Shown here: positions 1 through 64,000 of the stretch, in pieces
Layout of the letters: each line of letters begins with the position of its first letter
Numbering within the stretch: position 1 is the first letter of the stretch
Source: Candidatus Nitrospira nitrosa
Lineage (GTDB): Bacteria > Nitrospirota > Nitrospiria > Nitrospirales > Nitrospiraceae
DNA: 64,000 bases
Assembly: GCF_001458735.1 (NCBI RefSeq)
Contig: NZ_CZQA01000009.1
Coordinates: 248,001 to 312,000 of the forward strand
Direction of reading: 5' to 3'
Notes under the pieces: generated by a model
Databases searched by the model: none
Seen by the model: the letters and a program-made list of their open reading frames with translations, nothing else
What the model was told of the DNA's origin: nothing
Made by a program: the position numbers and the translations under genes

Positions 1-198
1 TGAATCCTCCGAGCCGATTTTCTTATTGATAGTGATGAGCGCCTCACGACTCTGGATGAATGGACGCAGCGGGCCGAGTTGGGCAGGGTTCGCCTCAATG
101 AGTTGTTTGACGCTCGTCGGGCCCACCACCGTGACCTCGAGCTCACTCTCTTCAACCACCGCACGGAGGGTCTGACCAAAAATCTGCACCGATACCAT
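1..198 (-). CDS. MoaD/ThiS-like sulfur-carrier protein, C-terminus cut by window edge
   Basis: Sixty-six codons are open on the minus strand from an ATG at 198 to the window edge, so the C-terminus is missing. The reading begins MVSVQIFGQTLRAVVEE and continues with a VKQLIEANP helix and ALITINKKIG, the strand-helix-strand pattern of the beta-grasp MoaD/ThiS fold. A GAGG stands about 12 nt before the ATG. The C-terminal Gly-Gly that would prove a sulfur carrier lies outside the window. It could also be a beta-grasp domain of another family. The gene points the same way as the FAD/Fe-S oxidase but starts 76 nt beyond its stop. Confidence 0.55.
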   Translation of the reverse strand, partial: MVSVQIFGQTLRAVVEESELEVTVVGPTSVKQLIEANPAQLGPLRPFIQSREALITINKKIGSEDS

Positions 199-274
199 AA
201 CGTTCCAACCTCGCTCACGACATCACCGACCCATGCCGGGTATCAGGGTACTATACACGATCAGAGAGCCTGAC

Positions 275-3112
275 TCACCTCTCCTCAGCCTCCCCTGCTC
301 GATAGGCGTCCTGAAGCAGTTGCGCGACATGTTTCACTTGAACGGATTCGCGCAGCCCATTCTTGAGCTGGATCATGCAAGCCGGACAACTTGTCGCCAC
401 CACATCGGCCTCGCTCCGCGTGATTGCCCGGGCTTTTCGGTCAAAGATCTTCTGCGAGGTGTCATAGTCCTTGACCACGTAGGTCCCAGCGCCACCGGCA
501 CAGCGGTCGGCATCCTGCATCTCGACGAAATTGACCCCGGGCAAGGCCGATAGGACTTGTCGCGGCTCTTTCGTCACGCCGGCCGCCCGAAGATGGCAAG
601 AGGAATGGTAGGTAACGCGTTTGGTCATCCCACCAGCTTTGGCCATCGGCGGCTTCTCCGAAGAACGGGCGACGAATTCCGAAATATGCACGACCTTCTT
701 GGCCAGCGATTCCGCTTGCAGCCGCTCAGGACCCTCGGCGAACAGCGTGGGATAATCCTTCAACATGAGCGTGCAGGACGCGCAGCCGGTCACGATCGTT
801 TCATAAGCCGCAAACGAGCGCATATTGAATCGAGCACCGTCGCGCACGAGATCGACGTGTCCATAGGTCTCAATTGGTGTTCCGGAGCAGCGCTGTGGAG
901 GCAGGGCCGGCTCAACTCCATGCTTATTCAAGACCTCGATGACCGCGTCGCCCACCCCATCGTCAAAATAGTTGGCCGCACAGCCATGGAAATAGGCGAC
1001 GGTCCGTGACGGCGAGGGGTCGGCTCCGCTCGTCGTCAAATGTGCATACCGTTCACGCAAGTGCCGTCGCGCGAGGGTCGGTAACACGAGATCATGTGGC
1101 AACCGAGCGGTTGGAGCCAACTGCTTCATGATAGGCGCCATGATCCGTTCCAACACCTTTCGGAAGAACGGACGATCCCATACGGTCTGCGTGGCAGCCA
1201 GCATATGAAGCAGCGCCTCAAAATTGACTCCCTTCGCCTGGCTCCGAAAAATCCAGCCTGCCAACCGGTTCGGATGTTCTGCCCGCTTCTTCAGAATCAG
1301 ATCCGAGACATCCACGCCGGCTGGACAAATCGTGCGACAGGATTTGCAATTGAGACAGGCCTCAACGACGCGCTTGGAGTTCAGATAGCTGTAATCCTTC
1401 GCCGTCACAATCTCGAACCAGCCACGGGCACTCATGTCTTCCGATTGAAACACATCGTAGACCGGGCAGACCGAGTTACATTTCGCACAGGTCGCGCAGG
1501 ATTTGGAAAGCCTGGTGTAATCGATATGCTCGGTAAAGGATGCATCGCTGAGCTTGATCCCTGGATTCAACACATGACCAGGATCAAACGCGTTCTTGAC
1601 CTGTGTAAACAGGTCATAGAGTTCGTCGCCGAACATGCGCTTCACGAACTCGGCGCGAATACGACCGTCTCCATGTTCGCCGCAAATCGATCCTCCGAAA
1701 CGATTCAACACGGTCGCATGGATCTCGTGATGAGCCTGCACCATTTTCTCGAAATCGCCATGATCGTTCACATCCAACAATGGGACGATGTGCGCATTGC
1801 CGTTCCCGATATGGCCAAAGATGGCGACGGGCACCTGTTGTCCGTCGAAGAATTCTTCTAAATAACGAATCAGCTCGCTGATGCGTCCGGCCGGAACGAC
1901 GACATCGTCCACAAAATTGATCGGCTTCTTTTTGGGGTCGAACCGGTAGAGGGTTGGATAGAGCGCTTTCCGTGCTTTCCAGAGCTGCTCCCGCCGTTCA
2001 GCATCGAAGGCGAGCGTCGGTTCTGAGGCCAGCCGGTACGGACGGCAGATCGTATTCAGGACCTCGGCCTGCTCATGCAAATCAATTTCTAGGGAGTCGG
2101 CATCCAACTCAAGCAGCAGCGTCGCCGCGGCTTCTTCCGGAATGCTATGTGCCGCCCGCCCAATGAGGTTCAGTGTGTTGGCATCCATCACCTCCAACGC
2201 ACTTGGTCGGAGCGTCAGGAGCTGTGGCACGGCATCACCGACTTCCTCCAGGTGGGTGAAGTGGATCAGGGCAGTCAGCGTCGAGGAAGGCTTCTTCACC
2301 AAGGTCACCCTCGCTTCACTGACGACACCGAGCGTGCCTTCACTGCCGACAAACAGCTTGGGAATATCGAACATGCCTCGCACAAGCCCGTCTGCAATCC
2401 CAAACAGGTTATACCCGCAACTATTCTTGCTCACGGTCGGCTGTTTCTCTGCAATGAGGTCCGCGTGGGCCTGGACCAGGATCAAGACGTCCCGCAAGGC
2501 CGGCACCATGGTCAAGACACGTTCAAGCGAGGGGTCCGTGAGAGCGTAGGATTGCGCATCTATCCAGGACGAGGACGCGAGACAGACACGGAGCCGGAGG
2601 AGATTGTCTTTGACGGATCCATAGCGGAGCGTATGCGGGCCGGAAGAATTATTGGCGATCATCCCACCGAGTTTGCACATATCCCCGCTTGATGGATCCG
2701 GCCCAAACATCAGCCCGTGGGAGCTGAGTTGGCGATTGAGTTCCGCCAAGACCATTCCCGGCTGCACTCGCGCCCATTGTTCCTCACGATTGACCTCCAG
2801 AATCCGATTCAGACGTGAGACATCGAGGATGATCCCGGAACCGATCGCAGACCCTGTGAGATTCGTGCCGGCAGCCCGAGGCGTGAGGGGAATACCTCGT
2901 GAAACAGCATAGCCAATCGTTGCAGCAATATCCTCTTCCGACTCCACAAGGACGACGGCCTGCGGAGGAATACGGTAGATACTCGCATCCACCGCATACG
3001 CGGTAATGGTCGGCAGATCATTTTTGACTTTTACGGAGCCCAGGAGGGCGCGAAGATCATTGGCGACGGCGTTGGATTTCGTCTGTTGGATCAAGGGAGA
3101 AGAGGTAGCCAT
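275..3112 (-). CDS. FAD-linked oxidase fused to Fe-S/CCG domains (D-2-hydroxyacid dehydrogenase family)
   Basis: A 945-residue single-chain enzyme of the GlcD-GlcF / Dld-II / YdiJ type. It should oxidise a D-2-hydroxyacid such as D-lactate, glycolate or 2-hydroxyglutarate to the 2-oxoacid and pass electrons through Fe-S clusters to the quinone pool. Residues about 45-265 form the PCMH-type FAD domain (PRAAGTNLTGSA, GGMIANNSSGPHTLRYGS, FVGSEGTLGVV). The FAD-oxidase C domain follows, with GHIGNGNAH and CGEHGDGRIR. Two [4Fe-4S] motifs come next (CATCAKCNSVCPV and CLNCKSCRTICPAG). Then two CCG cysteine-rich modules (HGCAANYF...CSGTP and SSCHLRAAG...CAGGAG...CPACM). TAGGAGG lies about 10 nt before the ATG. 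The gene is divergent from a D-2-hydroxyacid dehydrogenase 88 bp away. The exact substrate cannot be told. Confidence 0.9.
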   Translation of the reverse strand: MATSSPLIQQTKSNAVANDLRALLGSVKVKNDLPTITAYAVDASIYRIPPQAVVLVESEEDIAATIGYAVSRGIPLTPRAAGTNLTGSAIGSGIILDVSRLNRILEVNREEQWARVQPGMVLAELNRQLSSHGLMFGPDPSSGDMCKLGGMIANNSSGPHTLRYGSVKDNLLRLRVCLASSSWIDAQSYALTDPSLERVLTMVPALRDVLILVQAHADLIAEKQPTVSKNSCGYNLFGIADGLVRGMFDIPKLFVGSEGTLGVVSEARVTLVKKPSSTLTALIHFTHLEEVGDAVPQLLTLRPSALEVMDANTLNLIGRAAHSIPEEAAATLLLELDADSLEIDLHEQAEVLNTICRPYRLASEPTLAFDAERREQLWKARKALYPTLYRFDPKKKPINFVDDVVVPAGRISELIRYLEEFFDGQQVPVAIFGHIGNGNAHIVPLLDVNDHGDFEKMVQAHHEIHATVLNRFGGSICGEHGDGRIRAEFVKRMFGDELYDLFTQVKNAFDPGHVLNPGIKLSDASFTEHIDYTRLSKSCATCAKCNSVCPVYDVFQSEDMSARGWFEIVTAKDYSYLNSKRVVEACLNCKSCRTICPAGVDVSDLILKKRAEHPNRLAGWIFRSQAKGVNFEALLHMLAATQTVWDRPFFRKVLERIMAPIMKQLAPTARLPHDLVLPTLARRHLRERYAHLTTSGADPSPSRTVAYFHGCAANYFDDGVGDAVIEVLNKHGVEPALPPQRCSGTPIETYGHVDLVRDGARFNMRSFAAYETIVTGCASCTLMLKDYPTLFAEGPERLQAESLAKKVVHISEFVARSSEKPPMAKAGGMTKRVTYHSSCHLRAAGVTKEPRQVLSALPGVNFVEMQDADRCAGGAGTYVVKDYDTSQKIFDRKARAITRSEADVVATSCPACMIQLKNGLRESVQVKHVAQLLQDAYRAGEAEER

Positions 3113-3160
3113 GACGTCGTCCGCCTCCTAGCCGTTACTGTTGAGGGGCACTCGACCTCG

Positions 3161-3190
3161 TTGTCTCAGGACGATTATTTCCCCTACAAT
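3161..3190 (+). promoter_or_regulatory. Candidate sigma70-type promoter of the D-2-hydroxyacid dehydrogenase gene
   Basis: TTGTCT (3161-3166), an 18-nt spacer and TACAAT (3185-3190). Transcription would start near 3197, only a few bases before the ATG at 3201, and there is no Shine-Dalgarno sequence. A leaderless or nearly leaderless mRNA is implied. Confidence 0.5.
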
Positions 3191-3200
3191 AGATCGTACG

Positions 3201-4157
3201 ATGGATCGCCCAATCTTATATATCACGCGCCTATTACCTCAACCAGTCTTGGAGGCGATCCCCCAAGACTACCGCATCCTCGCGGGAACGACGGATCAGC
3301 CTCCCACGGCCGATGAGCTCCGCCGTGGTTTCGCAGAAGCTGACGCAGTCATCTGCACATTGAGCGACGCTATTGATGCCTCGCTCTTGTCCGCGGCAAC
3401 ACGACTGAAGATCCTCGCCAACTATGCCGTCGGCTATAATAACATCGATGTACCCGACGCAACTCGGCGTGGTGTGATCGTGACCAATACTCCTGACGTG
3501 CTGACCGATGCCACCGCAGACTTAACATGGACCCTATTGCTCGGTATGGCTCGGCGAATCGTGGAAGGCGACCGGTGGATCCGAAGAGGTGGATGGCCTG
3601 GATGGAGCCCCACACAACTGTTGGGTGCCGATGTCTCTGGAAAAACGCTGGGCATTGTCGGCATGGGGCGTATCGGACAGGCAGTAGCCATGCGGGCGGG
3701 CGGGTTTCGAATGTCGGTCATGTATGCCGGCCGTCATGCTGTGGTTCCCCCCCAAGGATTCGCGTGGGCTCACCATCCCCTTGATACTGTCCTCACTCAA
3801 TCTGATTTTCTCTCACTCCACGTGCCACTCAACGAAACAACCTATCACCTGATCGGGGAGCGCGAACTCCGTATGATGAAATCGACGGCCTTTCTGATCA
3901 ATACCTCACGAGGGGCAGTGATCGACGAGTCCGCACTGATCACAGCACTCCAGACACGATCGATTGCCGGTGCTGCATTAGATGTCTATGCCCAGGAACC
4001 ACATGTCCCTACTGGGTTGACCTCCCTCTCGAACGTCTTACTTCTTCCTCACCTCGGATCTGCCACGCTCGAAACTCGGGTACGTATGGGGCTCATCTGT
4101 TTGGCAAATATTGCGGCCGTATTGGAAGGTCGCCCGGCACCGAATCAGGTGAACTGA
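3201..4157 (+). CDS. NAD(P)-dependent D-2-hydroxyacid dehydrogenase (glyoxylate/hydroxypyruvate reductase-like)
   Basis: A 318-residue enzyme of the D-isomer 2-hydroxyacid dehydrogenase family, reversibly reducing a 2-oxoacid such as glyoxylate or hydroxypyruvate. The nucleotide-binding motif GIVGMGRIGQAVAMRAG is in the middle. It is followed by the family signatures LHVPLNETTYHLIGERELRMMK (given as LHVPLNETT...) and NTSRGAVIDESAL. The catalytic set is present: the Arg of NTSRGA, the Glu of AQEP and the His of LPHLGSAT. The ATG at 3201 is preferred over upstream in-frame starts because MDRPILYITR matches the family N-terminus and the candidate -10 box lies just before it. Divergent transcription from the flavin oxidase suggests linked 2-hydroxyacid metabolism, which is inference. 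Substrate specificity is not readable. Confidence 0.88.
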   Translation: MDRPILYITRLLPQPVLEAIPQDYRILAGTTDQPPTADELRRGFAEADAVICTLSDAIDASLLSAATRLKILANYAVGYNNIDVPDATRRGVIVTNTPDVLTDATADLTWTLLLGMARRIVEGDRWIRRGGWPGWSPTQLLGADVSGKTLGIVGMGRIGQAVAMRAGGFRMSVMYAGRHAVVPPQGFAWAHHPLDTVLTQSDFLSLHVPLNETTYHLIGERELRMMKSTAFLINTSRGAVIDESALITALQTRSIAGAALDVYAQEPHVPTGLTSLSNVLLLPHLGSATLETRVRMGLICLANIAAVLEGRPAPNQVN

Positions 4158-4183
4158 GGTGTACTGAAGGGATAGCGCTGCCC

Positions 4184-6184
4184 CTACGAAGCGTACCGAA
4201 AACTGACGTCCCCTCCCCGTTGTTTTCCCTTCAGCGCCGCCAAGCGCTGCGGGACGTCATGAAACGACGGGATCGCTTGAAATGCGAGCGCCGCCTTCTC
4301 CCACTGTTCTTCTGCTTCATAGAGAAGCCCTAACTCATAGCGAATGGCTTGCCCCTTCGCTCCTTGACACCGAGGATCGGTCAAGACGGTTTCAAGCCCC
4401 ATAATCGCACGGGTGAGCTGTTGCTCTTCCTTTAGGCAGACGGCTGTCATCAAGGCCGAATCCAGATAAAATGAGTCACTGTCCATAGAGACCTGGAACG
4501 CAGCATAGGCTTCTTTGTGCAACCCCATGTTCTTATAGGCAACCCCTAGCGCATAGTGTGTCTCGTAGTCGGGTGGTGGCCCGGCTGGTTCTCTCACCGG
4601 TGCCTTCTGCGTCTCAGTGAATGTGTCTGCAATCGATGCACTATCCGGTCGCTGATCACTCGACGCCTCGCTCGAATGACGGACTGACGGCTGTATCACG
4701 GCGGACGTTACTGCAGGATGGACCGTCGTAGCAGAGGGGATGTGCGCAACCTCTGGTTCAGTCTCCTGGCCTTGTGCCGGGCCCATTGCCTGCGACTCAT
4801 CGTCCCTCGCAAAGATGTTTGCCGAATTCGAGACGGCATCCGGCTCAGCTCCTACGATCACAAACTCTTCTGTCTCTTCTGCTGCCCGCTCTTGCTCTCC
4901 TATATCTTCGGGACGATCTGAAGAGAGCTCTTCGATTCGAATCTCTTCATGTTCCCCATTCGTGGCTCCCGTTGCCCCTCTCTTCACCCTCTCGGCTAAT
5001 TTCTTTACGAAGTCGGCCTCAGGAGCAAGGGTCATCACTTTCTCAAACAGTTCCTCGTGGAGGCTTTCCATGCCAGGCTCCGGATGGGCGAGTAGTACCT
5101 CGACTGCCTTGGCATATTGAAGCGCCGCCACGGCGTAGTCGCCTTTTTCTTCGAACAGTTCGCCGTTCAACTCTAACAAGGGCACGGAGTTCGGCTCCAC
5201 AACCAACACCTCCTGAATCAGTGACTCCGCAAGATTCAGGTCATGCGCGCGTAACGCAGCTCCGGCCAAAAATCGATATTCTCCGACTGCGACTTGCACA
5301 TCGCCACGTTGTAAATGCAACCGAGCCAGCAGCTGGCAGACCTGTGGGTTTCCGGGTTCTCGCGTCAATAGTTGGTTCAGAATGGCTTCTGCGCCGCTGT
5401 ATTGCTTTTCAGTAATACGTCGAACGGCTTCGGCCAGCAGATCGAGCGGTTCCGTGGGTTTCTGCATCAGCTTGGATTTCAGTGTCGATGCAGAAGAGGT
5501 CGGCTTCACCGCGTTCACCGATCCGGTGCCGCCATGTTTCAGGCTTTCAACGAATTGGCCCGCCTCGTTGTTCTGTGGATCGATTTTCAGAACGGCGAGA
5601 TACGCATCCTTCGCCTCATCATATCGACCTTGTGCTGATTTCTCCCGACCCAACTGGAGATAAACCTTGGTCGCTTCATCCTGCTGATTTTCTTGGATAC
5701 AGAGTTCCGCGACGCGTTGCTGCGCATTGAGATTCGATGGATCATGCGCGATGATCTTCTTGTAGACATCGAGCGCATCCTTTCCACGACGCTCTTTGAG
5801 GTAATACTTCCCGAGCGTAAGATAATCCTGCACGGCACTGCTGATGAGGCCTCGTTCCACATTCAAATCCCCAAGGTAACGGTAGACCTCATATCGCGTC
5901 GGATCACACTTGAGGACTTTCTTGAATGCGGCAATAGCTTTGAGAGTGGCTCCTTCCGCTCGAAAGGCCGAAGCTGCCTGTAGATAGGCCGACGCCGCCT
6001 CGCCTGGCACATTCCGCTTTATGTGCAGATCACCGATCGTATTGTGGATACTGCCGTCGGCAGGACTGTCGATCGCAAGCTTTTTCCACTCAGCAATCGC
6101 GGCATCATACTGTCCACGAGAAGCCAGTAGTTGAGCCTGTTGAAGGATGCGACTGCGATCCGGTGGCACAGGTATGCCCTCCAT
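4184..6184 (-). CDS. Large TPR-repeat protein
   Basis: About 666 residues. No signal peptide is obvious. The N-terminal third (about residues 15-210) is a run of tetratricopeptide repeats, for example YDAAIAEWKKLAIDSP, ALDVYKKIIAHDPSN and YDEAKDAYLAVLKIDP. A second TPR block spans about 240-390. Then comes an acidic, low-complexity linker rich in E, T, S and A (about 390-540), and a short C-terminal TPR block (THYALGVAYKNMGLHKEAY...). TPRs are protein-interaction scaffolds and no catalytic domain is visible. The ATG at 6184 is used; a TTG at 6199 is also in frame and neither has a convincing ribosome-binding site. It is convergent with the dehydrogenase gene, with 26 bp between the stops. Confidence 0.8.
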   Translation of the reverse strand: MEGIPVPPDRSRILQQAQLLASRGQYDAAIAEWKKLAIDSPADGSIHNTIGDLHIKRNVPGEAASAYLQAASAFRAEGATLKAIAAFKKVLKCDPTRYEVYRYLGDLNVERGLISSAVQDYLTLGKYYLKERRGKDALDVYKKIIAHDPSNLNAQQRVAELCIQENQQDEATKVYLQLGREKSAQGRYDEAKDAYLAVLKIDPQNNEAGQFVESLKHGGTGSVNAVKPTSSASTLKSKLMQKPTEPLDLLAEAVRRITEKQYSGAEAILNQLLTREPGNPQVCQLLARLHLQRGDVQVAVGEYRFLAGAALRAHDLNLAESLIQEVLVVEPNSVPLLELNGELFEEKGDYAVAALQYAKAVEVLLAHPEPGMESLHEELFEKVMTLAPEADFVKKLAERVKRGATGATNGEHEEIRIEELSSDRPEDIGEQERAAEETEEFVIVGAEPDAVSNSANIFARDDESQAMGPAQGQETEPEVAHIPSATTVHPAVTSAVIQPSVRHSSEASSDQRPDSASIADTFTETQKAPVREPAGPPPDYETHYALGVAYKNMGLHKEAYAAFQVSMDSDSFYLDSALMTAVCLKEEQQLTRAIMGLETVLTDPRCQGAKGQAIRYELGLLYEAEEQWEKAALAFQAIPSFHDVPQRLAALKGKQRGGDVSFRYAS

Positions 6185-6270
6185 GAGCAGAACAGCCAAA
6201 CGCTAACAGTCTCAATGAGTTTTGTCTAGAAATTGAGGGAATCAGGCAGGGATCTCACTCCGGTGGAAGA

Positions 6271-6306
6271 GACCGTTTCTCCTGTTTTTGACCAGGAGAA
6301 ACGGTC
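6271..6306 (-). terminator. Perfect 14-bp inverted repeat downstream of the cold-shock gene
   Basis: GACCGTTTCTCCTG (6271-6284) and its exact complement (6293-6306) are separated by 8 nt. The repeat lies 32 bp past the csp stop and before the TPR gene. It has no U-tract on the minus strand, so it may be a processing or stabilising hairpin and not a classical terminator. Confidence 0.5.
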
Positions 6307-6337
6307 GTCCCGCAGAACACGAACTACGAATGAATGA

Positions 6338-6556
6338 CTAGGAAGCGGCAATGACCGCCTTCAGCACGTTGGCCGCTTGTGGGCCCTTCGCTCCTTGCAC
6401 GATATCAAACTCAACGTTTTCACCCTCTTTGAGCGTCTTGAATCCATCTCCTTGTAAGGCGGAGTAGTGAACGAAGACATCGTCCCCGCTATCCAGCCGA
6501 ATAAACCCAAATCCCTTTCGATCATTGAACCACTTGACCGTACCTTTTGTCTTCAC
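6338..6556 (-). CDS. Cold-shock domain protein (CspA family)
   Basis: A 72-residue single CSD protein that binds single-stranded RNA/DNA and acts as an RNA chaperone. Both nucleic-acid-binding motifs are intact: RNP1 KGFGFI and RNP2 VFVHYSAL. The N-terminus has the usual GTVKWFN. The start is GTG at 6556, fixed by AGGAGG at 6561-6566 with a 4-nt spacing. Length is typical of the family. The long leader (about 170 nt) between the predicted promoter and the start resembles the thermosensitive leaders of cold-shock mRNAs. The gene is divergent from lptF. Confidence 0.95.
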
Positions 6557-6736
6557 GGACTCCTCCTTTTGTCAACAACGACGTATAGTTGCGTAGCGCC
6601 TGCACCCACGTTTTATGTGATAAGAAATCGAGAATAGAACGGACACACACTCGGCTGGTAGAAGAGGGACGGGCACCTGAAGGAGTGATGAATCGCTCAC
6701 AGAACCCATCATCATATTAGAATAAAATTCGCGCTG

Positions 6737-6765
6737 CATGTAACATAGGGAGTACCCTCTGTCAA
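6737..6765 (-). promoter_or_regulatory. Predicted sigma70 promoter of csp, giving a long 5' leader
   Basis: On the minus strand TTGACA (6765-6760), a 17-nt spacer and TACATG (6742-6737). Transcription would start near 6730, leaving about 170 nt of untranslated leader before the GTG at 6556. The -35 is a perfect consensus and the -10 is weak. Confidence 0.55.
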
Positions 6766-6797
6766 GGGAATCTTTGCGGACAAGATTTTCTCCTGTG

Positions 6798-6826
6798 TTT
6801 ACAAGGGAGATGGACTCTCCTATAGT
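6798..6826 (+). promoter_or_regulatory. Predicted sigma70 promoter of lptF
   Basis: TTTACA (6798-6803), a 17-nt spacer and TATAGT (6821-6826), five of six consensus bases in each box. The in-frame ATG at 6810 lies inside this promoter, which argues for the downstream GTG at 6855 as the real lptF start. The divergent csp promoter is about 33 bp away. Confidence 0.6.
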
Positions 6827-6854
6827 GTCCATAATTTCTCCGCCTGAAAACTCT

Positions 6855-7946
6855 GTGATCTTACGCACACTACTCGATCGCTACATCTTCACCGAGCTTC
6901 TTACTCCCTTCGGGCTCAGCCTCGGGGCGCTCTGTTTTGTGATGCTCACGAGAGAACTCCTGCGTCTCGTCGAACTGCTCGTCTCAAAAGGAGTCGGGAT
7001 CTGGGCCGTCCTCAAAGTGATTGCCATGCTGCTTCCCTCTGGGCTCGTCCTGACGCTTCCCATCGCCGGACTGATCGCTTCGGTCACCGCCTTTGGCCGG
7101 TTGTCTTTCGATAAGGAACTGGTCGCCATGCGAGCTGCGGGGCTCAGCCTCGTTCGCCTTGCACAACCGGTACTCCTGTTTTCCGTCTGCGTGTTCACAT
7201 TAACGTTGGTCTTATCGCAGTGGGGACAACCTTGGAGCTCGCTCAATCTGAAGAAGGTGGCGCTCAATCTCTTGAAGGACCAGCTCGCCCTCGCTCTCGA
7301 ACGCGGCACGTTCAACGAACCGATCCCGCACATGATGATTTATGTTCCAGAAGCCGAGCCGGATCGTCCGACTCCCGGCATCTTCATCTCGGATGAACGC
7401 CTCCCCAATGAACCCCGCGTCATTGTGGCGGAACACTATCGGATTTTCATGGATGCTCAGCATGACCACGTGGCACTCCAGTTGGAGAACGGCATGATTC
7501 ATAGCCGTCCTCCTCAGATCGACCAGTCCCAGCAGATTGCCTTCGCCAGCTATGACATCAAGATCAACTTGAACCTCAGTAGTTACTCGGCGACCGAGGA
7601 ACGCCCTTCGTACGAGCAAATTACTGCGCGCCTCGCTGAAACCGACGGCAAAGACGCCGGCGCGCTTCGGCGAATGATGGAATATTATCGAGACTTGGCC
7701 TTCCCAACGGCCTCTCTGGTATTTTGCCTCCTCGGCGTACCGGTTGGAATCGTCTCGAAACGCTCCGGTCGTGTTGGTGGCTTCGCCGTTGGTGTCGGCA
7801 TCATCATCGCGTTCTACATCTTGAATGTCGGATGCGACTTTCTGGTGACGGCCCTGATCCTTCATCCATTCTGGGGCGCGTGGCTGCCCAACATTATTTT
7901 TATGATCATCACCCTGGTTCTGTTCTACCGCGTGAGCAAGCACTAA
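6855..7946 (+). CDS. lptF: LPS export ABC transporter permease LptF
   Basis: Inner-membrane subunit of the LptB2FG transporter, which extracts lipopolysaccharide and feeds it to the Lpt bridge. It is a YjgP/YjgQ-family protein with an N-terminal membrane block (LLDRYIFTELLTPFGLSLGALCFVML), a large periplasmic beta-jellyroll domain in the middle (about residues 130-270) and a C-terminal membrane block (AFPTASLVFCLLGVPVGIVSKRSGRVGGFAVG). Starting at GTG 6855 gives 363 residues with the normal family N-terminus; an ATG at 6810 is also in frame but lies within a good promoter. lptG follows after 4 bp. Its partners lptA, lptB and lptC are not in the window. Confidence 0.92.
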   Translation: MILRTLLDRYIFTELLTPFGLSLGALCFVMLTRELLRLVELLVSKGVGIWAVLKVIAMLLPSGLVLTLPIAGLIASVTAFGRLSFDKELVAMRAAGLSLVRLAQPVLLFSVCVFTLTLVLSQWGQPWSSLNLKKVALNLLKDQLALALERGTFNEPIPHMMIYVPEAEPDRPTPGIFISDERLPNEPRVIVAEHYRIFMDAQHDHVALQLENGMIHSRPPQIDQSQQIAFASYDIKINLNLSSYSATEERPSYEQITARLAETDGKDAGALRRMMEYYRDLAFPTASLVFCLLGVPVGIVSKRSGRVGGFAVGVGIIIAFYILNVGCDFLVTALILHPFWGAWLPNIIFMIITLVLFYRVSKH

Positions 7947-7950
7947 CACG

Positions 7951-9042
7951 ATGACGATTCTGTTCCGATATATCCTTCGCGAATATTCGAAAATATTCGG
8001 CATGTGTTTCTCCGGCCTGGTGACGATCTATTTAGTCATCGATTTTTTCGAAAAAGTCCGTCGCTTTCTTCGCTATGAATCTGGCATCCTGCCGATTCTG
8101 TTGTACTTTGCACTGAAGATCCCCTCCATTTCTTTCCAAGTCGCGCCGTTTGCCGTTCTCGTCGCCACGCTGCTGACGCTCGGCCTTCTCTCACGCAGTA
8201 ACGAGATCACGGCGATGCGAAGCTGTGGGGTGAGTTTGCTCTGGATGTCCTCCCCCTTTCTCCTCTTCGCCAGCGGTCTCTCGTTCATCCTCTTCAGCTT
8301 CAGTTCAACGATCATCCCCCTCGCCTCCGAAAAGGCCGAGGAGGTCCGTGCGGTCCAAATCGAGCAGAAACCGGTGCCTGTCACCGTCACCGCCGTTCAA
8401 CCGTGGGCTCGGATCAGCGCGAATAGCCTCATGAAGATTACCGAAATCGATGCGGAAGGTAAGACCCTGCGAGGGATACGTATTTTTTATTTTCGCCCAC
8501 CGTTCCAGCTCGACCGGATTACAGAGGCGGAGGAAGCCCGCTATGCGACGAACGGCTGGGTCCTTCGCAACGGACATCACCGCCAATTTCACGAGAATGA
8601 GACCGTAGAGCTCGCTCGATTTTCTGAACAGGCCATCAACCTTCCGCTCATTCCAGACGATTTCTCAAGTTCCCTCGTGGGCAACTCAGAAGCGATGACC
8701 TTCAGGGAAATTCACGATTACCTTGAGCGCTTTCGCGAGGAAGGATTTACGTTTTCCCGTCTGCTGACGGACTACTATGATCGTATGGCGTTGCCCTTGG
8801 TCACCATCGTGATGGTCCTTGTCGGCATTGCGTTGAGTCTCCGGCGGAGCGGAGTTCGTGGAGGCAGTATGACGGTGGGAATCGGGCAAGCCTTCATTGT
8901 GGGATTTTGCTATTGGACCACGCATTCCGTTGCCATCGCGTTGGGAAGAGGAGGAGCACTGGCACCTGTGTTAGCCGGTTGGATGGCGAACGCCCTCTTC
9001 TTGAGCTTCGGTCTGTATTTATTGCTAAAAGTTCGCCATTAG
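7951..9042 (+). CDS. lptG: LPS export ABC transporter permease LptG
   Basis: A 363-residue partner of LptF in LptB2FG. It begins MTILFRYILREY, the typical LptG start, followed by transmembrane segments, the periplasmic jellyroll domain (about residues 130-265) and a C-terminal block with PLVTIVMVLVGIALSLRRSG. It is encoded 4 bp after lptF and surely cotranscribed. The lptF/lptG tandem order is the usual one. The Gly/Arg-containing cytoplasmic coupling segment RSGVRGGS is present. Confidence 0.93.
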   Translation: MTILFRYILREYSKIFGMCFSGLVTIYLVIDFFEKVRRFLRYESGILPILLYFALKIPSISFQVAPFAVLVATLLTLGLLSRSNEITAMRSCGVSLLWMSSPFLLFASGLSFILFSFSSTIIPLASEKAEEVRAVQIEQKPVPVTVTAVQPWARISANSLMKITEIDAEGKTLRGIRIFYFRPPFQLDRITEAEEARYATNGWVLRNGHHRQFHENETVELARFSEQAINLPLIPDDFSSSLVGNSEAMTFREIHDYLERFREEGFTFSRLLTDYYDRMALPLVTIVMVLVGIALSLRRSGVRGGSMTVGIGQAFIVGFCYWTTHSVAIALGRGGALAPVLAGWMANALFLSFGLYLLLKVRH

Positions 9043-9067
9043 ACACCCGTTTCTTAGTTGACTGTCT

Positions 9068-9101
9068 ACCGGTCTTCCGGTAAGAAAGGCGCCGTGGCGC
9101 C
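9068..9101. other. Two small tandem hairpins between lptG and fabF-like gene
   Basis: ACCGG-tctt-CCGGT (9068-9081) and GGCGCC-gt-GGCGCC (9088-9101) precede the AAGGAGGG ribosome-binding site of the next gene. They could be a weak terminator or an mRNA processing site. There is no U-tract. Confidence 0.35.
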
Positions 9102-9120
9102 ACTATAAGGAGGGAGAAGC

Positions 9121-10377
9121 ATGGCCTCACGTGTTGTGATCACAGGTCTTGGAGTGATATCTCCGATCGGCATCGGTGTGAGCGAATTCTGGAAATCGGC
9201 GCTGACCGGTCGTTCGGGAGTAACCGCCATTCCCTCCCTAGGGTGGGCTCCCATGTCAGACTACCGTTCTCGAGTAGCCGGTCAGGTCCATAATTTCTCA
9301 CCAGAGCAATACCTGACCGCCACCCAAGCCAGTCGCGTCGATCGGTACGCACAGTTTGCCTTAGTTGCTGCGAAGGAAGCGTTGGCCGACGCTGACCTCA
9401 ATATGGCAAAAGAACGCCCTCACCGCGTGGGAGTCATCGTCGGAGCGGGCATGGGCGGGATGGTCATGGGTGAGCGTGAGATTACACAACTCTTTAAAAC
9501 CCAACGCCCCCATCGTGTCCATCCCAATTTTATTCCGACCATTACCCTCAATTCCGCCTCGGGGATTGTTGCCATGGCGCATGGAGCCAAAGGCCCCAAT
9601 CTCACCATCTCAACGGCCTGTTCGTCCAGTGCTCATGCCCTCGGCCAGGCGCTCCAGTGCATTCGTACCGGTCAGGCCGATGTCGTCATTGCCGTGGGCG
9701 CCGATGCCAGCATTACCCCGCTGGTGTTTGCAGGGTTCTGCTCACTGCGCGCCCTATCCAGTGAGTTTAACGATGCTCCTGAACGCGCGTCGCGCCCCTT
9801 CGACCGACGTCGGGACGGCTTCGTCATGGGTGAGGGGGCAGCCGCACTCATCGTGGAATCCTTGGCGCATGCCAAAAAACGGAAGGCCAGAGTGTATGCC
9901 GAGCTCGCGGGCTATGCAGCGACGAGTGAGGCCTACCACATGGTGATTCCTCAGGAAGACGGGCAAGAAATCAGCATGACCATGAAGATCGGCCTGGAAT
10001 CCGCCGGGATCGGCTCCGAACAGGTCGACTACATTAATGCCCATGCGACCTCAACAACGATCGGAGATGCCGTCGAGACAAAGGCGATTCGGAACCTCTT
10101 CAAGAATCGCGCGGACAAGATTGCCATCAGTGCCACAAAGTCCCTCGTCGGCCATACGCTTGGCGCGGCCGGTGCGATCGGGGCCGTTGCGACCACGATG
10201 GCGATCCATACCGGGCAGATTCACCCGACCGCCAACTATGAAGAACCTGACCCAGACTGTCGGTTGGACGGCATCCGTCAGGCGGTGCAAGAACGAAAGA
10301 TTCGGTATGCCCTCTTAAATGCATTTGGATTCGGCAGCAACAATGCCACTGTGGTGTTCAAGAAATTTGTGGCGTAA
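9121..10377 (+). CDS. Beta-ketoacyl-ACP synthase II-like condensing enzyme
   Basis: A 418-residue thiolase-fold enzyme of the FabF/KAS II family, which condenses an acyl chain with malonyl-ACP. The Cys-His-His triad is readable: Cys167 in TACSSSAHAL, His308 in INAHATSTT and His345 in LVGHTLGAAG. The C-terminal FGFGSNNATVVF is the standard end. AAGGAGGG lies just before the ATG. The next genes are an acyl carrier protein and lpxD, so this copy may be dedicated to a special acyl chain for the envelope and may not be the housekeeping FabF. That is inference from context. Confidence 0.92.
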   Translation: MASRVVITGLGVISPIGIGVSEFWKSALTGRSGVTAIPSLGWAPMSDYRSRVAGQVHNFSPEQYLTATQASRVDRYAQFALVAAKEALADADLNMAKERPHRVGVIVGAGMGGMVMGEREITQLFKTQRPHRVHPNFIPTITLNSASGIVAMAHGAKGPNLTISTACSSSAHALGQALQCIRTGQADVVIAVGADASITPLVFAGFCSLRALSSEFNDAPERASRPFDRRRDGFVMGEGAAALIVESLAHAKKRKARVYAELAGYAATSEAYHMVIPQEDGQEISMTMKIGLESAGIGSEQVDYINAHATSTTIGDAVETKAIRNLFKNRADKIAISATKSLVGHTLGAAGAIGAVATTMAIHTGQIHPTANYEEPDPDCRLDGIRQAVQERKIRYALLNAFGFGSNNATVVFKKFVA

Positions 10378-10394
10378 GTACTGAATGATTGATC

Positions 10395-10436
10395 ATGAGG
10401 CGCCTTGGTCGCGGACGCGACCGCGACAGGCCTCAT
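10395..10436 (+). other. Intercistronic stem-loop between fabF-like and acp genes
   Basis: An outer 7-bp stem (ATGAGGC at 10395-10401 with GCCTCAT at 10430-10436) encloses an inner GGTCGC/GCGACC stem with a 4-base loop. No U-tract follows, so it is more likely an mRNA-stability or attenuation element than a full terminator. Confidence 0.45.
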
Positions 10437-10457
10437 TCCACTGAAGGAGTACTCATA

Positions 10458-10916
10458 ATGACTGAGCGGATCGACCCTGCGATCACAGAGAAAATCGTGC
10501 ATGCCTTGGCCACCTACCTGAAACGAGACCCTGCGTCCATTACGGAGAGCCACCACCTCCGCGATGATCTCGGACTCGACTCAGTCGCCGTCATCGAATT
10601 ACTGTTCGAGATCGAAGAACGGTTTAAACTTCAAATTCCCGATCAAGATCTTCCAGGGCTCAGTACCGTCGGATCCGTGGCTGCCTACGTCCAACGGCAG
10701 CTCGCTGCACAGCCGTCGAATGCTAAATCGGAATCACTCAAGCCAGCAACACCCTCCAAGGCTACATCGAAAAAACCTGCCTCGAAGAAGGCACCCCTGT
10801 CGCGATCGGCTTCAAAGAAGCCCTCGCCTCCAAAATCCAAACCTGCCTCCTCGAAGAAGCCCAAGGCGACGTCGTCGGTGGTCTCAAAGACCAAGAAGAA
10901 GGGTGCAACACGATGA
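10458..10916 (+). CDS. Acyl carrier protein with lysine/proline/serine-rich C-terminal tail
   Basis: A 152-residue protein. Residues 1-76 are a complete acyl carrier domain, with the phosphopantetheine site Ser42 in [12 protein letters not shown] and the usual acidic helix after it ([15 protein letters not shown]). Residues from about 78 to the end form a strongly basic, low-complexity tail of K, S, P and A repeats ([29 protein letters not shown]), resembling histone-H1-like tails. Ordinary ACPs are about 75-80 residues and acidic, so the tail is unusual. GAAGGAG precedes the ATG. The stop overlaps the lpxD start by 4 nt, so the two are translationally coupled. It may deliver a specific hydroxyacyl chain to LpxD; this is inference. 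Confidence 0.85.
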
Positions 10917-12004
10917 GCAAGCCTCAACTCCCTACCCCACTTACGCTCGCCCAAATCCACGAAGTCGTTGGCGGCACCGTTCACGGTGACCTCCAGACGC
11001 AGGTCTCTGCGCTGACCAGCCTCAGCCAAGCCAACTCCTGTGCCTTGTCCTTCGTGACTAACGATAAAATAGCCAAGGCTGCTGGGAACGTGCAGGTTGC
11101 GGCCCTTCTGATCCATCGATATCAGCCGGATCTGACCACACCCCAAATCGTGGTCGACAATCCCTTGTTGGCCTTCGCGCGCGTTGCACAAACGTTTTTT
11201 GTCCAGACCCCGCCTCCCAGAGGCATTGACGACCATGTCATGCAAGGGACTGATGTACGAATCGGATCCGACCCGTCTATTTGGCCGTTTGTGACGCTCG
11301 GCGACCGCGTCACGATTGGGAACCGCGTGACTCTCTACCCGGGAGTCTTTGTTGGATCAGATTCAACGATCGGGGATGATTGCGTGCTCTATCCCAATGT
11401 TGTAGTCCGGGAAGGTTGTTCCCTTGGCGCTCGCGTGATCGTCCATAGCTGCACGGTCATCGGGGCTGATGGGTTCGGCTATGTCCAACATCAGGGCCGG
11501 CACCATAAGGTCCCGCAACTCGGCGGCGTCATCATTGAAGACGATGTGGAACTCGGCGCAAATGTGACGATTGATCGCGCCACGTTGGGCCATACCCTGA
11601 TCAAACAGGGAACCAAAGTCGATAATTTGGTCCAAATTGCTCACAATGTCACCGTCGGAGAGCACTGCATTCTGGTCGCGCAGGTAGGTATCGCCGGAAG
11701 TACGACCATCGGCCGGTACGTCATGATCGGTGGTCAGGCGGGACTTGCCGATCACCTCACAATTGGTGATCAGGTAATGATCGCGGCCAAATCGGGAGTC
11801 AATCGCAGTATCGAGCCCAATCAAATCGTCGGTGGCATCCCCGCGATGCCACGAGACAAGGCTCTCAGGATCCAGGGTGGGATCTTTCAGCTTCCTGAAA
11901 CACGAGAGATGGTCCGTAAACTAGAAGAGCGTGTCACCACTCTGGAGCGCCAAGCCCAGACAGCAGCACGACGAACATCCGGAAAAAAGAAGCGTCGTGC
12001 TTGA
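10913..12004 (+). CDS. lpxD: UDP-3-O-(3-hydroxyacyl)glucosamine N-acyltransferase LpxD
   Basis: A 363-residue third-step enzyme of lipid A synthesis, moving a 3-hydroxyacyl chain from ACP to the 2-amino group of UDP-3-O-acylglucosamine. It has an N-terminal uridine-binding domain (residues about 1-105, ending [12 protein letters not shown]) and a left-handed parallel beta-helix of hexapeptide repeats ([11 protein letters not shown]...[14 protein letters not shown]). The [17 protein letters not shown] segment carries the family's conserved catalytic-region histidine. [14 protein letters not shown] and [10 protein letters not shown] are further LpxD signatures. The C-terminus ends in a short basic coil (SGKKKRRA). 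The ATG overlaps the ACP stop. Confidence 0.95.
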
Positions 12005-12015
12005 CGATCCATCCC

Positions 12016-12549
12016 TCATGACTTTGCAACGGTGATCACTCGCCGCCAGAGGAACATCTTGGCCCAATAGAATCCCGCCCATGGCATGAGAATGGCTGGA
12101 ATCATGTGCACATGGCCATACGAAAACGCGGCAACGGCGCTTCCCACAAGCAACAGGATACCCAGACCGTAGGCCAGGGGAATCAGTTGACGTCCTGAGT
12201 GTTCAATGTCCGGGGCTACGGATTGTTTCTTGAGCTTGCCCTTCTGTCTGTTCAAACCATCCCGCATCCGTGCGGCCAGAACCTCCGGAAACTCTCGGAG
12301 AAGATACCGCTGATACAGGGTTTGTGCCGCTCCGAGACCTATCCCGGACAAAAATAGACCTGAGCTTTGATAAAAGGTATCCCAGGTATAACTCTCAGTC
12401 CCGAGCAACTGATAGCCAAGCCCCCCAACACTCCCAACTAGACAGACCAGACCGAGAAAGCCGGATGGAAATAGAATATACGTCTTCACATACTCGAGCG
12501 CCTGCTGCATCGTATGCTGCGGGTGATTCACCGTAATAAGTTTTGGCAC
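12016..12549 (-). CDS. Membrane protein of unknown function
   Basis: A 177-residue protein with about four hydrophobic segments in two pairs: FPSGFLGLVCLVGSVGGLGYQLL and SGLFLSGIGLGAAQTL, then a basic loop, then AYGLGILLLVGSAVAAFSYGH and MIPAILMPWAGFYWAKMF. The start is GTG at 12549 with AAAGG seven bases upstream; a later ATG at codon 14 is possible. No family was recognised. It is convergent with lpxD (11 bp between stops) and has no evident operon partner. Confidence 0.6.
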   Translation of the reverse strand: MPKLITVNHPQHTMQQALEYVKTYILFPSGFLGLVCLVGSVGGLGYQLLGTESYTWDTFYQSSGLFLSGIGLGAAQTLYQRYLLREFPEVLAARMRDGLNRQKGKLKKQSVAPDIEHSGRQLIPLAYGLGILLLVGSAVAAFSYGHVHMIPAILMPWAGFYWAKMFLWRRVITVAKS

Positions 12550-12890
12550 GCAATTGCCTTTCTAGTTCAAGAGAGAACTGATCAGTGGAAGAGCATTATA
12601 ACGATCTCCTGCTTCCCAGAAAAGTGGGGATCTCTCCACTATGACCTCTCTCCTTCTATTCAGACATCATGGAGAAATTTATCTATACCATTGAGATTAT
12701 TGATGTATTCTCATCCTGCCTTTCTGAATCAACCTTGGCGACACACAATGCGACCTCATATCGATCTGACAAGCGACCCATGCCATGACGGATTTCGTAC
12801 TCCGCGGAGGAAGGGAAATTCGAAGGACAACCAGGCTCGGACAGAGCGAGGGATCAACCAGCACCGAGAAAAGAGCAGATTACTGCTTGA
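12550..12890. other. Intergenic region without recognisable gene
   Basis: 341 bp between the start of the membrane protein gene and the end of the HD-GYP gene. It is AT-richer than its flanks. No open frame reads like a protein and no U-tract terminator was recognised. Confidence 0.5.
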
Positions 12891-13916
12891 TTAAAACCGA
12901 TGTTTTTTAGTTTCAACAACCGCCTGAAGACTTGATGCGATGGCATCAAGACTCTCAAGTAACGAGGTGAAATGATCCGAAACACCAATCGTTGAAGAAG
13001 ACTTCGGCGGCATCGACAACACCGTTCCCACCTGAGCATGACCTGCGACAGGCGGTTTTACGGTTTCAATAACCGAGATCAACGGAGTTTGGCTCAAATC
13101 CAGCTCATGAGATTGCGCGTTATCTCCTCGTTCTTCGCCTGTCACCTTCACGACGGGACGAAGAGGATAGCGACTGTTGATCTTCACCACGACTCCCACA
13201 GCCCCGGTGGTGAGCCGAACCGTGGTTCCAAGCGGATACACCGACAACTGCTCAACCAGAGCCTTAAGAATCTCTCGGGGAAAGGCGGCCCGTTCAGCCA
13301 CAAGCAGTTCCCTCACGGCTTCATGCGGGAAGAGCCTGGTGCGATAGGGACGCTCACTGACCAAAGCGTCAAATACATCGACCACTCCACAGATCTGGGC
13401 CATTTCATGGATCTGTCTTCCCTTGAGGCGATGGGGATACCCCTGTCCGTTCCATCGCTCATGCGCCTGACATGTCACTTGTGCCAACCACTGTAAGGCG
13501 GGATCACACGCGAGAATGATCTCAACCCCACGTTCCGGATGTTGTTCAATCAGCGCCCGTTCCTCTGGCGTGAGTCTTCCACTCTTGGTCAGCAATCCTG
13601 AAGGTACCGCAAATAACCCGATATCATGAACAAGTCCGGCAAGTGCGAGTCGACACAGCTCGTCCCCATAGTACCCTAATCCAATCCCAACGCGTGTCCC
13701 TAGGATGGAAACATTCAGGAGATTGGTCAGCAGCGGCGGACCTGGTGGTCCAGACAGCGCTTCGACTACAAGCTCATCCGTCTCATGGAGTGACGCCACG
13801 ATATCCGAAGCAAGCGCTTTAAGACCTCGCAAAGGAATATTTTGCCGTCCCTGGACGGCAACCGCCGTTTCGTCTAAGGTCTGCATCGCTCTTTCGTACC
13901 ACGTTGTCACGAACAT
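12891..13916 (-). CDS. HD-GYP domain protein (putative c-di-GMP phosphodiesterase)
   Basis: 341 residues. An HD-GYP domain occupies about residues 60-220, with the HD doublet in AGLVHDIGLF, a further metal-site His in IEQHPERGVEI and the signature HERWNGQGYP. These enzymes hydrolyse cyclic di-GMP. The position usually held by the first metal-binding His is taken by Asn (LLNVSILG), so activity or metal count may differ. The C-terminal 110 residues include a beta-rich segment (TVRLTTGAVGVVVKINSRYPLRPVVKV) often seen after such domains. No receiver or membrane segment is present. It closes the chemosensory gene run, linking that pathway to c-di-GMP by context. Confidence 0.85.
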   Translation of the reverse strand: MFVTTWYERAMQTLDETAVAVQGRQNIPLRGLKALASDIVASLHETDELVVEALSGPPGPPLLTNLLNVSILGTRVGIGLGYYGDELCRLALAGLVHDIGLFAVPSGLLTKSGRLTPEERALIEQHPERGVEIILACDPALQWLAQVTCQAHERWNGQGYPHRLKGRQIHEMAQICGVVDVFDALVSERPYRTRLFPHEAVRELLVAERAAFPREILKALVEQLSVYPLGTTVRLTTGAVGVVVKINSRYPLRPVVKVTGEERGDNAQSHELDLSQTPLISVIETVKPPVAGHAQVGTVLSMPPKSSSTIGVSDHFTSLLESLDAIASSLQAVVETKKHRF

Positions 13917-14203
13917 ACCTCGGCATCGTGGGAGCGATTTTCTCTATCGCCACTGCGTGTAATCAACTCTACCAACATTGACGTGCTCTCTTGGATTACG
14001 GCCCCCCCACTGTCATACCGACGTGAGCTCCCGTTATGAATTGCCTCGGTGAACATAATACTCAGAGTTGAGATCCTGCAACATGGGTGAATGAGAATAG
14101 TCGACGTTCGCACTCACACGGCCTTCTCGATCACCAACAGAACCTGACGGAACCTCACATTGCCATCAGGGCACATAACCAAAACAATCACAGAATTTGC
14201 AGT

Positions 14204-15142
14204 TCAGCGGAATAGAACGCCTTCGATGGCTAGCCGTTCCACTCTCCCACTTTCCACCCATTCTTCGATAGCTTTCATGCACTGGACCAAACGCGATTGG
14301 ACAGCCGCAATACTCTGCCCTGAGATGCTGACCCGTTGTTGCGACACAATGGTAAGAAAACTATGCAGCCCCATGAAGAATGTCATGGCGTGTGAAGCAT
14401 TCACTTGTTGTGCAGCCGACCACAACTGAGCGACGCGCTCCACAGCCATGTGTAGATCCGTTGTAGATGCTCCCGTCGCGGTACCGCTCGATATGAGTGC
14501 CTGGAGAGTACCTGTCAGATGCCCCTCGTGCTGTTGAACAAGCGTGAGGAACCCTTGATCTCCCTCGGTCGAACGATCGAGGAATTCTCGAACTGAATCG
14601 AGCTGATACTGCCCGGTACCACGTTGGATGAGCGCTTCGGCTTGAGCCTGAATGGTCTGGATAAGATTCCGCGGGATTGTGCCTACCGAGCCTGATTTGA
14701 CCTGAAGCTCATGAAGGAGAGTCAATAACTCCTCGGCCTGGATCGTCGCGGGCATACCGTTCTCAGCAGTCTGCGGAGGCGCTGCCTCGAACGTCTCTCC
14801 GGTCACCCGAGTCAGGGCCCCATGAATATGCCCCAACTGTTTACACAAGGCAAGGAAGTCGTCGGACGAAATTTGAACAGATGGATCCTGTAACGCTTCG
14901 ACAAATGGAAGTGCGGAGAAACTCGCTCGCTCGACATCTGTAAGATTGACCGTTGCGGCCGATCCACCAAGATTGCTGATACCGACCTTAATCGTCTGAG
15001 CTAACGACCGATGCCTGCCGGATTCCGGTGCCTGTTGCAGTTCATCAAGTGCGACATGGATCTGCTGAAGCCATTCGTGGGCCTCTTGCACAAAGAGCTC
15101 AACTAGTTCCTTCTGAAACCCATCTTCCGTTTCAACAGGCAT
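14204..15142 (-). CDS. Degenerate HPt-like protein in the chemosensory operon
   Basis: 312 residues. The N-terminus (FQKELVELFVQEAHEWLQQIHVALDELQQ) is the first helix pair of an HPt (CheA P1-like) domain. The segment where HPt domains carry H-x-L-K-G-S reads ISNLGGSAATVNL, so the phosphorylatable His is replaced by Ser. The middle (about 130-200) is helical, and a C-terminal helical domain (about 210-312) has no assigned family. Lacking the acceptor His, it is probably a binding or scaffold partner of the CheA or receiver proteins; that is inference. It lies 59 bp after the receiver/coiled-coil gene on the same strand. Confidence 0.65.
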   Translation of the reverse strand: MPVETEDGFQKELVELFVQEAHEWLQQIHVALDELQQAPESGRHRSLAQTIKVGISNLGGSAATVNLTDVERASFSALPFVEALQDPSVQISSDDFLALCKQLGHIHGALTRVTGETFEAAPPQTAENGMPATIQAEELLTLLHELQVKSGSVGTIPRNLIQTIQAQAEALIQRGTGQYQLDSVREFLDRSTEGDQGFLTLVQQHEGHLTGTLQALISSGTATGASTTDLHMAVERVAQLWSAAQQVNASHAMTFFMGLHSFLTIVSQQRVSISGQSIAAVQSRLVQCMKAIEEWVESGRVERLAIEGVLFR

Positions 15143-15201
15143 GCGCGTTGATCCTTCAGCACGACCCCGGTCACAAATGAGCTCCAGAGACCCAGCCTAT
15201 G

Positions 15202-16389
15202 CTATCCTTTGCCACTTCCAAGCTGAGATGCCAACCCAGCGATTTCCCCTAACTTTCTCACTAGTTCCTCAAATCGTTTGCTCGCACTCTCGGCAGACTG
15301 TTCCGCTTCCAGCACCCGTTGCGTCAGCACTCCATTGCGTTCACGTTCCGAGACGAGAAGTCCCTCCAACTCCGGGACTCTCGCAGCCACGCGTTCGAAT
15401 TCTTGTATTCGCTCGGCTGTTTCGGTCTCTTGCTTCTGGTGGGTCAAGAGCTCGGCTTGAAGCGACGCACGTACATGCTGAAGGTCCACGATCTGCTGCT
15501 GGTCAGTTGCCCGGCGCGCCTCCGTATCCTTCACCTTTGCTGAAAGCCCTTCTAATTCGGCAAGCTGTTGAACAAGTTGTTCGGCAGCAGCCCGTTCAGC
15601 TTCCAAAGATGACTCTAATTCCGCCACTCGGCTCGAAGTCGCCTGTGAATTCAACAAGGCCTGCTTCAGTGAGTTGACGACATCTTGTTCTGACTTGAAT
15701 GCGGCTTCCAACTCAGGGATTCTTGCAGCCTGCCGCTCAAGTGTCGTCACCGTTTGCTGCAAATCGCTCACTCGCTGACGTTCGATCGTCAGTTGCGATT
15801 CGATTTCTTTCGCCCGAGTCAGCTGTGCCGTGGACACGGCTAACCGGTCGGTTAGCTCCGCGGAACGAGTACGCTCAGCTTGGAGCTGTCGTTCCAACTC
15901 GCTGACCTGAGTTGCCTCCTGGGGGCCACGCTGCGACGGCTGGCCCGACACAGGGAGGATGCTCTCTGCCGCAGACCCTGGAATGGTCGGTGATGGACTA
16001 ACGGTAGCCGGTGCTGACTCCTGTTTTCGTGCGAGAAGCTCAAAGACTCGATCTTTGAGAGAGGTGCCTTGGAACGGCTTCTTCAAGACCCCATCGGCTC
16101 GACAAGACTCCGCCTGTTTCGTCACTTCATCATTGACGATGCCAGAAATTAGAAGGACAGGTGTCGTGGCAAGCGCGGCCTGTCCGCGGACAAAGGTGCA
16201 CACTTCATACCCGCTCTTGTCCGGCATGATGACATCTGACACCACCACATCGGGTTGTTCCTTTGCAAGATAAGCGAGCGCCTCTTCTCCGTTGGCGGCA
16301 AGTGCGACGGTAAAACCAGCCTCCGTTAGCAGTCGCTCCGCCACTTTTCGCACTGCAATGCTGTCATCCGCAATTAGGATCTTCGGCAT
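15202..16389 (-). CDS. Response-regulator receiver fused to a long coiled coil
   Basis: 395 residues. Residues 1-120 are a receiver domain with the acidic pair D8/D9, phospho-acceptor D52 in VVVSDVIMPDKSGYEV and the conserved Lys in GVLKKPF. A proline/serine-rich linker (about 125-160) leads into about 225 residues of heptad-rich coiled coil (ERQLQAERTRSAELTDRL, repeated R/V-P-E-L-E blocks). There is no DNA-binding or enzymatic output domain. The architecture suggests a phosphorylation-switched scaffold or polar-positioning protein, which is inference. It lies between the CheW pair and the degenerate HPt gene. Confidence 0.85.
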   Translation of the reverse strand: MPKILIADDSIAVRKVAERLLTEAGFTVALAANGEEALAYLAKEQPDVVVSDVIMPDKSGYEVCTFVRGQAALATTPVLLISGIVNDEVTKQAESCRADGVLKKPFQGTSLKDRVFELLARKQESAPATVSPSPTIPGSAAESILPVSGQPSQRGPQEATQVSELERQLQAERTRSAELTDRLAVSTAQLTRAKEIESQLTIERQRVSDLQQTVTTLERQAARIPELEAAFKSEQDVVNSLKQALLNSQATSSRVAELESSLEAERAAAEQLVQQLAELEGLSAKVKDTEARRATDQQQIVDLQHVRASLQAELLTHQKQETETAERIQEFERVAARVPELEGLLVSERERNGVLTQRVLEAEQSAESASKRFEELVRKLGEIAGLASQLGSGKG

Positions 16390-16425
16390 ACTCGCACCTT
16401 TCCTTCATCCCGCGATCAACGGGCA

Positions 16426-16875
16426 TCACCACGAACCCATTCCTAATCTAGACACCGCAAGAATCGGAACTTCTTCCTGACCATGAGCATAGCTGCTTTC
16501 GGCTGGCACATCTCTGTCACGGTAGGGATGAATCAGCGAGAGATCAAGCGTCTGTAGAATCGGAATCTCTTCATCGATACAGATCGCCATATCGCCCAAT
16601 GAATGTTTCACCCTCAGACACAAGAAACTCTTTCCCTGCACTGTGCGTTGGAGCACTGCAGCCAGATCAAAGACCGGGAGGACGATCTGGTTGAGCCGAA
16701 CAACGGCTGAGACAAAAGGAGTTCGACCGGATACTGGGATCGACTCATGCCATTGAGAGATACCCCCAACATCCAAAGTCTTGATCGCTAGCCGTCTTCC
16801 TCCCACAGAAAATACTAAGAGATGCCATGATCGAGGTGTTTCAGGGTGCTGAGAACGGCCATTCGTTCTCAGCAT
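16426..16875 (-). CDS. CheW-like adaptor (divergent)
   Basis: 149 residues forming one CheW-type fold: LLVFSVGGRRLAIKTLDVGGI at the start, PFVSAVVRLNQIVLPVFDLAAVL in the middle and LGDMAICIDEEIPI later. CheW proteins couple receptors to CheA. The sequence is diverged from ordinary CheW and the last 30 residues are not conserved-looking. The ATG overlaps the end of the preceding CheW gene by 7 nt, so translation is coupled. Confidence 0.7.
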   Translation of the reverse strand: MLRTNGRSQHPETPRSWHLLVFSVGGRRLAIKTLDVGGISQWHESIPVSGRTPFVSAVVRLNQIVLPVFDLAAVLQRTVQGKSFLCLRVKHSLGDMAICIDEEIPILQTLDLSLIHPYRDRDVPAESSYAHGQEEVPILAVSRLGMGSW

Positions 16876-17405
16876 GCTTGGCTCTTACTCTGAATCTGTC
16901 CTTGCAGAGCCACAGAGGATTCCGTTCCCTGCGACTCAGCCTTTGACATCACTCCATCGAGCTGTTCTTCCAGTACCCATGCTGTGTTCAGCACGAGCAC
17001 CACACTATGGTCAAAGAGAATCATCCCTCGATACCACCCTCGCTCCGGTCCACAGAACTGGGGAGGAAGAGGAAGAAGCTGAGACTTATGAACCTCAAGG
17101 CTGCCATGGATCTTCTGAACAAGCACGCAACCTCGGCACTTCCCAGCTCCAAGGAGTACTTCTTCAGTCCTACCCCATTGATCCTCGGTCGCCACATTAA
17201 GCCGCACGGCCAGGTTGACCACTTGATCGGCTATCCCCTGCACAACTTGATCTTGAGGGAACTCCCCATTCTCCCTGGTTCGTACCCCTAGAAGGTATTC
17301 AGCCTCGAATCCAAAATATCTTTCACCAATCGTTGTGATGATAAAACACAGCGGAGACGTAGAAGCGGATGTCACTCGCGCCTCTTTCTTCTCCGAAGCA
17401 GCCAT
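16869..17405 (-). CDS. CheW-like adaptor
   Basis: 178 residues. A CheW-type domain spans about 18-150, with CFIITTIGERYFGFEAEYLLGV, a VNLAVRLNV segment where CheW has its INLRG-type motif, CRGCVLVQ and MILFDHSVVLVLN. A Q/S-rich tail follows. It is one of three CheW-like proteins in the operon, sits directly after CheA and overlaps the next one. Several CheW paralogues may allow receptors or outputs to be wired separately. Confidence 0.72.
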   Translation of the reverse strand: MAASEKKEARVTSASTSPLCFIITTIGERYFGFEAEYLLGVRTRENGEFPQDQVVQGIADQVVNLAVRLNVATEDQWGRTEEVLLGAGKCRGCVLVQKIHGSLEVHKSQLLPLPPQFCGPERGWYRGMILFDHSVVLVLNTAWVLEEQLDGVMSKAESQGTESSVALQGQIQSKSQAC

Positions 17406-17475
17406 AACACCGCCTTCCGATCCATTGTCCGCAACAATTCAGATTTCGTCAATCAATCCAAAGCTTTCCGCACGT

Positions 17476-20400
17476 TTACTTGCTAAGCGTTCGTGCTCGT
17501 CCCACCCACCGCTCGACTTCGTGAAGCAACATCCGCTCCTCAACGGGCTTGGCGATATAGGAATTTGCGCCAATATTGATCGCCATCTGTCGATGTTTGT
17601 CGCCGGCCCTCGTCGTCATGACCACCACGGGGGTATCACGGGTTTCCGGGCGTCGTCGTAAGGCTTGAATGACCTCGAATCCATTCATTTTTGGCATTTC
17701 AAGGTCGGTCAAAATCATGCTGTACGGGGTGGCCGATGCCTTCCGGAGTCCGTCTTCTCCGTCGACAGCCGTATCAACCTGATATCCCGCTGACTCCAAC
17801 ATTTTCCCGACAAACTTCCTAATGCTCAGGGAATCGTCGACCAATAACAGGCGGACGTCCTGATGCTCCGGAGAGGTTACCTGATCAGGAACCACTTGTT
17901 GTGGCCGAAGCTGGCTTTTGGACACGACGGCCTGTACACGTAACTCCTTGCTGTCTCGTCCAACCAGCCGCGTTGGATCGACCACTAAAATGACCCGCCC
18001 TTCCGGATCGATCGTCGCTCCCCCGAAAAACGACTGCATAAGCGGCTTTAGTTGCCCCAACGATTTAATGACGATTTCTTGTCGGCCCAATAACTCATCG
18101 ACGGCCAACCCCATCAGGCCTCCGGCTGTACGTACGATGACAACCGGCATCGTTCCGGTGACGCTGAAGCACTCTTTCCGAAGCACATGCTGTAACGACT
18201 GCACCTCAATGACTTGTTCACCGACCTGCAAAAGCGTACGCTCACCCTCCGCTCTCCATGACGATGCCGTTGGCATGGTCACTTCCTGGATATTGAGTAG
18301 CGGGATGGCATATCGTTCAGCACCGGACCGTACAATCAAGGCCGTAGCTATCAGGAGCGTGACCGGAAGGCTCAGAGTAAATTTAGTTCCCACACCGGGT
18401 TCGGACTCTACGGCAATGTGGCCGTTCATTCCCTCGATGGCCCGCTTCACGACGTCAAGCCCCACTCCACGTCCAGCCTGATCGCCAACCTTCTCAGCCG
18501 TTGAAAACCCTGGAAGAAAAATAGATTGTAGAATCTCAGCATCGGGGATGGTGTCGATCTGTTGTGAGCCGGCCAATCCTAGCTTGACAACCTTAGCCCG
18601 TATTTTGGCCAAGTCTAATCCAGCTCCATCGTCTTCCACCTCAATGATCATTGAATTGCCGCGATGCGCGGCGTGCAAGTGGATGGTACCGACTGACGGC
18701 TTGCCCTTGGCCACGCGATCGGTGGCCGGTTCGATGCCATGGTAGACGGCGTTACGCACCAAATGGACGAGAGGATCCACCAAACGTTCCACAACGCCTG
18801 TGTCAACTTCCGTCTGCTCCCCTGACGTCACTAACATCACTTCCTTGTTTGAGGCACGCGCAATCTCCCGAATCGCACGACGAAATCGTGTAAATGGGGT
18901 CCCAATCGGAACCATACGAGCATGGGCAATTTCGTCTCGCATCAGGAGCGTCAATTGCTGCAACTGGCTCATATCATCGTGCGCTCGGTGAATCGAGCCA
19001 TCCAGCTGCGCCAATGACTCACTGATATCGGCGGTCACTTCACTAATACGCCGTGCCAAAATATTAAAATCGTCATACTTATCAAGTTCAAGGCTGCCGA
19101 AATCACCGAATGCCGCCGCTCCATGGCTCGGAACCGCCGTCGCGGTGTTGGGCGTCTCTTGATAGGTAAACGTATGCTTATCGGAAAAGGATTGAACGGA
19201 ATCGACCAATCGAGACTTGAAGACCAAGACTTGCTGTGACAGTTGCTCGAGGACTCGCAGTCGTTGTTCCAATCGACCTCGCCCAATCACCAATTCTCCC
19301 ACAAGATTCATGAGTCGCTCGAGCCGTCCATAACTGACACGAATGACTTCTCGATCTTCCAAAGACTTCGCCTCTGTCGGCTTGTCCTTCTCGACAGTCT
19401 CCGATGTCGAGATCGCCGCTGCAGCGGAGTCCCGTGAGGTCTCAGCAAATGGACCTGCCGGCGTTACGTCGCCAGAAGTCTCTTGGTCGAGCCGCTTGAG
19501 ATCAGATCGCGTCGCGTTGAACCGTTGCCTCGTGCCCGATACTGCGCCGAGATCTCTTCGCATCAACACCCGCATCACATCAACAGAACGAAGGATGAGG
19601 TCCGTATGACCAGACTGTACAACCAGTCGACCATCGCGCACAGCTCCCATAAAGTCTTCAACGTGATGCACAAGATCGCCGATCGATTGAAATCCAACGG
19701 TATAGGCGGAACCTTTTAACGTATGGGCGGTGCGAAAGAGTTGATTGATCAGTTCGCGATTCTGTGGATCCTTATCCAAACGGAGAAGATTCGCTTCCAA
19801 GAGTTCAAGATATTCCTGTGCCTCTGGAACAAAATACGAGAGAGCTTCTGGATCGAGATCGGGAAGCAAATAGGCGTCGGACAAGTCCGCGGGAGGCACC
19901 TCTACGCTCACGACTGGCTCGGGTATCACGTGACTGGGAGGGAGAACATCAGATACCGTTGGTCCTCCGCTCATTGAACCGGCCGATCCCGCCCCCTCAC
20001 AAATCTGCATCAGTTGGTGGATCAGAACCGGAACATCACGCTGAAGTTGGTATCCTTCCTGAGGATCACGTCGTAAGAGCAACTGAACCATTCGAGTGGC
20101 GTGTTCGAACACCTCAAGCATACGGTCAGTCAACACCAGCCGCTTTTCTCTTACCGCAATCATGGCGTCTTCCATCGGCCGAGCAATATCTCCAATGACC
20201 TGGAACCCAACCGTGTAGGCCGACCCTTTCAAGGTGTGAGTGGCACGAAAGAGTCGGTAAATGGCATCGTCGTGATCGCGCGTTGCACGAAGGATTCGAA
20301 CCAAGTCATCGATCGTCTGGAGATACTCCTCCGCTTCAGGGGTAAAGTAAGATAGGATCTCAATATCGATAATCGGATGGACATAGTCTAAACTGACTGA

Positions 20401-20805
20401 GACCGCGGGCGGGACAACCTGAAGCTGTTCCAACAATCCAAGGCAGCGTGTCACGACATTCGCATCTTCACTGCCATCCCGACCGATCCTTTGGATCAAG
20501 ACCGCTAACCCAGCGACGACCTCTCGCATGACACGCACAACCGTTGGCCAGTCGTTCGGCGCAATGTCGTTCGCGCGCTCAAGAATGAGTTCAAGCTCAG
20601 CAGAGAGTTGAGAGACTCCCCCATAGCCATAGAGGGCCGCGGCTCCACGAAGGCGATGAGCAACAATGTAGTGTTCGTATAATTCGTGCGGAGAGGGGAC
20701 CAACTCGCCGTTGGCACGCAACGCCTCTGCCAATACCCTGGTTCCATCCGATGCTTCGGAGACGAAGACTCGAATCAAGTCAGATTGATTAGACTCCGCT
20801 CCCAT
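17476..20805 (-). CDS. CheA-type hybrid histidine kinase with three HPt domains and a receiver (ChpA-like)
   Basis: 1109 residues. Three HPt domains come first: His50 in AHRLRGAAALYG, then two closely similar ones near residues 190 and 360, both containing HTLKGSAYTVGF. A P3 dimerisation helix pair follows (LMNLVGELVIGRGRLEQR). The HATPase domain has the N box HLVRNAVYHGIE, G1 DDGAGLD and GRGVGLDVVKRAIEG. Then a CheW-like regulatory domain (about 815-960) and a C-terminal receiver with D-D and the acceptor Asp in MILTDLEMPKMNGFEV. This is the Pil-Chp ChpA/FrzE layout, usually linked to type IV pili or gliding. No CheR or CheB lies nearby. Upstream is the MCP gene, 48 bp away. Confidence 0.93.
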   Translation of the reverse strand: MGAESNQSDLIRVFVSEASDGTRVLAEALRANGELVPSPHELYEHYIVAHRLRGAAALYGYGGVSQLSAELELILERANDIAPNDWPTVVRVMREVVAGLAVLIQRIGRDGSEDANVVTRCLGLLEQLQVVPPAVSVSLDYVHPIIDIEILSYFTPEAEEYLQTIDDLVRILRATRDHDDAIYRLFRATHTLKGSAYTVGFQVIGDIARPMEDAMIAVREKRLVLTDRMLEVFEHATRMVQLLLRRDPQEGYQLQRDVPVLIHQLMQICEGAGSAGSMSGGPTVSDVLPPSHVIPEPVVSVEVPPADLSDAYLLPDLDPEALSYFVPEAQEYLELLEANLLRLDKDPQNRELINQLFRTAHTLKGSAYTVGFQSIGDLVHHVEDFMGAVRDGRLVVQSGHTDLILRSVDVMRVLMRRDLGAVSGTRQRFNATRSDLKRLDQETSGDVTPAGPFAETSRDSAAAAISTSETVEKDKPTEAKSLEDREVIRVSYGRLERLMNLVGELVIGRGRLEQRLRVLEQLSQQVLVFKSRLVDSVQSFSDKHTFTYQETPNTATAVPSHGAAAFGDFGSLELDKYDDFNILARRISEVTADISESLAQLDGSIHRAHDDMSQLQQLTLLMRDEIAHARMVPIGTPFTRFRRAIREIARASNKEVMLVTSGEQTEVDTGVVERLVDPLVHLVRNAVYHGIEPATDRVAKGKPSVGTIHLHAAHRGNSMIIEVEDDGAGLDLAKIRAKVVKLGLAGSQQIDTIPDAEILQSIFLPGFSTAEKVGDQAGRGVGLDVVKRAIEGMNGHIAVESEPGVGTKFTLSLPVTLLIATALIVRSGAERYAIPLLNIQEVTMPTASSWRAEGERTLLQVGEQVIEVQSLQHVLRKECFSVTGTMPVVIVRTAGGLMGLAVDELLGRQEIVIKSLGQLKPLMQSFFGGATIDPEGRVILVVDPTRLVGRDSKELRVQAVVSKSQLRPQQVVPDQVTSPEHQDVRLLLVDDSLSIRKFVGKMLESAGYQVDTAVDGEDGLRKASATPYSMILTDLEMPKMNGFEVIQALRRRPETRDTPVVVMTTRAGDKHRQMAINIGANSYIAKPVEERMLLHEVERWVGRARTLSK

Positions 20806-20853
20806 TGGTGTACATCTATGCTGACAAGGGGGTACGTGATCGATCCTGATCCA

Positions 20854-22743
20854 TTAGGTCAATTTAAATTGCGACACCGAAGCCGTGAGTCCTTCAGCCA
20901 GCTTCACCATATCTTCCACCGTCGCCCGCGCCGAATCGGTTGCCTTTTGCGTAGCGATGGCGCCTCCGGTAAAATCTTTGATCGATCGTCCGACTTGATC
21001 GGTGGACACAGTCTGAGTAGTTGCGGCAGCCGCAATGCTCTGGGCAAGCTCCGCAGACCGTTGTGCGATCGTTGAAATCTCCTTGAACACATCACCCGTC
21101 CGCAAGGCTGAGGCCGATCCTGCCTCTACCGCTTGCGTTTCATGTTCCATCGCCACGACGGCGTGCTGCGTCTCGCTCTGAATCACCTTCACGAGATCCG
21201 CGATTTCACGCGTCGCGTTCGTTGAGCTTTCGGCAAGCTTTCGAACCTGATCGGCCACCACACCAAATCGAGCACCAGCTTCGCCTGCCCCCGCCGCTTC
21301 GATCGCCGCATTCAGGGCCAGCAAGTTGGTTTGATTGGCAATTTCACGAATCGTGGAGACGATCTGTGAAATTTCCAACGAACGATCGCCGAGCGCCTTG
21401 ACCTGCTTGGACATCCGCTGAACCGCCGACCGAATCCGTTGCATATCCTGCACGGTTTCCTGTACGGCGACACGGCCGTCTTCCGTGGCTTTCAAGACTT
21501 GGCGTGCCGAGTCAGAAGAGGCCCCAGCCGTTTCTGCAACTTGCCTCATGGAAACCGCAAGTTGTTCCACCGCACTGAGCGTCTTCATTGATTCGTCAGC
21601 TTGATGCTTGGCCGTACCGGCCATTTGACCAGAATTCTCCCGCAATGCACCGGCTGATCGATTGACCCGTTCGGCCGATTCTCTGACCTGTTTCATCAAT
21701 TGCGCGAACCGTTGGATCATGAGGTTAAAACCATCTGCCAGATTTCCGAACATGTCTGCCGTGACTTCGCCGCGCTTGGTCAAGTCTCCCTTCCCCACGT
21801 CGGAGACGAGGACCAGAAACTGCACCAAGCGTTTCTGCATGGTATCCCGCTCTTCTTCGGTCGAAACCAGGCTCGTGAGACGGTCAAGCATGATATTGAA
21901 CGCTTTAGCCAGATGGCCGATCTCGTCATTGCTCTCAAGTCTGGCTCGAGCTTGAAGATTCCCTGCGGCAGCTTGTTGAGCGACATCGGCAACATGCGTG
22001 ATGTTCCGTGCGATTGAGCCGGCGAGGTAGAATCCGATCACGGCCGCTAGCAGAAGCGCCAGCAGCGAACCGGCCAGGACGACGTTGGTCCGATGCGAGG
22101 CCTCGGCTTGCCCATTGTCGTTCATTTCGCTCGCCACGGCGAGAATCGTCGTCATGAGCTCCCGAACCCGTAGAGTCGCCGCGTTGTACTTATTCGCAAC
22201 ATCAACAGACAATGCCAATTGCCCAAGTTCGCGCATACTCTGTTTCTGCTCTTCGGCGAGTGATGATTTGAAACTCTCCGCGAATGCACCCACCGCGCCC
22301 TCTGTCGCCGAGAAATATTCACGCAGCGCCTGGTGAAGGCTGGCAAGATCTTTACTCTCACTCCGACCACTGGCCGACTCATGCAACTGAGATGTTTGAT
22401 ACGCATTCAGGGGAATCATTGTCTGTTTCTTAAGCTCGGTCAACGCCGCGACCGCCTGATCAAACTCCGTCTTCCCAACCTGCCGTCCTACGTTTAATAA
22501 CCCACTATGATAGAGCCCAAGGTTCGTACTGGTGATTCCCACATTTGATAGTGCCAAGGTCGATCCGTTGTAGATCGACTGCAACTCACCCTTAACCGTA
22601 TGAAGCCCCATCAGGCCAACAAAACCAACAGAGATCATGATGAGACTGACGGCGGAAAAACCGAGGATCAGCTTCGGCAGAGTCTTGAGGTTTTGGAACC
22701 ATGACGGCGACGGCCGACCCGTTGACTTGCTATTTCTGGCCAT
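20854..22743 (-). CDS. Methyl-accepting chemotaxis protein (PilJ-like)
   Basis: 629 residues. A first membrane segment near residues 28-48 ([20 protein letters not shown]), a helical periplasmic sensor (about 50-215), a second membrane segment ([22 protein letters not shown]), a HAMP domain, and a second HAMP-like repeat near 315-360 ([23 protein letters not shown]). The long signalling hairpin follows, with the tip [21 protein letters not shown]. The tip has Gly where most receptors have Arg (AARAGE). There is no C-terminal CheR-tethering pentapeptide. Placement between CheW and CheA and the double HAMP resemble PilJ of Pil-Chp systems. The signal sensed is unknown. Confidence 0.92.
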
Positions 22744-22802
22744 ACCCTACCCCCTCCTCCACACGCTCAAGCCTTCTCGGTAACTCGATTCAGGGTAACC
22801 GT

Positions 22803-23324
22803 TCACGATTTTACGGACTGGCTCACGTCCATGGTTGTTGCTTCCACCGACGCGACCAATGCTGGAATCTCCAACATCCCACTCACTCGATTTTCCACCC
22901 GTATCAGACCTGACAACAGAGATCGCTCTCCGGTCTGGTTCGCTCCTGACTGATCGAGCCGGTCCTCGGGCAACATCCATCGAATCTCCGGGACTTCGTC
23001 AATCAGCAGGCCGATCTGATGAGCATCATGCTGTACCACGACCGCATATCGTGGCGTTGTTGACGGCGAAACCCCCAAGATGCGGCGCAAATCTGCGAGA
23101 GGCACAACCGTTCCTCGGACATTGGCGACGCCAACCAATGATGGCGGCATCCCAGGCACGGGGGTGATCGTGTCCAACTCAAATACCTCCCGGACTTGAC
23201 GCAGGTCGATCGCAAACAGTTCTCCCCCTAGCGTTACCAAACAAGCTTTCCATGAACCTGTCGGGGTTTCGTGCTTGGATTCTCCGTCGGAGGTAAGCCG
23301 AGGCAGTTCACATGGTAATTGCAT
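22803..23324 (-). CDS. CheW adaptor (PilI-like)
   Basis: 173 residues. A well-conserved CheW domain: ACLVTLGGELFAIDLRQVREVFEL, PSLVGVANVRGTVVPLADLRRILG and AVVVQHDAHQIGLLIDEVPEI. The GVANVRGTVVP segment corresponds to the CheW receptor/CheA-binding strand. It lies between the CheY-like gene and the receptor gene, the pilG-pilI-pilJ order. It is the most canonical of the three CheW-like proteins in the cluster. Confidence 0.9.
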   Translation of the reverse strand: MQLPCELPRLTSDGESKHETPTGSWKACLVTLGGELFAIDLRQVREVFELDTITPVPGMPPSLVGVANVRGTVVPLADLRRILGVSPSTTPRYAVVVQHDAHQIGLLIDEVPEIRWMLPEDRLDQSGANQTGERSLLSGLIRVENRVSGMLEIPALVASVEATTMDVSQSVKS

Positions 23325-23353
23325 TTCGTTGAGCCCTTTGCCCCATCAGCGAG

Positions 23354-23713
23354 TTAATTTAGAGCACGCTTCACGGCCAAAAGCAGCTCTTCAGGCTTGA
23401 ACGGTTTGACCACATGCCCGTTCGCGCCTTGCTGTTGTCCCCAGAACTTATCGCTTTCCTGCCCTTTGGACGTACAAAGGAGGATCGGAATACGGGTAAG
23501 ACGGGCATCACCCTTCAAATCTCGACAGGCCTGAAATCCGTTTCGGCCGGGCATGACCACATCCATGACGATCAGATCAGGCATTTCCGTCAGGATTTTC
23601 TCTTCAAGTTTTTCCGTATTCGGAAAGGTCACGACGGTATAATGGGCGGCCTTGAGGTATGACTCAATGAGTTGCAGCTCGGCCTGCGAGTCATCAACAA
23701 CCACTATCTTGCT
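23354..23713 (-). CDS. CheY-like response regulator (PilG-like)
   Basis: 119 residues, receiver domain only. Acidic pair D8/D9 in IVVVDDSQAE, acceptor D52 in LIVMDVVMPGRNGF, and the conserved Lys in HVVKPFKPEE. The ATG at 23713 follows AGAGGA at 8 nt; an in-frame upstream start would add 11 atypical residues. It is the first gene of the chemosensory run and would carry the output of CheA. The Pil-Chp counterpart is PilG. Confidence 0.92.
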   Translation of the reverse strand, partial: SKIVVVDDSQAELQLIESYLKAAHYTVVTFPNTEKLEEKILTEMPDLIVMDVVMPGRNGFQACRDLKGDARLTRIPILLCTSKGQESDKFWGQQQGANGHVVKPFKPEELLLAVKRALN

Positions 23714-24228
23714 CATGAGACTGTTCCTCTCTGCGGAAGAAAGCACCTAGCGCACCGGCAGACCTCTCTCATTCCAACCACGATGTCTCGATCCATTTTT
23801 CTTCCGTCTTGGAACTGGTGATATTCTGCTCCCCTTTGAGCCCATCACGGCACAAGAGACCGGTTAAAGCGGCATACTCAGGATCCATGGCCCTGTGGGT
23901 TACGCGTGCGATTCACTTGGCTGATGAGGAACTTATCGGTGAAACCTTCCTCACCTTTAGATAGGTCAGTGAGAAGCGGCAGCCTCAACCCTCCACCTTC
24001 TGCTCACCTCAACAGGAATAGGGCTCCTTGTTATCCATAGTGACCGCCTACACCAGAGTCCCTCGACCCCTAACTATGGTCAATTCCTACTGTTTCCATG
24101 CAGTGTATCGCCTTGTGGACAGTTGGCAAGAAATCGGTGAATATCGGCAGCTTACGCTCGGGAGGGAGCACTCATACGAGCCCAGCAGCGACTGGGACCT
24201 AGAAGGGGAGCAGGTGGGGAAAGATCAC
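23714..24228. other. Intergenic region between cobQ end and chemosensory operon start
   Basis: 515 bp. It must hold the chemosensory operon promoter, but no convincing -35/-10 pair or sigma54/sigma28 box was found by eye. No good open frame is visible and no riboswitch motif was seen. Confidence 0.4.
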
Positions 24229-25785
24229 TTACTTGGAGATCATGCGGCGAGGAGGTAGCCAGGAGAGTAGCCCTGACAGATCAAGAAATTGGCTCAGGTG
24301 ATCCGTCCAGCGATCAAGTTCTCCGCGTAATCGAGCGGTGACTGAAAGTGATGTATGAATCCCGAGTGGTGGAAGCCCCTTCCTCACGCGCGCGCGATTG
24401 AGCCAGGCTCGACGAAATTGCGGCTCATCAAATACTCCATGGATGTAGGTGCCCCACACCAGACCATCCTCTCGAATCGCGCCGTCATCCGTATACGCTG
24501 TTGCCGTCGGCGAATGGCCTCCCCCCATCGGGGTACCAGCATTCTGCATGCTGAAACATGGATGTTCCTGCATGCGTACGGTATACCCCATATGGACTTG
24601 ATAGCCACGAACCAGACTCCGTTCTTGCACCAGGGCCTCAGCCGCATTGGCTTCGACCTGTGTGGTGCACTTTTTCTTCCTCAGCTCTGTCTTGATATCC
24701 AAGTAGCCTAGACCAGAGCTTGACCCGCCTTGTTCGACCATGTACGGGTCAGAAATGCTTCGACCAAGCATTTGATAACCACCGCAGATCCCCACCAACT
24801 CTCGATGACGACCAACATGCTGCACAAGTGCAGGGGCATAGCCCTGCGCCAATACAAAAGATAGGTCTGCTTGTGTGGTCTTGCTTCCTGGAATGATCAC
24901 GATGTCAGCTCCATCCAGTGCCGTCGGAGCAGCAACATATTGCAAGGCGACATCACCTTCAGCCGCTAGGACATTAAAGTCGGTAAAGTTGCTCATGTGG
25001 GGCAACAGAATGACGGCGATGTTGATCCGCTCTGATGAAAACTCCGTCTGTCGACACGCCTCTCGATCCAGACTGTCTTCCTGGTCTAGCATGAGATCTC
25101 GGAGAAACGGCACGACACCCAATACGGGAATCCCACTATGAGACTCCAAGAAGGTCACCCCATCGGCAAAGAGCTTTGCATCTCCTCTAAACTTATTGAT
25201 GACCACACCACAGACCATGGCCCGCTCGTCCGGTTCCAATAAGTCCAACGTTCCAAGAACTTGCGCAAAGACACCCCCTCGATCAATATCAGCGACCAAC
25301 AGCACGCGAGCGTTGGCCAGTCTGACGACCGGCCAATTGACCAGATCCCGCTCTCGAAGATTCATCTCTGCAGCACTTCCAGCCCCTTCGATCATGACCA
25401 CCTCGTACTGGCTGGCCAGCCGACTGTAGCTGTCCTGCACGATCGACCACAGCTGCGGTCTCTGCTCATAATAGGTCGACGCTTCCTGTGCAGACCATAC
25501 GGATCCCTGTACGATGACTTGCGAGCGGTTGTCGGACTCCGGCTTGAGCAAAATCGGATTCATGTCGACATGCGGGACAATTCCACAAGCCTCTGCTTGG
25601 AGCGCCTGCGCTCGACCGATCTCCCCACCCTCCGGAGTCACGAATGAATTCAGCGACATGTTCTGCGCCTTGAATGGAGCCACGCGCATGCCTGCACGAT
25701 GAAGGACGCGACAGATCCCAGCCGTGATGAGGCTTTTCCCGACATCTGACCCAGTTCCAAGCACAGCAAGAGCTCGTGCCGTCAT
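24229..25785 (-). CDS. cobQ: Cobyric acid synthase (CobQ/CbiP)
   Basis: 518 residues. ATP- and glutamine-dependent amidation of the b, d, e and g carboxylates of adenosylcobyrinate a,c-diamide. The N-terminal dethiobiotin-synthetase-like domain opens with the P-loop VLGTGSDVGKSLITAGICR. APFKAQNMSLNSFVTPEGGEIGRAQALQAEA (residues about 38-68, cited by its start) is a CobQ signature. The C-terminal class-I-like amidotransferase domain has the nucleophile in LVGICGGYQMLG and the His of YIHGVFDE. The ATG overlaps the cbiZ stop by 4 nt. It is the last gene of the btuB-led operon. Confidence 0.96.
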   Translation of the reverse strand: MTARALAVLGTGSDVGKSLITAGICRVLHRAGMRVAPFKAQNMSLNSFVTPEGGEIGRAQALQAEACGIVPHVDMNPILLKPESDNRSQVIVQGSVWSAQEASTYYEQRPQLWSIVQDSYSRLASQYEVVMIEGAGSAAEMNLRERDLVNWPVVRLANARVLLVADIDRGGVFAQVLGTLDLLEPDERAMVCGVVINKFRGDAKLFADGVTFLESHSGIPVLGVVPFLRDLMLDQEDSLDREACRQTEFSSERINIAVILLPHMSNFTDFNVLAAEGDVALQYVAAPTALDGADIVIIPGSKTTQADLSFVLAQGYAPALVQHVGRHRELVGICGGYQMLGRSISDPYMVEQGGSSSGLGYLDIKTELRKKKCTTQVEANAAEALVQERSLVRGYQVHMGYTVRMQEHPCFSMQNAGTPMGGGHSPTATAYTDDGAIREDGLVWGTYIHGVFDEPQFRRAWLNRARVRKGLPPLGIHTSLSVTARLRGELDRWTDHLSQFLDLSGLLSWLPPRRMISK

Positions 25786-26510
25786 TGATGTGACTCCTGC
25801 CAGGCTTTAGCCTTTGCCAAACCATTTGTCACACAGTCGCTCACGACTCGCCCTATCAATGCCCCAATGACGGTATGTGTTCCACTATAGATATGCACAG
25901 GCCCCTGCCCGCGTAGCGAACAGGCAATCACCACCGCATCGGTCCCGGTCCCAGTGGCTGCAGCGCCGCTCTGACAACTCAGGACATGATGATCACGTAG
26001 AGCACCGCTCTTGGCCTCTGTCGCAACTTGTACGGCGCCGACCATGGCGGACTGAGAAAGGCTGCCGTTTGTGATGAGCATGAGGTTAATCGTCCCAGGT
26101 TTGGTTGATCGCTTGCCACCAGGGCCTCCAGGTGGCCATTCGCCAGCTCGAATGGCATTCGTCACACCGACCGTGGCAAAACACTCCACCCATAACCCAT
26201 CCGACGCAGCTCTTGCCGTCACTACTTGAGTCATCGGAACCGCCGTCATCAACCCAACAGTCGATGCATGGATTCCCATCCGAGAGGCCAACTCCCGCAA
26301 ACAGCGTCCTGGCTCCCGAAAGGGCATCGACTGTTTTCCCGCGACCAAGGGATTGGCCTCTACCTGATGATTGAGGATGTAGGAAGCCACCGTGAGCCCT
26401 CCCCCTTGTGGAGCCGATGACAGCACACGCTTTCGCCCCTCAAGCTCAATCACCAGTGTCTGCCCTATGACACGATAACGAGTATGGACCCGTGCTGGAG
26501 CCTTCTTCAT
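25782..26510 (-). CDS. cbiZ: Adenosylcobinamide amidohydrolase (CbiZ)
   Basis: 242 residues. CbiZ cleaves the aminopropanol arm of adenosylcobinamide (and in some bacteria pseudocobalamin), returning cobyric acid for salvage or lower-ligand exchange. Family features seen: LSSAPQGGGLTVASYILNHQV near the start, TVGLMTAVPMTQVV, CFATVGVTNAIRAGE, GTINLMLITNGSLSQSAMVGAVQVATEAK and TGTGTDAVVIACS. The ATG at 26510 forms a TGATG overlap with the cobD stop; an in-frame GTG just before is possible. Its presence next to cbiB and cobQ points to cobamide remodelling. Confidence 0.93.
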   Translation of the reverse strand: MKKAPARVHTRYRVIGQTLVIELEGRKRVLSSAPQGGGLTVASYILNHQVEANPLVAGKQSMPFREPGRCLRELASRMGIHASTVGLMTAVPMTQVVTARAASDGLWVECFATVGVTNAIRAGEWPPGGPGGKRSTKPGTINLMLITNGSLSQSAMVGAVQVATEAKSGALRDHHVLSCQSGAAATGTGTDAVVIACSLRGQGPVHIYSGTHTVIGALIGRVVSDCVTNGLAKAKAWQESHQ

Positions 26511-27613
26511 CACGAACCCCGGTTAAGGAGCAAGGGAGAAAGCTCTCGAATAAGCCGGTCATTCTCGATCCTTGTTCGAACGGCGAGTCGAACGGACCGC
26601 GAGGTGGCACCGGGCACTGAAGAACAATCTCGAATCAATACCCCTCTCCCACGTAAGCGTTCAGTGATGTCCCGTGCGGTTCGACCACGAGGTAACTCGA
26701 CGAGACAGTAGTTCGCATAGGAGGACATCACCGTACAGCCAGGTAACGCCGCGAGCTTCATTCGAAAGCGCTCACGCTCCTCTGTCATGTACTTCAAGCT
26801 CTTTCTTGCATGAGCCTCATCTTTCAAAGCGGCCACCGCCGCAACTTGTCCCATCGCACTCACCGACCAAGGCGGTAGCTGTCGCTGAAGTCGTCCGGCA
26901 GTTGCCGGTGCCGATACGGCATACCCCACCCGCAGTCCGGGCAACGCATAAAACTTGGTCATGCTGCGTAGGACGATCACATGCGACCGCAACTCCCCTT
27001 GCCCAAGGATAGATCGGTCAGGACAATAATCAGCAAAGGATTCGTCGATAATCAGCCACAGACCGCGTCGGTGAGCAACTTTTGCAAGTTGTACAAGACC
27101 TTCCACCGTACAGGCCTGCCCTGTTGGACTGTTGGGATTGCAGAGGATCATTGCGTCAATGGATTTTCCATCACTCCGTCCTGTTTCCAAAACCTGCCTC
27201 ATACGATCGATCGGGATCGCATAGTGGTCGCGTCGATGCGCGTAGAGTGTCGTGGTAGATCCCCCTGCTCGCCTCATCGCAGCCATATATTCGGAAAATG
27301 TAGGCTGGACGACAAGGAGCCGTCGAATCTGTAATGCACGAGGCAACGCATCAATCAGCTCCGTGGAGCCATTCCCGACAACAATCTGGGCTGGATCAAT
27401 CCGCCAGAGTGCGGCCAGCGCCCGGCGAAGATCCCAACAGTCCGGGTCTGGATAATGGTCTAAGAGATGCCTGGAAGCGGCAATGGCTTTCCAAACGCGA
27501 GGAGAAGGGCCCAATGGATTGATACTCGCGCTGAAATCAATAATCTCGCCTGGATCACGGCCCAGCTCTCGTGCGACACGGTAGATATTTCCACCATGCA
27601 GAGGTTTTTTCAT
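26510..27613 (-). CDS. cobD: Threonine-phosphate decarboxylase (CobD/CobC), PLP-dependent
   Basis: About 367 residues, aminotransferase fold type I, HisC-like. It makes (R)-1-aminopropan-2-ol phosphate, the linker attached by CbiB. The N-terminal LHGGNIYRVARELG and IIDFSASINPLGPSP are typical of CobD. ILCNPNSPTGQAC holds the PLP-contacting Asn, and VLRSMTKFYALPGLRVGYAV holds the Schiff-base Lys. The ATG at 27613 overlaps the cbiB stop (ATGA); an ATG at 27622 is also in frame. Enterobacterial naming is cobD, Pseudomonas naming cobC. Confidence 0.93.
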   Translation of the reverse strand: MKKPLHGGNIYRVARELGRDPGEIIDFSASINPLGPSPRVWKAIAASRHLLDHYPDPDCWDLRRALAALWRIDPAQIVVGNGSTELIDALPRALQIRRLLVVQPTFSEYMAAMRRAGGSTTTLYAHRRDHYAIPIDRMRQVLETGRSDGKSIDAMILCNPNSPTGQACTVEGLVQLAKVAHRRGLWLIIDESFADYCPDRSILGQGELRSHVIVLRSMTKFYALPGLRVGYAVSAPATAGRLQRQLPPWSVSAMGQVAAVAALKDEAHARKSLKYMTEERERFRMKLAALPGCTVMSSYANYCLVELPRGRTARDITERLRGRGVLIRDCSSVPGATSRSVRLAVRTRIENDRLIRELSPLLLNRGS

Positions 27614-28566
27614 ACGAGCCATCTGACTCCCACAGCCAGGAATACAACCAGCACCGCGGCCATCGCCATTACTCTCGTCGCCGACAGGATGTCGCCTGGC
27701 TCGACAAGGCGCCCTTCTGACCCAAGGATTGGACGCTCTTGTGGAATGCCGTCATAGAAATTGATGCCACCGAGTCTCACGCCCAACACGCCGGCCATCG
27801 CCGCCTCAGGTCTACCGCTATTGGGACTGGGATGTTTCCCCCCGTCCCGTCGGAACACCCACCACCCCAGACGGACTGGTTCCAGTTGTCTAGTGATCAC
27901 ACCGGCGCCAAGAATCAACGCCGTCGCGGCAAGTCGAGCGGGGATCCAGTTGACCAGATCATCGAGCCGAGCTGATGCCCATCCAAAATCAGCATAACGG
28001 GGATCGCGATGACCAATCATAGAATCGAGCGTGTTGATCGCCTTATACGCCAATGCTAAGGGAGCACCACCTATTGCCAAGTACAGGAGCGGCGCAACCA
28101 CACCATCTGCCGCACTTTCTGCGACGGTCTCGACAGTCGCACGAGCGACCTCCGATGGGGACAGCCCAGCCGTATCCCTCCCGACAATCATCCCCACGGC
28201 TCGTCGCGCAGCTGAGAGATTTCCGGCCTGGAGTGGACCATCCACTGCATGGGCATGGTCCCACAGGTCACGCGCAGCCAAAGTCATCGACGCCAGGATG
28301 ATGGAGAGAGCAGACCCCAGCCATCCTGCAAACTGTTCGGCCTCAGCGATGAGGACCGATGCGAGCATGAATGTGACAAGGGGTAATCCTACAGCAAGAC
28401 ACACTCCTGCGAGGCGAAAGCTAGTCCCACTCCGACATATCTTCCGAATTTCATGCTCGAACCATGTAATACATCGCCCCATCACGCGAACAGGATGCGG
28501 CAACCAATGAGGATCGCCAACTACGGCATCCACCACCGCGGCCACAAGAAGTTCTCCACCGGTCAT
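27610..28566 (-). CDS. cbiB: Adenosylcobinamide-phosphate synthase (CbiB)
   Basis: 318-residue polytopic membrane enzyme joining aminopropanol phosphate to adenosylcobyric acid. Typical features: VVDAVVGDPHWLPHPVRVMG at the N-terminus, GRDTAGLSPSEVARATVETVAE, DGVVAPLLYLAIGG, AYKAINTLDSMIGHRDPRY, NWIPARL and the C-terminal NSGRPEAAMAGVLGV. It overlaps cobS by 4 nt and cobD at the other end. Confidence 0.96.
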   Translation of the reverse strand: MTGGELLVAAVVDAVVGDPHWLPHPVRVMGRCITWFEHEIRKICRSGTSFRLAGVCLAVGLPLVTFMLASVLIAEAEQFAGWLGSALSIILASMTLAARDLWDHAHAVDGPLQAGNLSAARRAVGMIVGRDTAGLSPSEVARATVETVAESAADGVVAPLLYLAIGGAPLALAYKAINTLDSMIGHRDPRYADFGWASARLDDLVNWIPARLAATALILGAGVITRQLEPVRLGWWVFRRDGGKHPSPNSGRPEAAMAGVLGVRLGGINFYDGIPQERPILGSEGRLVEPGDILSATRVMAMAAVLVVFLAVGVRWLV

Positions 28567-29327
28567 GGCAACCGAAGCAAGAGGGGAATGGACAGAAGAA
28601 AGAGAATCTCGATCACTTCATTTGTGGCCCCGAGGGTATCCCCGGTGACCCCGCCGAACCAGCTGCGGCACCCCCACCAACCCATCAGCACGACAAATGC
28701 CCCGCCCATCATGACGACGAGCGAGCTGACGATGCCAAAACCCACTCCCAGTCCAATGGCCACAATAAGTGTCGCCACGACAACGTGCCGCCAAGACAGA
28801 TGGGTCAGAAACGGTGCGGCCAACCCGCCTTCTTTCCTGGCATAGGGAGAAAGCCACGCTGAGGTCACCATGGCCCAACGGCCAACCGCCGGCATGCAGC
28901 AGAGTGCCGGTACCCGCAACTCCTGGGGCAATGCCATCAAGCCGGCATACCGGAGCATCAACGAGAGGGAAAGCCCGGTTGCCCCGAGTGCGCCGATGCG
29001 AGGATCGCGCATGATCGACAGTCGTTCGCTCAGTGTGCCGCCTCCGGCCAGTCCATCCAAGGTATCAGCCAATCCATCCTGATGAAGTCCGCGTGTCAGC
29101 AGTACCAAGAGCACGATCAACAGTGCGTTCACGACGAGATTGTCAAAGACCTCCTGCAATACCAAATCAGCAACAACCAAACCACCGCCGATCAGCAAGC
29201 CAACGACGGGATACCACGCCATCGACGCCGCCAGCTCAGGCGCCGTCGGTTCATGATGAGCTCGGCTCAGAGGAATAGTCGTGAGAAAATGCCAGGCAAA
29301 GATGAATGGACGGGCGACAGCTCCCAT
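28563..29327 (-). CDS. cobS: Adenosylcobinamide-GDP ribazoletransferase (cobalamin synthase, CobS)
   Basis: 254-residue membrane enzyme joining alpha-ribazole (phosphate) to adenosylcobinamide-GDP. Family motifs: FAWHFLTTIPL at the N-terminus, AWYPVVGLLIGG, LLTRGLHQDGLADTLDGLAGG (cited from LHQDGLADTLDG) with the metal-binding acidic residues, IMRDPRIGALGATGL and CMPAVGRWAMV. The ATG at 29327 is chosen because it gives the normal N-terminus and lies 5 nt after the cobT stop. Confidence 0.95.
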   Translation of the reverse strand: MGAVARPFIFAWHFLTTIPLSRAHHEPTAPELAASMAWYPVVGLLIGGGLVVADLVLQEVFDNLVVNALLIVLLVLLTRGLHQDGLADTLDGLAGGGTLSERLSIMRDPRIGALGATGLSLSLMLRYAGLMALPQELRVPALCCMPAVGRWAMVTSAWLSPYARKEGGLAAPFLTHLSWRHVVVATLIVAIGLGVGFGIVSSLVVMMGGAFVVLMGWWGCRSWFGGVTGDTLGATNEVIEILFLLSIPLLLRLP

Positions 29328-29332
29328 AGGCG

Positions 29333-30385
29333 TCACAGCTTGTTTGCAACACCGGCTTCTTCGAAGGTCGCCATCTCCGTATAGACTTTGACCGCCGCAC
29401 AAACGAGATCCATTCCTAAACAGGCCCCGGTCCCCTCGCCGAGTCGAAAATCGAGGTCAAACAGCGGGGTCAACCTCAGATGGCTCAGAATTGCACGATG
29501 CCCCTGTTCAACCGACCGGTGCGCGGCAATGAGATACTCGCGACACAACGACTGAATTCCCACGGCGATCAACGCCGCGGCACCAGCGATGAATCCATCC
29601 AGCACCACAGGCACCCGGGAGGCTGCTGCCCCGAGCATCAACCCAGCCAGCCCGGCAATCTCCAATCCGCCGATCTTTGCCAGTACACCGATCGGATCGG
29701 ACGACTTCGGACGATGGAGATCAAGAGCCCGTTGAATCACGCGTACCTTGTGCGCACGATCGGACTCCTGAATACCTGTCCCATGTCCGGTGACCTCTTC
29801 TACTGGCCGACCCGTCATCACGGCAGTAATGGCCGCGCTGGAAGTCGTATTCCCGATGCCCATTTCCCCGGTTCCGATGAGGCCGATGCCTTCCTGTACG
29901 GCCTCTTTCGCTAACTCGATCCCCACCATAACAGCATGCTCCGCCTGTTCTCTCGTCATGGCCGGCTCACGCGAAAGATTATGCGTCCCATTCATGATTT
30001 TGCGATGAATCAACCCAGGGGCGGCCGTAAACTCGTAATCAACTCCGATATCGACCACACGAACAACAACCCCCGCATGCCGAGCGAGGACGTTGATACC
30101 GGCTCCACCCCGAAGGAAATTCAGGACCATTTGCGGTGTGACCTCACGGGGATACGCACTCACACCTTCTGCAGTGACACCATGATCCGCAGCGAAGGTG
30201 AAAACCATTCCACGGGGGATACTTGGCTTCAATTCACCGGTCATGGTGACGTAGGCGGTCGCCAACTCCTCGAGCTTGCCGAGGCTACCGAGCGGCTTGG
30301 TCAGGCGACCTAAATGAGTCTGAGCTTTGGTTTGTAGCGCTAGATCCAGCGATTGAATCTGACGACAGACATCCTGAATCGACAT
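29333..30385 (-). CDS. cobT: Nicotinate-nucleotide-dimethylbenzimidazole phosphoribosyltransferase (CobT)
   Basis: 350 residues. It activates the lower-ligand base to alpha-ribazole phosphate using NaMN. Family motifs: GRLTKPLGSLGKLEELA, FAADHGVTAEGVSAYP, MVLNFLRGGAGINVLAR, IGTGEMGIGNTTSSAAI, IAGLAGLMLGAAASRVPVVLDGF (cited from LMLGAA) and FRLGEGTGACLG with the catalytic Glu. AAAGGAG precedes the ATG. It pairs functionally with BluB, which makes the dimethylbenzimidazole substrate. Confidence 0.97.
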   Translation of the reverse strand: MSIQDVCRQIQSLDLALQTKAQTHLGRLTKPLGSLGKLEELATAYVTMTGELKPSIPRGMVFTFAADHGVTAEGVSAYPREVTPQMVLNFLRGGAGINVLARHAGVVVRVVDIGVDYEFTAAPGLIHRKIMNGTHNLSREPAMTREQAEHAVMVGIELAKEAVQEGIGLIGTGEMGIGNTTSSAAITAVMTGRPVEEVTGHGTGIQESDRAHKVRVIQRALDLHRPKSSDPIGVLAKIGGLEIAGLAGLMLGAAASRVPVVLDGFIAGAAALIAVGIQSLCREYLIAAHRSVEQGHRAILSHLRLTPLFDLDFRLGEGTGACLGMDLVCAAVKVYTEMATFEEAGVANKL

Positions 30386-30398
30386 AACACTCCTTTCC

Positions 30399-30959
30399 TC
30401 ACTTCAGGCGAAGCGGAAGTCCACTGACCACCAGATAGGCTTCATCCGCCCCGGCGGCAAGGCATTGATTCACTCGTCCGGAAAGATCACGAAAGGCTCG
30501 CACCGATGGTTCAGCGGGAACAAGGCCACAACCTAACTCATTGCTGACGATGATGACACTGGCGCCAGTCAGCCGCATCGCCTCAAGAAGGGGTTCAATC
30601 CGAGCAAGAATGATTGACTCCACGAGACCACTTCCGAGCAGATTACTTAACCAGAGCGTCACACAGTCGAACACAATAGTCCGATACTCTGGCCCCTGCT
30701 CGGCAAACCATGCCTCCACATCGAGAGGCTCTTCAACAGTCTGCCATTCGGCGGAACGAGTCGCCTGGTGCCGAGCAATTCGTCCTGCCATTTCCTCATC
30801 AAGCCCCTGCCCAGTCGCCACAAATGCACGTGGCCCACGAGAACCGCCTACCTGAAGGGCAAATTCGCTTTTCCCAGACGAGGCTCCGCCTAACACAAGA
30901 ATAATACGGCCCTTGGGTCGACCTACAGACCGACCTTTACGTGGACTTCTTGGCGACAT
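30399..30959 (-). CDS. cobU: Adenosylcobinamide kinase/guanylyltransferase (CobU/CobP)
   Basis: 186 residues. It phosphorylates adenosylcobinamide and transfers GMP. The P-loop is LVLGGASSGKSEFAL; then FVATGQGLDEEMAGRIARHQATR with the His used as the GMP acceptor, WQTVEEP, FDCVTLWLSNLL and VIIVSNELGCGLVP. The ATG at 30959 gives a short basic extension (SPRSPRKGRSVGRPKGR) before the core and overlaps the adenosyltransferase stop by 23 nt. Further upstream in-frame starts would lie deeper in that gene. Confidence 0.95.
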   Translation of the reverse strand: MSPRSPRKGRSVGRPKGRIILVLGGASSGKSEFALQVGGSRGPRAFVATGQGLDEEMAGRIARHQATRSAEWQTVEEPLDVEAWFAEQGPEYRTIVFDCVTLWLSNLLGSGLVESIILARIEPLLEAMRLTGASVIIVSNELGCGLVPAEPSVRAFRDLSGRVNQCLAAGADEAYLVVSGLPLRLK

Positions 30960-31533
30960 TGCGTTCCCATAAAAACTCAGGCTCGCCCTGTGTTTTGGCG
31001 ACCCAACGAGCCAGGACAAAGAGGGTATCGCTCAGGCGATTGATAAACTTGATGATCTGCGGATCAACCGGCTCGGTCTTAGAGAGCGCCACACACAATC
31101 GTTCAGCTCGACGACAAATCGTCCTCGCCTGATGCAAAAAACTGGAAACTTTCCCGCCACCAGGGAGAATAAACTCTTTCAGTGGTTCCAAAGTCTTCTG
31201 GCATCGATCAATCGTTTTTTCGAGGCGTGTGACATCGCTCGCCATCACCTGCGGCATGTTCTTGAACGTCTGCCCCGGTGCCGTCGCAAGAATGCTCCCG
31301 ACATCAAAAAGCTTGTTCTGCACCCATCTCAGCTCATCCTCCAACTGGCCGGCCTGTTTGTTGTGCCCCCTCGTTTCGCTATTGAGCACCCGGACGACTC
31401 CGATTGAAGAATTCAATTCATCGACGGTGCCGTAGGCTTCGACTCGAAGACTGTCTTTCCACACCTGTTGGCCGCCGGCGAGCCTGGTCTTTCCCGCGTC
31501 TCCCGTTCTGGTATAAACTTTCGTGATTCTCAT
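30937..31533 (-). CDS. ATP:cob(I)alamin adenosyltransferase, PduO type
   Basis: 198 residues. It transfers the 5'-deoxyadenosyl group of ATP to cobalt. PduO-family motifs: KVYTRTGDAGKTRLAGG at the N-terminus, RVEAYGTVDELNSSIGVVR, FILPGGGKVSSFLHQARTICRRAER (cited from FILPGG) and FINRLSDTLFVLARW. The start is ATG 31533, inside the 3' end of bluB (116-nt overlap). A second, unrelated adenosyltransferase (CobO) is encoded about 1.7 kb upstream in the same operon. Confidence 0.94.
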   Translation of the reverse strand: MRITKVYTRTGDAGKTRLAGGQQVWKDSLRVEAYGTVDELNSSIGVVRVLNSETRGHNKQAGQLEDELRWVQNKLFDVGSILATAPGQTFKNMPQVMASDVTRLEKTIDRCQKTLEPLKEFILPGGGKVSSFLHQARTICRRAERLCVALSKTEPVDPQIIKFINRLSDTLFVLARWVAKTQGEPEFLWERNVAKKST

Positions 31534-32227
31534 ACCCGTCCCGCTCCTCCTCATCGGCGTAATTGCCCCACCCATCGTAATGAATCAGCCGGCTCACTGG
31601 AATCCGGTCCCGCCACCCCGCCGTCTCCAAATCAGGAGCTTGTTCAAATCTCGAGACATACCCCAAGCACAAATAGGCCAGAATCGTCACCGATTTAGGA
31701 ACACCAACCACTCGCTTCAACGCATTATGATCAAGAATACTGACCCAACCAACACCGATCCCTTCAGCTCTGGCCGCAAGCCAAAGATTTTGAACGGCAC
31801 AACAGGTACTGTAGAGATCCGTCGCACGCACCGTAGAACGACCAAGTACATCTGCCCCTCCACGCCTCCGACTACAGGTCACACACAGGTTGATCGGAGC
31901 CTCTTCGATCCCCTCCAGTTTCAATCGTCGGTAGAGATCGCCCTTCACACCTGTATAACGGCGTGCGGCTTCCGTATTGGCTTCAACGAATAACCGCTTC
32001 ACTGCGCGTTTCGTCGCCGCATTTCGTATCACCACAAAATCCCACGGCTGCATAAAGCCGACCGATCCGGCATGATGCGCCGCAGTCAACAGCCGCATCA
32101 TGACTGGGTCAGAGATTGGCCTCGGCAGAAAGTTTCGACGCACATCACGACGTTCAAAAATCGCCCGATAGACGGCATCCCGCTCTGAGCGGGAGAATTT
32201 GAGAGCATTGGCGGCTCGGCGCGTCAT
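31418..32227 (-). CDS. bluB: 5,6-Dimethylbenzimidazole synthase (BluB) with extra C-terminal tail
   Basis: 269 residues. BluB destroys reduced FMN with O2 to form the lower ligand of cobalamin. Nitroreductase-like features: YRAIFERRDVRRNFLPRPI, AAHHAGSVGFMQPWDFVVI, TVRATDLYSTCCAVQNLWLAARAEGIGVGWVSI (cited from DLYSTCCAVQ) and YLCLGYV. The recognisable core ends near DGWGNYADEEERD. The last about 38 residues are Arg/Ser-rich, are read out of frame with the downstream adenosyltransferase, and look like a stop-codon-loss extension. The product implies the cell can make true B12 when oxygen is present. Confidence 0.93.
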   Translation of the reverse strand: MTRRAANALKFSRSERDAVYRAIFERRDVRRNFLPRPISDPVMMRLLTAAHHAGSVGFMQPWDFVVIRNAATKRAVKRLFVEANTEAARRYTGVKGDLYRRLKLEGIEEAPINLCVTCSRRRGGADVLGRSTVRATDLYSTCCAVQNLWLAARAEGIGVGWVSILDHNALKRVVGVPKSVTILAYLCLGYVSRFEQAPDLETAGWRDRIPVSRLIHYDGWGNYADEEERDGYENHESLYQNGRRGKDQARRRPTGVERQSSSRSLRHRR

Positions 32228-32369
32228 CGATCACACTGTTGATAATGTGGTTTGATCAGACACCTGGCTTCTTCGAATCCCATCGATCCTATTTCGTTTC
32301 TTCGAGCTAACCAGAATGGACCACGCGTAGGCGGATCGCACTCGAACGTTGCTCGATAGGAACCAGCGG

Positions 32370-32948
32370 CTAATTGGACGTTCTACCACTCGAGAACGAC
32401 ATGATCGGCATGCGCACGACGACGTGGATCATGCCGGCAATCCAGATATAGAACGCTATCGACGAGAGCGATCGTGGGAAGTATTCCATGAATCGCCGTG
32501 CAAACTCGGCCACACCAGTCGGCTCAAAGCGTCCGGAGAGAAAATAAAAACTGCCGCTCGAAATCATCTCGCAGACCGCCGTGCCGACGACCACACTCAT
32601 CGTTAATGGAACGAGCGTCGCAACGGTGTCGCGGTGACGTTCGGCATACCAATGGCCAGCGAACCACAGTGTGCCGTAGGCAGGGAGTAAAAAGCCATAG
32701 GCGGGGCTGACACAGAAATTGCTCACGCCGCCCCATGTCACGGCGGCAAAGTCGATCGCCGCGGCTTCCGCCAGTAATGCGGGAAAGACCCAGCGGGAAC
32801 GCAAATACACGCCGGCAAGAAAGAAAATCGCCCACGAGGCGCTCGGCAGATGCTCCAGAGGTGCGAAATGATATCCCCTTGTCACGCCCATGAGCACGAC
32901 CAAGACGACCCCGATGACCAGTTGTGTTCGAACTGAGCATGCACGCAT
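32370..32948 (-). CDS. Membrane protein in the B12 operon (possible transport component)
   Basis: 192 residues with about five hydrophobic segments: LVIGVVLVVLMGVTRG, SWAIFFLAGVYL, FPALLAEAAAIDFAAV, GFLLPAYGTLWFAGHWY and LTMSVVVGTAVCEMI. A polar stretch (SGSFYFLSGRFEPTG) precedes the last helix. The size and its place among B12 genes downstream of btuB recall the optional membrane protein sometimes called BtuN in B12-transport gene clusters. That assignment is from memory and not proven here. It may be a small corrinoid or cobalt-related permease component. Confidence 0.6.
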   Translation of the reverse strand: MRACSVRTQLVIGVVLVVLMGVTRGYHFAPLEHLPSASWAIFFLAGVYLRSRWVFPALLAEAAAIDFAAVTWGGVSNFCVSPAYGFLLPAYGTLWFAGHWYAERHRDTVATLVPLTMSVVVGTAVCEMISSGSFYFLSGRFEPTGVAEFARRFMEYFPRSLSSIAFYIWIAGMIHVVVRMPIMSFSSGRTSN

Positions 32949-33031
32949 GGTTGCGACCTCCTTCTTGTCGATACCGAATTATTGATATTGATCCTGCAGA
33001 TGATCGAGGCGATCCCATTACATGCACTCGG

Positions 33032-33247
33032 TCAGCGCTTCCGCTGATCCGTCGATGATTCCTGAGGCCCTCGCTCACCCATACTGACTCTCTGTAAGCA
33101 GGCCGGACACAGACAATCCTTGAACCGCGCAGCGATCCAATCCATCTGCTGGTCCGTAATGCCGATCGCTCCGCACCAACATTGATAGCCAACACATTCG
33201 AACGATTGTCCGCAACGCTCACACGTCTTCGTGACTGGCCCTCTCAA
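33032..33247 (-). CDS. Small cysteine-rich CWC-family protein
   Basis: 71 residues with a CERCG...CW-C...C-x-x-C array: TCERCGQSFECVGYQCWCG and LCPACLQR. This matches the cysteine-rich CWC family, likely a zinc-binding knuckle of unknown role. It overlaps the cobO stop by 4 nt (ATGA), so it is translated with the adenosyltransferase. A role in cobalamin metabolism is only contextual. Confidence 0.8.
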   Translation of the reverse strand: MRGPVTKTCERCGQSFECVGYQCWCGAIGITDQQMDWIAARFKDCLCPACLQRVSMGERGPQESSTDQRKR

Positions 33248-33843
33248 AATTCAACCCCGGCCTGGGCCTTGATGCCTTTGCGAAAGGGGTGCTTGACCTG
33301 TTTCATCTCCGTCACCAGGTCGGCCTCTTCCAAGAGATCGGCTGGTCCTCCCCGACCTGTGATCACCACATGCTGCATCGGCGGCCGGCGGCGAAGGACC
33401 GGCAGAACGTCTTCGAGTCGGACGTAGCCGTACTGCAACGCGATATTGAACTCGTCAAGAATGACCATCGCATAGGAAGAATCGCGCAAACACTCACAGG
33501 ATTTCGCCCAGGCTTGTTGCGCAAACCGAATATCCCGTTCCCGATCCTGTGTTTCCCAGGTGTAGCCTTCGCCCATCCGTAGAAATGTGACCCGATCCCT
33601 AAAAGACGTAAGCATCCGTTCTTCCGCCGTATCGATCGCGCCTTTGATGAATTGCACAACGGCTACCTTCATGCCGTGGCCGACGCATCGCAGCGCCATG
33701 CCCAAGGCGGCAGTCGTCTTCCCCTTACCAGCTCCTGTGTGGACGATCAGCAATCCCTTCTCATCCTGCGCGGCATCGATTCGCCGATCCACCGACGCCT
33801 TCAGCCGCGCCATCTTTGCTTTGTGATCATCTTGCTCCATCAT
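33244..33843 (-). CDS. cobO: Corrinoid adenosyltransferase, CobA/CobO/BtuR type
   Basis: 199 residues, RecA-like P-loop fold. LLIVHTGAGKGKTTAALGMALR is the nucleotide loop (cited from TGAGKGKTTAALG). Further signatures are VAVVQFIKG, FLRMGEGYTWETQD, MVILDEFNIALQYGY and HVVITGRGGP. It adenosylates the corrin ring, typically at the cobyrinate diamide level in de novo routes or cobinamide in salvage. The ATG overlaps the cbiA stop by 4 nt. Confidence 0.96.
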   Translation of the reverse strand: MMEQDDHKAKMARLKASVDRRIDAAQDEKGLLIVHTGAGKGKTTAALGMALRCVGHGMKVAVVQFIKGAIDTAEERMLTSFRDRVTFLRMGEGYTWETQDRERDIRFAQQAWAKSCECLRDSSYAMVILDEFNIALQYGYVRLEDVLPVLRRRPPMQHVVITGRGGPADLLEEADLVTEMKQVKHPFRKGIKAQAGVEF

Positions 33844-35246
33844 GAAACCTTTGATACGCCCGGAACATTCGCGCCAGAATCAGTTCGGCCAACAGAAGCA
33901 ATCAATGACGCTGCGATACTTGGCTGACTGGCAAAATGTAGATGTGTATAGAGTCCCAACGTATTATTGAGCAGCATGCCGTCAAACCCCTTTGACTCAC
34001 CTTGTGCATCAGCCAAGGTACAGGCATACGCCAGCGGCCCTTTCGGAATCACCTCAGAGTAGTGGAATTCATGCCCCCGCGCAGCCAACCCGGCTGCCCC
34101 GAGCATGCACGGTCGAGTCAGCTCGATTGCCCGATATCCCAGAGTCATCCGCTTGCTCTGCATCGTTGCTTCGGCTGGAAAGAGTCCTACCATCTCAGAC
34201 AGCACTCCCTCAAAACTTCTGATGCCCTGCGTGAGGTACATCATACCGCCGCATTCCGCATAAATGGTCCCACCCCGCTCAGCGAATCGGCGGATCGCCT
34301 GTTTCATCGGCCTATTGGCCGCTAACGCCGCACCATGCAACTCAGGATAGCCTCCACCGAAATACAACAGTCCAAGATCATCTGGAAGCATCTCGTCATG
34401 GATCGGAGAAAATGAGACCAATTCGCCCCCTTTGGCTTCAAGCAGTTCGAGATTGTCAGGATAGTAGAAGCAAAAGGCTGCATCCCGCGCCACACCGATC
34501 CGCACCGTCTTCGGAGCTGGGTGAGTAATAGGATCTCGTGTGAAAGGGAACGGCGCGCACGACTTCGCGAGCACTTCAAGACCCTCCAGATCAACGGTGT
34601 CCTGCACCAACCTGGCTAATCGTTGGTACGGAGCAGGAGCTTGTTCGTGACCAGGCATCACAAGACCCAAATGACGCTCGACAATCGTCACCGTGGGATC
34701 AGGACGCAGATAACCGAGCGGAATGACATCCGTCTCCTGCTCGACCGCTGCCTTGAGTAACTGGTAGTGCCCGTCGCTACTCACACGATTGAACAGCACA
34801 CCGGCCACACGCAAGGCCGGATCAAAGCGTGCGTAACCTGCCACCATGGCTGCGGCAGAACGAGCCATCGCGCTGCCGTCGACAATCAGCAGAACCGGTG
34901 CCTCCAACTGCTTGGCTAATTCCGCCGTGCTGCCAATCTCGTTGACGGGCGAACTGCCATCGAACAATCCCATGACTCCTTCGATAACGGAGACATCAAC
35001 ATCAGTCGCAGCAGAAACAAAGATCTCACGGTTACAGTCTGCCCCAAGCATCCATCCATCGAGGTTGCGAGAAGATCGGCCGGTAGCCGCTTGATGGTGG
35101 CTTGGATCGATAAAGTCCGGTCCAACCTTAAACGGCTGCACGAGGCGGCCCCGCTCTCGTAGGGCCGCCAAAATCGCCAACGTCGCAGTGGTCTTCCCGA
35201 CACCGCTGTGGGTGCCGGCAATGACCAATCGTGGATAGGGCTTCAT
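33840..35246 (-). CDS. cbiA: Cobyrinic acid a,c-diamide synthase (CbiA/CobB)
   Basis: 468 residues. Glutamine-dependent amidation of the a and c side chains of cobyrinate. The N-terminal P-loop is VIAGTHSGVGKTTATLAILAAL, cited from GTHSGVGKTT; GPDFIDPSHHQAATGRSSRNLD is the CbiA signature (cited from GPDFIDPSHH). SVIEGVMGLFDG and VLFNRVSSDGHYQLL follow. The amidotransferase half has YFGGGYPELH and YAECGGMMYLTQ with the nucleophilic Cys. Its presence means the operon can begin from cobyrinic acid and not only from imported cobinamide, though ring-building genes are absent from the window. Confidence 0.96.
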   Translation of the reverse strand: MKPYPRLVIAGTHSGVGKTTATLAILAALRERGRLVQPFKVGPDFIDPSHHQAATGRSSRNLDGWMLGADCNREIFVSAATDVDVSVIEGVMGLFDGSSPVNEIGSTAELAKQLEAPVLLIVDGSAMARSAAAMVAGYARFDPALRVAGVLFNRVSSDGHYQLLKAAVEQETDVIPLGYLRPDPTVTIVERHLGLVMPGHEQAPAPYQRLARLVQDTVDLEGLEVLAKSCAPFPFTRDPITHPAPKTVRIGVARDAAFCFYYPDNLELLEAKGGELVSFSPIHDEMLPDDLGLLYFGGGYPELHGAALAANRPMKQAIRRFAERGGTIYAECGGMMYLTQGIRSFEGVLSEMVGLFPAEATMQSKRMTLGYRAIELTRPCMLGAAGLAARGHEFHYSEVIPKGPLAYACTLADAQGESKGFDGMLLNNTLGLYTHLHFASQPSIAASLIASVGRTDSGANVPGVSKVS

Positions 35247-35252
35247 ACGACT

Positions 35253-37289
35253 TTAGATGGGAAGATCATAATTGATCCGCACGCCACCAAAAATCGAACG
35301 AATCGGTGTGCCGAAGAACAGCACTTCTTCATACTTCTCGTTGAACATGTTATCGAACCGCAAATAGGCCTGGACCTGCTTCGTGACGTCATAACTGGCA
35401 GACAGATTCCAGACCAAAAATGACGGAATCGCATTCGTATTTCCGGTATTGTTGAACCGCTGGCCAAAGTACCGCCCTTCCACATTTGCCCGCAAACCTT
35501 CGATCGGTTCATAACTCAGGATGGCGGACCATTGATTGAGCGGCCATTTGGGGACGCGGGTGGTTTGGCCATTCTGAAAGTTTTCCGTGTCCGTGTACGT
35601 ATAGTGAACCAGAAGATCTAAGCTCTTGGCCCAAGGCTCGTCACGATACAACCTCAATTTGACACTCGCCTCAAACCCTCTTGCCGTCGCCAACCCAACG
35701 TTGACCGCACAGAAATTCGTACCGAACGATCCGACTCCGCAGGCCACAGGATCTTGAGCCGCAAGAATGAGGTTGCGATACCGTGTCCAGAAATATCCCA
35801 CACTGACGGTTCCTCGATTATTAGGCAATGTTTGCTCGATAGCGGCATCAAGCGACTGACTTTTCTCCGGTTGGAGATTCGGATTGCCGAAATTCGGAAA
35901 AAACAATTGATTGATCGTCGGCGCGCGAAATCCGGTGGCATAACTGCCGCGGATTTTGGTTCCTGTTTCCTTGAGTAAATACCCGCCCGTCACGCGATAG
36001 GTTGTGGCGCCGCCGAACACGTTGTACTCGTCCTGCCGAATTCCCGCCGTGCCAAATACGCGATCCCAGAGGTTCAACTGCGCCTCCCCAAATCCTGCAT
36101 GGCTGCTGACACCTTTATCCTCAAACGTCGACGTGTTTGTGAGCAGGTTGCGATTATCGCCTTTTTGCTCACGAAACTGATAGCCAGCCGTCAGTAATAA
36201 GGGCTTGCCGACTTGAACATTGTGCTGCCACTCAATCCGGTTGCTCGTGGTCTCAATTTGAGACTTAAACGGGAAGCCGATCGCCCCCGTTGCTCCGGTC
36301 ACGACGTTTCGGGCGACCGTTCCACCATCACTCATCAGGTTGTCGGTCGCCCGTGACAAGGTCAGGCGTTGCGACCACCATGAAGTGATCGGTTGCGAAT
36401 AGTTTCCTGAAAAGACGTATTGGGTGGCTCTTGATTTTGCCCCCAAAGCATCCGCCGGATCGGACGCAAAGGTGACTGAATTAAACGCAAACCCATCGAA
36501 GTTCACAATCGACTTCATCCACCGAAAGCTGAATTCCAGCCTTCCATCTCTGGGAAGATCGGCGCCGAGCCGAAGCGATCCTTGCCAGTTGTGATACCCA
36601 TCGCGCTCAGCCGCCCCACGCCGATAATTGATCGCTGAAAAACCTGCCGTATCCCAGCGGGAGATCGACCCGGAAAAATCGATCGGCCCTTTCTTGCCAC
36701 CCAGACTGGCTCCCTCCCGAATCGTATTGAACGAGCCATACTCCGCAAAGCCTGAAATATTGGGTTTGTCGTGCCCCCGCTTTGTAACGATGTTGATCAC
36801 ACCGCCCATCGCATCTGCCCCCCAGAGCATACTCTGACTTCCTCGTAAAACCTCAATCCGTTCGATGTTGTCGCTCGTCAGATTGGCAAAGTCGTAGGCG
36901 CCGGTCGTCGCGCTGTTGACAATCGCGCCATCGATTAACACAAGTGTTTGCTCTGGTGTTCCTCCACGCATCCGTACGTCCGCCGTCGTGCCTGGTCCCC
37001 CGCTCTGGTTGACCGAGAGCCCTTGTGCCCAGCGAAGCGCCTCGGAAACCGTTTTGACCTTTCGTTGCTGCATCTCTTCGCCGGTGATGACTTCGACGGC
37101 GCTGGTGACTTGCTTAGTCGATAACGGGGTCTTGGTCGCACTGATCACGACATCAGGAGCCTCGACGGTCTCCTGTTGATCAGCCATGGCAATGTCCTGA
37201 GCGAATGCGGACGGGGTGGTAGCACTCAAACAAGCAGAAAAGACACCGACAGCACAAACACGTACGACATAGCAATACGCGCGATGCAT
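35253..37289 (-). CDS. btuB: TonB-dependent outer-membrane corrinoid receptor (BtuB-like)
   Basis: 678 residues. A signal peptide (VVRVCAVGVFSACLSATTPSAFA) is followed by a TonB-box region (DVVISATKTP), a plug domain (VRMRGGTPEQTLVLIDG, IERIEVLRGSQSMLWGADAMGG, cited separately) and a 22-strand-type barrel that ends in NYDLPI. The family transports corrinoids across the outer membrane with TonB energy. The ATG at 37289 follows GGGAGG, and that site can be masked by a hairpin downstream of a cobalamin riboswitch. It leads the large cobamide operon, 6 bp before cbiA. Assignment to cobalamin relies on riboswitch and neighbours. Confidence 0.94.
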   Translation of the reverse strand: MHRAYCYVVRVCAVGVFSACLSATTPSAFAQDIAMADQQETVEAPDVVISATKTPLSTKQVTSAVEVITGEEMQQRKVKTVSEALRWAQGLSVNQSGGPGTTADVRMRGGTPEQTLVLIDGAIVNSATTGAYDFANLTSDNIERIEVLRGSQSMLWGADAMGGVINIVTKRGHDKPNISGFAEYGSFNTIREGASLGGKKGPIDFSGSISRWDTAGFSAINYRRGAAERDGYHNWQGSLRLGADLPRDGRLEFSFRWMKSIVNFDGFAFNSVTFASDPADALGAKSRATQYVFSGNYSQPITSWWSQRLTLSRATDNLMSDGGTVARNVVTGATGAIGFPFKSQIETTSNRIEWQHNVQVGKPLLLTAGYQFREQKGDNRNLLTNTSTFEDKGVSSHAGFGEAQLNLWDRVFGTAGIRQDEYNVFGGATTYRVTGGYLLKETGTKIRGSYATGFRAPTINQLFFPNFGNPNLQPEKSQSLDAAIEQTLPNNRGTVSVGYFWTRYRNLILAAQDPVACGVGSFGTNFCAVNVGLATARGFEASVKLRLYRDEPWAKSLDLLVHYTYTDTENFQNGQTTRVPKWPLNQWSAILSYEPIEGLRANVEGRYFGQRFNNTGNTNAIPSFLVWNLSASYDVTKQVQAYLRFDNMFNEKYEEVLFFGTPIRSIFGGVRINYDLPI

Positions 37290-37297
37290 GACAACCT

Positions 37298-37314
37298 CCC
37301 TTTGACTCGAAGGG
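37298..37314 (-). promoter_or_regulatory. Hairpin able to mask the btuB ribosome-binding site
   Basis: On the mRNA, CCCTT pairs with AAGGG across a 7-nt loop, and the second arm runs into the GGGAGG site that serves the ATG at 37289. No U-tract terminator lies between aptamer and gene. This suggests translational control by the riboswitch. Confidence 0.5.
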
Positions 37315-37329
37315 TGTGAATGTTTCCCG

Positions 37330-37495
37330 TCCGTTGGGTCTCCTGACTTGCGGATCATCGTTTCCCTGCGCCTTCCCGTGCGGTGAAACGCACAGTGGCA
37401 TGTGGCAGAGTCACTCCCCGCTTACAGTGGCGGCACCGTGATGGAATTGCACCATCTTCCCCGGCACTGACGGCCTATCTCGTTCTAAACCCTGA
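37330..37495 (-). ncRNA. Cobalamin riboswitch upstream of btuB
   Basis: The minus strand shows the cobalamin aptamer landmarks in order: GGTGCAATTCC, GCCGCCACTGTAAGCGGGG, the B12-box ATGCCACTGTG, GGGAAGGCGCAGGG and GTCAGGAGACC (ending near 37337). It sits 40 nt before the btuB start and should repress the salvage operon when adenosylcobalamin is plentiful. Boundaries are approximate. Confidence 0.93.
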
Positions 37496-37507
37496 CCTCC
37501 TTACTCC

Positions 37508-37547
37508 GGCGCATCCACCAGTATTCGATAGAAAAAGGGGATGCGCC
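37508..37547 (-). other. 9-bp inverted repeat between the nitrilase gene and the riboswitch
   Basis: GGCGCATCC (37508-37516) and GGATGCGCC (37539-37547) with a 22-nt loop. It may end transcription of the upstream unit or belong to the leader of the btuB transcript. There is no clear U-tract. Confidence 0.3.
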
Positions 37548-37597
37548 TTTCCCTATCCAGCACGGATCCTCCCATACACCCTCGTTGCTGAGCCGAG

Positions 37598-38368
37598 CTA
37601 GCTTCGTAGGTAGTCGGCACGAAGGTGGGGTGAGCTTGGTACCATATTGGAGAAGTCCCAGTCAAACGTGAGGACTGCCGACCGCTCTGACGTATGAGAC
37701 AACAATCGGTCACCATTCTTCGCGACTAAGCTCGGCGCCTTCCAAAAGTCGAGTGTCTCCTCTGCACCTGTTCGATTACACACGATCAAGGGAAGTCCTG
37801 TTTCATAGCTCCGCTGTTCCCATTCTCCATTTGGCCCATGAATGCCTGGTCCCCATGACGCGGGCGACACCAACATTTTCGCGCCTTCAAATTTCAGCGC
37901 TCGCGCAATATCAGGCGTATAGGCGTCGCTGCACACGAGAAGACCGACCCTGATCCCGTCGCACTCGATCGGCTCAGCACGGTCACCTGGGCTCGACCAT
38001 GAGCGTGAATCACTCACGACATTGATCTTGCGATGTCGCCCTACAATCTCACCCGTCGGGCCGATGACAAAAACTGAGTTATAGAACCGCCTGCCCTCCC
38101 GCTCCGGGCAGCCGAGAAATACGGTTTGTTTCAACGTCCTGACTAGCTTACAGACCTGTTGCATCCACGGGTCGGGTTGCGGCTGTATCCAATCTGAGCC
38201 GACGACGTGGGTAAACTGTAGTCCACACACCGCAAGCTCCGGCGTGACGATCCATTGCGCTCCGATTGCGGCGGCATGTTTGATCGCCTCGACAATCACG
38301 TACCGGTTCCGATCAATGGCCCCGGGAACTGTCTCAAGATGAAGCAGTGCGATCTTGCCTGTCCTCAT
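37598..38368 (-). CDS. Carbon-nitrogen hydrolase (nitrilase superfamily)
   Basis: 256 residues. The Glu-Lys-Cys triad is readable: Glu in VTPELAVCG, Lys in GRHRKINVVSD and Cys in GLLVCSDAY. Such enzymes hydrolyse amides or nitriles, or use glutamine-like substrates. The ATG at 38368 follows GTGGAG and lies 1 nt after the btuD stop, so it is part of the btuFCD operon. A GTG at 38380 is also in frame. A nitrilase in a B12-import operon is unusual, and its substrate is not evident; corrin side-chain amides are one speculative option. Confidence 0.85.
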   Translation of the reverse strand: MRTGKIALLHLETVPGAIDRNRYVIVEAIKHAAAIGAQWIVTPELAVCGLQFTHVVGSDWIQPQPDPWMQQVCKLVRTLKQTVFLGCPEREGRRFYNSVFVIGPTGEIVGRHRKINVVSDSRSWSSPGDRAEPIECDGIRVGLLVCSDAYTPDIARALKFEGAKMLVSPASWGPGIHGPNGEWEQRSYETGLPLIVCNRTGAEETLDFWKAPSLVAKNGDRLLSHTSERSAVLTFDWDFSNMVPSSPHLRADYLRS

Positions 38369-38369
38369 A

Positions 38370-39272
38370 TCATGCTCCACCTGGCATACACCGTCCAGGA
38401 AGCGTCACTCGCGGCAGCCCGGTCTCCGGATGTCGGTCCACCAGCACCCGGCATCGATACACCAATTCCAACGCCCTCTGCTCAATCACGTGCTCAGGAC
38501 AACCCAGCCGTACGATCCGCCCTTGATCCAATAACAGAATCCGGTCGCAATATTGGCTGACAAGATTCAAATCATGCGAGACGAGGATCACCGTCAAGCC
38601 ACGCGCGACCTTCAATCGGCGGAGTACCGAACCGATCTCAACCTGATGTTGGAGATCGAGAAAGGCGGTCGGTTCATCGAGCAACAAGACTTTGGGCGTC
38701 TGAGCCAACGCTCGCGCAATCATCGTCCGCTGCCGCTCCCCGCCGGAGAGGTCCGTCACCGCCCGCTGAGCCAAGTGGATGACGTCCATGGTCGTCATGG
38801 CGTCCTCGGCTATGGCGACATCCTCCCCACTTTCCCATCCGAATCCAGTTCCCCATCGATCTCGAGAACGATGGGGAAATCGACCCATTAAGACTGTTTC
38901 CGCAACCCTAAAGGGAAAGAGCTGCTGGCTCTCTTGTGGCACCACTCCCACCACACGAGCTATTTCGTCTTGCCCCATTCCCGTCAGATCTCGGCCAAAC
39001 AATCTGACGACGCCTTGCTGTGGGCTGGCAAGCCGTGCCAATAGTTTCAGCAAGGAGGTCTTCCCAGACCCATTGGGCCCTACGATACCCAAAACCTCTC
39101 GTTCGACAACCTGAAAGGACAAGTCATTGAGAATCCATTTATGGCTCATGGATTCCATTGACTGATACCGAAACCGAAGGGACTGCACCTCATAGGCGTA
39201 ATAGGGTTTGATCTCGCTCGTCGGACAATGCGTCTCAAGCTCACCAGGTTGACTGTCACTCACCCCACTCAT
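38370..39272 (-). CDS. btuD: Corrinoid/siderophore-type ABC transporter ATP-binding protein (BtuD-like)
   Basis: 300 residues. Walker A is GPNGSGKTSLLKLLA, the Q-loop GVVPQESQQLFPF, the signature DLSGGERQRTMIARALAQ, and Walker B VLLLDEPTAFLD with the H-loop in LVSHDLN. It is the FepC/BtuD subfamily. About 40 residues precede the core. The ATG at 39272 overlaps the permease stop by 4 nt. B12 as substrate is inferred from the riboswitch and operon. Confidence 0.93.
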   Translation of the reverse strand: MSGVSDSQPGELETHCPTSEIKPYYAYEVQSLRFRYQSMESMSHKWILNDLSFQVVEREVLGIVGPNGSGKTSLLKLLARLASPQQGVVRLFGRDLTGMGQDEIARVVGVVPQESQQLFPFRVAETVLMGRFPHRSRDRWGTGFGWESGEDVAIAEDAMTTMDVIHLAQRAVTDLSGGERQRTMIARALAQTPKVLLLDEPTAFLDLQHQVEIGSVLRRLKVARGLTVILVSHDLNLVSQYCDRILLLDQGRIVRLGCPEHVIEQRALELVYRCRVLVDRHPETGLPRVTLPGRCMPGGA

Positions 39273-40417
39273 GCCAAACGATCCTTGCGCCAAAGCAGAA
39301 GATAGACGAAGAATGGCCCGCCAGCCAACGCGGTGATGATGCCGACCGGAATTTCCGTGGGCGCGATCAATGTCCGCGCCATCGTATCGGCTCCCATAAG
39401 AAAGGTGCCGCCAACCAACGCCGACGCAGGAAGGAGCAGTCGATGGTCGGCGCCAATGGCCAGCCGCACGGCATGGGGGACCACCATCCCGATAAACCCG
39501 ATCATGCCGCTGACGGACACCACCGCACCGGTGACTAACGCCGTCAGAATGAAAATGGAGCGCTTTGCCCGTTCTGTATCGATACCAAGCGTGCGAGCCG
39601 TATCTTCTCCGAGTGCCAAGATATTCAACGCACGCATCTGCCTGAAGAGGAGCAGGAGGCTGATCGAAAGATAGACCAGCACCCCGACGAGCCCACTATA
39701 GGTAGGAGACGTGAGTGTTCCCATCAACCAGGCCATCATTCCATAGGAACGATTTGGATCGAGGATCGACGTAATGAACATGATCAACGCGGAGAAAATG
39801 GCGTTCAAAATCACCCCGGTCAACAGCAAGCTATGAATCGGTAACCGTTCGGCACTGGTCGCCATTCGATAGACTATTACCAACGCCATGATCCCTCCGG
39901 CAAATCCACAGGCCGGTAAAGCAGCCTCCGCAAGAAACGTGGTCCCGGCCCCACACAGCACACCCAGCGCCGCACCGAGAGCCGCACCACTGGAAACGCC
40001 AAGCACATAGGGATCCGCCAAAGGATTTCGTAACAAGGCCTGTAATACGACACCCACCGACGCCAATGAGCATCCCACGAAGAACCCCAGCAAGACCCGA
40101 GGGAGTCGAATCTGGAGCAAGATCGTACGTGTGATATCGGCGGCAGCGTCGTCCGTTCCAGGTTGCTCACGTGTCATCGCGCCCATCAACAGGCGAAACA
40201 TTTCTCCATAGGCAATCGGTTGAGCTCCAAAGTGAAGACACACCAGGCTTGCGACAACCGCCGTCAGACTCAACAGCCCAAGTATCAGGATCAAACGTGA
40301 ACGGGTAAGGATAGCTTCTTGAACAAGACTGCCTCGAGCTGACACCGCAGCGCCTTGTCCGCCAGACAACCGATCGGCACAGGAACGTGGAGCCCCTGTG
40401 GCTGATGGTTGTTTCAC
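39269..40417 (-). CDS. btuC: FecCD/BtuC-family ABC permease
   Basis: About 382 residues with roughly ten transmembrane helices. Family motifs include IRLPRVLLGFFVGCSLASVGVVLQALLRNPLADPYVLGVSSGAALGA (cited from LPRVLLGFFVGC and NPLADPYVLG), MAWLMGTL, LGIDTERAK and GFIGMVVPHAVRL. The start used is GTG 40417, seven nt after the btuF stop with a GAGG before it. Longer in-frame readings overlap btuF. It forms the membrane pore of the corrinoid importer. Confidence 0.9.
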   Translation of the reverse strand: MKQPSATGAPRSCADRLSGGQGAAVSARGSLVQEAILTRSRLILILGLLSLTAVVASLVCLHFGAQPIAYGEMFRLLMGAMTREQPGTDDAAADITRTILLQIRLPRVLLGFFVGCSLASVGVVLQALLRNPLADPYVLGVSSGAALGAALGVLCGAGTTFLAEAALPACGFAGGIMALVIVYRMATSAERLPIHSLLLTGVILNAIFSALIMFITSILDPNRSYGMMAWLMGTLTSPTYSGLVGVLVYLSISLLLLFRQMRALNILALGEDTARTLGIDTERAKRSIFILTALVTGAVVSVSGMIGFIGMVVPHAVRLAIGADHRLLLPASALVGGTFLMGADTMARTLIAPTEIPVGIITALAGGPFFVYLLLWRKDRLA

Positions 40418-40424
40418 AAGAGCC

Positions 40425-41432
40425 TCATGGGTGGAACGCAGGGGCACCGGGACCAAACAGTTCCGGATGAATCGCCCGGACGAGCTGCTCCAGCCCCTCA
40501 ATGACACGAGGCCCAGGACGATTCAGAAGACTTGACGAGACTTCATGAAATCTCTTTTGTTTGACCGCTGAGAGGGAATACCACCGCCGCCACTGCTGCT
40601 GCTCGCTTCGCGGTACCGTTTCGACCTCGCCGCTCGGGAAAATCAGCACCTCCGGATCCTCCTTGAGCACCGTCTCCATACTCAGTCGTGGATAGGCCAC
40701 ACCCGCCTGAGCAGCGATATTGACTCCCCCTGCGAGGCCGATCATCTGGTGGATGAAACTTCCCGGCCCAACGCTGATCAACGGTTGGCTATTTAAGACA
40801 TACAAGACTCGCTTCACCGGGAGAGTCTCCACTTTGAGCTTGAGCTCGGCCATCCGCTGGCGCATGCGCTGAGTGACGTCGTTCGCGACCGAGGTTTTCT
40901 CAAACATCGTCCCCAAGGTGTGGATCTGAAGTGGGATATCCTCTAAGGTTTTGGCATCGAGCACGAACAGCGGAATTTTTAACTGTTCGAGTTTTGCGAG
41001 AACATCAGGACGGAGAAAGTCTTTGGGTGCGAGCACCATGTCCGACCGCAAGGCAATAATGGTTTCCACATTGGGATTCGCATAGCCCACCTTGGCCTTC
41101 GATTGTGCACCAGCCGGATAATCACAAAACTCCGTGACTCCGACGATCTGATCCGCCAAACCAAGCGAAAACAGCATCTCCGTGATACTCGGCGCCAGCG
41201 ACACCACACGGGCCGGCGGCTTGGCCAGATAGATGCGTCGCCCGACATCATCGACAAATGCACGGGACGAGACGTGGGCCATGAACGGCATGCCGGTCAG
41301 GATGCCCTGTTGCCGTCGCTTCATCACACCAACATCTCCTTCGCCACTTTCACCGGACCATGAAACCACAAGCGTGAGTGCGGCCAGAATCAACGCCGTA
41401 AGAATCGGATGTGGTTGGCTCCATCGCGTCAA
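40425..41432 (-). CDS. btuF: Corrinoid ABC transporter periplasmic binding protein (BtuF-like)
   Basis: 335 residues. A hydrophobic N-terminal segment (LTALILAALTLVVSWS) exports it. The core has RVVSLAPSITEMLFSLG, VGVTEFCDYPAGAQSKAKVGY (cited from VGVTEFCDYP), VGGYANPNVETI-like ANPNVETIIALRSDMVLAP and GLAGGVNIAAQAG, typical of class III substrate-binding proteins. The start is TTG at 41432, whose ribosome-binding GGGGA sits inside the 3' arm of a terminator hairpin; a later start is possible. It is the first gene after the second cobalamin riboswitch. Confidence 0.9.
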   Translation of the reverse strand: MTRWSQPHPILTALILAALTLVVSWSGESGEGDVGVMKRRQQGILTGMPFMAHVSSRAFVDDVGRRIYLAKPPARVVSLAPSITEMLFSLGLADQIVGVTEFCDYPAGAQSKAKVGYANPNVETIIALRSDMVLAPKDFLRPDVLAKLEQLKIPLFVLDAKTLEDIPLQIHTLGTMFEKTSVANDVTQRMRQRMAELKLKVETLPVKRVLYVLNSQPLISVGPGSFIHQMIGLAGGVNIAAQAGVAYPRLSMETVLKEDPEVLIFPSGEVETVPRSEQQQWRRWYSLSAVKQKRFHEVSSSLLNRPGPRVIEGLEQLVRAIHPELFGPGAPAFHP

Positions 41433-41435
41433 TAG

Positions 41436-41469
41436 AAAAAATCCCCAAGGCCCGACCAGACCTTGAGGA
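41436..41469 (-). terminator. Intrinsic terminator in the btuF leader (riboswitch expression platform)
   Basis: On the minus strand TCCTCAAGG, a 10-nt loop and CCTTGGGGA form a 9-bp stem (one G-U) followed directly by six U residues at 41441-41436. It lies just before the btuF start and after the aptamer, the layout of a transcription-attenuating riboswitch. Confidence 0.8.
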
Positions 41470-41529
41470 TTGCACCCGCGTCTTCATCCTCACCCGTTCC
41501 CCAGCCTCGAGGGAACGACGGTCATCTCT

Positions 41530-41748
41530 TCGAGCAGGTCTTCTGGCTCATGGTTCCCCCTACTCCCCGTGCCTTCCCAGCATGCACATGAAACATATCT
41601 CGTGAATCGTATCTCGCGTCATAACACGAGCGCTTCACGAAACAACGCTTCACAGCCACGCAAGTGGCATCAACGGGTTTCGTCCCCATTCACAGCGGCG
41701 GGACCGCGAGGGCTTCGACCCTCTTCCCTTACTCGAAGGCTCCTTCAC
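41530..41748 (-). ncRNA. Cobalamin riboswitch upstream of btuF
   Basis: Minus-strand landmarks: GAAGGAGCC, a GGTCCCGCCGCTGTGAATGGG segment (cited from CCCGCCGCTGTGA), GATGCCACTTGCGTGGC, GGGAAGGCACGGGGAGTAGG and CAGAAGACC near 41537. A variable insert of about 60 nt lies between the B12 box and the 3' part. Transcription should begin near 41749. Boundaries are approximate. Confidence 0.9.
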
Positions 41749-41755
41749 CGAAGCA

Positions 41756-41785
41756 GGATAGGAGAGGGCTAAAGAGGTTGTCAAG
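41756..41785 (-). promoter_or_regulatory. Sigma70-type promoter of the btuFCD-nitrilase unit
   Basis: TTGACA (41785-41780), an 18-nt spacer and TATCCT (41761-41756) on the minus strand. It lies immediately upstream of the riboswitch aptamer. Confidence 0.65.
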
Positions 41786-41838
41786 ATCGAGCCGCTTGTG
41801 CCTCCATCCCACGATGTATCATGAGAAGAATCAGACGC

Positions 41839-41868
41839 TTGTGAGCGTTCATCCGGCTATGGTACTAT
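41839..41868 (+). promoter_or_regulatory. Candidate promoter of rpmB
   Basis: TTGTGA (41839-41844), an 18-nt spacer and TACTAT (41863-41868), 45 bp before the rpmB start. Confidence 0.45.
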
Positions 41869-41913
41869 CCCAACGTTCAACTGAATTTCACTTCAGCGAG
41901 AAGGAGTACGATC

Positions 41914-42105
41914 GTGGCGCTTATGTGTGAACTGTGCCTCAAGAAGCCGGTCTCTGGGAATAACGTCAGCCATGCGAACAATAAGACCCGGCGGGTGTTC
42001 AACCCCAACATTCAAACTGTGCGAGCTGTGGTCGGCAAGAGCCACAAGCGAATCCGCGTCTGCACGCGCTGCTTACGTTCAGGATTAGTCAAGAAAGCCG
42101 TCTAG
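41914..42105 (+). CDS. rpmB: Large-subunit ribosomal protein bL28
   Basis: 63 residues. The zinc-binding form with two Cys pairs, MCELC near the start and CTRC near the end. [23 protein letters not shown] (cited from [13 protein letters not shown]) is the bL28 core, and [15 protein letters not shown] the C-terminus. The start is GTG with GAAGGAG 7 nt before. It stands as a single gene between divergent B12-import and hypothetical genes. Confidence 0.96.
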
Positions 42106-42120
42106 TTCTTTCCTAACGGT

Positions 42121-42438
42121 TTAGGGTGCACTCCACAGAATCCGGCCTCCTCGCTCGACTAACTTGATGATTAATGGATCGTCAGGCGACAGGGTGAGGG
42201 TCCGGCTTCCGTCCTTACTCCGAAGCACAAGTCCTATCTCACCGTTTGCATCCAAGCCAAGACCGGCGCGTGCCTTGCCTTTCGCATCCAGCAATAGAAA
42301 TTCCTCCGCATGGACTCCGTTGGGATTCTGCGCTTCAACCAACTGCGGGAAGAACACCTGAGTGCTAAGCATGCCTCCGACTATTCCGCCAAGAAATGCC
42401 GCAGAGCCAAGCGCAAGCATCTGTTTGAGCATCATCAT
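42121..42438 (-). CDS. Hypothetical exported or membrane-anchored small protein
   Basis: 105 residues. A hydrophobic N-terminus (LALGSAAFLGGIVGGMLSTQVFF) is an anchor or signal peptide. The rest is a beta-repeat-like region: EEFLLLDAKGKARAGLGLDANGEIGLVLRSKDGSRTL, cited as repeats of L-x-D-x-x-G-x-x-R-x-x-L. AAAGGA precedes three ATG codons, of which any could be the start. No family or function is recognised. It is convergent with rpmB. Confidence 0.65.
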   Translation of the reverse strand: MMMLKQMLALGSAAFLGGIVGGMLSTQVFFPQLVEAQNPNGVHAEEFLLLDAKGKARAGLGLDANGEIGLVLRSKDGSRTLTLSPDDPLIIKLVERGGRILWSAP

Positions 42439-42912
42439 TATCCTTTCGTAATATCCAGAAAAACAGGCAGAGGCACGCAGCCAAGAATGAGCAGCATGCC
42501 ATATTCTCCGCGGTATGTGATCCCTTCATCTCGTAACCACCTTACTCAACCGATCTGGTTTGCCGGACAGTCGCTGTATATCTCCATCGACTCTTATTCG
42601 TCCTCACCCGGACTCTACCGTTACTAATCTTGAATTTCCGGCTAGGATGTACTCAATGGGCGTATCAGCGACCGATGGATCCGAGGGAATTTGTGAAAGG
42701 GTGGAAAGCCATCCAACCCCCATAGCGACGTCTGCCTTGGTCGCGGATGTCACTCCCGGATGGAGTTGAAGAAATGTGAGTATCGGTTCAAGCTCTGCTT
42801 GCGGTCCTTCTTTGGTTACCTTTCGTCTTAATTATCTATGATGGTTATGAAGTGGAGAACGGATCCCTACCAAGCAAGCGTCATTCTGATACTCGGATTT
42901 GTGAGCGATAAC
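42439..42912. other. Intergenic region without recognisable gene
   Basis: 474 bp between the two small exported-protein genes. Open frames here have protein-unlike composition and no ribosome-binding sites. No repeat or RNA motif was recognised. Confidence 0.45.
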
Positions 42913-43347
42913 TTAGCGGGAGGGCTCGAGCTCAGCCGCATATTGCACACCGTCCTCCATGATTCCGATAAAGCGCATCATGCGTGAACCATTCGATACA
43001 AACAAAGAGCCGGTGGCAGTGCCTCGTTCGGTTGTCACGGTCAGCTTCCCATCGGCCAACGTGAAGTGCCCTTGCCCGCTGAACACTCCTATGGTCCGAT
43101 AGCTGGAAAACTCATAGCGTCCGTCATTATCGATCGACAAGCGAATCCAGTCGTCCTTGCGCACTTTTGGAGCCCGCACCAGAAGACCTGCCCACTTGCC
43201 GGCAACCAAACCGAATGAATCGATAGGTTCTGGGCTCCACTGTTGCGCGGGCGCGTGACCAACCGATTGACACCCCGGGGCCGCCAGAGTCAATAGGGGC
43301 AAGCAGATCAGCAGCGCCACCATTCGAAGAGTTCGACTCATACTCAC
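42913..43347 (-). CDS. Putative lipoprotein
   Basis: 144 residues. The signal peptide VALLICLPLLTLAAPGC ends in a Cys consistent with lipid attachment (the lipobox is imperfect, with Pro at -2). The mature part is beta-rich (WIRLSIDNDGRYEFSSYRTIGVFSGQGHFTLADGKLTV, cited from WIRLSIDNDGRYEFSS), like small calycin-style or heat-shock lipoprotein folds. No family was assigned. A second in-frame Met at codon 3 is an alternative start. Confidence 0.65.
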   Translation of the reverse strand: MSMSRTLRMVALLICLPLLTLAAPGCQSVGHAPAQQWSPEPIDSFGLVAGKWAGLLVRAPKVRKDDWIRLSIDNDGRYEFSSYRTIGVFSGQGHFTLADGKLTVTTERGTATGSLFVSNGSRMMRFIGIMEDGVQYAAELEPSR

Positions 43348-43628
43348 TGGATCCTCCCTGAGTTGTCTTTGTGTTATACCTTGAGCACCTGGTTGAAACT
43401 CACCCGCCTGCGGAGGCCGACCAGTATAAGGTGGTGATGCAATGCGGCGACTGAGAGACTACAAGCCTCTTCCTCGTCACATCAATAACTGCAGCGGTCT
43501 GAAATCGCATCACAAAGAGTCTACTTGAATTTCACAGGAATCTTGTACTGTAACGCAGGCCATACGGCCACCCCGATGGCTTGTTGATGGGCACTCTCCA
43601 TTCCGGCACCGGGTGTGAGTTCGCGAGC

Positions 43629-43970
43629 CTAGACTCCCAAAATCATCTCACCGCCGCCGGTAATCCCCGCAACATTTCCCGTGCCACTAAGAATCGTACA
43701 TGGTCCACGATAGCTCTCAAAAATATCACCAGAGCAGAAATACCGTGCAAAGACTCGATTCCCATCTGCGTCTGTGATTGTGCAGCGGCGTTCTCCCCTT
43801 CTGCATCCCTTGGCAAGGTTCACATCGAGAGTTTCCTGGCAAACGACCGAAGCCGCTTCCAGTGAGCCTTTGCCTCCATTAACAAACATCACCCCTGCGT
43901 AGACGCCAACCATATAGGACTGATCCTCTAGGGAAGGAGTCGAGTTCGCGCAAGCCATTCCAGCGAGCAA
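43629..43970 (-). CDS. Small secreted Cys-containing protein, probable frameshift in the signal peptide
   Basis: The readable part (LAGMACANSTPSLEDQSYMVGVYAG...) has the makeup of a mature secreted protein with six Cys residues, including VVCQETL, KGCRRGERRCTI, YFCSGD and GPCTI. The hydrophobic stretch expected before it (RGILLLVVCSL) is present in the DNA but in another frame, joined at about 43960-43975. Either a one-base indel broke the gene, or translation starts inside. The first available start is TTG. No family was recognised. Confidence 0.45.
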   Translation of the reverse strand: MLAGMACANSTPSLEDQSYMVGVYAGVMFVNGGKGSLEAASVVCQETLDVNLAKGCRRGERRCTITDADGNRVFARYFCSGDIFESYRGPCTILSGTGNVAGITGGGEMILGV

Positions 43971-44496
43971 ACGACCAGCAGGAGAATTCCGCGAGCGAGA
44001 GAACGATCAAATCTCCAATCTTTCGTTACGGCAACAGCTGGCCGAACTCGTCGAACGTTGCACCTCCAGGCGTCGTCCGGCGGCAGTTGTTGCTCAGCCA
44101 TCACCAACAAAAGTATACGTCATGAACTGGTTCGATAGCAAAAAGTTAGGTAGCGGCACGAGTGTACTGGTGAAACAGAGAGAGGTCATGGAATTTGGAT
44201 AGTATGGCAAGTGAGAGCCTAGCTTCAACGATGCTACCGGGTCGTGGCGAACGAAATGAACAAGACCATGAAGAGAACGAGACTGAACCACGGAGCGACC
44301 TTCTCGGCCCAGGTGCCATTGCTCGCCGCTAAAGAGGATATGAAAAAGTTTCGGAGGAAGAAGCTGTGAAGAAATAGTAACGAGACTCGCGGTCCAGCTC
44401 CAGATCAAACCTTACCGAGAAAACTTATCTGGAGGCAAGGGCGAAGAGCGGCTGTGCTAAACGAAGCGACGAGTTACACGAAGTGTGATTTTGGTT
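43971..44496. other. Poorly coding region with a start-less plus-strand open frame
   Basis: 526 bp. On the plus strand, 43922-44203 reads without stops and looks coding (NLSLRQQLAELVERC... and MNWFDSKKLGSGTSVLVKQ), but it has no good start codon or ribosome-binding site and partly overlaps the minus-strand small gene. It may be a gene remnant. The rest shows nothing. Confidence 0.35.
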
Positions 44497-44571
44497 TGGA
44501 GCGGGCGATGGGATTTGAACCCACGACAACTTGCTTGGGAAGCAAGGACTCTACCACTGAGCTACGCCCGC
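44497..44571 (-). tRNA. tRNA-Gly (anticodon CCC)
   Basis: The minus strand folds as a cloverleaf. Acceptor GCGGGCG (44571-44565) pairs with CGCCCGC. The D-arm contains AGCTCAGTGGTAGAG. The anticodon stem CTTGC/GCAAG encloses TTCCCAA, giving anticodon CCC. The T-arm has GTGGGTTCAAATCCCAT. Discriminator U and an encoded CCA follow (to 44497). Confidence 0.96.
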
Positions 44572-44582
44572 TCACTGGAGAT

Positions 44583-44611
44583 CTTATACAGGAACACCGG
44601 CTGACTGTCCA
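44583..44611 (-). promoter_or_regulatory. Promoter of tRNA-Gly
   Basis: TGGACA (44611-44606), a 17-nt spacer and TATAAG (44588-44583) on the minus strand. The predicted start is about 5 nt before the mature tRNA 5' end. Confidence 0.65.
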
Positions 44612-44657
44612 GCCACAGATAGGGATTTGATTTTTCGAGACATCTTTCCATCCATCG

Positions 44658-45869
44658 CTATTCAACCCGTTCCACCGTCGCAAACTTTCGTCGCCCGATT
44701 TTCAAACGATGCTGTTTGCCCTGGACAACCTCAAGCGTGGCATTGGCATCACTCTGTTTCTGTCCGTCGAGTTCGAGGCCACCTTGAATGATCAACCGGC
44801 GGGCCTCGCTCTTGCTGGGGACCAGTCCTGTCTTGGCTACGAGATCAACCAACCCAATGGCCTTTCCATCTCGCAGATCGTTTGCAGTCAGCTGCACTCG
44901 CACATCCGGTTCATCGGGAAACTCTTGTTTCTGGAACTTCTGCGCAAACTCCCCTCTTGCCTGCTTCCCAGCCTCTGCTCCGTGATACTGCGCCACAATC
45001 AACTCGGCAAGCGTCTGTTTGGCTTCCATCGGATGCAGTGACCGGGCATGATTGAGATCTTCCGTTGTCAGCAGCTCATAATATCGATACATCAGGGTGT
45101 CGCTGATCGACATGACCTTGCCGAACATCTCACCCGGCTTGTCTTCGAGTGCAATGTAGTTCCCGACGCTCTTGCTCATCTTCTTCACGCCGTCCGTGCC
45201 TTCGAGCAACGGCATGGTAATGACGACCTGTGACTCCTGACCGTAGTCTCGCTGCAACTCGCGTCCGACCAGAAGATTGAACTTCTGATCTGTCCCGCCC
45301 AGTTCCACATCCGCTTTCAGGGCAACGGAGTCATATCCCTGCACGAGCGGGTAGAGAAACTCATGGACACTGATGGGCTTCTGCTCATGGTACCGTTTGT
45401 GAAAATCGTCGCGTTCCATCATTCTGGCAACGCGATAATGCGCGGCCAGTTGGATCAATCCATCGGCAGTCATCGTTCCCATCCAGCGGCTATTGAATTC
45501 AATAGTGGTCTTCTCAGGATCGAGAATCTTGAAGATCTGACGTTGATAGGTCTTGGCATTCTCCTGAACCTGCTCCTTGGTGAGCGCCTTACGCGTCTCG
45601 GAGACGCCGGTCGGATCACCGATCATCCCCGTGAAATCCCCGATCAGGAAGATCACGTTATGCCCAAGATCTTGAAAGTGTTTCAATTTATGGATGAGGA
45701 CGGTGTGCCCCAGATGCAGATCGGGCGCCGTCGGATCGAAGCCCGCCTTAATGCGTAACGGTCGTTTCTCCGAGAGGGATCGCTTCAGCTTGGCCTCGAG
45801 CTCGGTCTGCTGAATGACCTCGACCGCACCACGGAGAATGAGGTCGAGTTGTTGGGCTACATCTTTCAT
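44658..45869 (-). CDS. tyrS: Tyrosyl-tRNA synthetase
   Basis: 403 residues. Class I synthetase charging tRNA-Tyr. The HIGH-type motif is [13 protein letters not shown] and the KMSKS motif [27 protein letters not shown] and [15 protein letters not shown] are TyrS-specific. The C-terminal S4 RNA-binding domain (about 340-403: [21 protein letters not shown]) is intact. The ATG overlaps the comEA-like stop by 4 nt, making an lpd-comEA-tyrS run. Confidence 0.97.
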
Positions 45870-46306
45870 GACGTGAATCGCTCCGTCTCTCGTTGCGTCT
45901 CCCTGGTGGAGACCGTGACCAATGACTTGAGGCGATCAAATTTCTTGGCGCCGATCCCTTTGACGCTACGAAGATCTTCGACAGTCCGAAATCGTCCTGC
46001 CGATTCTCGATACGCAATCACCCGCTGCGCCAGCACGGCACCAATACCTGGCAACGCTTCCAGCTCATCGGCAGTCGCTTGATTGAGGTCGACCACCATC
46101 CGATCGTGCTGGCTGACCACCTTGACCGCTGCTACACGCTTCTCGCCACCTGCATGGTGACTGGAACTGTTCACTAGCTCCGTAGTTCGCTCCTGCGTAG
46201 AGGCAGCAAGCGATTGAATAGGCACATGACGCACCCATCCCAGCCACAATACCACTCCAATCGTGACGGCCAACATTCCCAATTTGAGGAGGAGAGACTT
46301 GATCAT
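45866..46306 (-). CDS. ComEA-like helix-hairpin-helix protein
   Basis: 146 residues. A single N-terminal membrane segment ([20 protein letters not shown]) anchors a periplasmic C-terminal domain with two helix-hairpin-helix motifs: [29 protein letters not shown] (cited from [11 protein letters not shown]) and [19 protein letters not shown]. This is the ComEA layout, DNA binding during natural transformation or pilus-linked DNA uptake. No other competence gene is nearby. It overlaps lpd and tyrS by 4 nt each. Confidence 0.88.
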
Positions 46307-47736
46307 CCCTTCCCTGTCTTTCTCAGTTGATGAATGGCGGCCCCATCAAGATCTTCCATTGATTCCATCACACCTTCAGCCAGCGTGGGGTGGGCGTGGA
46401 TGAGACGAGCGACTTGCGTAGCCGTCGCCCCAACCTGCATCGCCAACGCCGGTTCATGAATGAGGTCTGCTGCATGGGCCCCAAGCATATGCATACCGAG
46501 AATCCGATCAGTCTCGGCATCAGCAATGACTTTGTAGAATCCGGTCGTCTCGCCTGTCGCTTGAGCCTTCCCCAGAGCCCCATACCGAAACCGTCCGACC
46601 TTCACCGCCTGATTCGGATCCTTTCCGTTTTCCTCCGCACGTGCTCTGGCCTGTTGCTCGGTCAATCCCACACGTCCAATCTCCGGAAGTGTGAAGATAC
46701 CGGCTGGGATGACGCTATAATCGATCGCCCGTTGGTGCCCCAAGATATTCTCAACTGCCACCAGCCCCTGCGCTGACGCGACATGGGCCAACATCGCCTT
46801 GCCGGTCACATCACCGATCGCATAGATGCCGGGAACATTCGTCTGCATGAACTCATCAACCAGCACTTCGCCACGACGCCCAAGCGCGACACCGACCTGT
46901 TCCAATCCAATCCCTTGGGAGTTGAATCCGCGTCCGACCGAGACCAAGAGCTTTTCGGTTGCTATCGTCGTCCCGTCTTTCAACGACAGCGCCAGCGACT
47001 CCGATGATCGCGCTGCCTTCTCCACCGTCGTGCCAGTCATCACTGTCACGCCCCGCTTTTTCAACTCACGCTCGATCGTGGACGAAATCTCCTCATCCTC
47101 CAATGGCAAGAGTCGCGGCATGAGTTCAAGAATGGTGACCTCTGTACCAAGACCACTGTACAACGCGGCAAACTCGCAACCCTCCACCCCACCACCAAGA
47201 ATGGCAAGGCTGGCCGGGACTTGTGTCAAGTCCAGCATCTGCTGGCTGGTCACGATCTGCCGTCCATCGATGGGAAATTGGGGAAGATTCGGCCAAGAAG
47301 ACCCGGTGGCAATCACCAGCGCATCCGCGTGAATCTCACGCTGCGCTCCATCCGGTAGTGTCACGGCTAAGGTGCCTGCATCTTTGATAGCCCCCAGCCC
47401 GACAACCTGTTCGATCCCCCAGCCTTTGAACAGCGTCGCGATCCCCTTCACCAGCGTGGCCACGACTTTATCTTTCCGAGCCACCATACGGGCAAGATCA
47501 TAGGCCGCCGGTGCCTGGAGCATCAGCCCCAGATCCTCCGCTTTTTTGAGCTTGTCACCGAGCTCCACGACAGAGAGGAGCGACTTGCTGGGAATACAGC
47601 CCCAGTTGAGGCAGACCCCGCCGAGTTTTTCTCGCTCAATGACCGTAACCCGTGCCCCGAGCTGAGCCGCACGGATGGCTGCGACATAGCCGCCAGGGCC
47701 GGCACCAAGAATCGCGATGTGGGGTGAGGAGGTCAT
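46303..47736 (-). CDS. lpd: Dihydrolipoyl dehydrogenase
   Basis: 477 residues. FAD-dependent E3 reoxidising lipoyl groups of 2-oxoacid dehydrogenases or the glycine cleavage H protein. The FAD motif is AILGAGPGGYVAAIRAAQLG, and the redox disulfide GGVCLNWGCIPSK. The NAD motif is LAILGGGVEGCEFAALYSG. IYAIGDVTG follows, and the active-site HAHPTLAEG lies near the C-terminus. gcvH lies 154 bp upstream on the same strand. Confidence 0.96.
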   Translation of the reverse strand: MTSSPHIAILGAGPGGYVAAIRAAQLGARVTVIEREKLGGVCLNWGCIPSKSLLSVVELGDKLKKAEDLGLMLQAPAAYDLARMVARKDKVVATLVKGIATLFKGWGIEQVVGLGAIKDAGTLAVTLPDGAQREIHADALVIATGSSWPNLPQFPIDGRQIVTSQQMLDLTQVPASLAILGGGVEGCEFAALYSGLGTEVTILELMPRLLPLEDEEISSTIERELKKRGVTVMTGTTVEKAARSSESLALSLKDGTTIATEKLLVSVGRGFNSQGIGLEQVGVALGRRGEVLVDEFMQTNVPGIYAIGDVTGKAMLAHVASAQGLVAVENILGHQRAIDYSVIPAGIFTLPEIGRVGLTEQQARARAEENGKDPNQAVKVGRFRYGALGKAQATGETTGFYKVIADAETDRILGMHMLGAHAADLIHEPALAMQVGATATQVARLIHAHPTLAEGVMESMEDLDGAAIHQLRKTGKG

Positions 47737-47890
47737 GGGATCAGATGCTTATCGTTGAGTGAGGCATCCCGATCCGGTCGGTCACCGTGCGCACCGATCC
47801 AGTTAGAAAACGGAGAAGAATCTGCCACCACACGACTAGTCACCAATGAATCAATCACACAATGATGCGGCGATCAAACGGACCAGCGGG

Positions 47891-48277
47891 TCAATGCTTC
47901 TGGCTGGCGAGAAAAGCCTCGTATTGCGCGGCCGTCATCAGTTGTTCAACTTCTCCGGGATTGCTCAGCTCAATGACAGCCATCCATCCCTTGCCATAGG
48001 GGTCCGAATTCACCACCTCAGGACGATCTTTCAGGTCCTGGTTGATCTTGGTGACCGTCCCGCTCACCGGCGTGTAGATCGTTGAAGTCGTTTTGGTCGA
48101 CTCCACTTCCCCAATCTGTTGCCCAACTTTCACGATCGCCCCGACCTTCGGAAGGTCCAGAAAGACGATGTCGCCCAAGGCATCCTGCGCAAAATGGCTG
48201 ATCCCCACCGTCGCCTGTTTGCCGTCAACTCGAACCCATTCATGTTCTTGGTGATACCGCAAATCGGATGGAATCAT
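47891..48277 (-). CDS. gcvH: Glycine cleavage system H protein
   Basis: 128 residues. Lipoyl carrier of the glycine cleavage system. HEWVRVDGKQATVGISHFAQDALGDIVFLDLP (cited from ISHFAQDALGD) is the family start; the lipoylated Lys lies in GEVESTKTTSTIYTPVSG. NPYGKGW-like DPYGKGWMAVIEL is near the end. A clear promoter lies upstream. gcvT and gcvP are not in the window; lpd follows downstream. Confidence 0.96.
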   Translation of the reverse strand: MIPSDLRYHQEHEWVRVDGKQATVGISHFAQDALGDIVFLDLPKVGAIVKVGQQIGEVESTKTTSTIYTPVSGTVTKINQDLKDRPEVVNSDPYGKGWMAVIELSNPGEVEQLMTAAQYEAFLASQKH

Positions 48278-48377
48278 GTCGGCTCCATTCTTGAGATTCA
48301 GTATGAGAGGCTGAGGTTCAGACGAGGATACGCAACCGACTACTCAACCTCAACCTTGGCCTGGTCAATTCTTCAGG

Positions 48378-48406
48378 ATGGTAGTGGGAGCGGCTGGCAT
48401 TGTCAA
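48378..48406 (-). promoter_or_regulatory. Promoter of gcvH (and possibly lpd)
   Basis: TTGACA (48406-48401), a 17-nt spacer and TACCAT (48383-48378) on the minus strand. The -35 box overlaps the U-tract of the ndk terminator. Confidence 0.65.
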
Positions 48407-48440
48407 GAAACGGGCCAGCCGTTATTGTATGGCCGGCCCG
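48405..48440 (-). terminator. Intrinsic terminator of ndk
   Basis: On the minus strand CGGGCCGGCC, a 10-nt loop and GGCTGGCCCG form a 10-bp stem (one G-U) followed by UUUCUU. It lies 14 bp past the ndk stop. Confidence 0.8.
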
Positions 48441-48453
48441 ATCGTGATCTCTA

Positions 48454-48873
48454 CTATCCGAAAATCTCCATACCGGGGAAGAAATACCCAACCTCAAACT
48501 GAGCGGTTTCCGGTGAGTCGGAACCATGCACGGCGTTGAATTCGATATTCGCCCCATGGGCTTTGCGAATGGTGCCTGCCTCGGCCTTGGCCGGATCCGT
48601 CGCGCCCATCAGCTCCCGGTTCCTCTTAATGGCATTCTCACCTTGCAGCACGATCACCACAGCCGGACCAGAAGACATGAAGGCACAGAGACTGCCGAAA
48701 AACGGCCGCGCCTTGTGCACCGCATAAAACCCTTCCGCCACGGCCTGAGACATGTGAATCATCTTGATGGCGATCGGCTTCAACCCTGCTTGTTCGTATC
48801 GGTGAATGATATCTCCGATGACATTCTTCTTGACGGCATCCGGCTTGACAATGGCCAACGTTCGTTCGTTCAT
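48454..48873 (-). CDS. ndk: Nucleoside diphosphate kinase
   Basis: 139 residues. It balances nucleoside triphosphates through a phospho-His intermediate. [18 protein letters not shown] opens the fold, and the catalytic His is in [20 protein letters not shown] lies 11 nt before the ATG. It is a single gene with its own promoter and terminator. Confidence 0.97.
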
Positions 48874-48925
48874 GTTCGCTCAGACTCCTCCAAATTGTTA
48901 ACAGATCCAATGAAATAGCGGGCAC

Positions 48926-48955
48926 ATTATAGGTGGGGGCTCTTCCGGCTTGCAA
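48926..48955 (-). promoter_or_regulatory. Promoter of ndk
   Basis: TTGCAA (48955-48950), an 18-nt spacer and a perfect TATAAT (48931-48926) on the minus strand. Confidence 0.7.
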
Positions 48956-49062
48956 GCATGTTGCGCCTCGCAGGATGCTGAAATAGTCTGTCAACGGCGA
49001 TCTCGCATCGCTCAGAGGCTCACCATATGCGGAGGGGGTACTGGTCGTACCTCATCGCATTC

Positions 49063-50577
49063 TCATACGGACTTGAGGCGACCGAATCCGTAGACCACCA
49101 TCTTGAGCAACAACCATCCCTGCGCCGCACGTCGGATCGTGGCACTGCCGAAGGTCCGCGCTTCATATCGAACGGGAATCTCCACAATCTGCAGATTGAG
49201 TTTCGATGCCCCGAACAAGAGATCAAAATCCCCGAGGGGGTCGAACTCACCGAAGTATGGCCGATTGGCAGCCAGGCGCTCGTAGTCGCGGAGGAACAAC
49301 ACCTTTGTCCCACAAAGTGTGTCCTTGATTCGCTGATTGAGCAGCCAAGAGAACGCCACGCCAAACATCTTGTTCCCGAACAGCGTCAACAGGCGCATCG
49401 CCTGCCCCTCCTGGGGATAGATCAGCCGACAGCCGACGATACACTCGCCTTTTCCACTGGCGATGGCTTCATAGAACTTCGGAAGCGCTTCCGGCGGCAT
49501 CGTCGCGTCGGCGTCCAAGATCATCAGAATATCGCCCATCGCATGGGCAAACCCCTTGCGGATCGCATCCCCCTTCCCTTGCCCATCCTGTACCAAGAGC
49601 TTGATGCTCCGACCGGGATAAAACGCCGCGACACGTGCGATCTCATCTTTGGTCCCGTCGGTCGAATGCCCGTCGATAAACAGAATCTCTTGGCGGCCTC
49701 CGAACTGCGGAATCCGTCTGAGTACTGCATCGATGTTGCCTTGTTCATTCCGGCACGGAATGACGATGGTCGTCGAATAGGGCCGCTCCGGCCTCCGGAG
49801 CCTTGCGCGAGCGATCACATAGTGCGACAGACAGAGCCCGCGCAACCCTGGAAGATAGGCCAGCAATCGGTTGCATAAGGGAGCAAGGAACGGAATGCGC
49901 AGGGGCAGCAACAATCGTCGTTCGACCTTCACCACATCAAAGTCGGCGAGGTACAACAGATTCGTGAGATCCGCCGGCGAGAGCCAGCTGTATTCACGCT
50001 GCCGCATCTTGAGCCCGAGCTGCTCACACAACCGGAGTATTGGTTCCCACACATGGTTGTGAGAGGAGACCACCACCCGCGTCTGGGGAGTACAGAGACG
50101 GCGCAGCCGCTTGAACGCCGTCTGAACATCGAGGAGATGGCCAACCACATCCGCGAGAATGATGATATCGAAGGTCTCGTCGAGTTGCAGCGTTTCAACA
50201 TCTCCGACCCGAAACTCCAAGGTCGGATGCCGCCTGCTCGCCTCGCTCACCATCGCAGGACTCAGGTCGATCCCAAGCCCACGTGATGGCTTCAACGCGG
50301 CAAGCAGATTGCCGATTCCTGACCCGATTTCTAAGACTCGTAATCCCTCAGGCACGAGAAATCTCAGATATCGAGTCTGATCCTCATAGTAGGCTCTAGC
50401 CTTCTGCTCCCACGACAGACGACGCGCGGCGCAGGCATCAAAGTAATCCCGAATGGCTTTTTTCTTGGCGGCAGTCTGGAATCGCCCCTCAGGGTGAAAG
50501 GGATCGGTCGATTGGTCGAGGTCTGTCTCGTCCCAATCCGGAGAGGGAAAGAGTTTGAAGAGTCTCGCTGGCCCCAT
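49063..50577 (-). CDS. Fusion of SAM-dependent methyltransferase and family-2 glycosyltransferase
   Basis: 504 residues. The N-terminal half (about 30-240) is a class I methyltransferase: VLEIGSGIGNLLAALKPSRGLGIDLSPAM (cited from LEIGSGIGNLL) and IIILADVVGHLLD. The C-terminal half (about 265-490) is a GT2 domain: TIVIPCRNEQGNIDAVLRRI, LFIDGHSTDGTKDE and the metal-site LMILDADATMPPEAL, similar to dolichol/undecaprenyl-phosphate sugar synthases. The last helices (AAQGWLLLKMVVYGFGRL) are amphipathic or membrane-associated. Substrates are unknown; a role in glycolipid or polysaccharide synthesis is likely. It begins 132 bp after the DUF2314 gene. Confidence 0.88.
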   Translation of the reverse strand: MGPARLFKLFPSPDWDETDLDQSTDPFHPEGRFQTAAKKKAIRDYFDACAARRLSWEQKARAYYEDQTRYLRFLVPEGLRVLEIGSGIGNLLAALKPSRGLGIDLSPAMVSEASRRHPTLEFRVGDVETLQLDETFDIIILADVVGHLLDVQTAFKRLRRLCTPQTRVVVSSHNHVWEPILRLCEQLGLKMRQREYSWLSPADLTNLLYLADFDVVKVERRLLLPLRIPFLAPLCNRLLAYLPGLRGLCLSHYVIARARLRRPERPYSTTIVIPCRNEQGNIDAVLRRIPQFGGRQEILFIDGHSTDGTKDEIARVAAFYPGRSIKLLVQDGQGKGDAIRKGFAHAMGDILMILDADATMPPEALPKFYEAIASGKGECIVGCRLIYPQEGQAMRLLTLFGNKMFGVAFSWLLNQRIKDTLCGTKVLFLRDYERLAANRPYFGEFDPLGDFDLLFGASKLNLQIVEIPVRYEARTFGSATIRRAAQGWLLLKMVVYGFGRLKSV

Positions 50578-50709
50578 GGAGATCCATGCACAGATGGCAG
50601 TGGATCCACAGTATCACCGGCAAGCTATTTTGGCACGAGTTCCGAGAGAATCAGCAGAACGCCCTGCGAATCAGACCTCAGGCGCGCAGGAGACTCAGGA
50701 TAGCCTTGG

Positions 50710-51219
50710 TCATCGGTCACACTCCAGGCCATATTGCTTCTGAATCTTTTGGGCCACCTCTGGTGATTCTTTGGTCAAGAGCGCACAGGTGGTGAAGTTT
50801 CCAACGACCTTTTTTTTGCCCTTATCGACGTACGTCCAGTCGACGATCTCCGTCTTTGCGAACGAATAAGTCTGGCCCTTCTTCAACGATCGAACCACCG
50901 GCACATTCTCGATCCGTCCCGACCAGAGATCGCCTTGGCCTTTCAAGTCAGCAATCCAGAGATACTCAAGACTCTCGCCTTCGCTGACCCGCACCTTCAC
51001 TGAATAGTGACCGGTATCGGACGGCGGCGATCCTGCTTTTTTCAGAAACCCGTCCAGTCCGGCACGCGCACGCGCCATGGCCTTTTGCATGGCCGGATCC
51101 TCATCGCTGACCTCGACCGTACTGTCGTTCTTCGCCTTGTCTGTAAATGATTCGGAGAATACCGGTGGCGACGTCAGCATCACGATGAGCCCAACAGTCA
51201 GAGCAACTAGTCGTCGCAT
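50710..51219 (-). CDS. Exported DUF2314 (YegJ-like) protein
   Basis: 169 residues. A signal peptide (LVALTVGLIVMLTSPPVFS) precedes a DUF2314 domain: DEDPAMQKAMARARAGLDGFLK, EYLWIADLKGQGDLWSGRIENVP (cited from WSGRIENVP) and IVDWTYVDKGKKKVVGNFT. The function of the family is unknown. The ATG at 51219 has GGAGGAG upstream; longer in-frame readings have unlikely composition. Confidence 0.85.
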   Translation of the reverse strand: MRRLVALTVGLIVMLTSPPVFSESFTDKAKNDSTVEVSDEDPAMQKAMARARAGLDGFLKKAGSPPSDTGHYSVKVRVSEGESLEYLWIADLKGQGDLWSGRIENVPVVRSLKKGQTYSFAKTEIVDWTYVDKGKKKVVGNFTTCALLTKESPEVAQKIQKQYGLECDR

Positions 51220-51398
51220 AGATCTCCTCCAACAAACTTGCAGCACTTCCCCCCAACTTAGGCGGCCATCTTGAGCCTTCTCGCAACTGTAATGCAAGAT
51301 TGTTGATCGGCTCCACATCTCCCACCATTGTCTCACGAAAACTCTCGGACGCCCCCGTTGACAGAACGAGTTCATCTGGTCATTGTTACCCCGACACC

Positions 51399-52241
51399 AT
51401 GCCGCGTCGTCACGGTGCCCCTCACACCCCATCCCGCCACCCACGTTCGAAGCATCCCCTGATGCGCCTTGCTCGGGGGAGCTGGCATGTCCTGACCGCA
51501 TTCCTGCGTGCCATTCGAAAGGCTCCGCCGACCATACAAGTATGGAGTACGGTGGCCATCCTGATTACCGCGGCCTTAACGACCAACTGGGTCTATCACG
51601 CCTACTATAAGCCAACGGAACTGTTCTTTCCCGTGGAACCGGCCTTTCACAAGAGCCCCCGTGAAACCTGGAGAGAGTATGGGAAACTGTTCGAAGTCCA
51701 TTCGACGGCCATCATCACACCCGAGCTCCTGGCGGCCCTCGCCCAAGCCGAAGGCTCCGGCAATCCCGTCGCCCGCACCTATTGGAAATGGCGCGTGACC
51801 GCACAGAATCCGCTGGAGTGGTATCGACCGGCCTCATCGGCCGTCGGAATGTTTCAGATCACCGACGGGACGTTTCAAGAAGCGAAACGCTATTGCATCC
51901 ACAACCATGTCGTCGTCGAACAGGGGCCATGGAATAATTTCAATTCCTGTTGGTTCAACAGCCTCTATAGCCGAGTTATTCCTGGTCATGCCATGGAGAT
52001 GACCTCCGCGTTACTCGACCGATACGTCACTCGGCTGGCAGGGGATCGAGGGGCCACGTTCGAGCAGAAACAGGAGTTGGCCGCCGTCATTCATCTCTGC
52101 GGCGCCGGGGCCGGCCGTAATTATGTCATACGCAACTATCGCCTGACCCCGCACCAGCAGTGTGGCGCCCACGATCTCCGCAGCTACCTGCTCAAAATTT
52201 CGGCGTTAAAGCAGCAATTCACGTTGCTCAAGGGACAGTGA
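51399..52241 (+). CDS. Membrane-anchored lytic transglycosylase (SLT-like)
   Basis: 280 residues. A basic N-terminus and one membrane segment (VWSTVAILITAALTTNWVYH) anchor a periplasmic SLT-type domain. The catalytic Glu is in LAALAQAEGSGN, and SSAVGMFQITDGTFQEAK is the Gly-x-Met-Gln-Ile motif. Two Cys pairs (YCIHNH...SCWFN; HLCGAGAG...QCGAHD) may form disulfides. It probably cleaves peptidoglycan glycan strands. The start is uncertain, with no clear ribosome-binding site; an ATG at 51462 is the alternative. Confidence 0.82.
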   Translation: MPRRHGAPHTPSRHPRSKHPLMRLARGSWHVLTAFLRAIRKAPPTIQVWSTVAILITAALTTNWVYHAYYKPTELFFPVEPAFHKSPRETWREYGKLFEVHSTAIITPELLAALAQAEGSGNPVARTYWKWRVTAQNPLEWYRPASSAVGMFQITDGTFQEAKRYCIHNHVVVEQGPWNNFNSCWFNSLYSRVIPGHAMEMTSALLDRYVTRLAGDRGATFEQKQELAAVIHLCGAGAGRNYVIRNYRLTPHQQCGAHDLRSYLLKISALKQQFTLLKGQ

Positions 52242-52316
52242 GAACACGGTCTGAGTGCCCGGTGCTGAGGGTTACACGCTGCAAAGGACCCAGGGAAGTA
52301 AGTACGAGCGGAAGAG

Positions 52317-53207
52317 TCAGCAGGGATTGACGGCTGCAAGCGTGATCAACGAAGACTCTATGTCCGTCAGAATCTGTGTCCGGCTGGGCTCTGCCGTCAG
52401 GTACCCGATGAAACTATGCCCACCGGAATACGCAGGAGAGAAGAGTAACGGACTGATTCCCCAATTTGTGTTGGCGTCTAACGTGGCGGGCAAGACAAAG
52501 CGAATCCCGCTGATCAAGACGTCCGTGCTTGACGTTCGATGGAGTCCCTTGCCCCCCACCCTATCCGCCGGTGTGGCGACTCCGACAATCTTCAGTGTGC
52601 CTAGCGGCGGCGGCAGTGCCTGGCTAAATACTGAGTCGAACGACGCGTTACTGTACAGATTCCCCTGAGAATGTGGGACGATGAGCACGCGGCGACAGGA
52701 TGGGAAGGCAATCTGTTCCCGATAGGCCGTCGCATGACGAGTGATCGTGGCCTGATCGATTTGATCGGCACTACTGATGGGACGCTGCAACACCTGCGCA
52801 ATCACACCCGATGTCGCCAGGCCAACCCCTTCCAATCCTTGCCAGAAGGTCGTCGACGTGAACCCGAGCCGTTGTTGACCTGCCTCAAGAAAATCTTTGA
52901 CGGCTCCAGACGTCGGATTGATGTTCAGAAAGAACAGATGACACATCGCTTGGACGACCGGTGCCATGGTTGGAAGCTTGCTCAGAAACTCCAGCTCCAG
53001 CTTCCCGCCGTTCAACCTTGCTTCATCGAGCGTTGTCGTGACCCCATTCACAAAATAGATTGCCGTGCGAGGAGCCGTTGCACTCTGGCAAGCTGATTGA
53101 GGTTGCACTTGGGCGTCCGCATCCGGAAGCCATCCCGCTCCTAGGAGAACGCTGAACGAAAGCACAAGGAACCTTCCTGAGGTCAAGACTGACATGCCGT
53201 CATCCAT
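52317..53207 (-). CDS. Secreted alpha/beta-hydrolase-like protein
   Basis: 296 residues with a signal peptide (VLSFSVLLGAGWLPDADA). AIYFVNGVTTTLDEA near the start resembles the first strand and oxyanion loop of alpha/beta hydrolases. RRVLIVPHSQGN has the nucleophile-elbow pattern with Ser, and GGHSFIGYL may hold the catalytic His. The family and substrate are not known. It overlaps the upstream lipoprotein gene by about 25 nt. A second Met at 53195 is another possible start. Confidence 0.7.
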   Translation of the reverse strand: MDDGMSVLTSGRFLVLSFSVLLGAGWLPDADAQVQPQSACQSATAPRTAIYFVNGVTTTLDEARLNGGKLELEFLSKLPTMAPVVQAMCHLFFLNINPTSGAVKDFLEAGQQRLGFTSTTFWQGLEGVGLATSGVIAQVLQRPISSADQIDQATITRHATAYREQIAFPSCRRVLIVPHSQGNLYSNASFDSVFSQALPPPLGTLKIVGVATPADRVGGKGLHRTSSTDVLISGIRFVLPATLDANTNWGISPLLFSPAYSGGHSFIGYLTAEPSRTQILTDIESSLITLAAVNPC

Positions 53208-53677
53208 TGATCTGCCGGCAACAAAGGGAGGTTCGCTGTCTTCACCTGATCATCGGCCTTCAGATAGGCCTCAGAACGGCTCGGCGTATTTAACAGTTGC
53301 GCGCGGACATCGACAAAAATTACATGGAACTCACGAGGTCGCCTCGCCATGAGGCACTCTAAGGCTCGAAAGCGTTCCGTCGCATGGGTGAGAGACTGTG
53401 TTTGACTGTCAGCATGAACCAGTGATGACTGAACGGCCCTCGCATACTGACGCACGGCCCTGTTGAGATCCTCGCTGGCCTGGTCGGCATAGGTCGTATC
53501 GATATATCGGTCGACATCATCACGCACCCCGTTCGCATCAGCATCCACTCCGACGAGACTCTCCGTCTGGTTCAGAGATGAGGATGGTGCATTCTCTCCA
53601 CTACAGGACACCAACAGACCACTCAACACTGCCCCTCTCAGAAGGAGAGAACCGGTCTCTCTGCACCACCATCGCAT
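53183..53677 (-). CDS. Putative lipoprotein with calcium-loop-like motif
   Basis: 164 residues. The signal peptide ends in LSGLLVSC, a clear lipobox. A Asp-rich segment DADANGVRDDVDRYID resembles a thrombospondin-type-3 or EF-like calcium loop. The rest is helical and has one more Cys pair (ALECLMARR...MTACQS). No family assigned. It overlaps the hydrolase gene and is probably cotranscribed, so the two may act together outside the cytoplasm. Confidence 0.7.
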   Translation of the reverse strand: MRWWCRETGSLLLRGAVLSGLLVSCSGENAPSSSLNQTESLVGVDADANGVRDDVDRYIDTTYADQASEDLNRAVRQYARAVQSSLVHADSQTQSLTHATERFRALECLMARRPREFHVIFVDVRAQLLNTPSRSEAYLKADDQVKTANLPLLPADQWMTACQS

Positions 53678-53796
53678 CGCGTGTCCCTCATGATGAAGAC
53701 AGGCACCCGGCTACTCTACTGATCGCGCCACTGAAAACACAACCCACGTACGAAATCAGCCTGTTCGTGGTATGGTGGGCACTCGACCACACCGTG

Positions 53797-55110
53797 ATGA
53801 ACGATTCCACCTCCAAAGTCCAAGACAGCCCCCGGACACTTCGCACAACCGTCCTAGCTGGTGCCATCGGCAATGTCCTTGAATGGTATGACTTTGCACT
53901 CTTCGGATACTTTGCCCCGATCTTATCCGTCCTGTTTTTCCCGGCTTCAGACCCTTCTCTGTCGCTGATCGCCACATTCAGCGTATTTGCCGTGGGCTTT
54001 CTGGCAAGACCGCTGGGTGCACTCTGCTTCGGCTATTGGGGGGATACGAGAGGACGCCGATCAGCCCTGTCGTGGTCGGTGATCTTGATGGCAATTCCCA
54101 CTTGCCTGCTCGGCCTGCTGCCGACCTATGAGCAGATCGGTCTTGCCGCTCCGATAGCACTGACCCTGTTACGGTTTATTCAAGGTTTCTCAGTCGGTGG
54201 AGAGTTTACCGGATCGGTCACCTTCCTGATCGAACATGCCGCACGGAACGAGCGAGGCTATATCGGCAGTTGGGCCGGCTTCAGCGCACAAATCGGCGCG
54301 TTATTGGGATCCGGGGTCGGCGCCGTGGCCGGCGCGAGTTTCACGCAGGAGACTCTGCATGATTGGGGCTGGCGCATTCCGTTCTTGGCAGGAAGCGTCA
54401 TCGCGGTGGTCGGCTGGTATCTCCGCCAACATCTTCCTGAGTCACCCGCCTTTCAACGACTCCAACAGCGCGGTGTGGTCTCATCGACGCCGATTCGTGA
54501 CTTTGCACGTCAGAACCGGGCACCGCTGCTTCAAGTCATCGGGCTCGTCCTGCTGCATGGCGTGGGATTCTACATCTTCTTTGTCTATCTCCCCACCTAT
54601 CTGACGAAGGTGAGCGATCTCCCGATGCGGACGGCCCTCACCATCAATACGGTCTGTATGGCGGTGATGGCGATACTGATCCCGATCATGGGCAAGTTAG
54701 CCGATCGAGTTGGGCCTCGATGGGTCCTCGCTGGCGGCGCGATGAGCCTTGCGCTCGGTACGGTCCCGTTCTTCTCCTGGTTCAGCAGCGGAGACGTCGT
54801 GTCTGTAGCCATGGCGCAATTGGCCGTGACCATCTTCGTCGCCGCCTACATGGGCCCCTTCTTTGCCATCGTCGCGATACTCTTTCCGGTTGCACACCGA
54901 TATACGGGGCTGTCCATTTCATACAATATGGCATCGGCATTGTTCGGCGGAACAGCCCCATTGGTCGCCACCATGATCTTTGAACGGAGCGGAAGCCCCC
55001 TTGCACCGGGATGGTACGTTACGGGGTGCGCGGTCATCTCGTTGCTGGTCCTCATGACGATTCGTGACGAAGCGCAAGTCCCGGCTACGATTCATTCCAG
55101 TCTCCGTTGA
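53797..55110 (+). CDS. MFS transporter, metabolite:H+ symporter (ProP/MHS) type
   Basis: 437 residues, 12 predicted transmembrane helices. The opening VLAGAIGNVLEWYDFALFGYFAP is characteristic of the MHS subfamily; FLARPLGALCFGYWGDTRGRRSAL is the loop-2/3 MFS signature and GFSVGGEFTGSVTFLIEHA is a further MHS motif. Substrates of relatives are organic acids, betaines or proline; which applies here is unknown. The ATG at 53797 gives the normal N-terminus. A P450 gene follows 46 bp later. Confidence 0.9.
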   Translation: MNDSTSKVQDSPRTLRTTVLAGAIGNVLEWYDFALFGYFAPILSVLFFPASDPSLSLIATFSVFAVGFLARPLGALCFGYWGDTRGRRSALSWSVILMAIPTCLLGLLPTYEQIGLAAPIALTLLRFIQGFSVGGEFTGSVTFLIEHAARNERGYIGSWAGFSAQIGALLGSGVGAVAGASFTQETLHDWGWRIPFLAGSVIAVVGWYLRQHLPESPAFQRLQQRGVVSSTPIRDFARQNRAPLLQVIGLVLLHGVGFYIFFVYLPTYLTKVSDLPMRTALTINTVCMAVMAILIPIMGKLADRVGPRWVLAGGAMSLALGTVPFFSWFSSGDVVSVAMAQLAVTIFVAAYMGPFFAIVAILFPVAHRYTGLSISYNMASALFGGTAPLVATMIFERSGSPLAPGWYVTGCAVISLLVLMTIRDEAQVPATIHSSLR

Positions 55111-55156
55111 CAGTCATGCCCCTCCATGCTGTAGTTCCACGTGAGAGCTATTGCCC

Positions 55157-56572
55157 ATGACTGATCAACACACTCCAAGTGCTCCGACTCCCGGACCGCC
55201 GGTCTCTCGCTGGTGGGGCTGCTCCCCTGAGCTCCGACGGGATACCCTCGGATTTCTGTTGCAGTGCCAAACCTATGGCGACGTCGTTAAGCTCCCCATG
55301 GGACTGGTCGTTGAACTGCTTTTGCAGAAACCCGATGCCGCCATGTATCTATTGAATCATCCGGCTGACGTGAAACATGTCTTGGTGACGAACCAAGACA
55401 ATTATCGCAAGGGACCGGTTCCTCCTGTCGAATCCCGAATCTTTGGGCAAGGTGTCCTGCACACAGAAGGCGCCACCCATCACGCTCAACGGCGTCTGTT
55501 TCTGCCGTTTTTTCACGGAAACCATGTGACGGCCTACAGCAGCCTCATCACCGATACTGCTCGAGCCCGAGTGGCCCAGTGGCACGATGGCATGACGATC
55601 GACATCGGACAGGACATGGCGCATCTCACCCTCTCGGTCATTTGGCGCCTGCTCTTTGGAGAAGACCTGCGGTCTGATGCGGGTCTGATCCGTGCCTCCA
55701 TTTCAGCGGGCCAGCGTCTCATCAAACTTCAGTATGATTCGCTCCTGGCAAGCCTGATCCCGCTTTGGGTTCCCATTTCCCGGCATCGCCGGTTCACCCG
55801 CGGCTTCAACCTGATCGAAGACACACTGATTCAATTGATTCGTGACCGGCGACGCAGTGCAGAGCACCGTGATGATGTGCTCTCACTCTTACTGGCCGCT
55901 CAGGATGACAATGGTCACCCACTGAAGGAGAGAGAGATTCGTGATGAGCTCGTGACATTCTTGCTGGCCGGTCATGAAACCACCGCCAATGCCCTGACCT
56001 GGACTTGGCTCCTGTTGTCACAGGATCAATCGGTTTGGGACCGGTTGGTCTACGAGTTGAATGAGGTGCTCGGCGATCGACCGCCTAACGCTGCCGATCT
56101 GCCTCGCCTCCGCTACCTGAAGATGATCTGGGACGAGTCGCTTCGCCTCTATCCTCCAGCCTGGAGCTTACACACCCGACTGGCACAGAGAGAGGATCGA
56201 CTTCCATCTGGAGCGATGCTTCCGCCCGGTTCGTGGGCCTTCATCAGCCCATGGAATCTTCACCGCAATCCGCGCTGGTTTCCTGCCCCCTCGCGTTTTG
56301 ACCCTGAGCGGTTTTCTGACGAAGCGACCAGGGCCCGTCCAACCTATACCTACATTCCCTTTGGCGCTGGTGGACGCCGCTGCTTGGGCGAGTCGTTCGC
56401 GGAGCTCGAAGGCCTCTTGATTCTGGCAACGATCGCGTCGACTGTTCGGCTCAGCCTCGTGAGTGGGCAGACCATTCACCCAAAGCCTGGTATGACCTTA
56501 CACCCCACAGGTCCGGTCCAGATGACGGTCCATCAAGTCGGTCTCCGGAAGTCGCATCCCATCGTCACATAA
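55157..56572 (+). CDS. Cytochrome P450
   Basis: 471 residues, soluble-type bacterial P450. The oxygen-binding I-helix is LLAGHETTANALTWTW, the ExxR pair is in WDESLRLYPPAW, and the haem-Cys loop is FGAGGRRCLGESFAELEG. FIPPFG-type spacing is normal. It resembles CYP enzymes acting on fatty acids or terpenoids (the CYP102/CYP110/CYP4-like group), but the substrate cannot be told. Electron partners are not nearby. It follows the MFS gene on the same strand. Confidence 0.92.
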   Translation: MTDQHTPSAPTPGPPVSRWWGCSPELRRDTLGFLLQCQTYGDVVKLPMGLVVELLLQKPDAAMYLLNHPADVKHVLVTNQDNYRKGPVPPVESRIFGQGVLHTEGATHHAQRRLFLPFFHGNHVTAYSSLITDTARARVAQWHDGMTIDIGQDMAHLTLSVIWRLLFGEDLRSDAGLIRASISAGQRLIKLQYDSLLASLIPLWVPISRHRRFTRGFNLIEDTLIQLIRDRRRSAEHRDDVLSLLLAAQDDNGHPLKEREIRDELVTFLLAGHETTANALTWTWLLLSQDQSVWDRLVYELNEVLGDRPPNAADLPRLRYLKMIWDESLRLYPPAWSLHTRLAQREDRLPSGAMLPPGSWAFISPWNLHRNPRWFPAPSRFDPERFSDEATRARPTYTYIPFGAGGRRCLGESFAELEGLLILATIASTVRLSLVSGQTIHPKPGMTLHPTGPVQMTVHQVGLRKSHPIVT

Positions 56573-56664
56573 CTCGACTTCTTCCAGCTGCTACCCTTCT
56601 GCCTATTGATATGGTACAACTCGTATCTACGTATAGACGACGCTCGAATAGCCGACCACTGACG

Positions 56665-57861
56665 ATGGACGACCGAATATCCGCTGTGCCTGGCATTGTC
56701 CTGACGTTCTTCGGTCTTTTGTTGCTCTCCGGCTGCCTCTCGCCGGTCACCTTGACTCGAGCTGTGATCGCTTACGACGACGCCATCACCGAATCGCAAT
56801 CCAAGCAGCTGCTCGTCAATATCGCCAGAGCACAGCACCACCAGCCGATTCACTTCACCGGTGTCTCCAACGTCGCGGCAACATTCGATTTTCGTTTTAC
56901 CGCCGGTGCCACACCGGCCTTGACCGGTGATGCGAGCCGAACGATTTTACCCGTCATCGGTGGAAGTGTGGCAGAGAACCCAACCATCAGTATCGCGCCG
57001 ATTGAAGGAGAAGAATTTACGAAGCGCCTTCTCACGCCATTTCACGAATCCAAATTGACATTGCTCTTGCGACAGGGGGTCGATGTCGATCTACTCCTTC
57101 GATTGATGGCTCAAGAACTTCGGCTGAAACAGCAGGCTAAAACCGTTGCCTATTGGAACTATCCCACCAATACGGCTGGCTATGAAATGTTCCGGCGTGT
57201 GGTCCTCCATCTTTCAGCCATTCAAGATCACAATAGCCTCTACGTTGAACCGCTGAGCATCAAACGACACTGGACGATTCCGGCCGAGTCGGTCACGGCA
57301 GAAGGATTCAAAGCGCTCGAACAGGAATATCAGGTCACCTACAACCATCAAGATAAAACCATCACGTTGCGGAAGCAGGCCGAAGGGGGCATGCTGATTA
57401 CAAACTATGATCTCGACACACTCTCGCAGGAAGAGCGGATCCGGCTAGTAGAGGAGTATGAACAGAGACGCTCGAACGACGTGACCTTTGATATTCGCCC
57501 TGGGTATTTTGGCGGAGACTGGCCGCTCACGGGGAACTTTCGTTTGCGAAGCTTCAACGCCATGCTGAACTTTCTTGGAGCTTCCATCGCTGAAGAGCCG
57601 GAGTACCATGTCGATAAAGACAGCCGTACCCCTGACGTGGTCGAAAATCCCGTCAAGACATTGGATCTTGTGGTATCGGAGTCGTCTCCATCCGGCCTAG
57701 ACCTCGCCATGAAGTCTCATGGACGTTACTATGCCGTCAATACGACCGGGCCACAGGCTCGCTGGAACCGTGAAGCGTTCAAACTCTTGTCGCAGCTCTT
57801 TCAGATGACCGTCACAGAGGTCTCGCGAGCCGGCGTCCCAAGCATCACCATCGCGAAATAG
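56665..57861 (+). CDS. Putative large lipoprotein of unknown function
   Basis: 398 residues. The signal peptide VLTFFGLLLLSGC ends in a good lipobox. The mature protein starts LSPVTLTRAVIAYDDAITESQSKQLLVNIARA, cited from AYDDAITESQSKQLLVNIAR, and is soluble with mixed alpha/beta character. No catalytic motif was recognised. An in-frame ATG at 56611 exists, but the codons before 56665 look non-coding. It begins 92 bp after the P450 stop. Confidence 0.75.
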   Translation: MDDRISAVPGIVLTFFGLLLLSGCLSPVTLTRAVIAYDDAITESQSKQLLVNIARAQHHQPIHFTGVSNVAATFDFRFTAGATPALTGDASRTILPVIGGSVAENPTISIAPIEGEEFTKRLLTPFHESKLTLLLRQGVDVDLLLRLMAQELRLKQQAKTVAYWNYPTNTAGYEMFRRVVLHLSAIQDHNSLYVEPLSIKRHWTIPAESVTAEGFKALEQEYQVTYNHQDKTITLRKQAEGGMLITNYDLDTLSQEERIRLVEEYEQRRSNDVTFDIRPGYFGGDWPLTGNFRLRSFNAMLNFLGASIAEEPEYHVDKDSRTPDVVENPVKTLDLVVSESSPSGLDLAMKSHGRYYAVNTTGPQARWNREAFKLLSQLFQMTVTEVSRAGVPSITIAK

Positions 57862-58086
57862 CAGAATGTTTCAGCTGTCGCTATTCGTGTTCACTGAACA
57901 GTCACAGGGTGCACAACAAGACTGTCCGGCAAGACCATGGAAAGCGAAGAAGTGCGGGTGGACATACCAACCTTTACCTGACCCGCTCGCTTCGATCACA
58001 TGCAAGCGGAGAGGAACTTTGCCTCCAGTAGGCTCTAATACGTTGAGTCTCTGAGGGACATAAGAGCACCGCTGTTGGTCTTCCTG

Positions 58087-58407
58087 CTACGCGTCGACTC
58101 GATCGAGATTGGGCTTCGGTGGGCGGCGACCAATCAGATAAATAATGCCAGGGAAGAGCATGGTCGTGCCAGGGAAAATAATCCGATTTCCCCACCAAGG
58201 TAGTTCCCACCCGGGGAATTTCATCCTCAGAAGTCCCAAGGCATAGGTGAGCGCGACCGACGCCAGGATTCCATAGACATAGGCAGGCACCAGCGTCGTC
58301 GACTGATCTTCACTTCGTTGTCGTGAAGCAGCAGTTACGCCTTTGAAGAGAAGATACATGGAAAGGATGAGACAGGCAGCCCCGTAATACGCCGCATATT
58401 CTTGCAT
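58087..58407 (-). CDS. Small integral membrane protein
   Basis: 106 residues with three hydrophobic stretches: YYGAACLILSMYLLFKGV, VPAYVYGILASVALTYALGLL and MLFPGIIYLIGRRPP. The ATG at 58407 (MQEYAAYYG) is preferred over an in-frame start ten codons earlier. No family was recognised. It is convergent with the lipoprotein gene. Confidence 0.6.
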   Translation of the reverse strand: MQEYAAYYGAACLILSMYLLFKGVTAASRQRSEDQSTTLVPAYVYGILASVALTYALGLLRMKFPGWELPWWGNRIIFPGTTMLFPGIIYLIGRRPPKPNLDRVDA

Positions 58408-58639
58408 AACACCGACCTCGTTTATGCCGTTGTACACCGCTCTACTGTTAATTTATAGCGTATCAGTGTCAAACTTGTCGAGCTAGGCCTACACCGTCTA
58501 CAGACCTCAGTCCCTCGCTGATGCTATCGACGTCGCCGCTTCATCTTGTATTTTTGAATCGCTCCCACGACAATGACATCATCATAACGGATGACCGTGT
58601 CCTTCACCAACCCCTCGCCCATGCTCAGGAGTGGCTCGT

Positions 58640-58945
58640 ATGAAAATGTTGGTCATCGTGTTCCGTGAATCGCTCATAGAACAGATACACGCGTTGCTGA
58701 ATGATTACGACGTGGCCGCCTACAGCGAGCTACACAATGTCACTGGAAAGGGCGCAACAGGACTCACCAGTCAATTCTTCCTCGCCCCTGCCACCAACCG
58801 CATGATTTTGACAGCCGTCTCCGATCAGTTGGCCTACCGGCTGATCGAGGTGTTCGCGCGTTTCCGGTTGGAACAAGAAGCGGCGCAAGGTGACAACATC
58901 ATCCCACTTCATGTGTTCGTCTTGGCTTGCGAGCAAGCGGTGTAA
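58640..58945 (+). CDS. PII-like small protein (possibly transporter-associated PG0541 type)
   Basis: 101 residues. MKMLVIVFRESLIEQIHALLNDYDVAAYSEL has the first strand-helix-strand of the PII/ACT-like ferredoxin fold; GKGATGLTSQFFLAPATNRMI carries a loop like the T-loop region, and LAYRLIEVFARFR is the second helix. Small PII-like proteins of this type accompany RND or metal transporters in some genomes. No transporter is adjacent here. The assignment is tentative. Confidence 0.6.
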   Translation: MKMLVIVFRESLIEQIHALLNDYDVAAYSELHNVTGKGATGLTSQFFLAPATNRMILTAVSDQLAYRLIEVFARFRLEQEAAQGDNIIPLHVFVLACEQAV

Positions 58946-59012
58946 CGCAATCCGATGCCGCGTACCATCGTCGAGGAAAAGCAGTCCCACGAGCTTCGGC
59001 GACAATAGACAC

Positions 59013-59047
59013 GACGGCCTCCTGGAGCTGTGCTCCAGGAGGCCGTC
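59013..59047. terminator. Perfect 16-bp hairpin downstream of the K/E-rich protein gene
   Basis: GACGGCCTCCTGGAGC (59013-59028), loop TGT and its exact complement (59032-59047). It lies 43 bp past the minus-strand gene stop and about 70 bp past the plus-strand PII-like gene, so it could end both. Its core ACGGCCTCC recurs in the hairpin at 59790-59824. Confidence 0.6.
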
Positions 59048-59089
59048 TGAGAGAGCCTATTTCAACACCATGACGTTGAACCGGTTCGT

Positions 59090-59458
59090 CTAATAGGAGC
59101 TTGGCTGCAGTGATTCGACAGATTCCTCCGCATGCTTCTTAGCCTTAGATTTCTTGGCCTTTGCCGCTTTCTTCATCTCCTTCCTCTCGGCCTTCAACGC
59201 GTCTCTTTTCTCCTTCATTTCCGATCTCATCTGTTCTCGCTTGGCCTTCATGTCGGCTTGCATCTGCTCTCGTTTCGACTTGAGGCTCTCCTTCATCTGT
59301 TCCTGTTCGCCCTTCACCTCCCCCTTGGCTTCGCTGGCCACGGAGCCCATTTCACCCTTCAATTCAGAACCGAGATTCGTCAGCTCATCTGCCATCGCCA
59401 AGGCGCTGGACCCGGCGATTAATGCGGACAGGATCGTGGACATCATGATAACGCGCAT
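59090..59458 (-). CDS. Small exported lysine/glutamate-rich coiled-coil protein
   Basis: 122 residues. The signal peptide MSTILSALIAGSSALAMA is followed by a highly charged helix of repeated K-x-x-R-E-Q-M-Q/R units (SLKSKREQMQADMKAKREQM). The C-terminus is lysine-rich (AAKAKKSKAKKHAEES). No function is known. The ATG at 59458 has AAAGGAGG upstream. Its leader is paralogous to that of the 22-residue peptide gene 420 bp away. Confidence 0.75.
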   Translation of the reverse strand: MRVIMMSTILSALIAGSSALAMADELTNLGSELKGEMGSVASEAKGEVKGEQEQMKESLKSKREQMQADMKAKREQMRSEMKEKRDALKAERKEMKKAAKAKKSKAKKHAEESVESLQPSSY

Positions 59459-59573
59459 GAACAGCCTCCTTTGAAATATCGGTTGTCTCAACAGGACCGG
59501 AGCCAGAATCCGGCACCCAGTCTAGGGCTATACTGAGACGAGATTTCTGGCAACTGATTTCAGGGTTTCCGAC
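59459..59573 (-). repeat. Leader copy A (paralogous to 59947-60057)
   Basis: About 115 nt upstream of the K/E-rich protein gene. It aligns with the leader of the 22-residue peptide gene: shared TTGCC-GAAA, CCCTAGAC, an imperfect CCGG hairpin and A/GGGAGGC(C/T)GTTC before the ATG. It probably contains a shared promoter or 5' UTR element. Confidence 0.6.
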
Positions 59574-59789
59574 AAGCTCGTACCAGCCCGCATGATTCAT
59601 GGCGATTCGACGAGAAATCGCCAAGCCCTGTCGTGAGACCGTCGCACGGAGCCCGGAGGAGCCGAGTTGCGAGCCCATAGGCCATCGGCCTGTCACAAGA
59701 GCGGATCGGCGATTGCAGCAGACCTGTTCATGAATCATGCGGGCTAGAGGAAAAACTGGAAAACCCGATTACGAAAGGACCACAATGAC

Positions 59790-59824
59790 CACGGCCTCCA
59801 GCAGGTAATCCCCTGGAGGCCGTG
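59790..59824. other. Perfect 12-bp hairpin downstream of the 22-residue peptide gene
   Basis: CACGGCCTCCAG (59790-59801), an 11-nt loop and CTGGAGGCCGTG (59813-59824). It is similar in core sequence and placement to the hairpin at 59013-59047. Confidence 0.6.
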
Positions 59825-59877
59825 AAAGAGCATGCCTTCAATCAAGCGCGCTCGCTGCTGTCACCTTAAAAGGCGCG

Positions 59878-59946
59878 CTACGGCCTGATCTGCCACAGCA
59901 AATACACTAATCCGACAACCAATGCCGACACCACGACGAGATGCAT
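59878..59946 (-). CDS. 22-residue hydrophobic peptide
   Basis: An ATG at 59946 with GGGAGG six nt upstream opens a 22-codon frame reading MHLVVVSALVVGLVYLLW then QIRP and a TAG stop. It is a single membrane-spanning segment. The strong ribosome-binding site and a leader shared with the neighbouring exported-protein gene support a real gene. Its function is unknown; a regulatory, toxin-like or membrane-complex role is possible. Confidence 0.55.
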   Translation of the reverse strand: MHLVVVSALVVGLVYLLWQIRP

Positions 59947-60057
59947 GAACGGCCTCCCTTACCAAAATGTTGGATTGTATCCGGCGCCGGAAACCAGCGC
60001 TTGGTCTAGGGGTATCGCGAGATGGGTTTTCAGGCAACGTATTTCAAGATTTTCGAC
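59947..60057 (-). repeat. Leader copy B (paralogous to 59459-59573)
   Basis: About 111 nt upstream of the 22-residue peptide gene, aligned with copy A as described there. The CCGG hairpin is TCCGGCGCCGGA in this copy. Confidence 0.6.
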
Positions 60058-60799
60058 GCTAGGTATACGAGGAAAGACAAATCCAGCGATCTCTTACAGA
60101 CGGCTGGTGAGTATTACACGACGTGGGTGTTGCTATGCCTCCGACTGAAGACATCCCCGTCGAACTGTTTGGGTGTCACGGCATGACGCGGAATCGGTCG
60201 GATCGATCCCCGTCATGGTAGACCAAGGGACATCCGACCATGTCCTCGGGCCACTCAATTAGGCGGTCTGACACTTAGGCGCCAAGGAGAGGCCGACAAG
60301 AAACGGTATACAAATGATCAAAAGAACTTTCCGGGCAGATCAGGTGTTCCATACATTGGATGACTTAGCTTGCTATCCATAGTGCGTTGGGGCTAATGTT
60401 GAGCATACTCCGGTGATAAGGCTCCATGGGTCTATCAGCCATTCATGCATTACATGTATTACTGACCCCATGAGTTCCTTAAACCAATGCAGATTGGGCT
60501 GGTGAAGGATTCGCTGACGCTGAAATTAATTATGTTCATTCATGAAATACGCGAACAACGGAACAAAGAAATCACGAGCAGACAAGTTGCAGCGCTGGGC
60601 AGAAGAGCCAACAAGACGATTCCAAACTTCTGAGATGGGCAATAGAGCTTCTACAAACAGAATACGTGCTGTCCCTGCCGGTATGATTGGGCCATACGAA
60701 AAACGTGGCGGTGGTCAGGCCTCATCCTACTTTAGGCAAGTATTCGCTCTATTGTCGGTCAAAATACCTTACAGGGGCGGCTGAGAGCAGAGGCAGACT
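60058..60799. other. Long intergenic region without recognisable gene
   Basis: About 740 bp, AT-richer than the surroundings. One 80-codon plus-strand frame (60542-60784) has no ribosome-binding site and unlikely composition. No IS ends, tRNA or CRISPR repeats were seen. It may be degraded or recently acquired DNA. Confidence 0.4.
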
Positions 60800-60901
60800 A
60801 TGGTTGACTTTCGCTTTCTCTATTTAATTTATATCCCCGCAGGAATTGGATTCCTCATTATACTTGTTCTCTGGTGGCTGATTGAATCCTTCAGAGATTG
60901 A
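60800..60901 (+). CDS. 33-residue membrane peptide
   Basis: The frame reads MVDFRFLYLIYIPAGIGF, then LIILVLWWLIESFRD and a TGA stop. It is hydrophobic, with a charged C-terminus. AGAGG lies 7 nt before the ATG. It ends 35 bp before the next gene's ATG. Its reality is plausible but unproven. Confidence 0.45.
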   Translation: MVDFRFLYLIYIPAGIGFLIILVLWWLIESFRD

Positions 60902-60936
60902 GATTCTGGGTCAATCCTCTATCGTATAAGGACGAT

Positions 60937-61284
60937 ATGCGTCGGACCGCGCTCCGTCTCATGATCATACTGATCACTGGCTTCCCAAGCCTACCGCTCG
61001 CAATGGGGGAAGAACCGCCTCAACAACCCAATGCGAAGGACCGGTTGCAGCAAGTGCTCGACGCAGAAGGTGGAACAACCGTCTACAAGGATGCCGCCGG
61101 CAATGTACATAGCACGACCGACCTCCCGAACGGTGATCGCATCGTGACCGTGCAGCCTCCACAAATTCCCGGGCTCAATCTCGGTCCACCGCTGCAATTA
61201 AATAACCGCCCCCTTCAACTTCCGCCGCCCCCTCCTGCGTCCGCCCAACCACCTCCACCAGAGTACCCACAGAGGGCTCGGTAG
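60937..61284 (+). CDS. Small exported proline-rich protein
   Basis: 115 residues. Signal peptide LRLMIILITGFPSLPLAMG. The mature part has a small domain QQVLDAEGGTTVYKDAAGNVHSTTD, cited from TTVYKDAAGNVHS, resembling DUF4124-like periplasmic modules, and a proline-rich tail (LPPPPPASAQPPPPEYP). AAGGA precedes the ATG. The gene lies 47 bp before a Sel1-repeat gene. Confidence 0.65.
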   Translation: MRRTALRLMIILITGFPSLPLAMGEEPPQQPNAKDRLQQVLDAEGGTTVYKDAAGNVHSTTDLPNGDRIVTVQPPQIPGLNLGPPLQLNNRPLQLPPPPPASAQPPPPEYPQRAR

Positions 61285-61331
61285 GATTCGGCTTGACGAT
61301 CCGTTCGCCTGCACGGCATACTCAGCCGCTC

Positions 61332-61799
61332 ATGAGTGCGATTACCGTCATCATCCTTCTGGCGACTCTTGTTCTCCCCGTTGGGTCGAGCATTGCCTTC
61401 CCACCGGCCGGCAGTAAAGATCTGTCTACGCTCCAGACTCAGGCTAATCAGGGAATCGCCGAGGCGCAGAACGGCCTCGGGGAGCTATATGCCAAAGGAA
61501 AAGGGATGCCACAGGACTATGCCCAAGCACGAACCTGGTACGAGAAAGCAGCGGCCCAGGGTCACCCGCATGCGCAAAACAACCTCGCGGAACTCTATTT
61601 CGCAGGGCTTGGCGTGCCACAAGACTTAGTGCGGGCCTACATGTGGGTAGACCTTGCGGCCGGACACATGAAGGGGGAAGACCACAAACAAGCGATAGAA
61701 AATCGAGACGACGTTGCCCAGCGCATGACGCCCGCCCAAATCGTAGAAGCCAAGCGCCTCTCGGAACAATGCCGGTCAAAGCAGTTCAAGGGCTGCTGA
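61332..61799 (+). CDS. Exported Sel1-repeat protein
   Basis: 155 residues. Signal peptide VIILLATLVLPVGSSIA. Two Sel1-type TPR-like repeats: AEAQNGLGELYAKGKGMPQDYAQARTWYEKAA, cited from LGELYAKGKGMPQDYAQA, and AQNNLAELYFAGLGVPQDLVRAYMWVDLAA, cited from LAELYFAGLGVPQD. Such proteins are interaction scaffolds. A C-terminal helix with two Cys (EQCRSKQFKGC) follows. The ATG at 61332 is chosen; an upstream TTG has no support. Confidence 0.8.
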   Translation: MSAITVIILLATLVLPVGSSIAFPPAGSKDLSTLQTQANQGIAEAQNGLGELYAKGKGMPQDYAQARTWYEKAAAQGHPHAQNNLAELYFAGLGVPQDLVRAYMWVDLAAGHMKGEDHKQAIENRDDVAQRMTPAQIVEAKRLSEQCRSKQFKGC

Positions 61800-61831
61800 G
61801 ATCGATTAGATCATCGTACCAGCTCCCGTAG

Positions 61832-61846
61832 CACCGCACAGCCGAG
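61832..61846. repeat. Direct-repeat core, copy 1
   Basis: CACCGCACAGCCGAG, identical to 62344-62358 and embedded in about 35-40 bp of weaker similarity. It lies just downstream of the glyoxalase-like gene. Confidence 0.55.
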
Positions 61847-61866
61847 ATCGAGTTCAAGCCCCACAA

Positions 61867-62214
61867 CTATTCGTGAGACCGTAGAGCCTTTCGCTTCCCA
61901 ACTCGCAGGCGGTTTCCGTCTGGATCTGTCAATTCCACCTCGTGAACCCAGGGGAGGTCCTTCACTGTGACGTTGAATTCGGCAGCAATTCGATCAATAT
62001 CATCAACATAAAAATACACGAGCGTGTTCGGTCGCACATCACCCGTATCTTCAGACAAATGGAGCGCGAGTTGACCGCGACGAAGACATACATATTGCGG
62101 CACTCCAGGAGCAAAGCGGTACTCACCTTCTATAATGAAGCCGAGTCGGGCATACCACCGTATCGCCTTGATTCCATTTCTCACATAGAAGATTGGAACA
62201 AGTTCTTCAGCCAT
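61867..62214 (-). CDS. Glyoxalase/bleomycin-resistance (VOC) family protein
   Basis: 115 residues. VPIFYVRNGIKAIRWYARLGFIIEGEYRF is the usual VOC start (cited from IKAIRWYARLGF). VYFYVDDIDRIAAEF and VHEVELTDPDGNRLRVG are the second half. The ATG at 62214 gives the family length. This fold includes bleomycin/fosfomycin-type resistance proteins and many unassigned enzymes; no specific activity can be inferred. Short direct repeats flank the gene at 61832 and 62344. Confidence 0.85.
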   Translation of the reverse strand: MAEELVPIFYVRNGIKAIRWYARLGFIIEGEYRFAPGVPQYVCLRRGQLALHLSEDTGDVRPNTLVYFYVDDIDRIAAEFNVTVKDLPWVHEVELTDPDGNRLRVGKRKALRSHE

Positions 62215-62343
62215 TGTACACTCCAAGACACATCGCACTCGACAATACGCTCGCGTTACGCCTATAGCGCTTACATAGAACCACGACGAAATATGCTCAC
62301 GGACTGGGATGTCGTGGTTATTCTTAACCAGTTGCCCCCGCAC

Positions 62344-62358
62344 CACCGCACAGCCGAG
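62344..62358. repeat. Direct-repeat core, copy 2
   Basis: CACCGCACAGCCGAG, the same 15 bases as at 61832-61846, 512 bp apart and in the same orientation. On the minus strand both copies read as L-G-C-A-V-(L/V)-R. Confidence 0.55.
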
Positions 62359-62382
62359 GGCGAATCCGAGCGCATCGTCAAT

Positions 62383-62859
62383 CTAGGGTTCACTCTCATC
62401 GTTGAATTCCCCTGTTCGTAGTGCAAGAAGGAAAGCTGTGTAGTCTTTATATAATCCTCCGATACCACGCCAAATCACTTTTGGTTGCTGTCCTCCATTG
62501 CCAAGAGTTGCCACAAGGAGATGAAAGCTGTGGACGTATCCACCGCTCTCATAGTGAACAACATGATGTACACCAGAGATAGCGCCCCAAATTAGCCGTT
62601 TGCGTGGAAGCGTTTCATCTTTTATGCAGTCTGTGGCTTCCCACTTGGCCGCAGGCTCTGCTAACCCACCGGTCAAATCACCACACAGAGCAACAATTGC
62701 CTCAGGCAACGCTGTCACAGTACGAACTATGGTAAAGTGAGATGAATCCTCCAGAACCTTCCTTTGCTCCACAGGAAGATTCATCAAGCCTGCGATGCAA
62801 ATTCCTTGAAATATGCCCACAAGAATAGGCGTAAAGACTATGTGCTTTGCCCACTCCAT
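62383..62859 (-). CDS. Hypothetical exported or membrane-anchored protein
   Basis: 158 residues. An N-terminal hydrophobic segment (HIVFTPILVGIFQGICIAGLM) and a soluble part with RKRLIWGAISGVHHVVHYESGGYVHSFHLLV, cited from HHVVHYESGGYVHSFH. No family was recognised. It lies upstream of the VOC gene on the same strand; GGGAG is 12 nt before the ATG. Confidence 0.6.
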   Translation of the reverse strand: MEWAKHIVFTPILVGIFQGICIAGLMNLPVEQRKVLEDSSHFTIVRTVTALPEAIVALCGDLTGGLAEPAAKWEATDCIKDETLPRKRLIWGAISGVHHVVHYESGGYVHSFHLLVATLGNGGQQPKVIWRGIGGLYKDYTAFLLALRTGEFNDESEP

Positions 62860-63050
62860 ACGTATTCAATAGCTCCCGATTTAACTTGCAGGCCAATCTG
62901 GGTCGTACCGACGAGCAATTCTTGCGCCTGTTCAGCCGCTTGTCAACGCACTCTCAAATTCATCTCATCCCTCTGAAAGGATTCTCCCCCTCGCCCCATA
63001 CCCTCCTGTGATGGCCGCTGCAAGACCACGGCAATCCCAAGGAGGATTTC

Positions 63051-63944
63051 ATGGGTCAAGAGACCAGCTGGAACCAACCAAACAAACCGACCTTCTGCCG
63101 AGATCCACGCCTCTTTCAAATCGCTAGCCTATTGTCCTTGCTGTTTTATGGCCTATTTTTTCTCCACTTCGACATCCCCATCTGCCAGATCGTCATCACC
63201 CTCGGTACTGCCCAACTGACTCAATATGTCGGGACCCGCTATTTCTACCTGCCGTCGTTCGATCCAAAAAGCGCGCTGATTTCGTCCCTCTCGCTGTGCC
63301 TTCTCCTCCGCACCAATGATTTTGCTGTTGCAGCACTCGCCGCTATCATCGCGATCGGCAGCAAGTTCATCCTTCGCTGGAAGGACAAGCATGTGTTCAA
63401 TCCGACGAATCTCGCCCTCGCCGTCATGCTTTCATTCGGTCTCGGGTGGATCTCACCAGGGCAATGGGGGCAAGTCGCTTGGTTCGGATTTCTGATCGCT
63501 TGCCTTGGCTTGCTTGTTGTAACCCGCGCGGCACGGGCTGATGTCACACTCGCCTTCTTGACGTTCTACGTCGGACTCCTCTTCGCCCGTGCCCTCTGGC
63601 TTGGTGATCCACTCGCCATTCCCCTGCATCAAATCGAAAGCGGGGCGCTTCTCATCTTTTCGTTCTTTATGATCTCGGATCCAAAGACGACACCAGATTC
63701 GAGAACGGGCCGAATCATCTTCGCACTGTTTGTCGCACTCACAGCGCTCTACGTGCAGCTCCATTTCTTCAAGCCCAATGGCCCACTCTGGGGACTCATC
63801 GCATGTTCACCGCTCGTTCCGCTCTTGGATCGCATGTTTCCTGGCACGCACTACGACTGGGCCAAGCCTACAAGCGGTAAATCGCCGGTGATGAATCCCC
63901 TGTTTGGTTCCCCTATTCCCGTTTTAACCAAGGAGGTCATATGA
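63051..63944 (+). CDS. RnfD/NqrB-like integral membrane protein
   Basis: 297 residues with about eight to nine hydrophobic helices. DPRLFQIASLLSLLFYGLFFL and FNPTNLALAVMLSFGLGWISPGQWG (cited from FNPTNLALAVML) resemble RnfD/NqrB subunits; FFMISDPKTTPDSRTGR is the second family motif. The Thr usually carrying covalent FMN (S/T-G-A-T in RnfD) is not clearly seen. Other rnf/nqr genes are not in the window. AGGAGG lies 5 nt before the ATG. The stop overlaps the next gene's ATG. Confidence 0.8.
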   Translation: MGQETSWNQPNKPTFCRDPRLFQIASLLSLLFYGLFFLHFDIPICQIVITLGTAQLTQYVGTRYFYLPSFDPKSALISSLSLCLLLRTNDFAVAALAAIIAIGSKFILRWKDKHVFNPTNLALAVMLSFGLGWISPGQWGQVAWFGFLIACLGLLVVTRAARADVTLAFLTFYVGLLFARALWLGDPLAIPLHQIESGALLIFSFFMISDPKTTPDSRTGRIIFALFVALTALYVQLHFFKPNGPLWGLIACSPLVPLLDRMFPGTHYDWAKPTSGKSPVMNPLFGSPIPVLTKEVI

Positions 63945-64000
63945 ATCGGTCTACTGAGGCTTCTATGAGACGCCTGATCATGCCCATCTTCACATTTCTG
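63941..64000 (+). CDS. Start of an exported protein, cut by window edge
   Basis: An ATG at 63941 with AGGAGG four nt upstream overlaps the RnfD-like stop (ATGA). Twenty codons remain: MNRSTEASMRRLIMP then IFTFL, the beginning of a signal peptide. Family unknown; tight coupling implies a functional partner of the RnfD-like protein. Confidence 0.55.
   Translation, partial: MNRSTEASMRRLIMPIFTFL

Follow-up and report, generated by a model that had tools for sequence, protein, structure and literature searches.

Acyl carrier proteins (ACPs) are, in textbook terms, small, acidic and freely diffusing carriers that are recognised through their negative charge. Rhizobia and their relatives have a specialised second ACP for lipid A, AcpXL, which is accompanied by its own elongation genes and, to our knowledge, carries no lysine tail. 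In E. coli and P. aeruginosa, the C-terminal helix of LpxD constitutes an ACP recognition domain (PMC6820557). Basic tails have been studied in another context, that of AlgP, whose tail domain is required for granule positioning (PMC9239181).

The window, i.e. the whole stretch of 64,000 nucleotides analyzed here, belongs to contig C9. The genome measures 4.42 Mb, and the relatives closest to it are Nitrospira metagenome-assembled genomes (MAGs). Profile matches established the gene order lptF-lptG-fabF-ACP-lpxD, with the following features (window coordinates):

6774-7946, + strand: lptF, LPS export permease, whose start codon may lie further in (PF03739, 264 bits; best NCBIfam match TIGR04407, 229 versus a cut-off of 230)
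7951-9042, + strand: lptG, LPS export permease (TIGR04408, 273.9 bits, cut-off 240)
9121-10377, + strand: fabF, a second beta-ketoacyl-ACP synthase II (TIGR03150, 515.6 bits, cut-off 493.75)
10444-10449, + strand: AAGGAG, the ribosome binding site for the ACP (sequence)
10458-10916, + strand: lysine-tailed ACP, 152 aa (PF00550, 53 bits; orthologues in the same place in about 100 Nitrospirales loci)
10458-10709, + strand: ACP domain, residues 1-84, four helices, net charge -6 (AlphaFold2 helices; charge)
10581-10583, + strand: Ser42 codon of the ACP (sequence)
10710-10913, + strand: predicted disordered Lys/Ser/Ala/Pro tail, residues 85-152, net charge +19 (pLDDT; conserved charge; purifying selection on K/R)
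10913-12004, + strand: lpxD, with an ATGA overlap with the ACP stop codon at 10913-10916 (TIGR01853, 362.4 bits, cut-off 242.5)
11948-12001, + strand: basic C-terminal tail of LpxD, residues 346-363, net charge +8, following the C-terminal helix (sequence; charge)

The ACP open reading frame starts with the ATG at 10458 and ends with the TGA at 10914-10916. A preliminary description of this DNA had assigned the ACP to positions 10689-10916, a span that is in frame and covers only codons 78-152, i.e. the end of helix IV and the tail. The complete ACP domain with Ser42 that it reported was borne out: PF00550 matched residues 11-78 well above its gathering cut-off of 20.8 bits, and Ser42 lies within a DSV motif whose serine is invariant in 35 homologues. 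AlphaFold2 modelled the domain as helices 7-21, 42-56, 62-67 and 71-84 with a pLDDT of about 90; past residue 90 the pLDDT was about 43-53, so that the tail is predicted to be disordered. The charges of the two parts agree with the histone-like basic tail of the preliminary description. The domain has a pI of 4.8 and the tail, rich in K, S, A and P, a pI of 11.5, giving the whole protein a net charge of +13 and a pI of 10.0. As judged from the translation, the acidic residues of helix II are retained. The coupling of the ACP gene to lpxD and its location between a KAS II gene and lpxD, both also proposed earlier, are substantiated by the ATGA overlap and by TIGR03150 and TIGR01853 scores above cut-off.

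The translated FabF contains all three motifs of the Cys-His-His triad (TACSS, NAHATST and GHTLGAAG) and has a net charge of +6. It is distinct from the housekeeping FabF adjoining AcpP, with which it shares 43% identity (L145). The LpxD core (residues 1-345) is mildly acidic, with a net charge of -5, and its structure model, although of low quality (pLDDT 58), is consistent with a C-terminal helix. Facing lpxD, a 177-aa open reading frame with no Pfam or NCBIfam match occupies positions 12016-12549 of the - strand. On contig C1 of the same genome, a tail-free acidic AcpP lies beside its fabF (AcpP at G000:C1:1783919) and is about 32% identical to the tailed ACP. The lipid A genes fabZ-lpxA-lpxI-lpxB (fabZ and lpxI named from position and sequence reading) are located on contig C8, unlinked to the ACP locus. 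When the tail sequence was searched against the genome, no second copy of note turned up. Elsewhere on the contig of the window, an NRPS/PKS-like multimodular cluster with at least 12 carrier domains in frames of 1600-2960 aa was found at G000:C9:350000-397000, 38-85 kb downstream of the window end.

The preliminary description had suggested looking for the same ACP-tail fusion next to lpxD in related genomes, and it was found in about 100 Nitrospirales loci. Protein searches retrieved the same arrangement in some 50 loci of Nitrospira MAGs and some 45 loci of other genera or of a second family, and every intact orthologous reading frame ended in a basic tail. The lptF-lptG-fabF-ACP-lpxD synteny extends throughout one family (f1) and to five genomes of the second (f2). 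In f2, the fabF-ACP pair is present in some genomes only, lptG being elsewhere followed directly by lpxD (L177, L178, L180, L181 and L185-L187); in genus g14 of this family, LpxD lacks both the adjoining fabF-ACP and its own tail. LpxD keeps its basic tail in most Nitrospirales that have the tailed ACP, and lacks it in the outgroup classes. In the other classes of Nitrospirota, lpxD follows a skp-like gene, and no such tail was found on their LpxD or ACPs; likewise, no basic-tailed ACP appeared among the non-Nitrospirota matches listed in the protein search for relatives. The simplest history is that a fabF-ACP pair joined lptG-lpxD in the Nitrospirales ancestor and was later lost in some lineages.

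Some loci depart from the common arrangement. Tails are disrupted in two relatives (L042/G149 and L043). At L042 (G149:C12:185333-213530), the ACP gene is split within the tail, and the remaining part reappears, together with lpxD, 27 kb farther along the same strand; the cause is an insertion of this length or else a misjoin at a tail repeat of 21 bases. In another Nitrospira MAG, two small related ACPs (L063:747-1058 and L063:3094-3384), the first bearing a short basic tail, flank a 566-aa reading frame at a locus that contains neither fabF nor lpxD. Genus g4 (G267:C103, G270:C61, G271:C205 and G273:C44) has an extra ACP paralogue of about 105 aa, 43-47% identical, beside the lpxD-linked ACP.

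The 95 distinct tails compared gain and lose repeats and are very variable in length (19-102 aa, median 64), with net charges of +5 to +27, equivalent to 0.21-0.42 charges per residue. Net charge scaled with tail length (rho 0.88), and 98% of the tails have at least three K/R among the last six residues. Their composition is 25% K, 21% A, 17% S, 12% P and 10% T, with a K/(K+R) ratio of 0.88 and no aromatic residues. Pooled dN/dS over 19 disjoint close pairs was 0.055 for the ACP domain versus 0.30 for the tail. Substitutions in 11 gapless close pairs were then set against a neutral expectation derived from fourfold sites with separate rates for transitions and transversions, a model that leaves out context effects and was applied to pairs uncorrected for recombination, although the effect is large. 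Relative to neutrality, the rate of change was 0.11 for K/R codons of the tail, 0.65 for its other codons and 0.02-0.05 for codons of the domain. K-to-E replacements, expected to be as frequent as K-to-R, were never observed in the tail, versus 16.7 expected, and changes to or from D/E amounted to 1.5 versus 22 expected. The low rate of change at K/R codons, together with the missing K-to-E and D/E changes, thus demonstrates selection for positive charge in the tail, while residue order and length drift. Compensation of core charge by the tail was considered and discarded, since the two charges showed no significant correlation across the 95 variants (rho 0.18, p 0.08).

Across the family, the lptFG-fabF-ACP-lpxD arrangement links the tailed ACP genetically to lipid A genes, and gene loss was analyzed in the 88 f1 genomes, 74 of which are at least 95% complete. 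Among the latter, the ACP was absent or broken in all three genomes that lack lpxA (G105, G159 and G163) versus one of the 71 others (Fisher p 6e-5), although the events are few and partly related, two of the three genomes falling in one genus, so that perhaps only two are independent. The one lpxA-bearing genome of this set without an intact ACP, G258, is assembled in 610 contigs. Over all 88 genomes the association was weaker (Fisher p 0.003), with exceptions in both directions among less complete genomes: G263, G268 and G279 have the ACP without lpxA, and G258, G272 and G282 have lpxA without the ACP. Two of the three highly complete genomes without lpxA are 98-99% complete and lack lpxD besides the tailed ACP. 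In the third, the reduced 1.7 Mb genome G163, only the first 11 codons of fabF remain, joined in frame to the ACP domain, and the tail has fallen out of frame; this locus is a decaying operon (L175, G163:C5, with the reading frame at locus positions 1166-1447). Synteny and co-loss combined support, without proving, that the tailed ACP would be dedicated to lipid A.

The possibility that basic tails are a general habit of this genome was assessed in a census of 1161 mechanically called reading frames in 1.264 Mb (28.6% of the genome), and was rejected, such tails being few and that of the ACP extreme. In this census, the C-terminal 68-mer had a mean net charge of +1.0 (sd 4.2), and only the tailed ACP reached one as basic (+19) or as rich in lysine (18 K). 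A handful of others in the census carry tails that are shorter or not as basic. Basic ends were found on LpxD and GlmU, and also on a PF04185 phosphoesterase, on a barstar-like protein and on Lon, so that the ACP tail is not unique in kind. GlmU (L160:1475-3088, i.e. G000:C8:51475-53088, - strand), the producer of UDP-GlcNAc, from which lipid A synthesis starts, has a basic low-complexity C-terminal tail, and so do nearly all family members checked (L205-L234), with 34-76 aa past the core and net charges of +6 to +20, except for one shorter case at a contig end. LpxA, LpxB and FabZ, which act in this pathway too, are tail-free. The phosphoesterase (L154:4715-6217, i.e. G000:C1:1004715-1006217) ends in a K/R-rich tail of about 35 residues, and in the window BluB (5,6-dimethylbenzimidazole synthase; 31418-32227, - strand) has an arginine-rich C-terminal end.

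The best explanation of these observations, which we put forward tentatively, is that the protein is a second, lipid-A-dedicated ACP of Nitrospirales whose tail tethers it electrostatically and without specificity, the anionic inner membrane being the most likely target. The acidic four-helix core would carry the acyl chain on the phosphopantetheine of Ser42, the neighbouring FabF would probably elongate the chain on the tailed ACP, and the resulting 3-hydroxyacyl chain would be handed to LpxD and probably also to LpxA. The disordered lysine-rich tail, acting through net charge and not through a defined sequence, would hold a dedicated ACP pool on a polyanionic surface, for which anionic inner-membrane lipid is the most likely candidate. 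LpxD, with its own polybasic tail, would be recruited to the same membrane, where the later steps of lipid A synthesis and export by LptFG take place. A non-specific tether is suggested because the length and order of the tail are free but its charge is kept, and since LpxD and GlmU are also basic-tailed, a common anionic target fits better than mutual docking. The most economical surface for lipid A enzymes to share would be, we infer, the inner membrane; the membrane target, the local concentration effect and the separate acyl pool are thus offered as a plausible reading. Several observations count against this reading. The tail lacks the aromatic or amphipathic elements that strong membrane anchors usually contain, and its composition is equally H1-like, as in proteins that bind DNA or polyphosphate. 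LpxA, LpxB and FabZ are without tails, whereas some unrelated proteins (the phosphoesterase, the barstar-like protein and Lon) have basic ones. Some f2 lineages have LpxD with no adjoining fabF-ACP, and LpxD as such therefore does not need the tailed ACP. A more far-reaching proposal, that Nitrospirales made a diffusing acyl carrier into one tethered to a surface, and that this lipid-A-only ACP together with polybasic-tailed LpxD and GlmU forms an electrostatically assembled lipid A station at the inner membrane, keeping LPS acyl chains apart from the housekeeping pool, is doubtful at present.

Two other readings of the tail assign it a different partner. That it acts within or between proteins, masking the acidic ACP core (helix II) from housekeeping enzymes or binding LpxD, FabF or another partner on an acidic face, we regard as unlikely, though deserving of attention. 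Two ACPs in one cell need telling apart, the helix II acids persist, and the cores of both the ACP and LpxD are acidic. However, tail charge does not follow core charge across the variants, the free sequence and length of the tail leave no defined interface, and both FabF and the ACP-recognition end of LpxD are basic. The docking role envisaged in the preliminary description is retained in part: docking as such is plausible, tail charge being under strong selection, but direct docking of the tail to LpxD is weakened because the C-terminal helix of LpxD itself precedes a basic tail. It seems rather improbable that the tail is a DNA, RNA or polyphosphate binder like those of histone H1, AlgP or PhaF, which would place the ACP on the nucleoid or on polyphosphate granules, with a role in storage, spacing or segregation. 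The K/A/S/P/T-rich, lysine-dominated composition devoid of aromatics would suit such a binder, and AlgP and PhaF are precedents of bacterial non-histone proteins with tails of this kind (PMC9239181), but there is no known reason for having a lipid A carrier on DNA, the KPAA array is absent from the tail in the window, and the envelope is indicated both by the joint loss with lipid A genes and by the fact that LpxD and GlmU are tailed as well.

The remaining explanations account poorly for the substitution pattern or for the conservation of the tail. A tail that offers its lysines for pupylation, leading to proteasomal turnover, or for some other modification that adjusts the supply of lipid A is very improbable: Pup is encoded in the genome (PF05639, E 4e-21), but this function would need neither dozens of lysines nor the avoidance of Asp/Glu along the whole tail. 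Still slimmer is the chance of a low-complexity extension that is tolerated and does no more than bridge to lpxD for translational coupling. Such a bridge would agree with the ATGA overlap and with the gain and loss of repeats, but selection for Lys/Arg and against Asp/Glu is meaningless for coupling and largely refutes it, and in many tailed relatives (e.g. L044-L059) lpxD starts several bases past the stop codon with no overlap. As to an annotation or sequencing artefact, i.e. a frameshifted stop codon, which the preliminary description had named as a possible origin of the tail, its probability is close to nil: disruptions are limited to the two relatives mentioned above, and the same frame and basic composition recur in about 100 loci from independent assemblies, these intact orthologues refuting such an origin.

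In the tailed ACP, the added tail flips the net charge of the whole protein, and selection has preserved the tail's basic nature throughout an order to which the main nitrite-oxidizing and comammox bacteria belong. This suggests that acyl carriers can be positioned within the cell, and removal of the tail or swapping of its charge would provide a simple system for asking whether lipid A synthesis is spatially organized. The dedicated-carrier reading predicts that LPS fatty acids of Nitrospira would be made by the FabF-ACP pair of this locus. Nothing was found on a lysine-tailed ACP or on LpxD-ACP of Nitrospira in open-licence papers.

The tailed ACP resembles AcpP and other PF00550 proteins in its complete PP-binding domain, the DSx motif with Ser42, the acidic core and the fabF neighbour, and differs from AcpP in the +19 disordered tail that renders the whole protein basic; it scored 52.5 with the housekeeping AcpP model TIGR00517, below the cut-off of 70.45. 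Its best PDB sequence match was mycobacterial AcpM of meromycolate extension (1klp, E 8.5e-13), which at 115 aa is also longer than AcpP at the C-terminus. Nevertheless, the match ends near residue 96, so that the tail is not common to both proteins, the pathway is another one, and the AcpM model NF040636 gave 51.4 bits versus a cut-off of 146. AcpXL is the counterpart in working, as a dedicated lipid A ACP, but, within the tests made, belongs to a different sequence family: the PRK06508 model, taken here to be of AcpXL type, gave 26.2 versus a cut-off of 83, and the partners of the tailed ACP would be LpxD and FabF. By these model scores, the protein falls outside AcpP, AcpM and PRK06508 and is best described as an ordinary ACP of a subfamily of its own. 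LpxD here shares with its E. coli and P. aeruginosa counterparts a C-terminal helical ACP recognition domain (PMC6820557). The differences are a basic tail of 18 residues after the helix and an ACP gene that goes with lpxD. AlgP and PhaF provide the parallel for the tail, being non-histone proteins with a low-complexity, K/A/P-rich, disordered and strongly basic C-terminal tail (PMC9239181); the ACP tail in the window is shorter, lacks tandem KPAA repeats and is attached to an ACP. By the tests run, the tailed ACP belongs to neither the AcpXL nor the AlgP class, though it may work like both combined.
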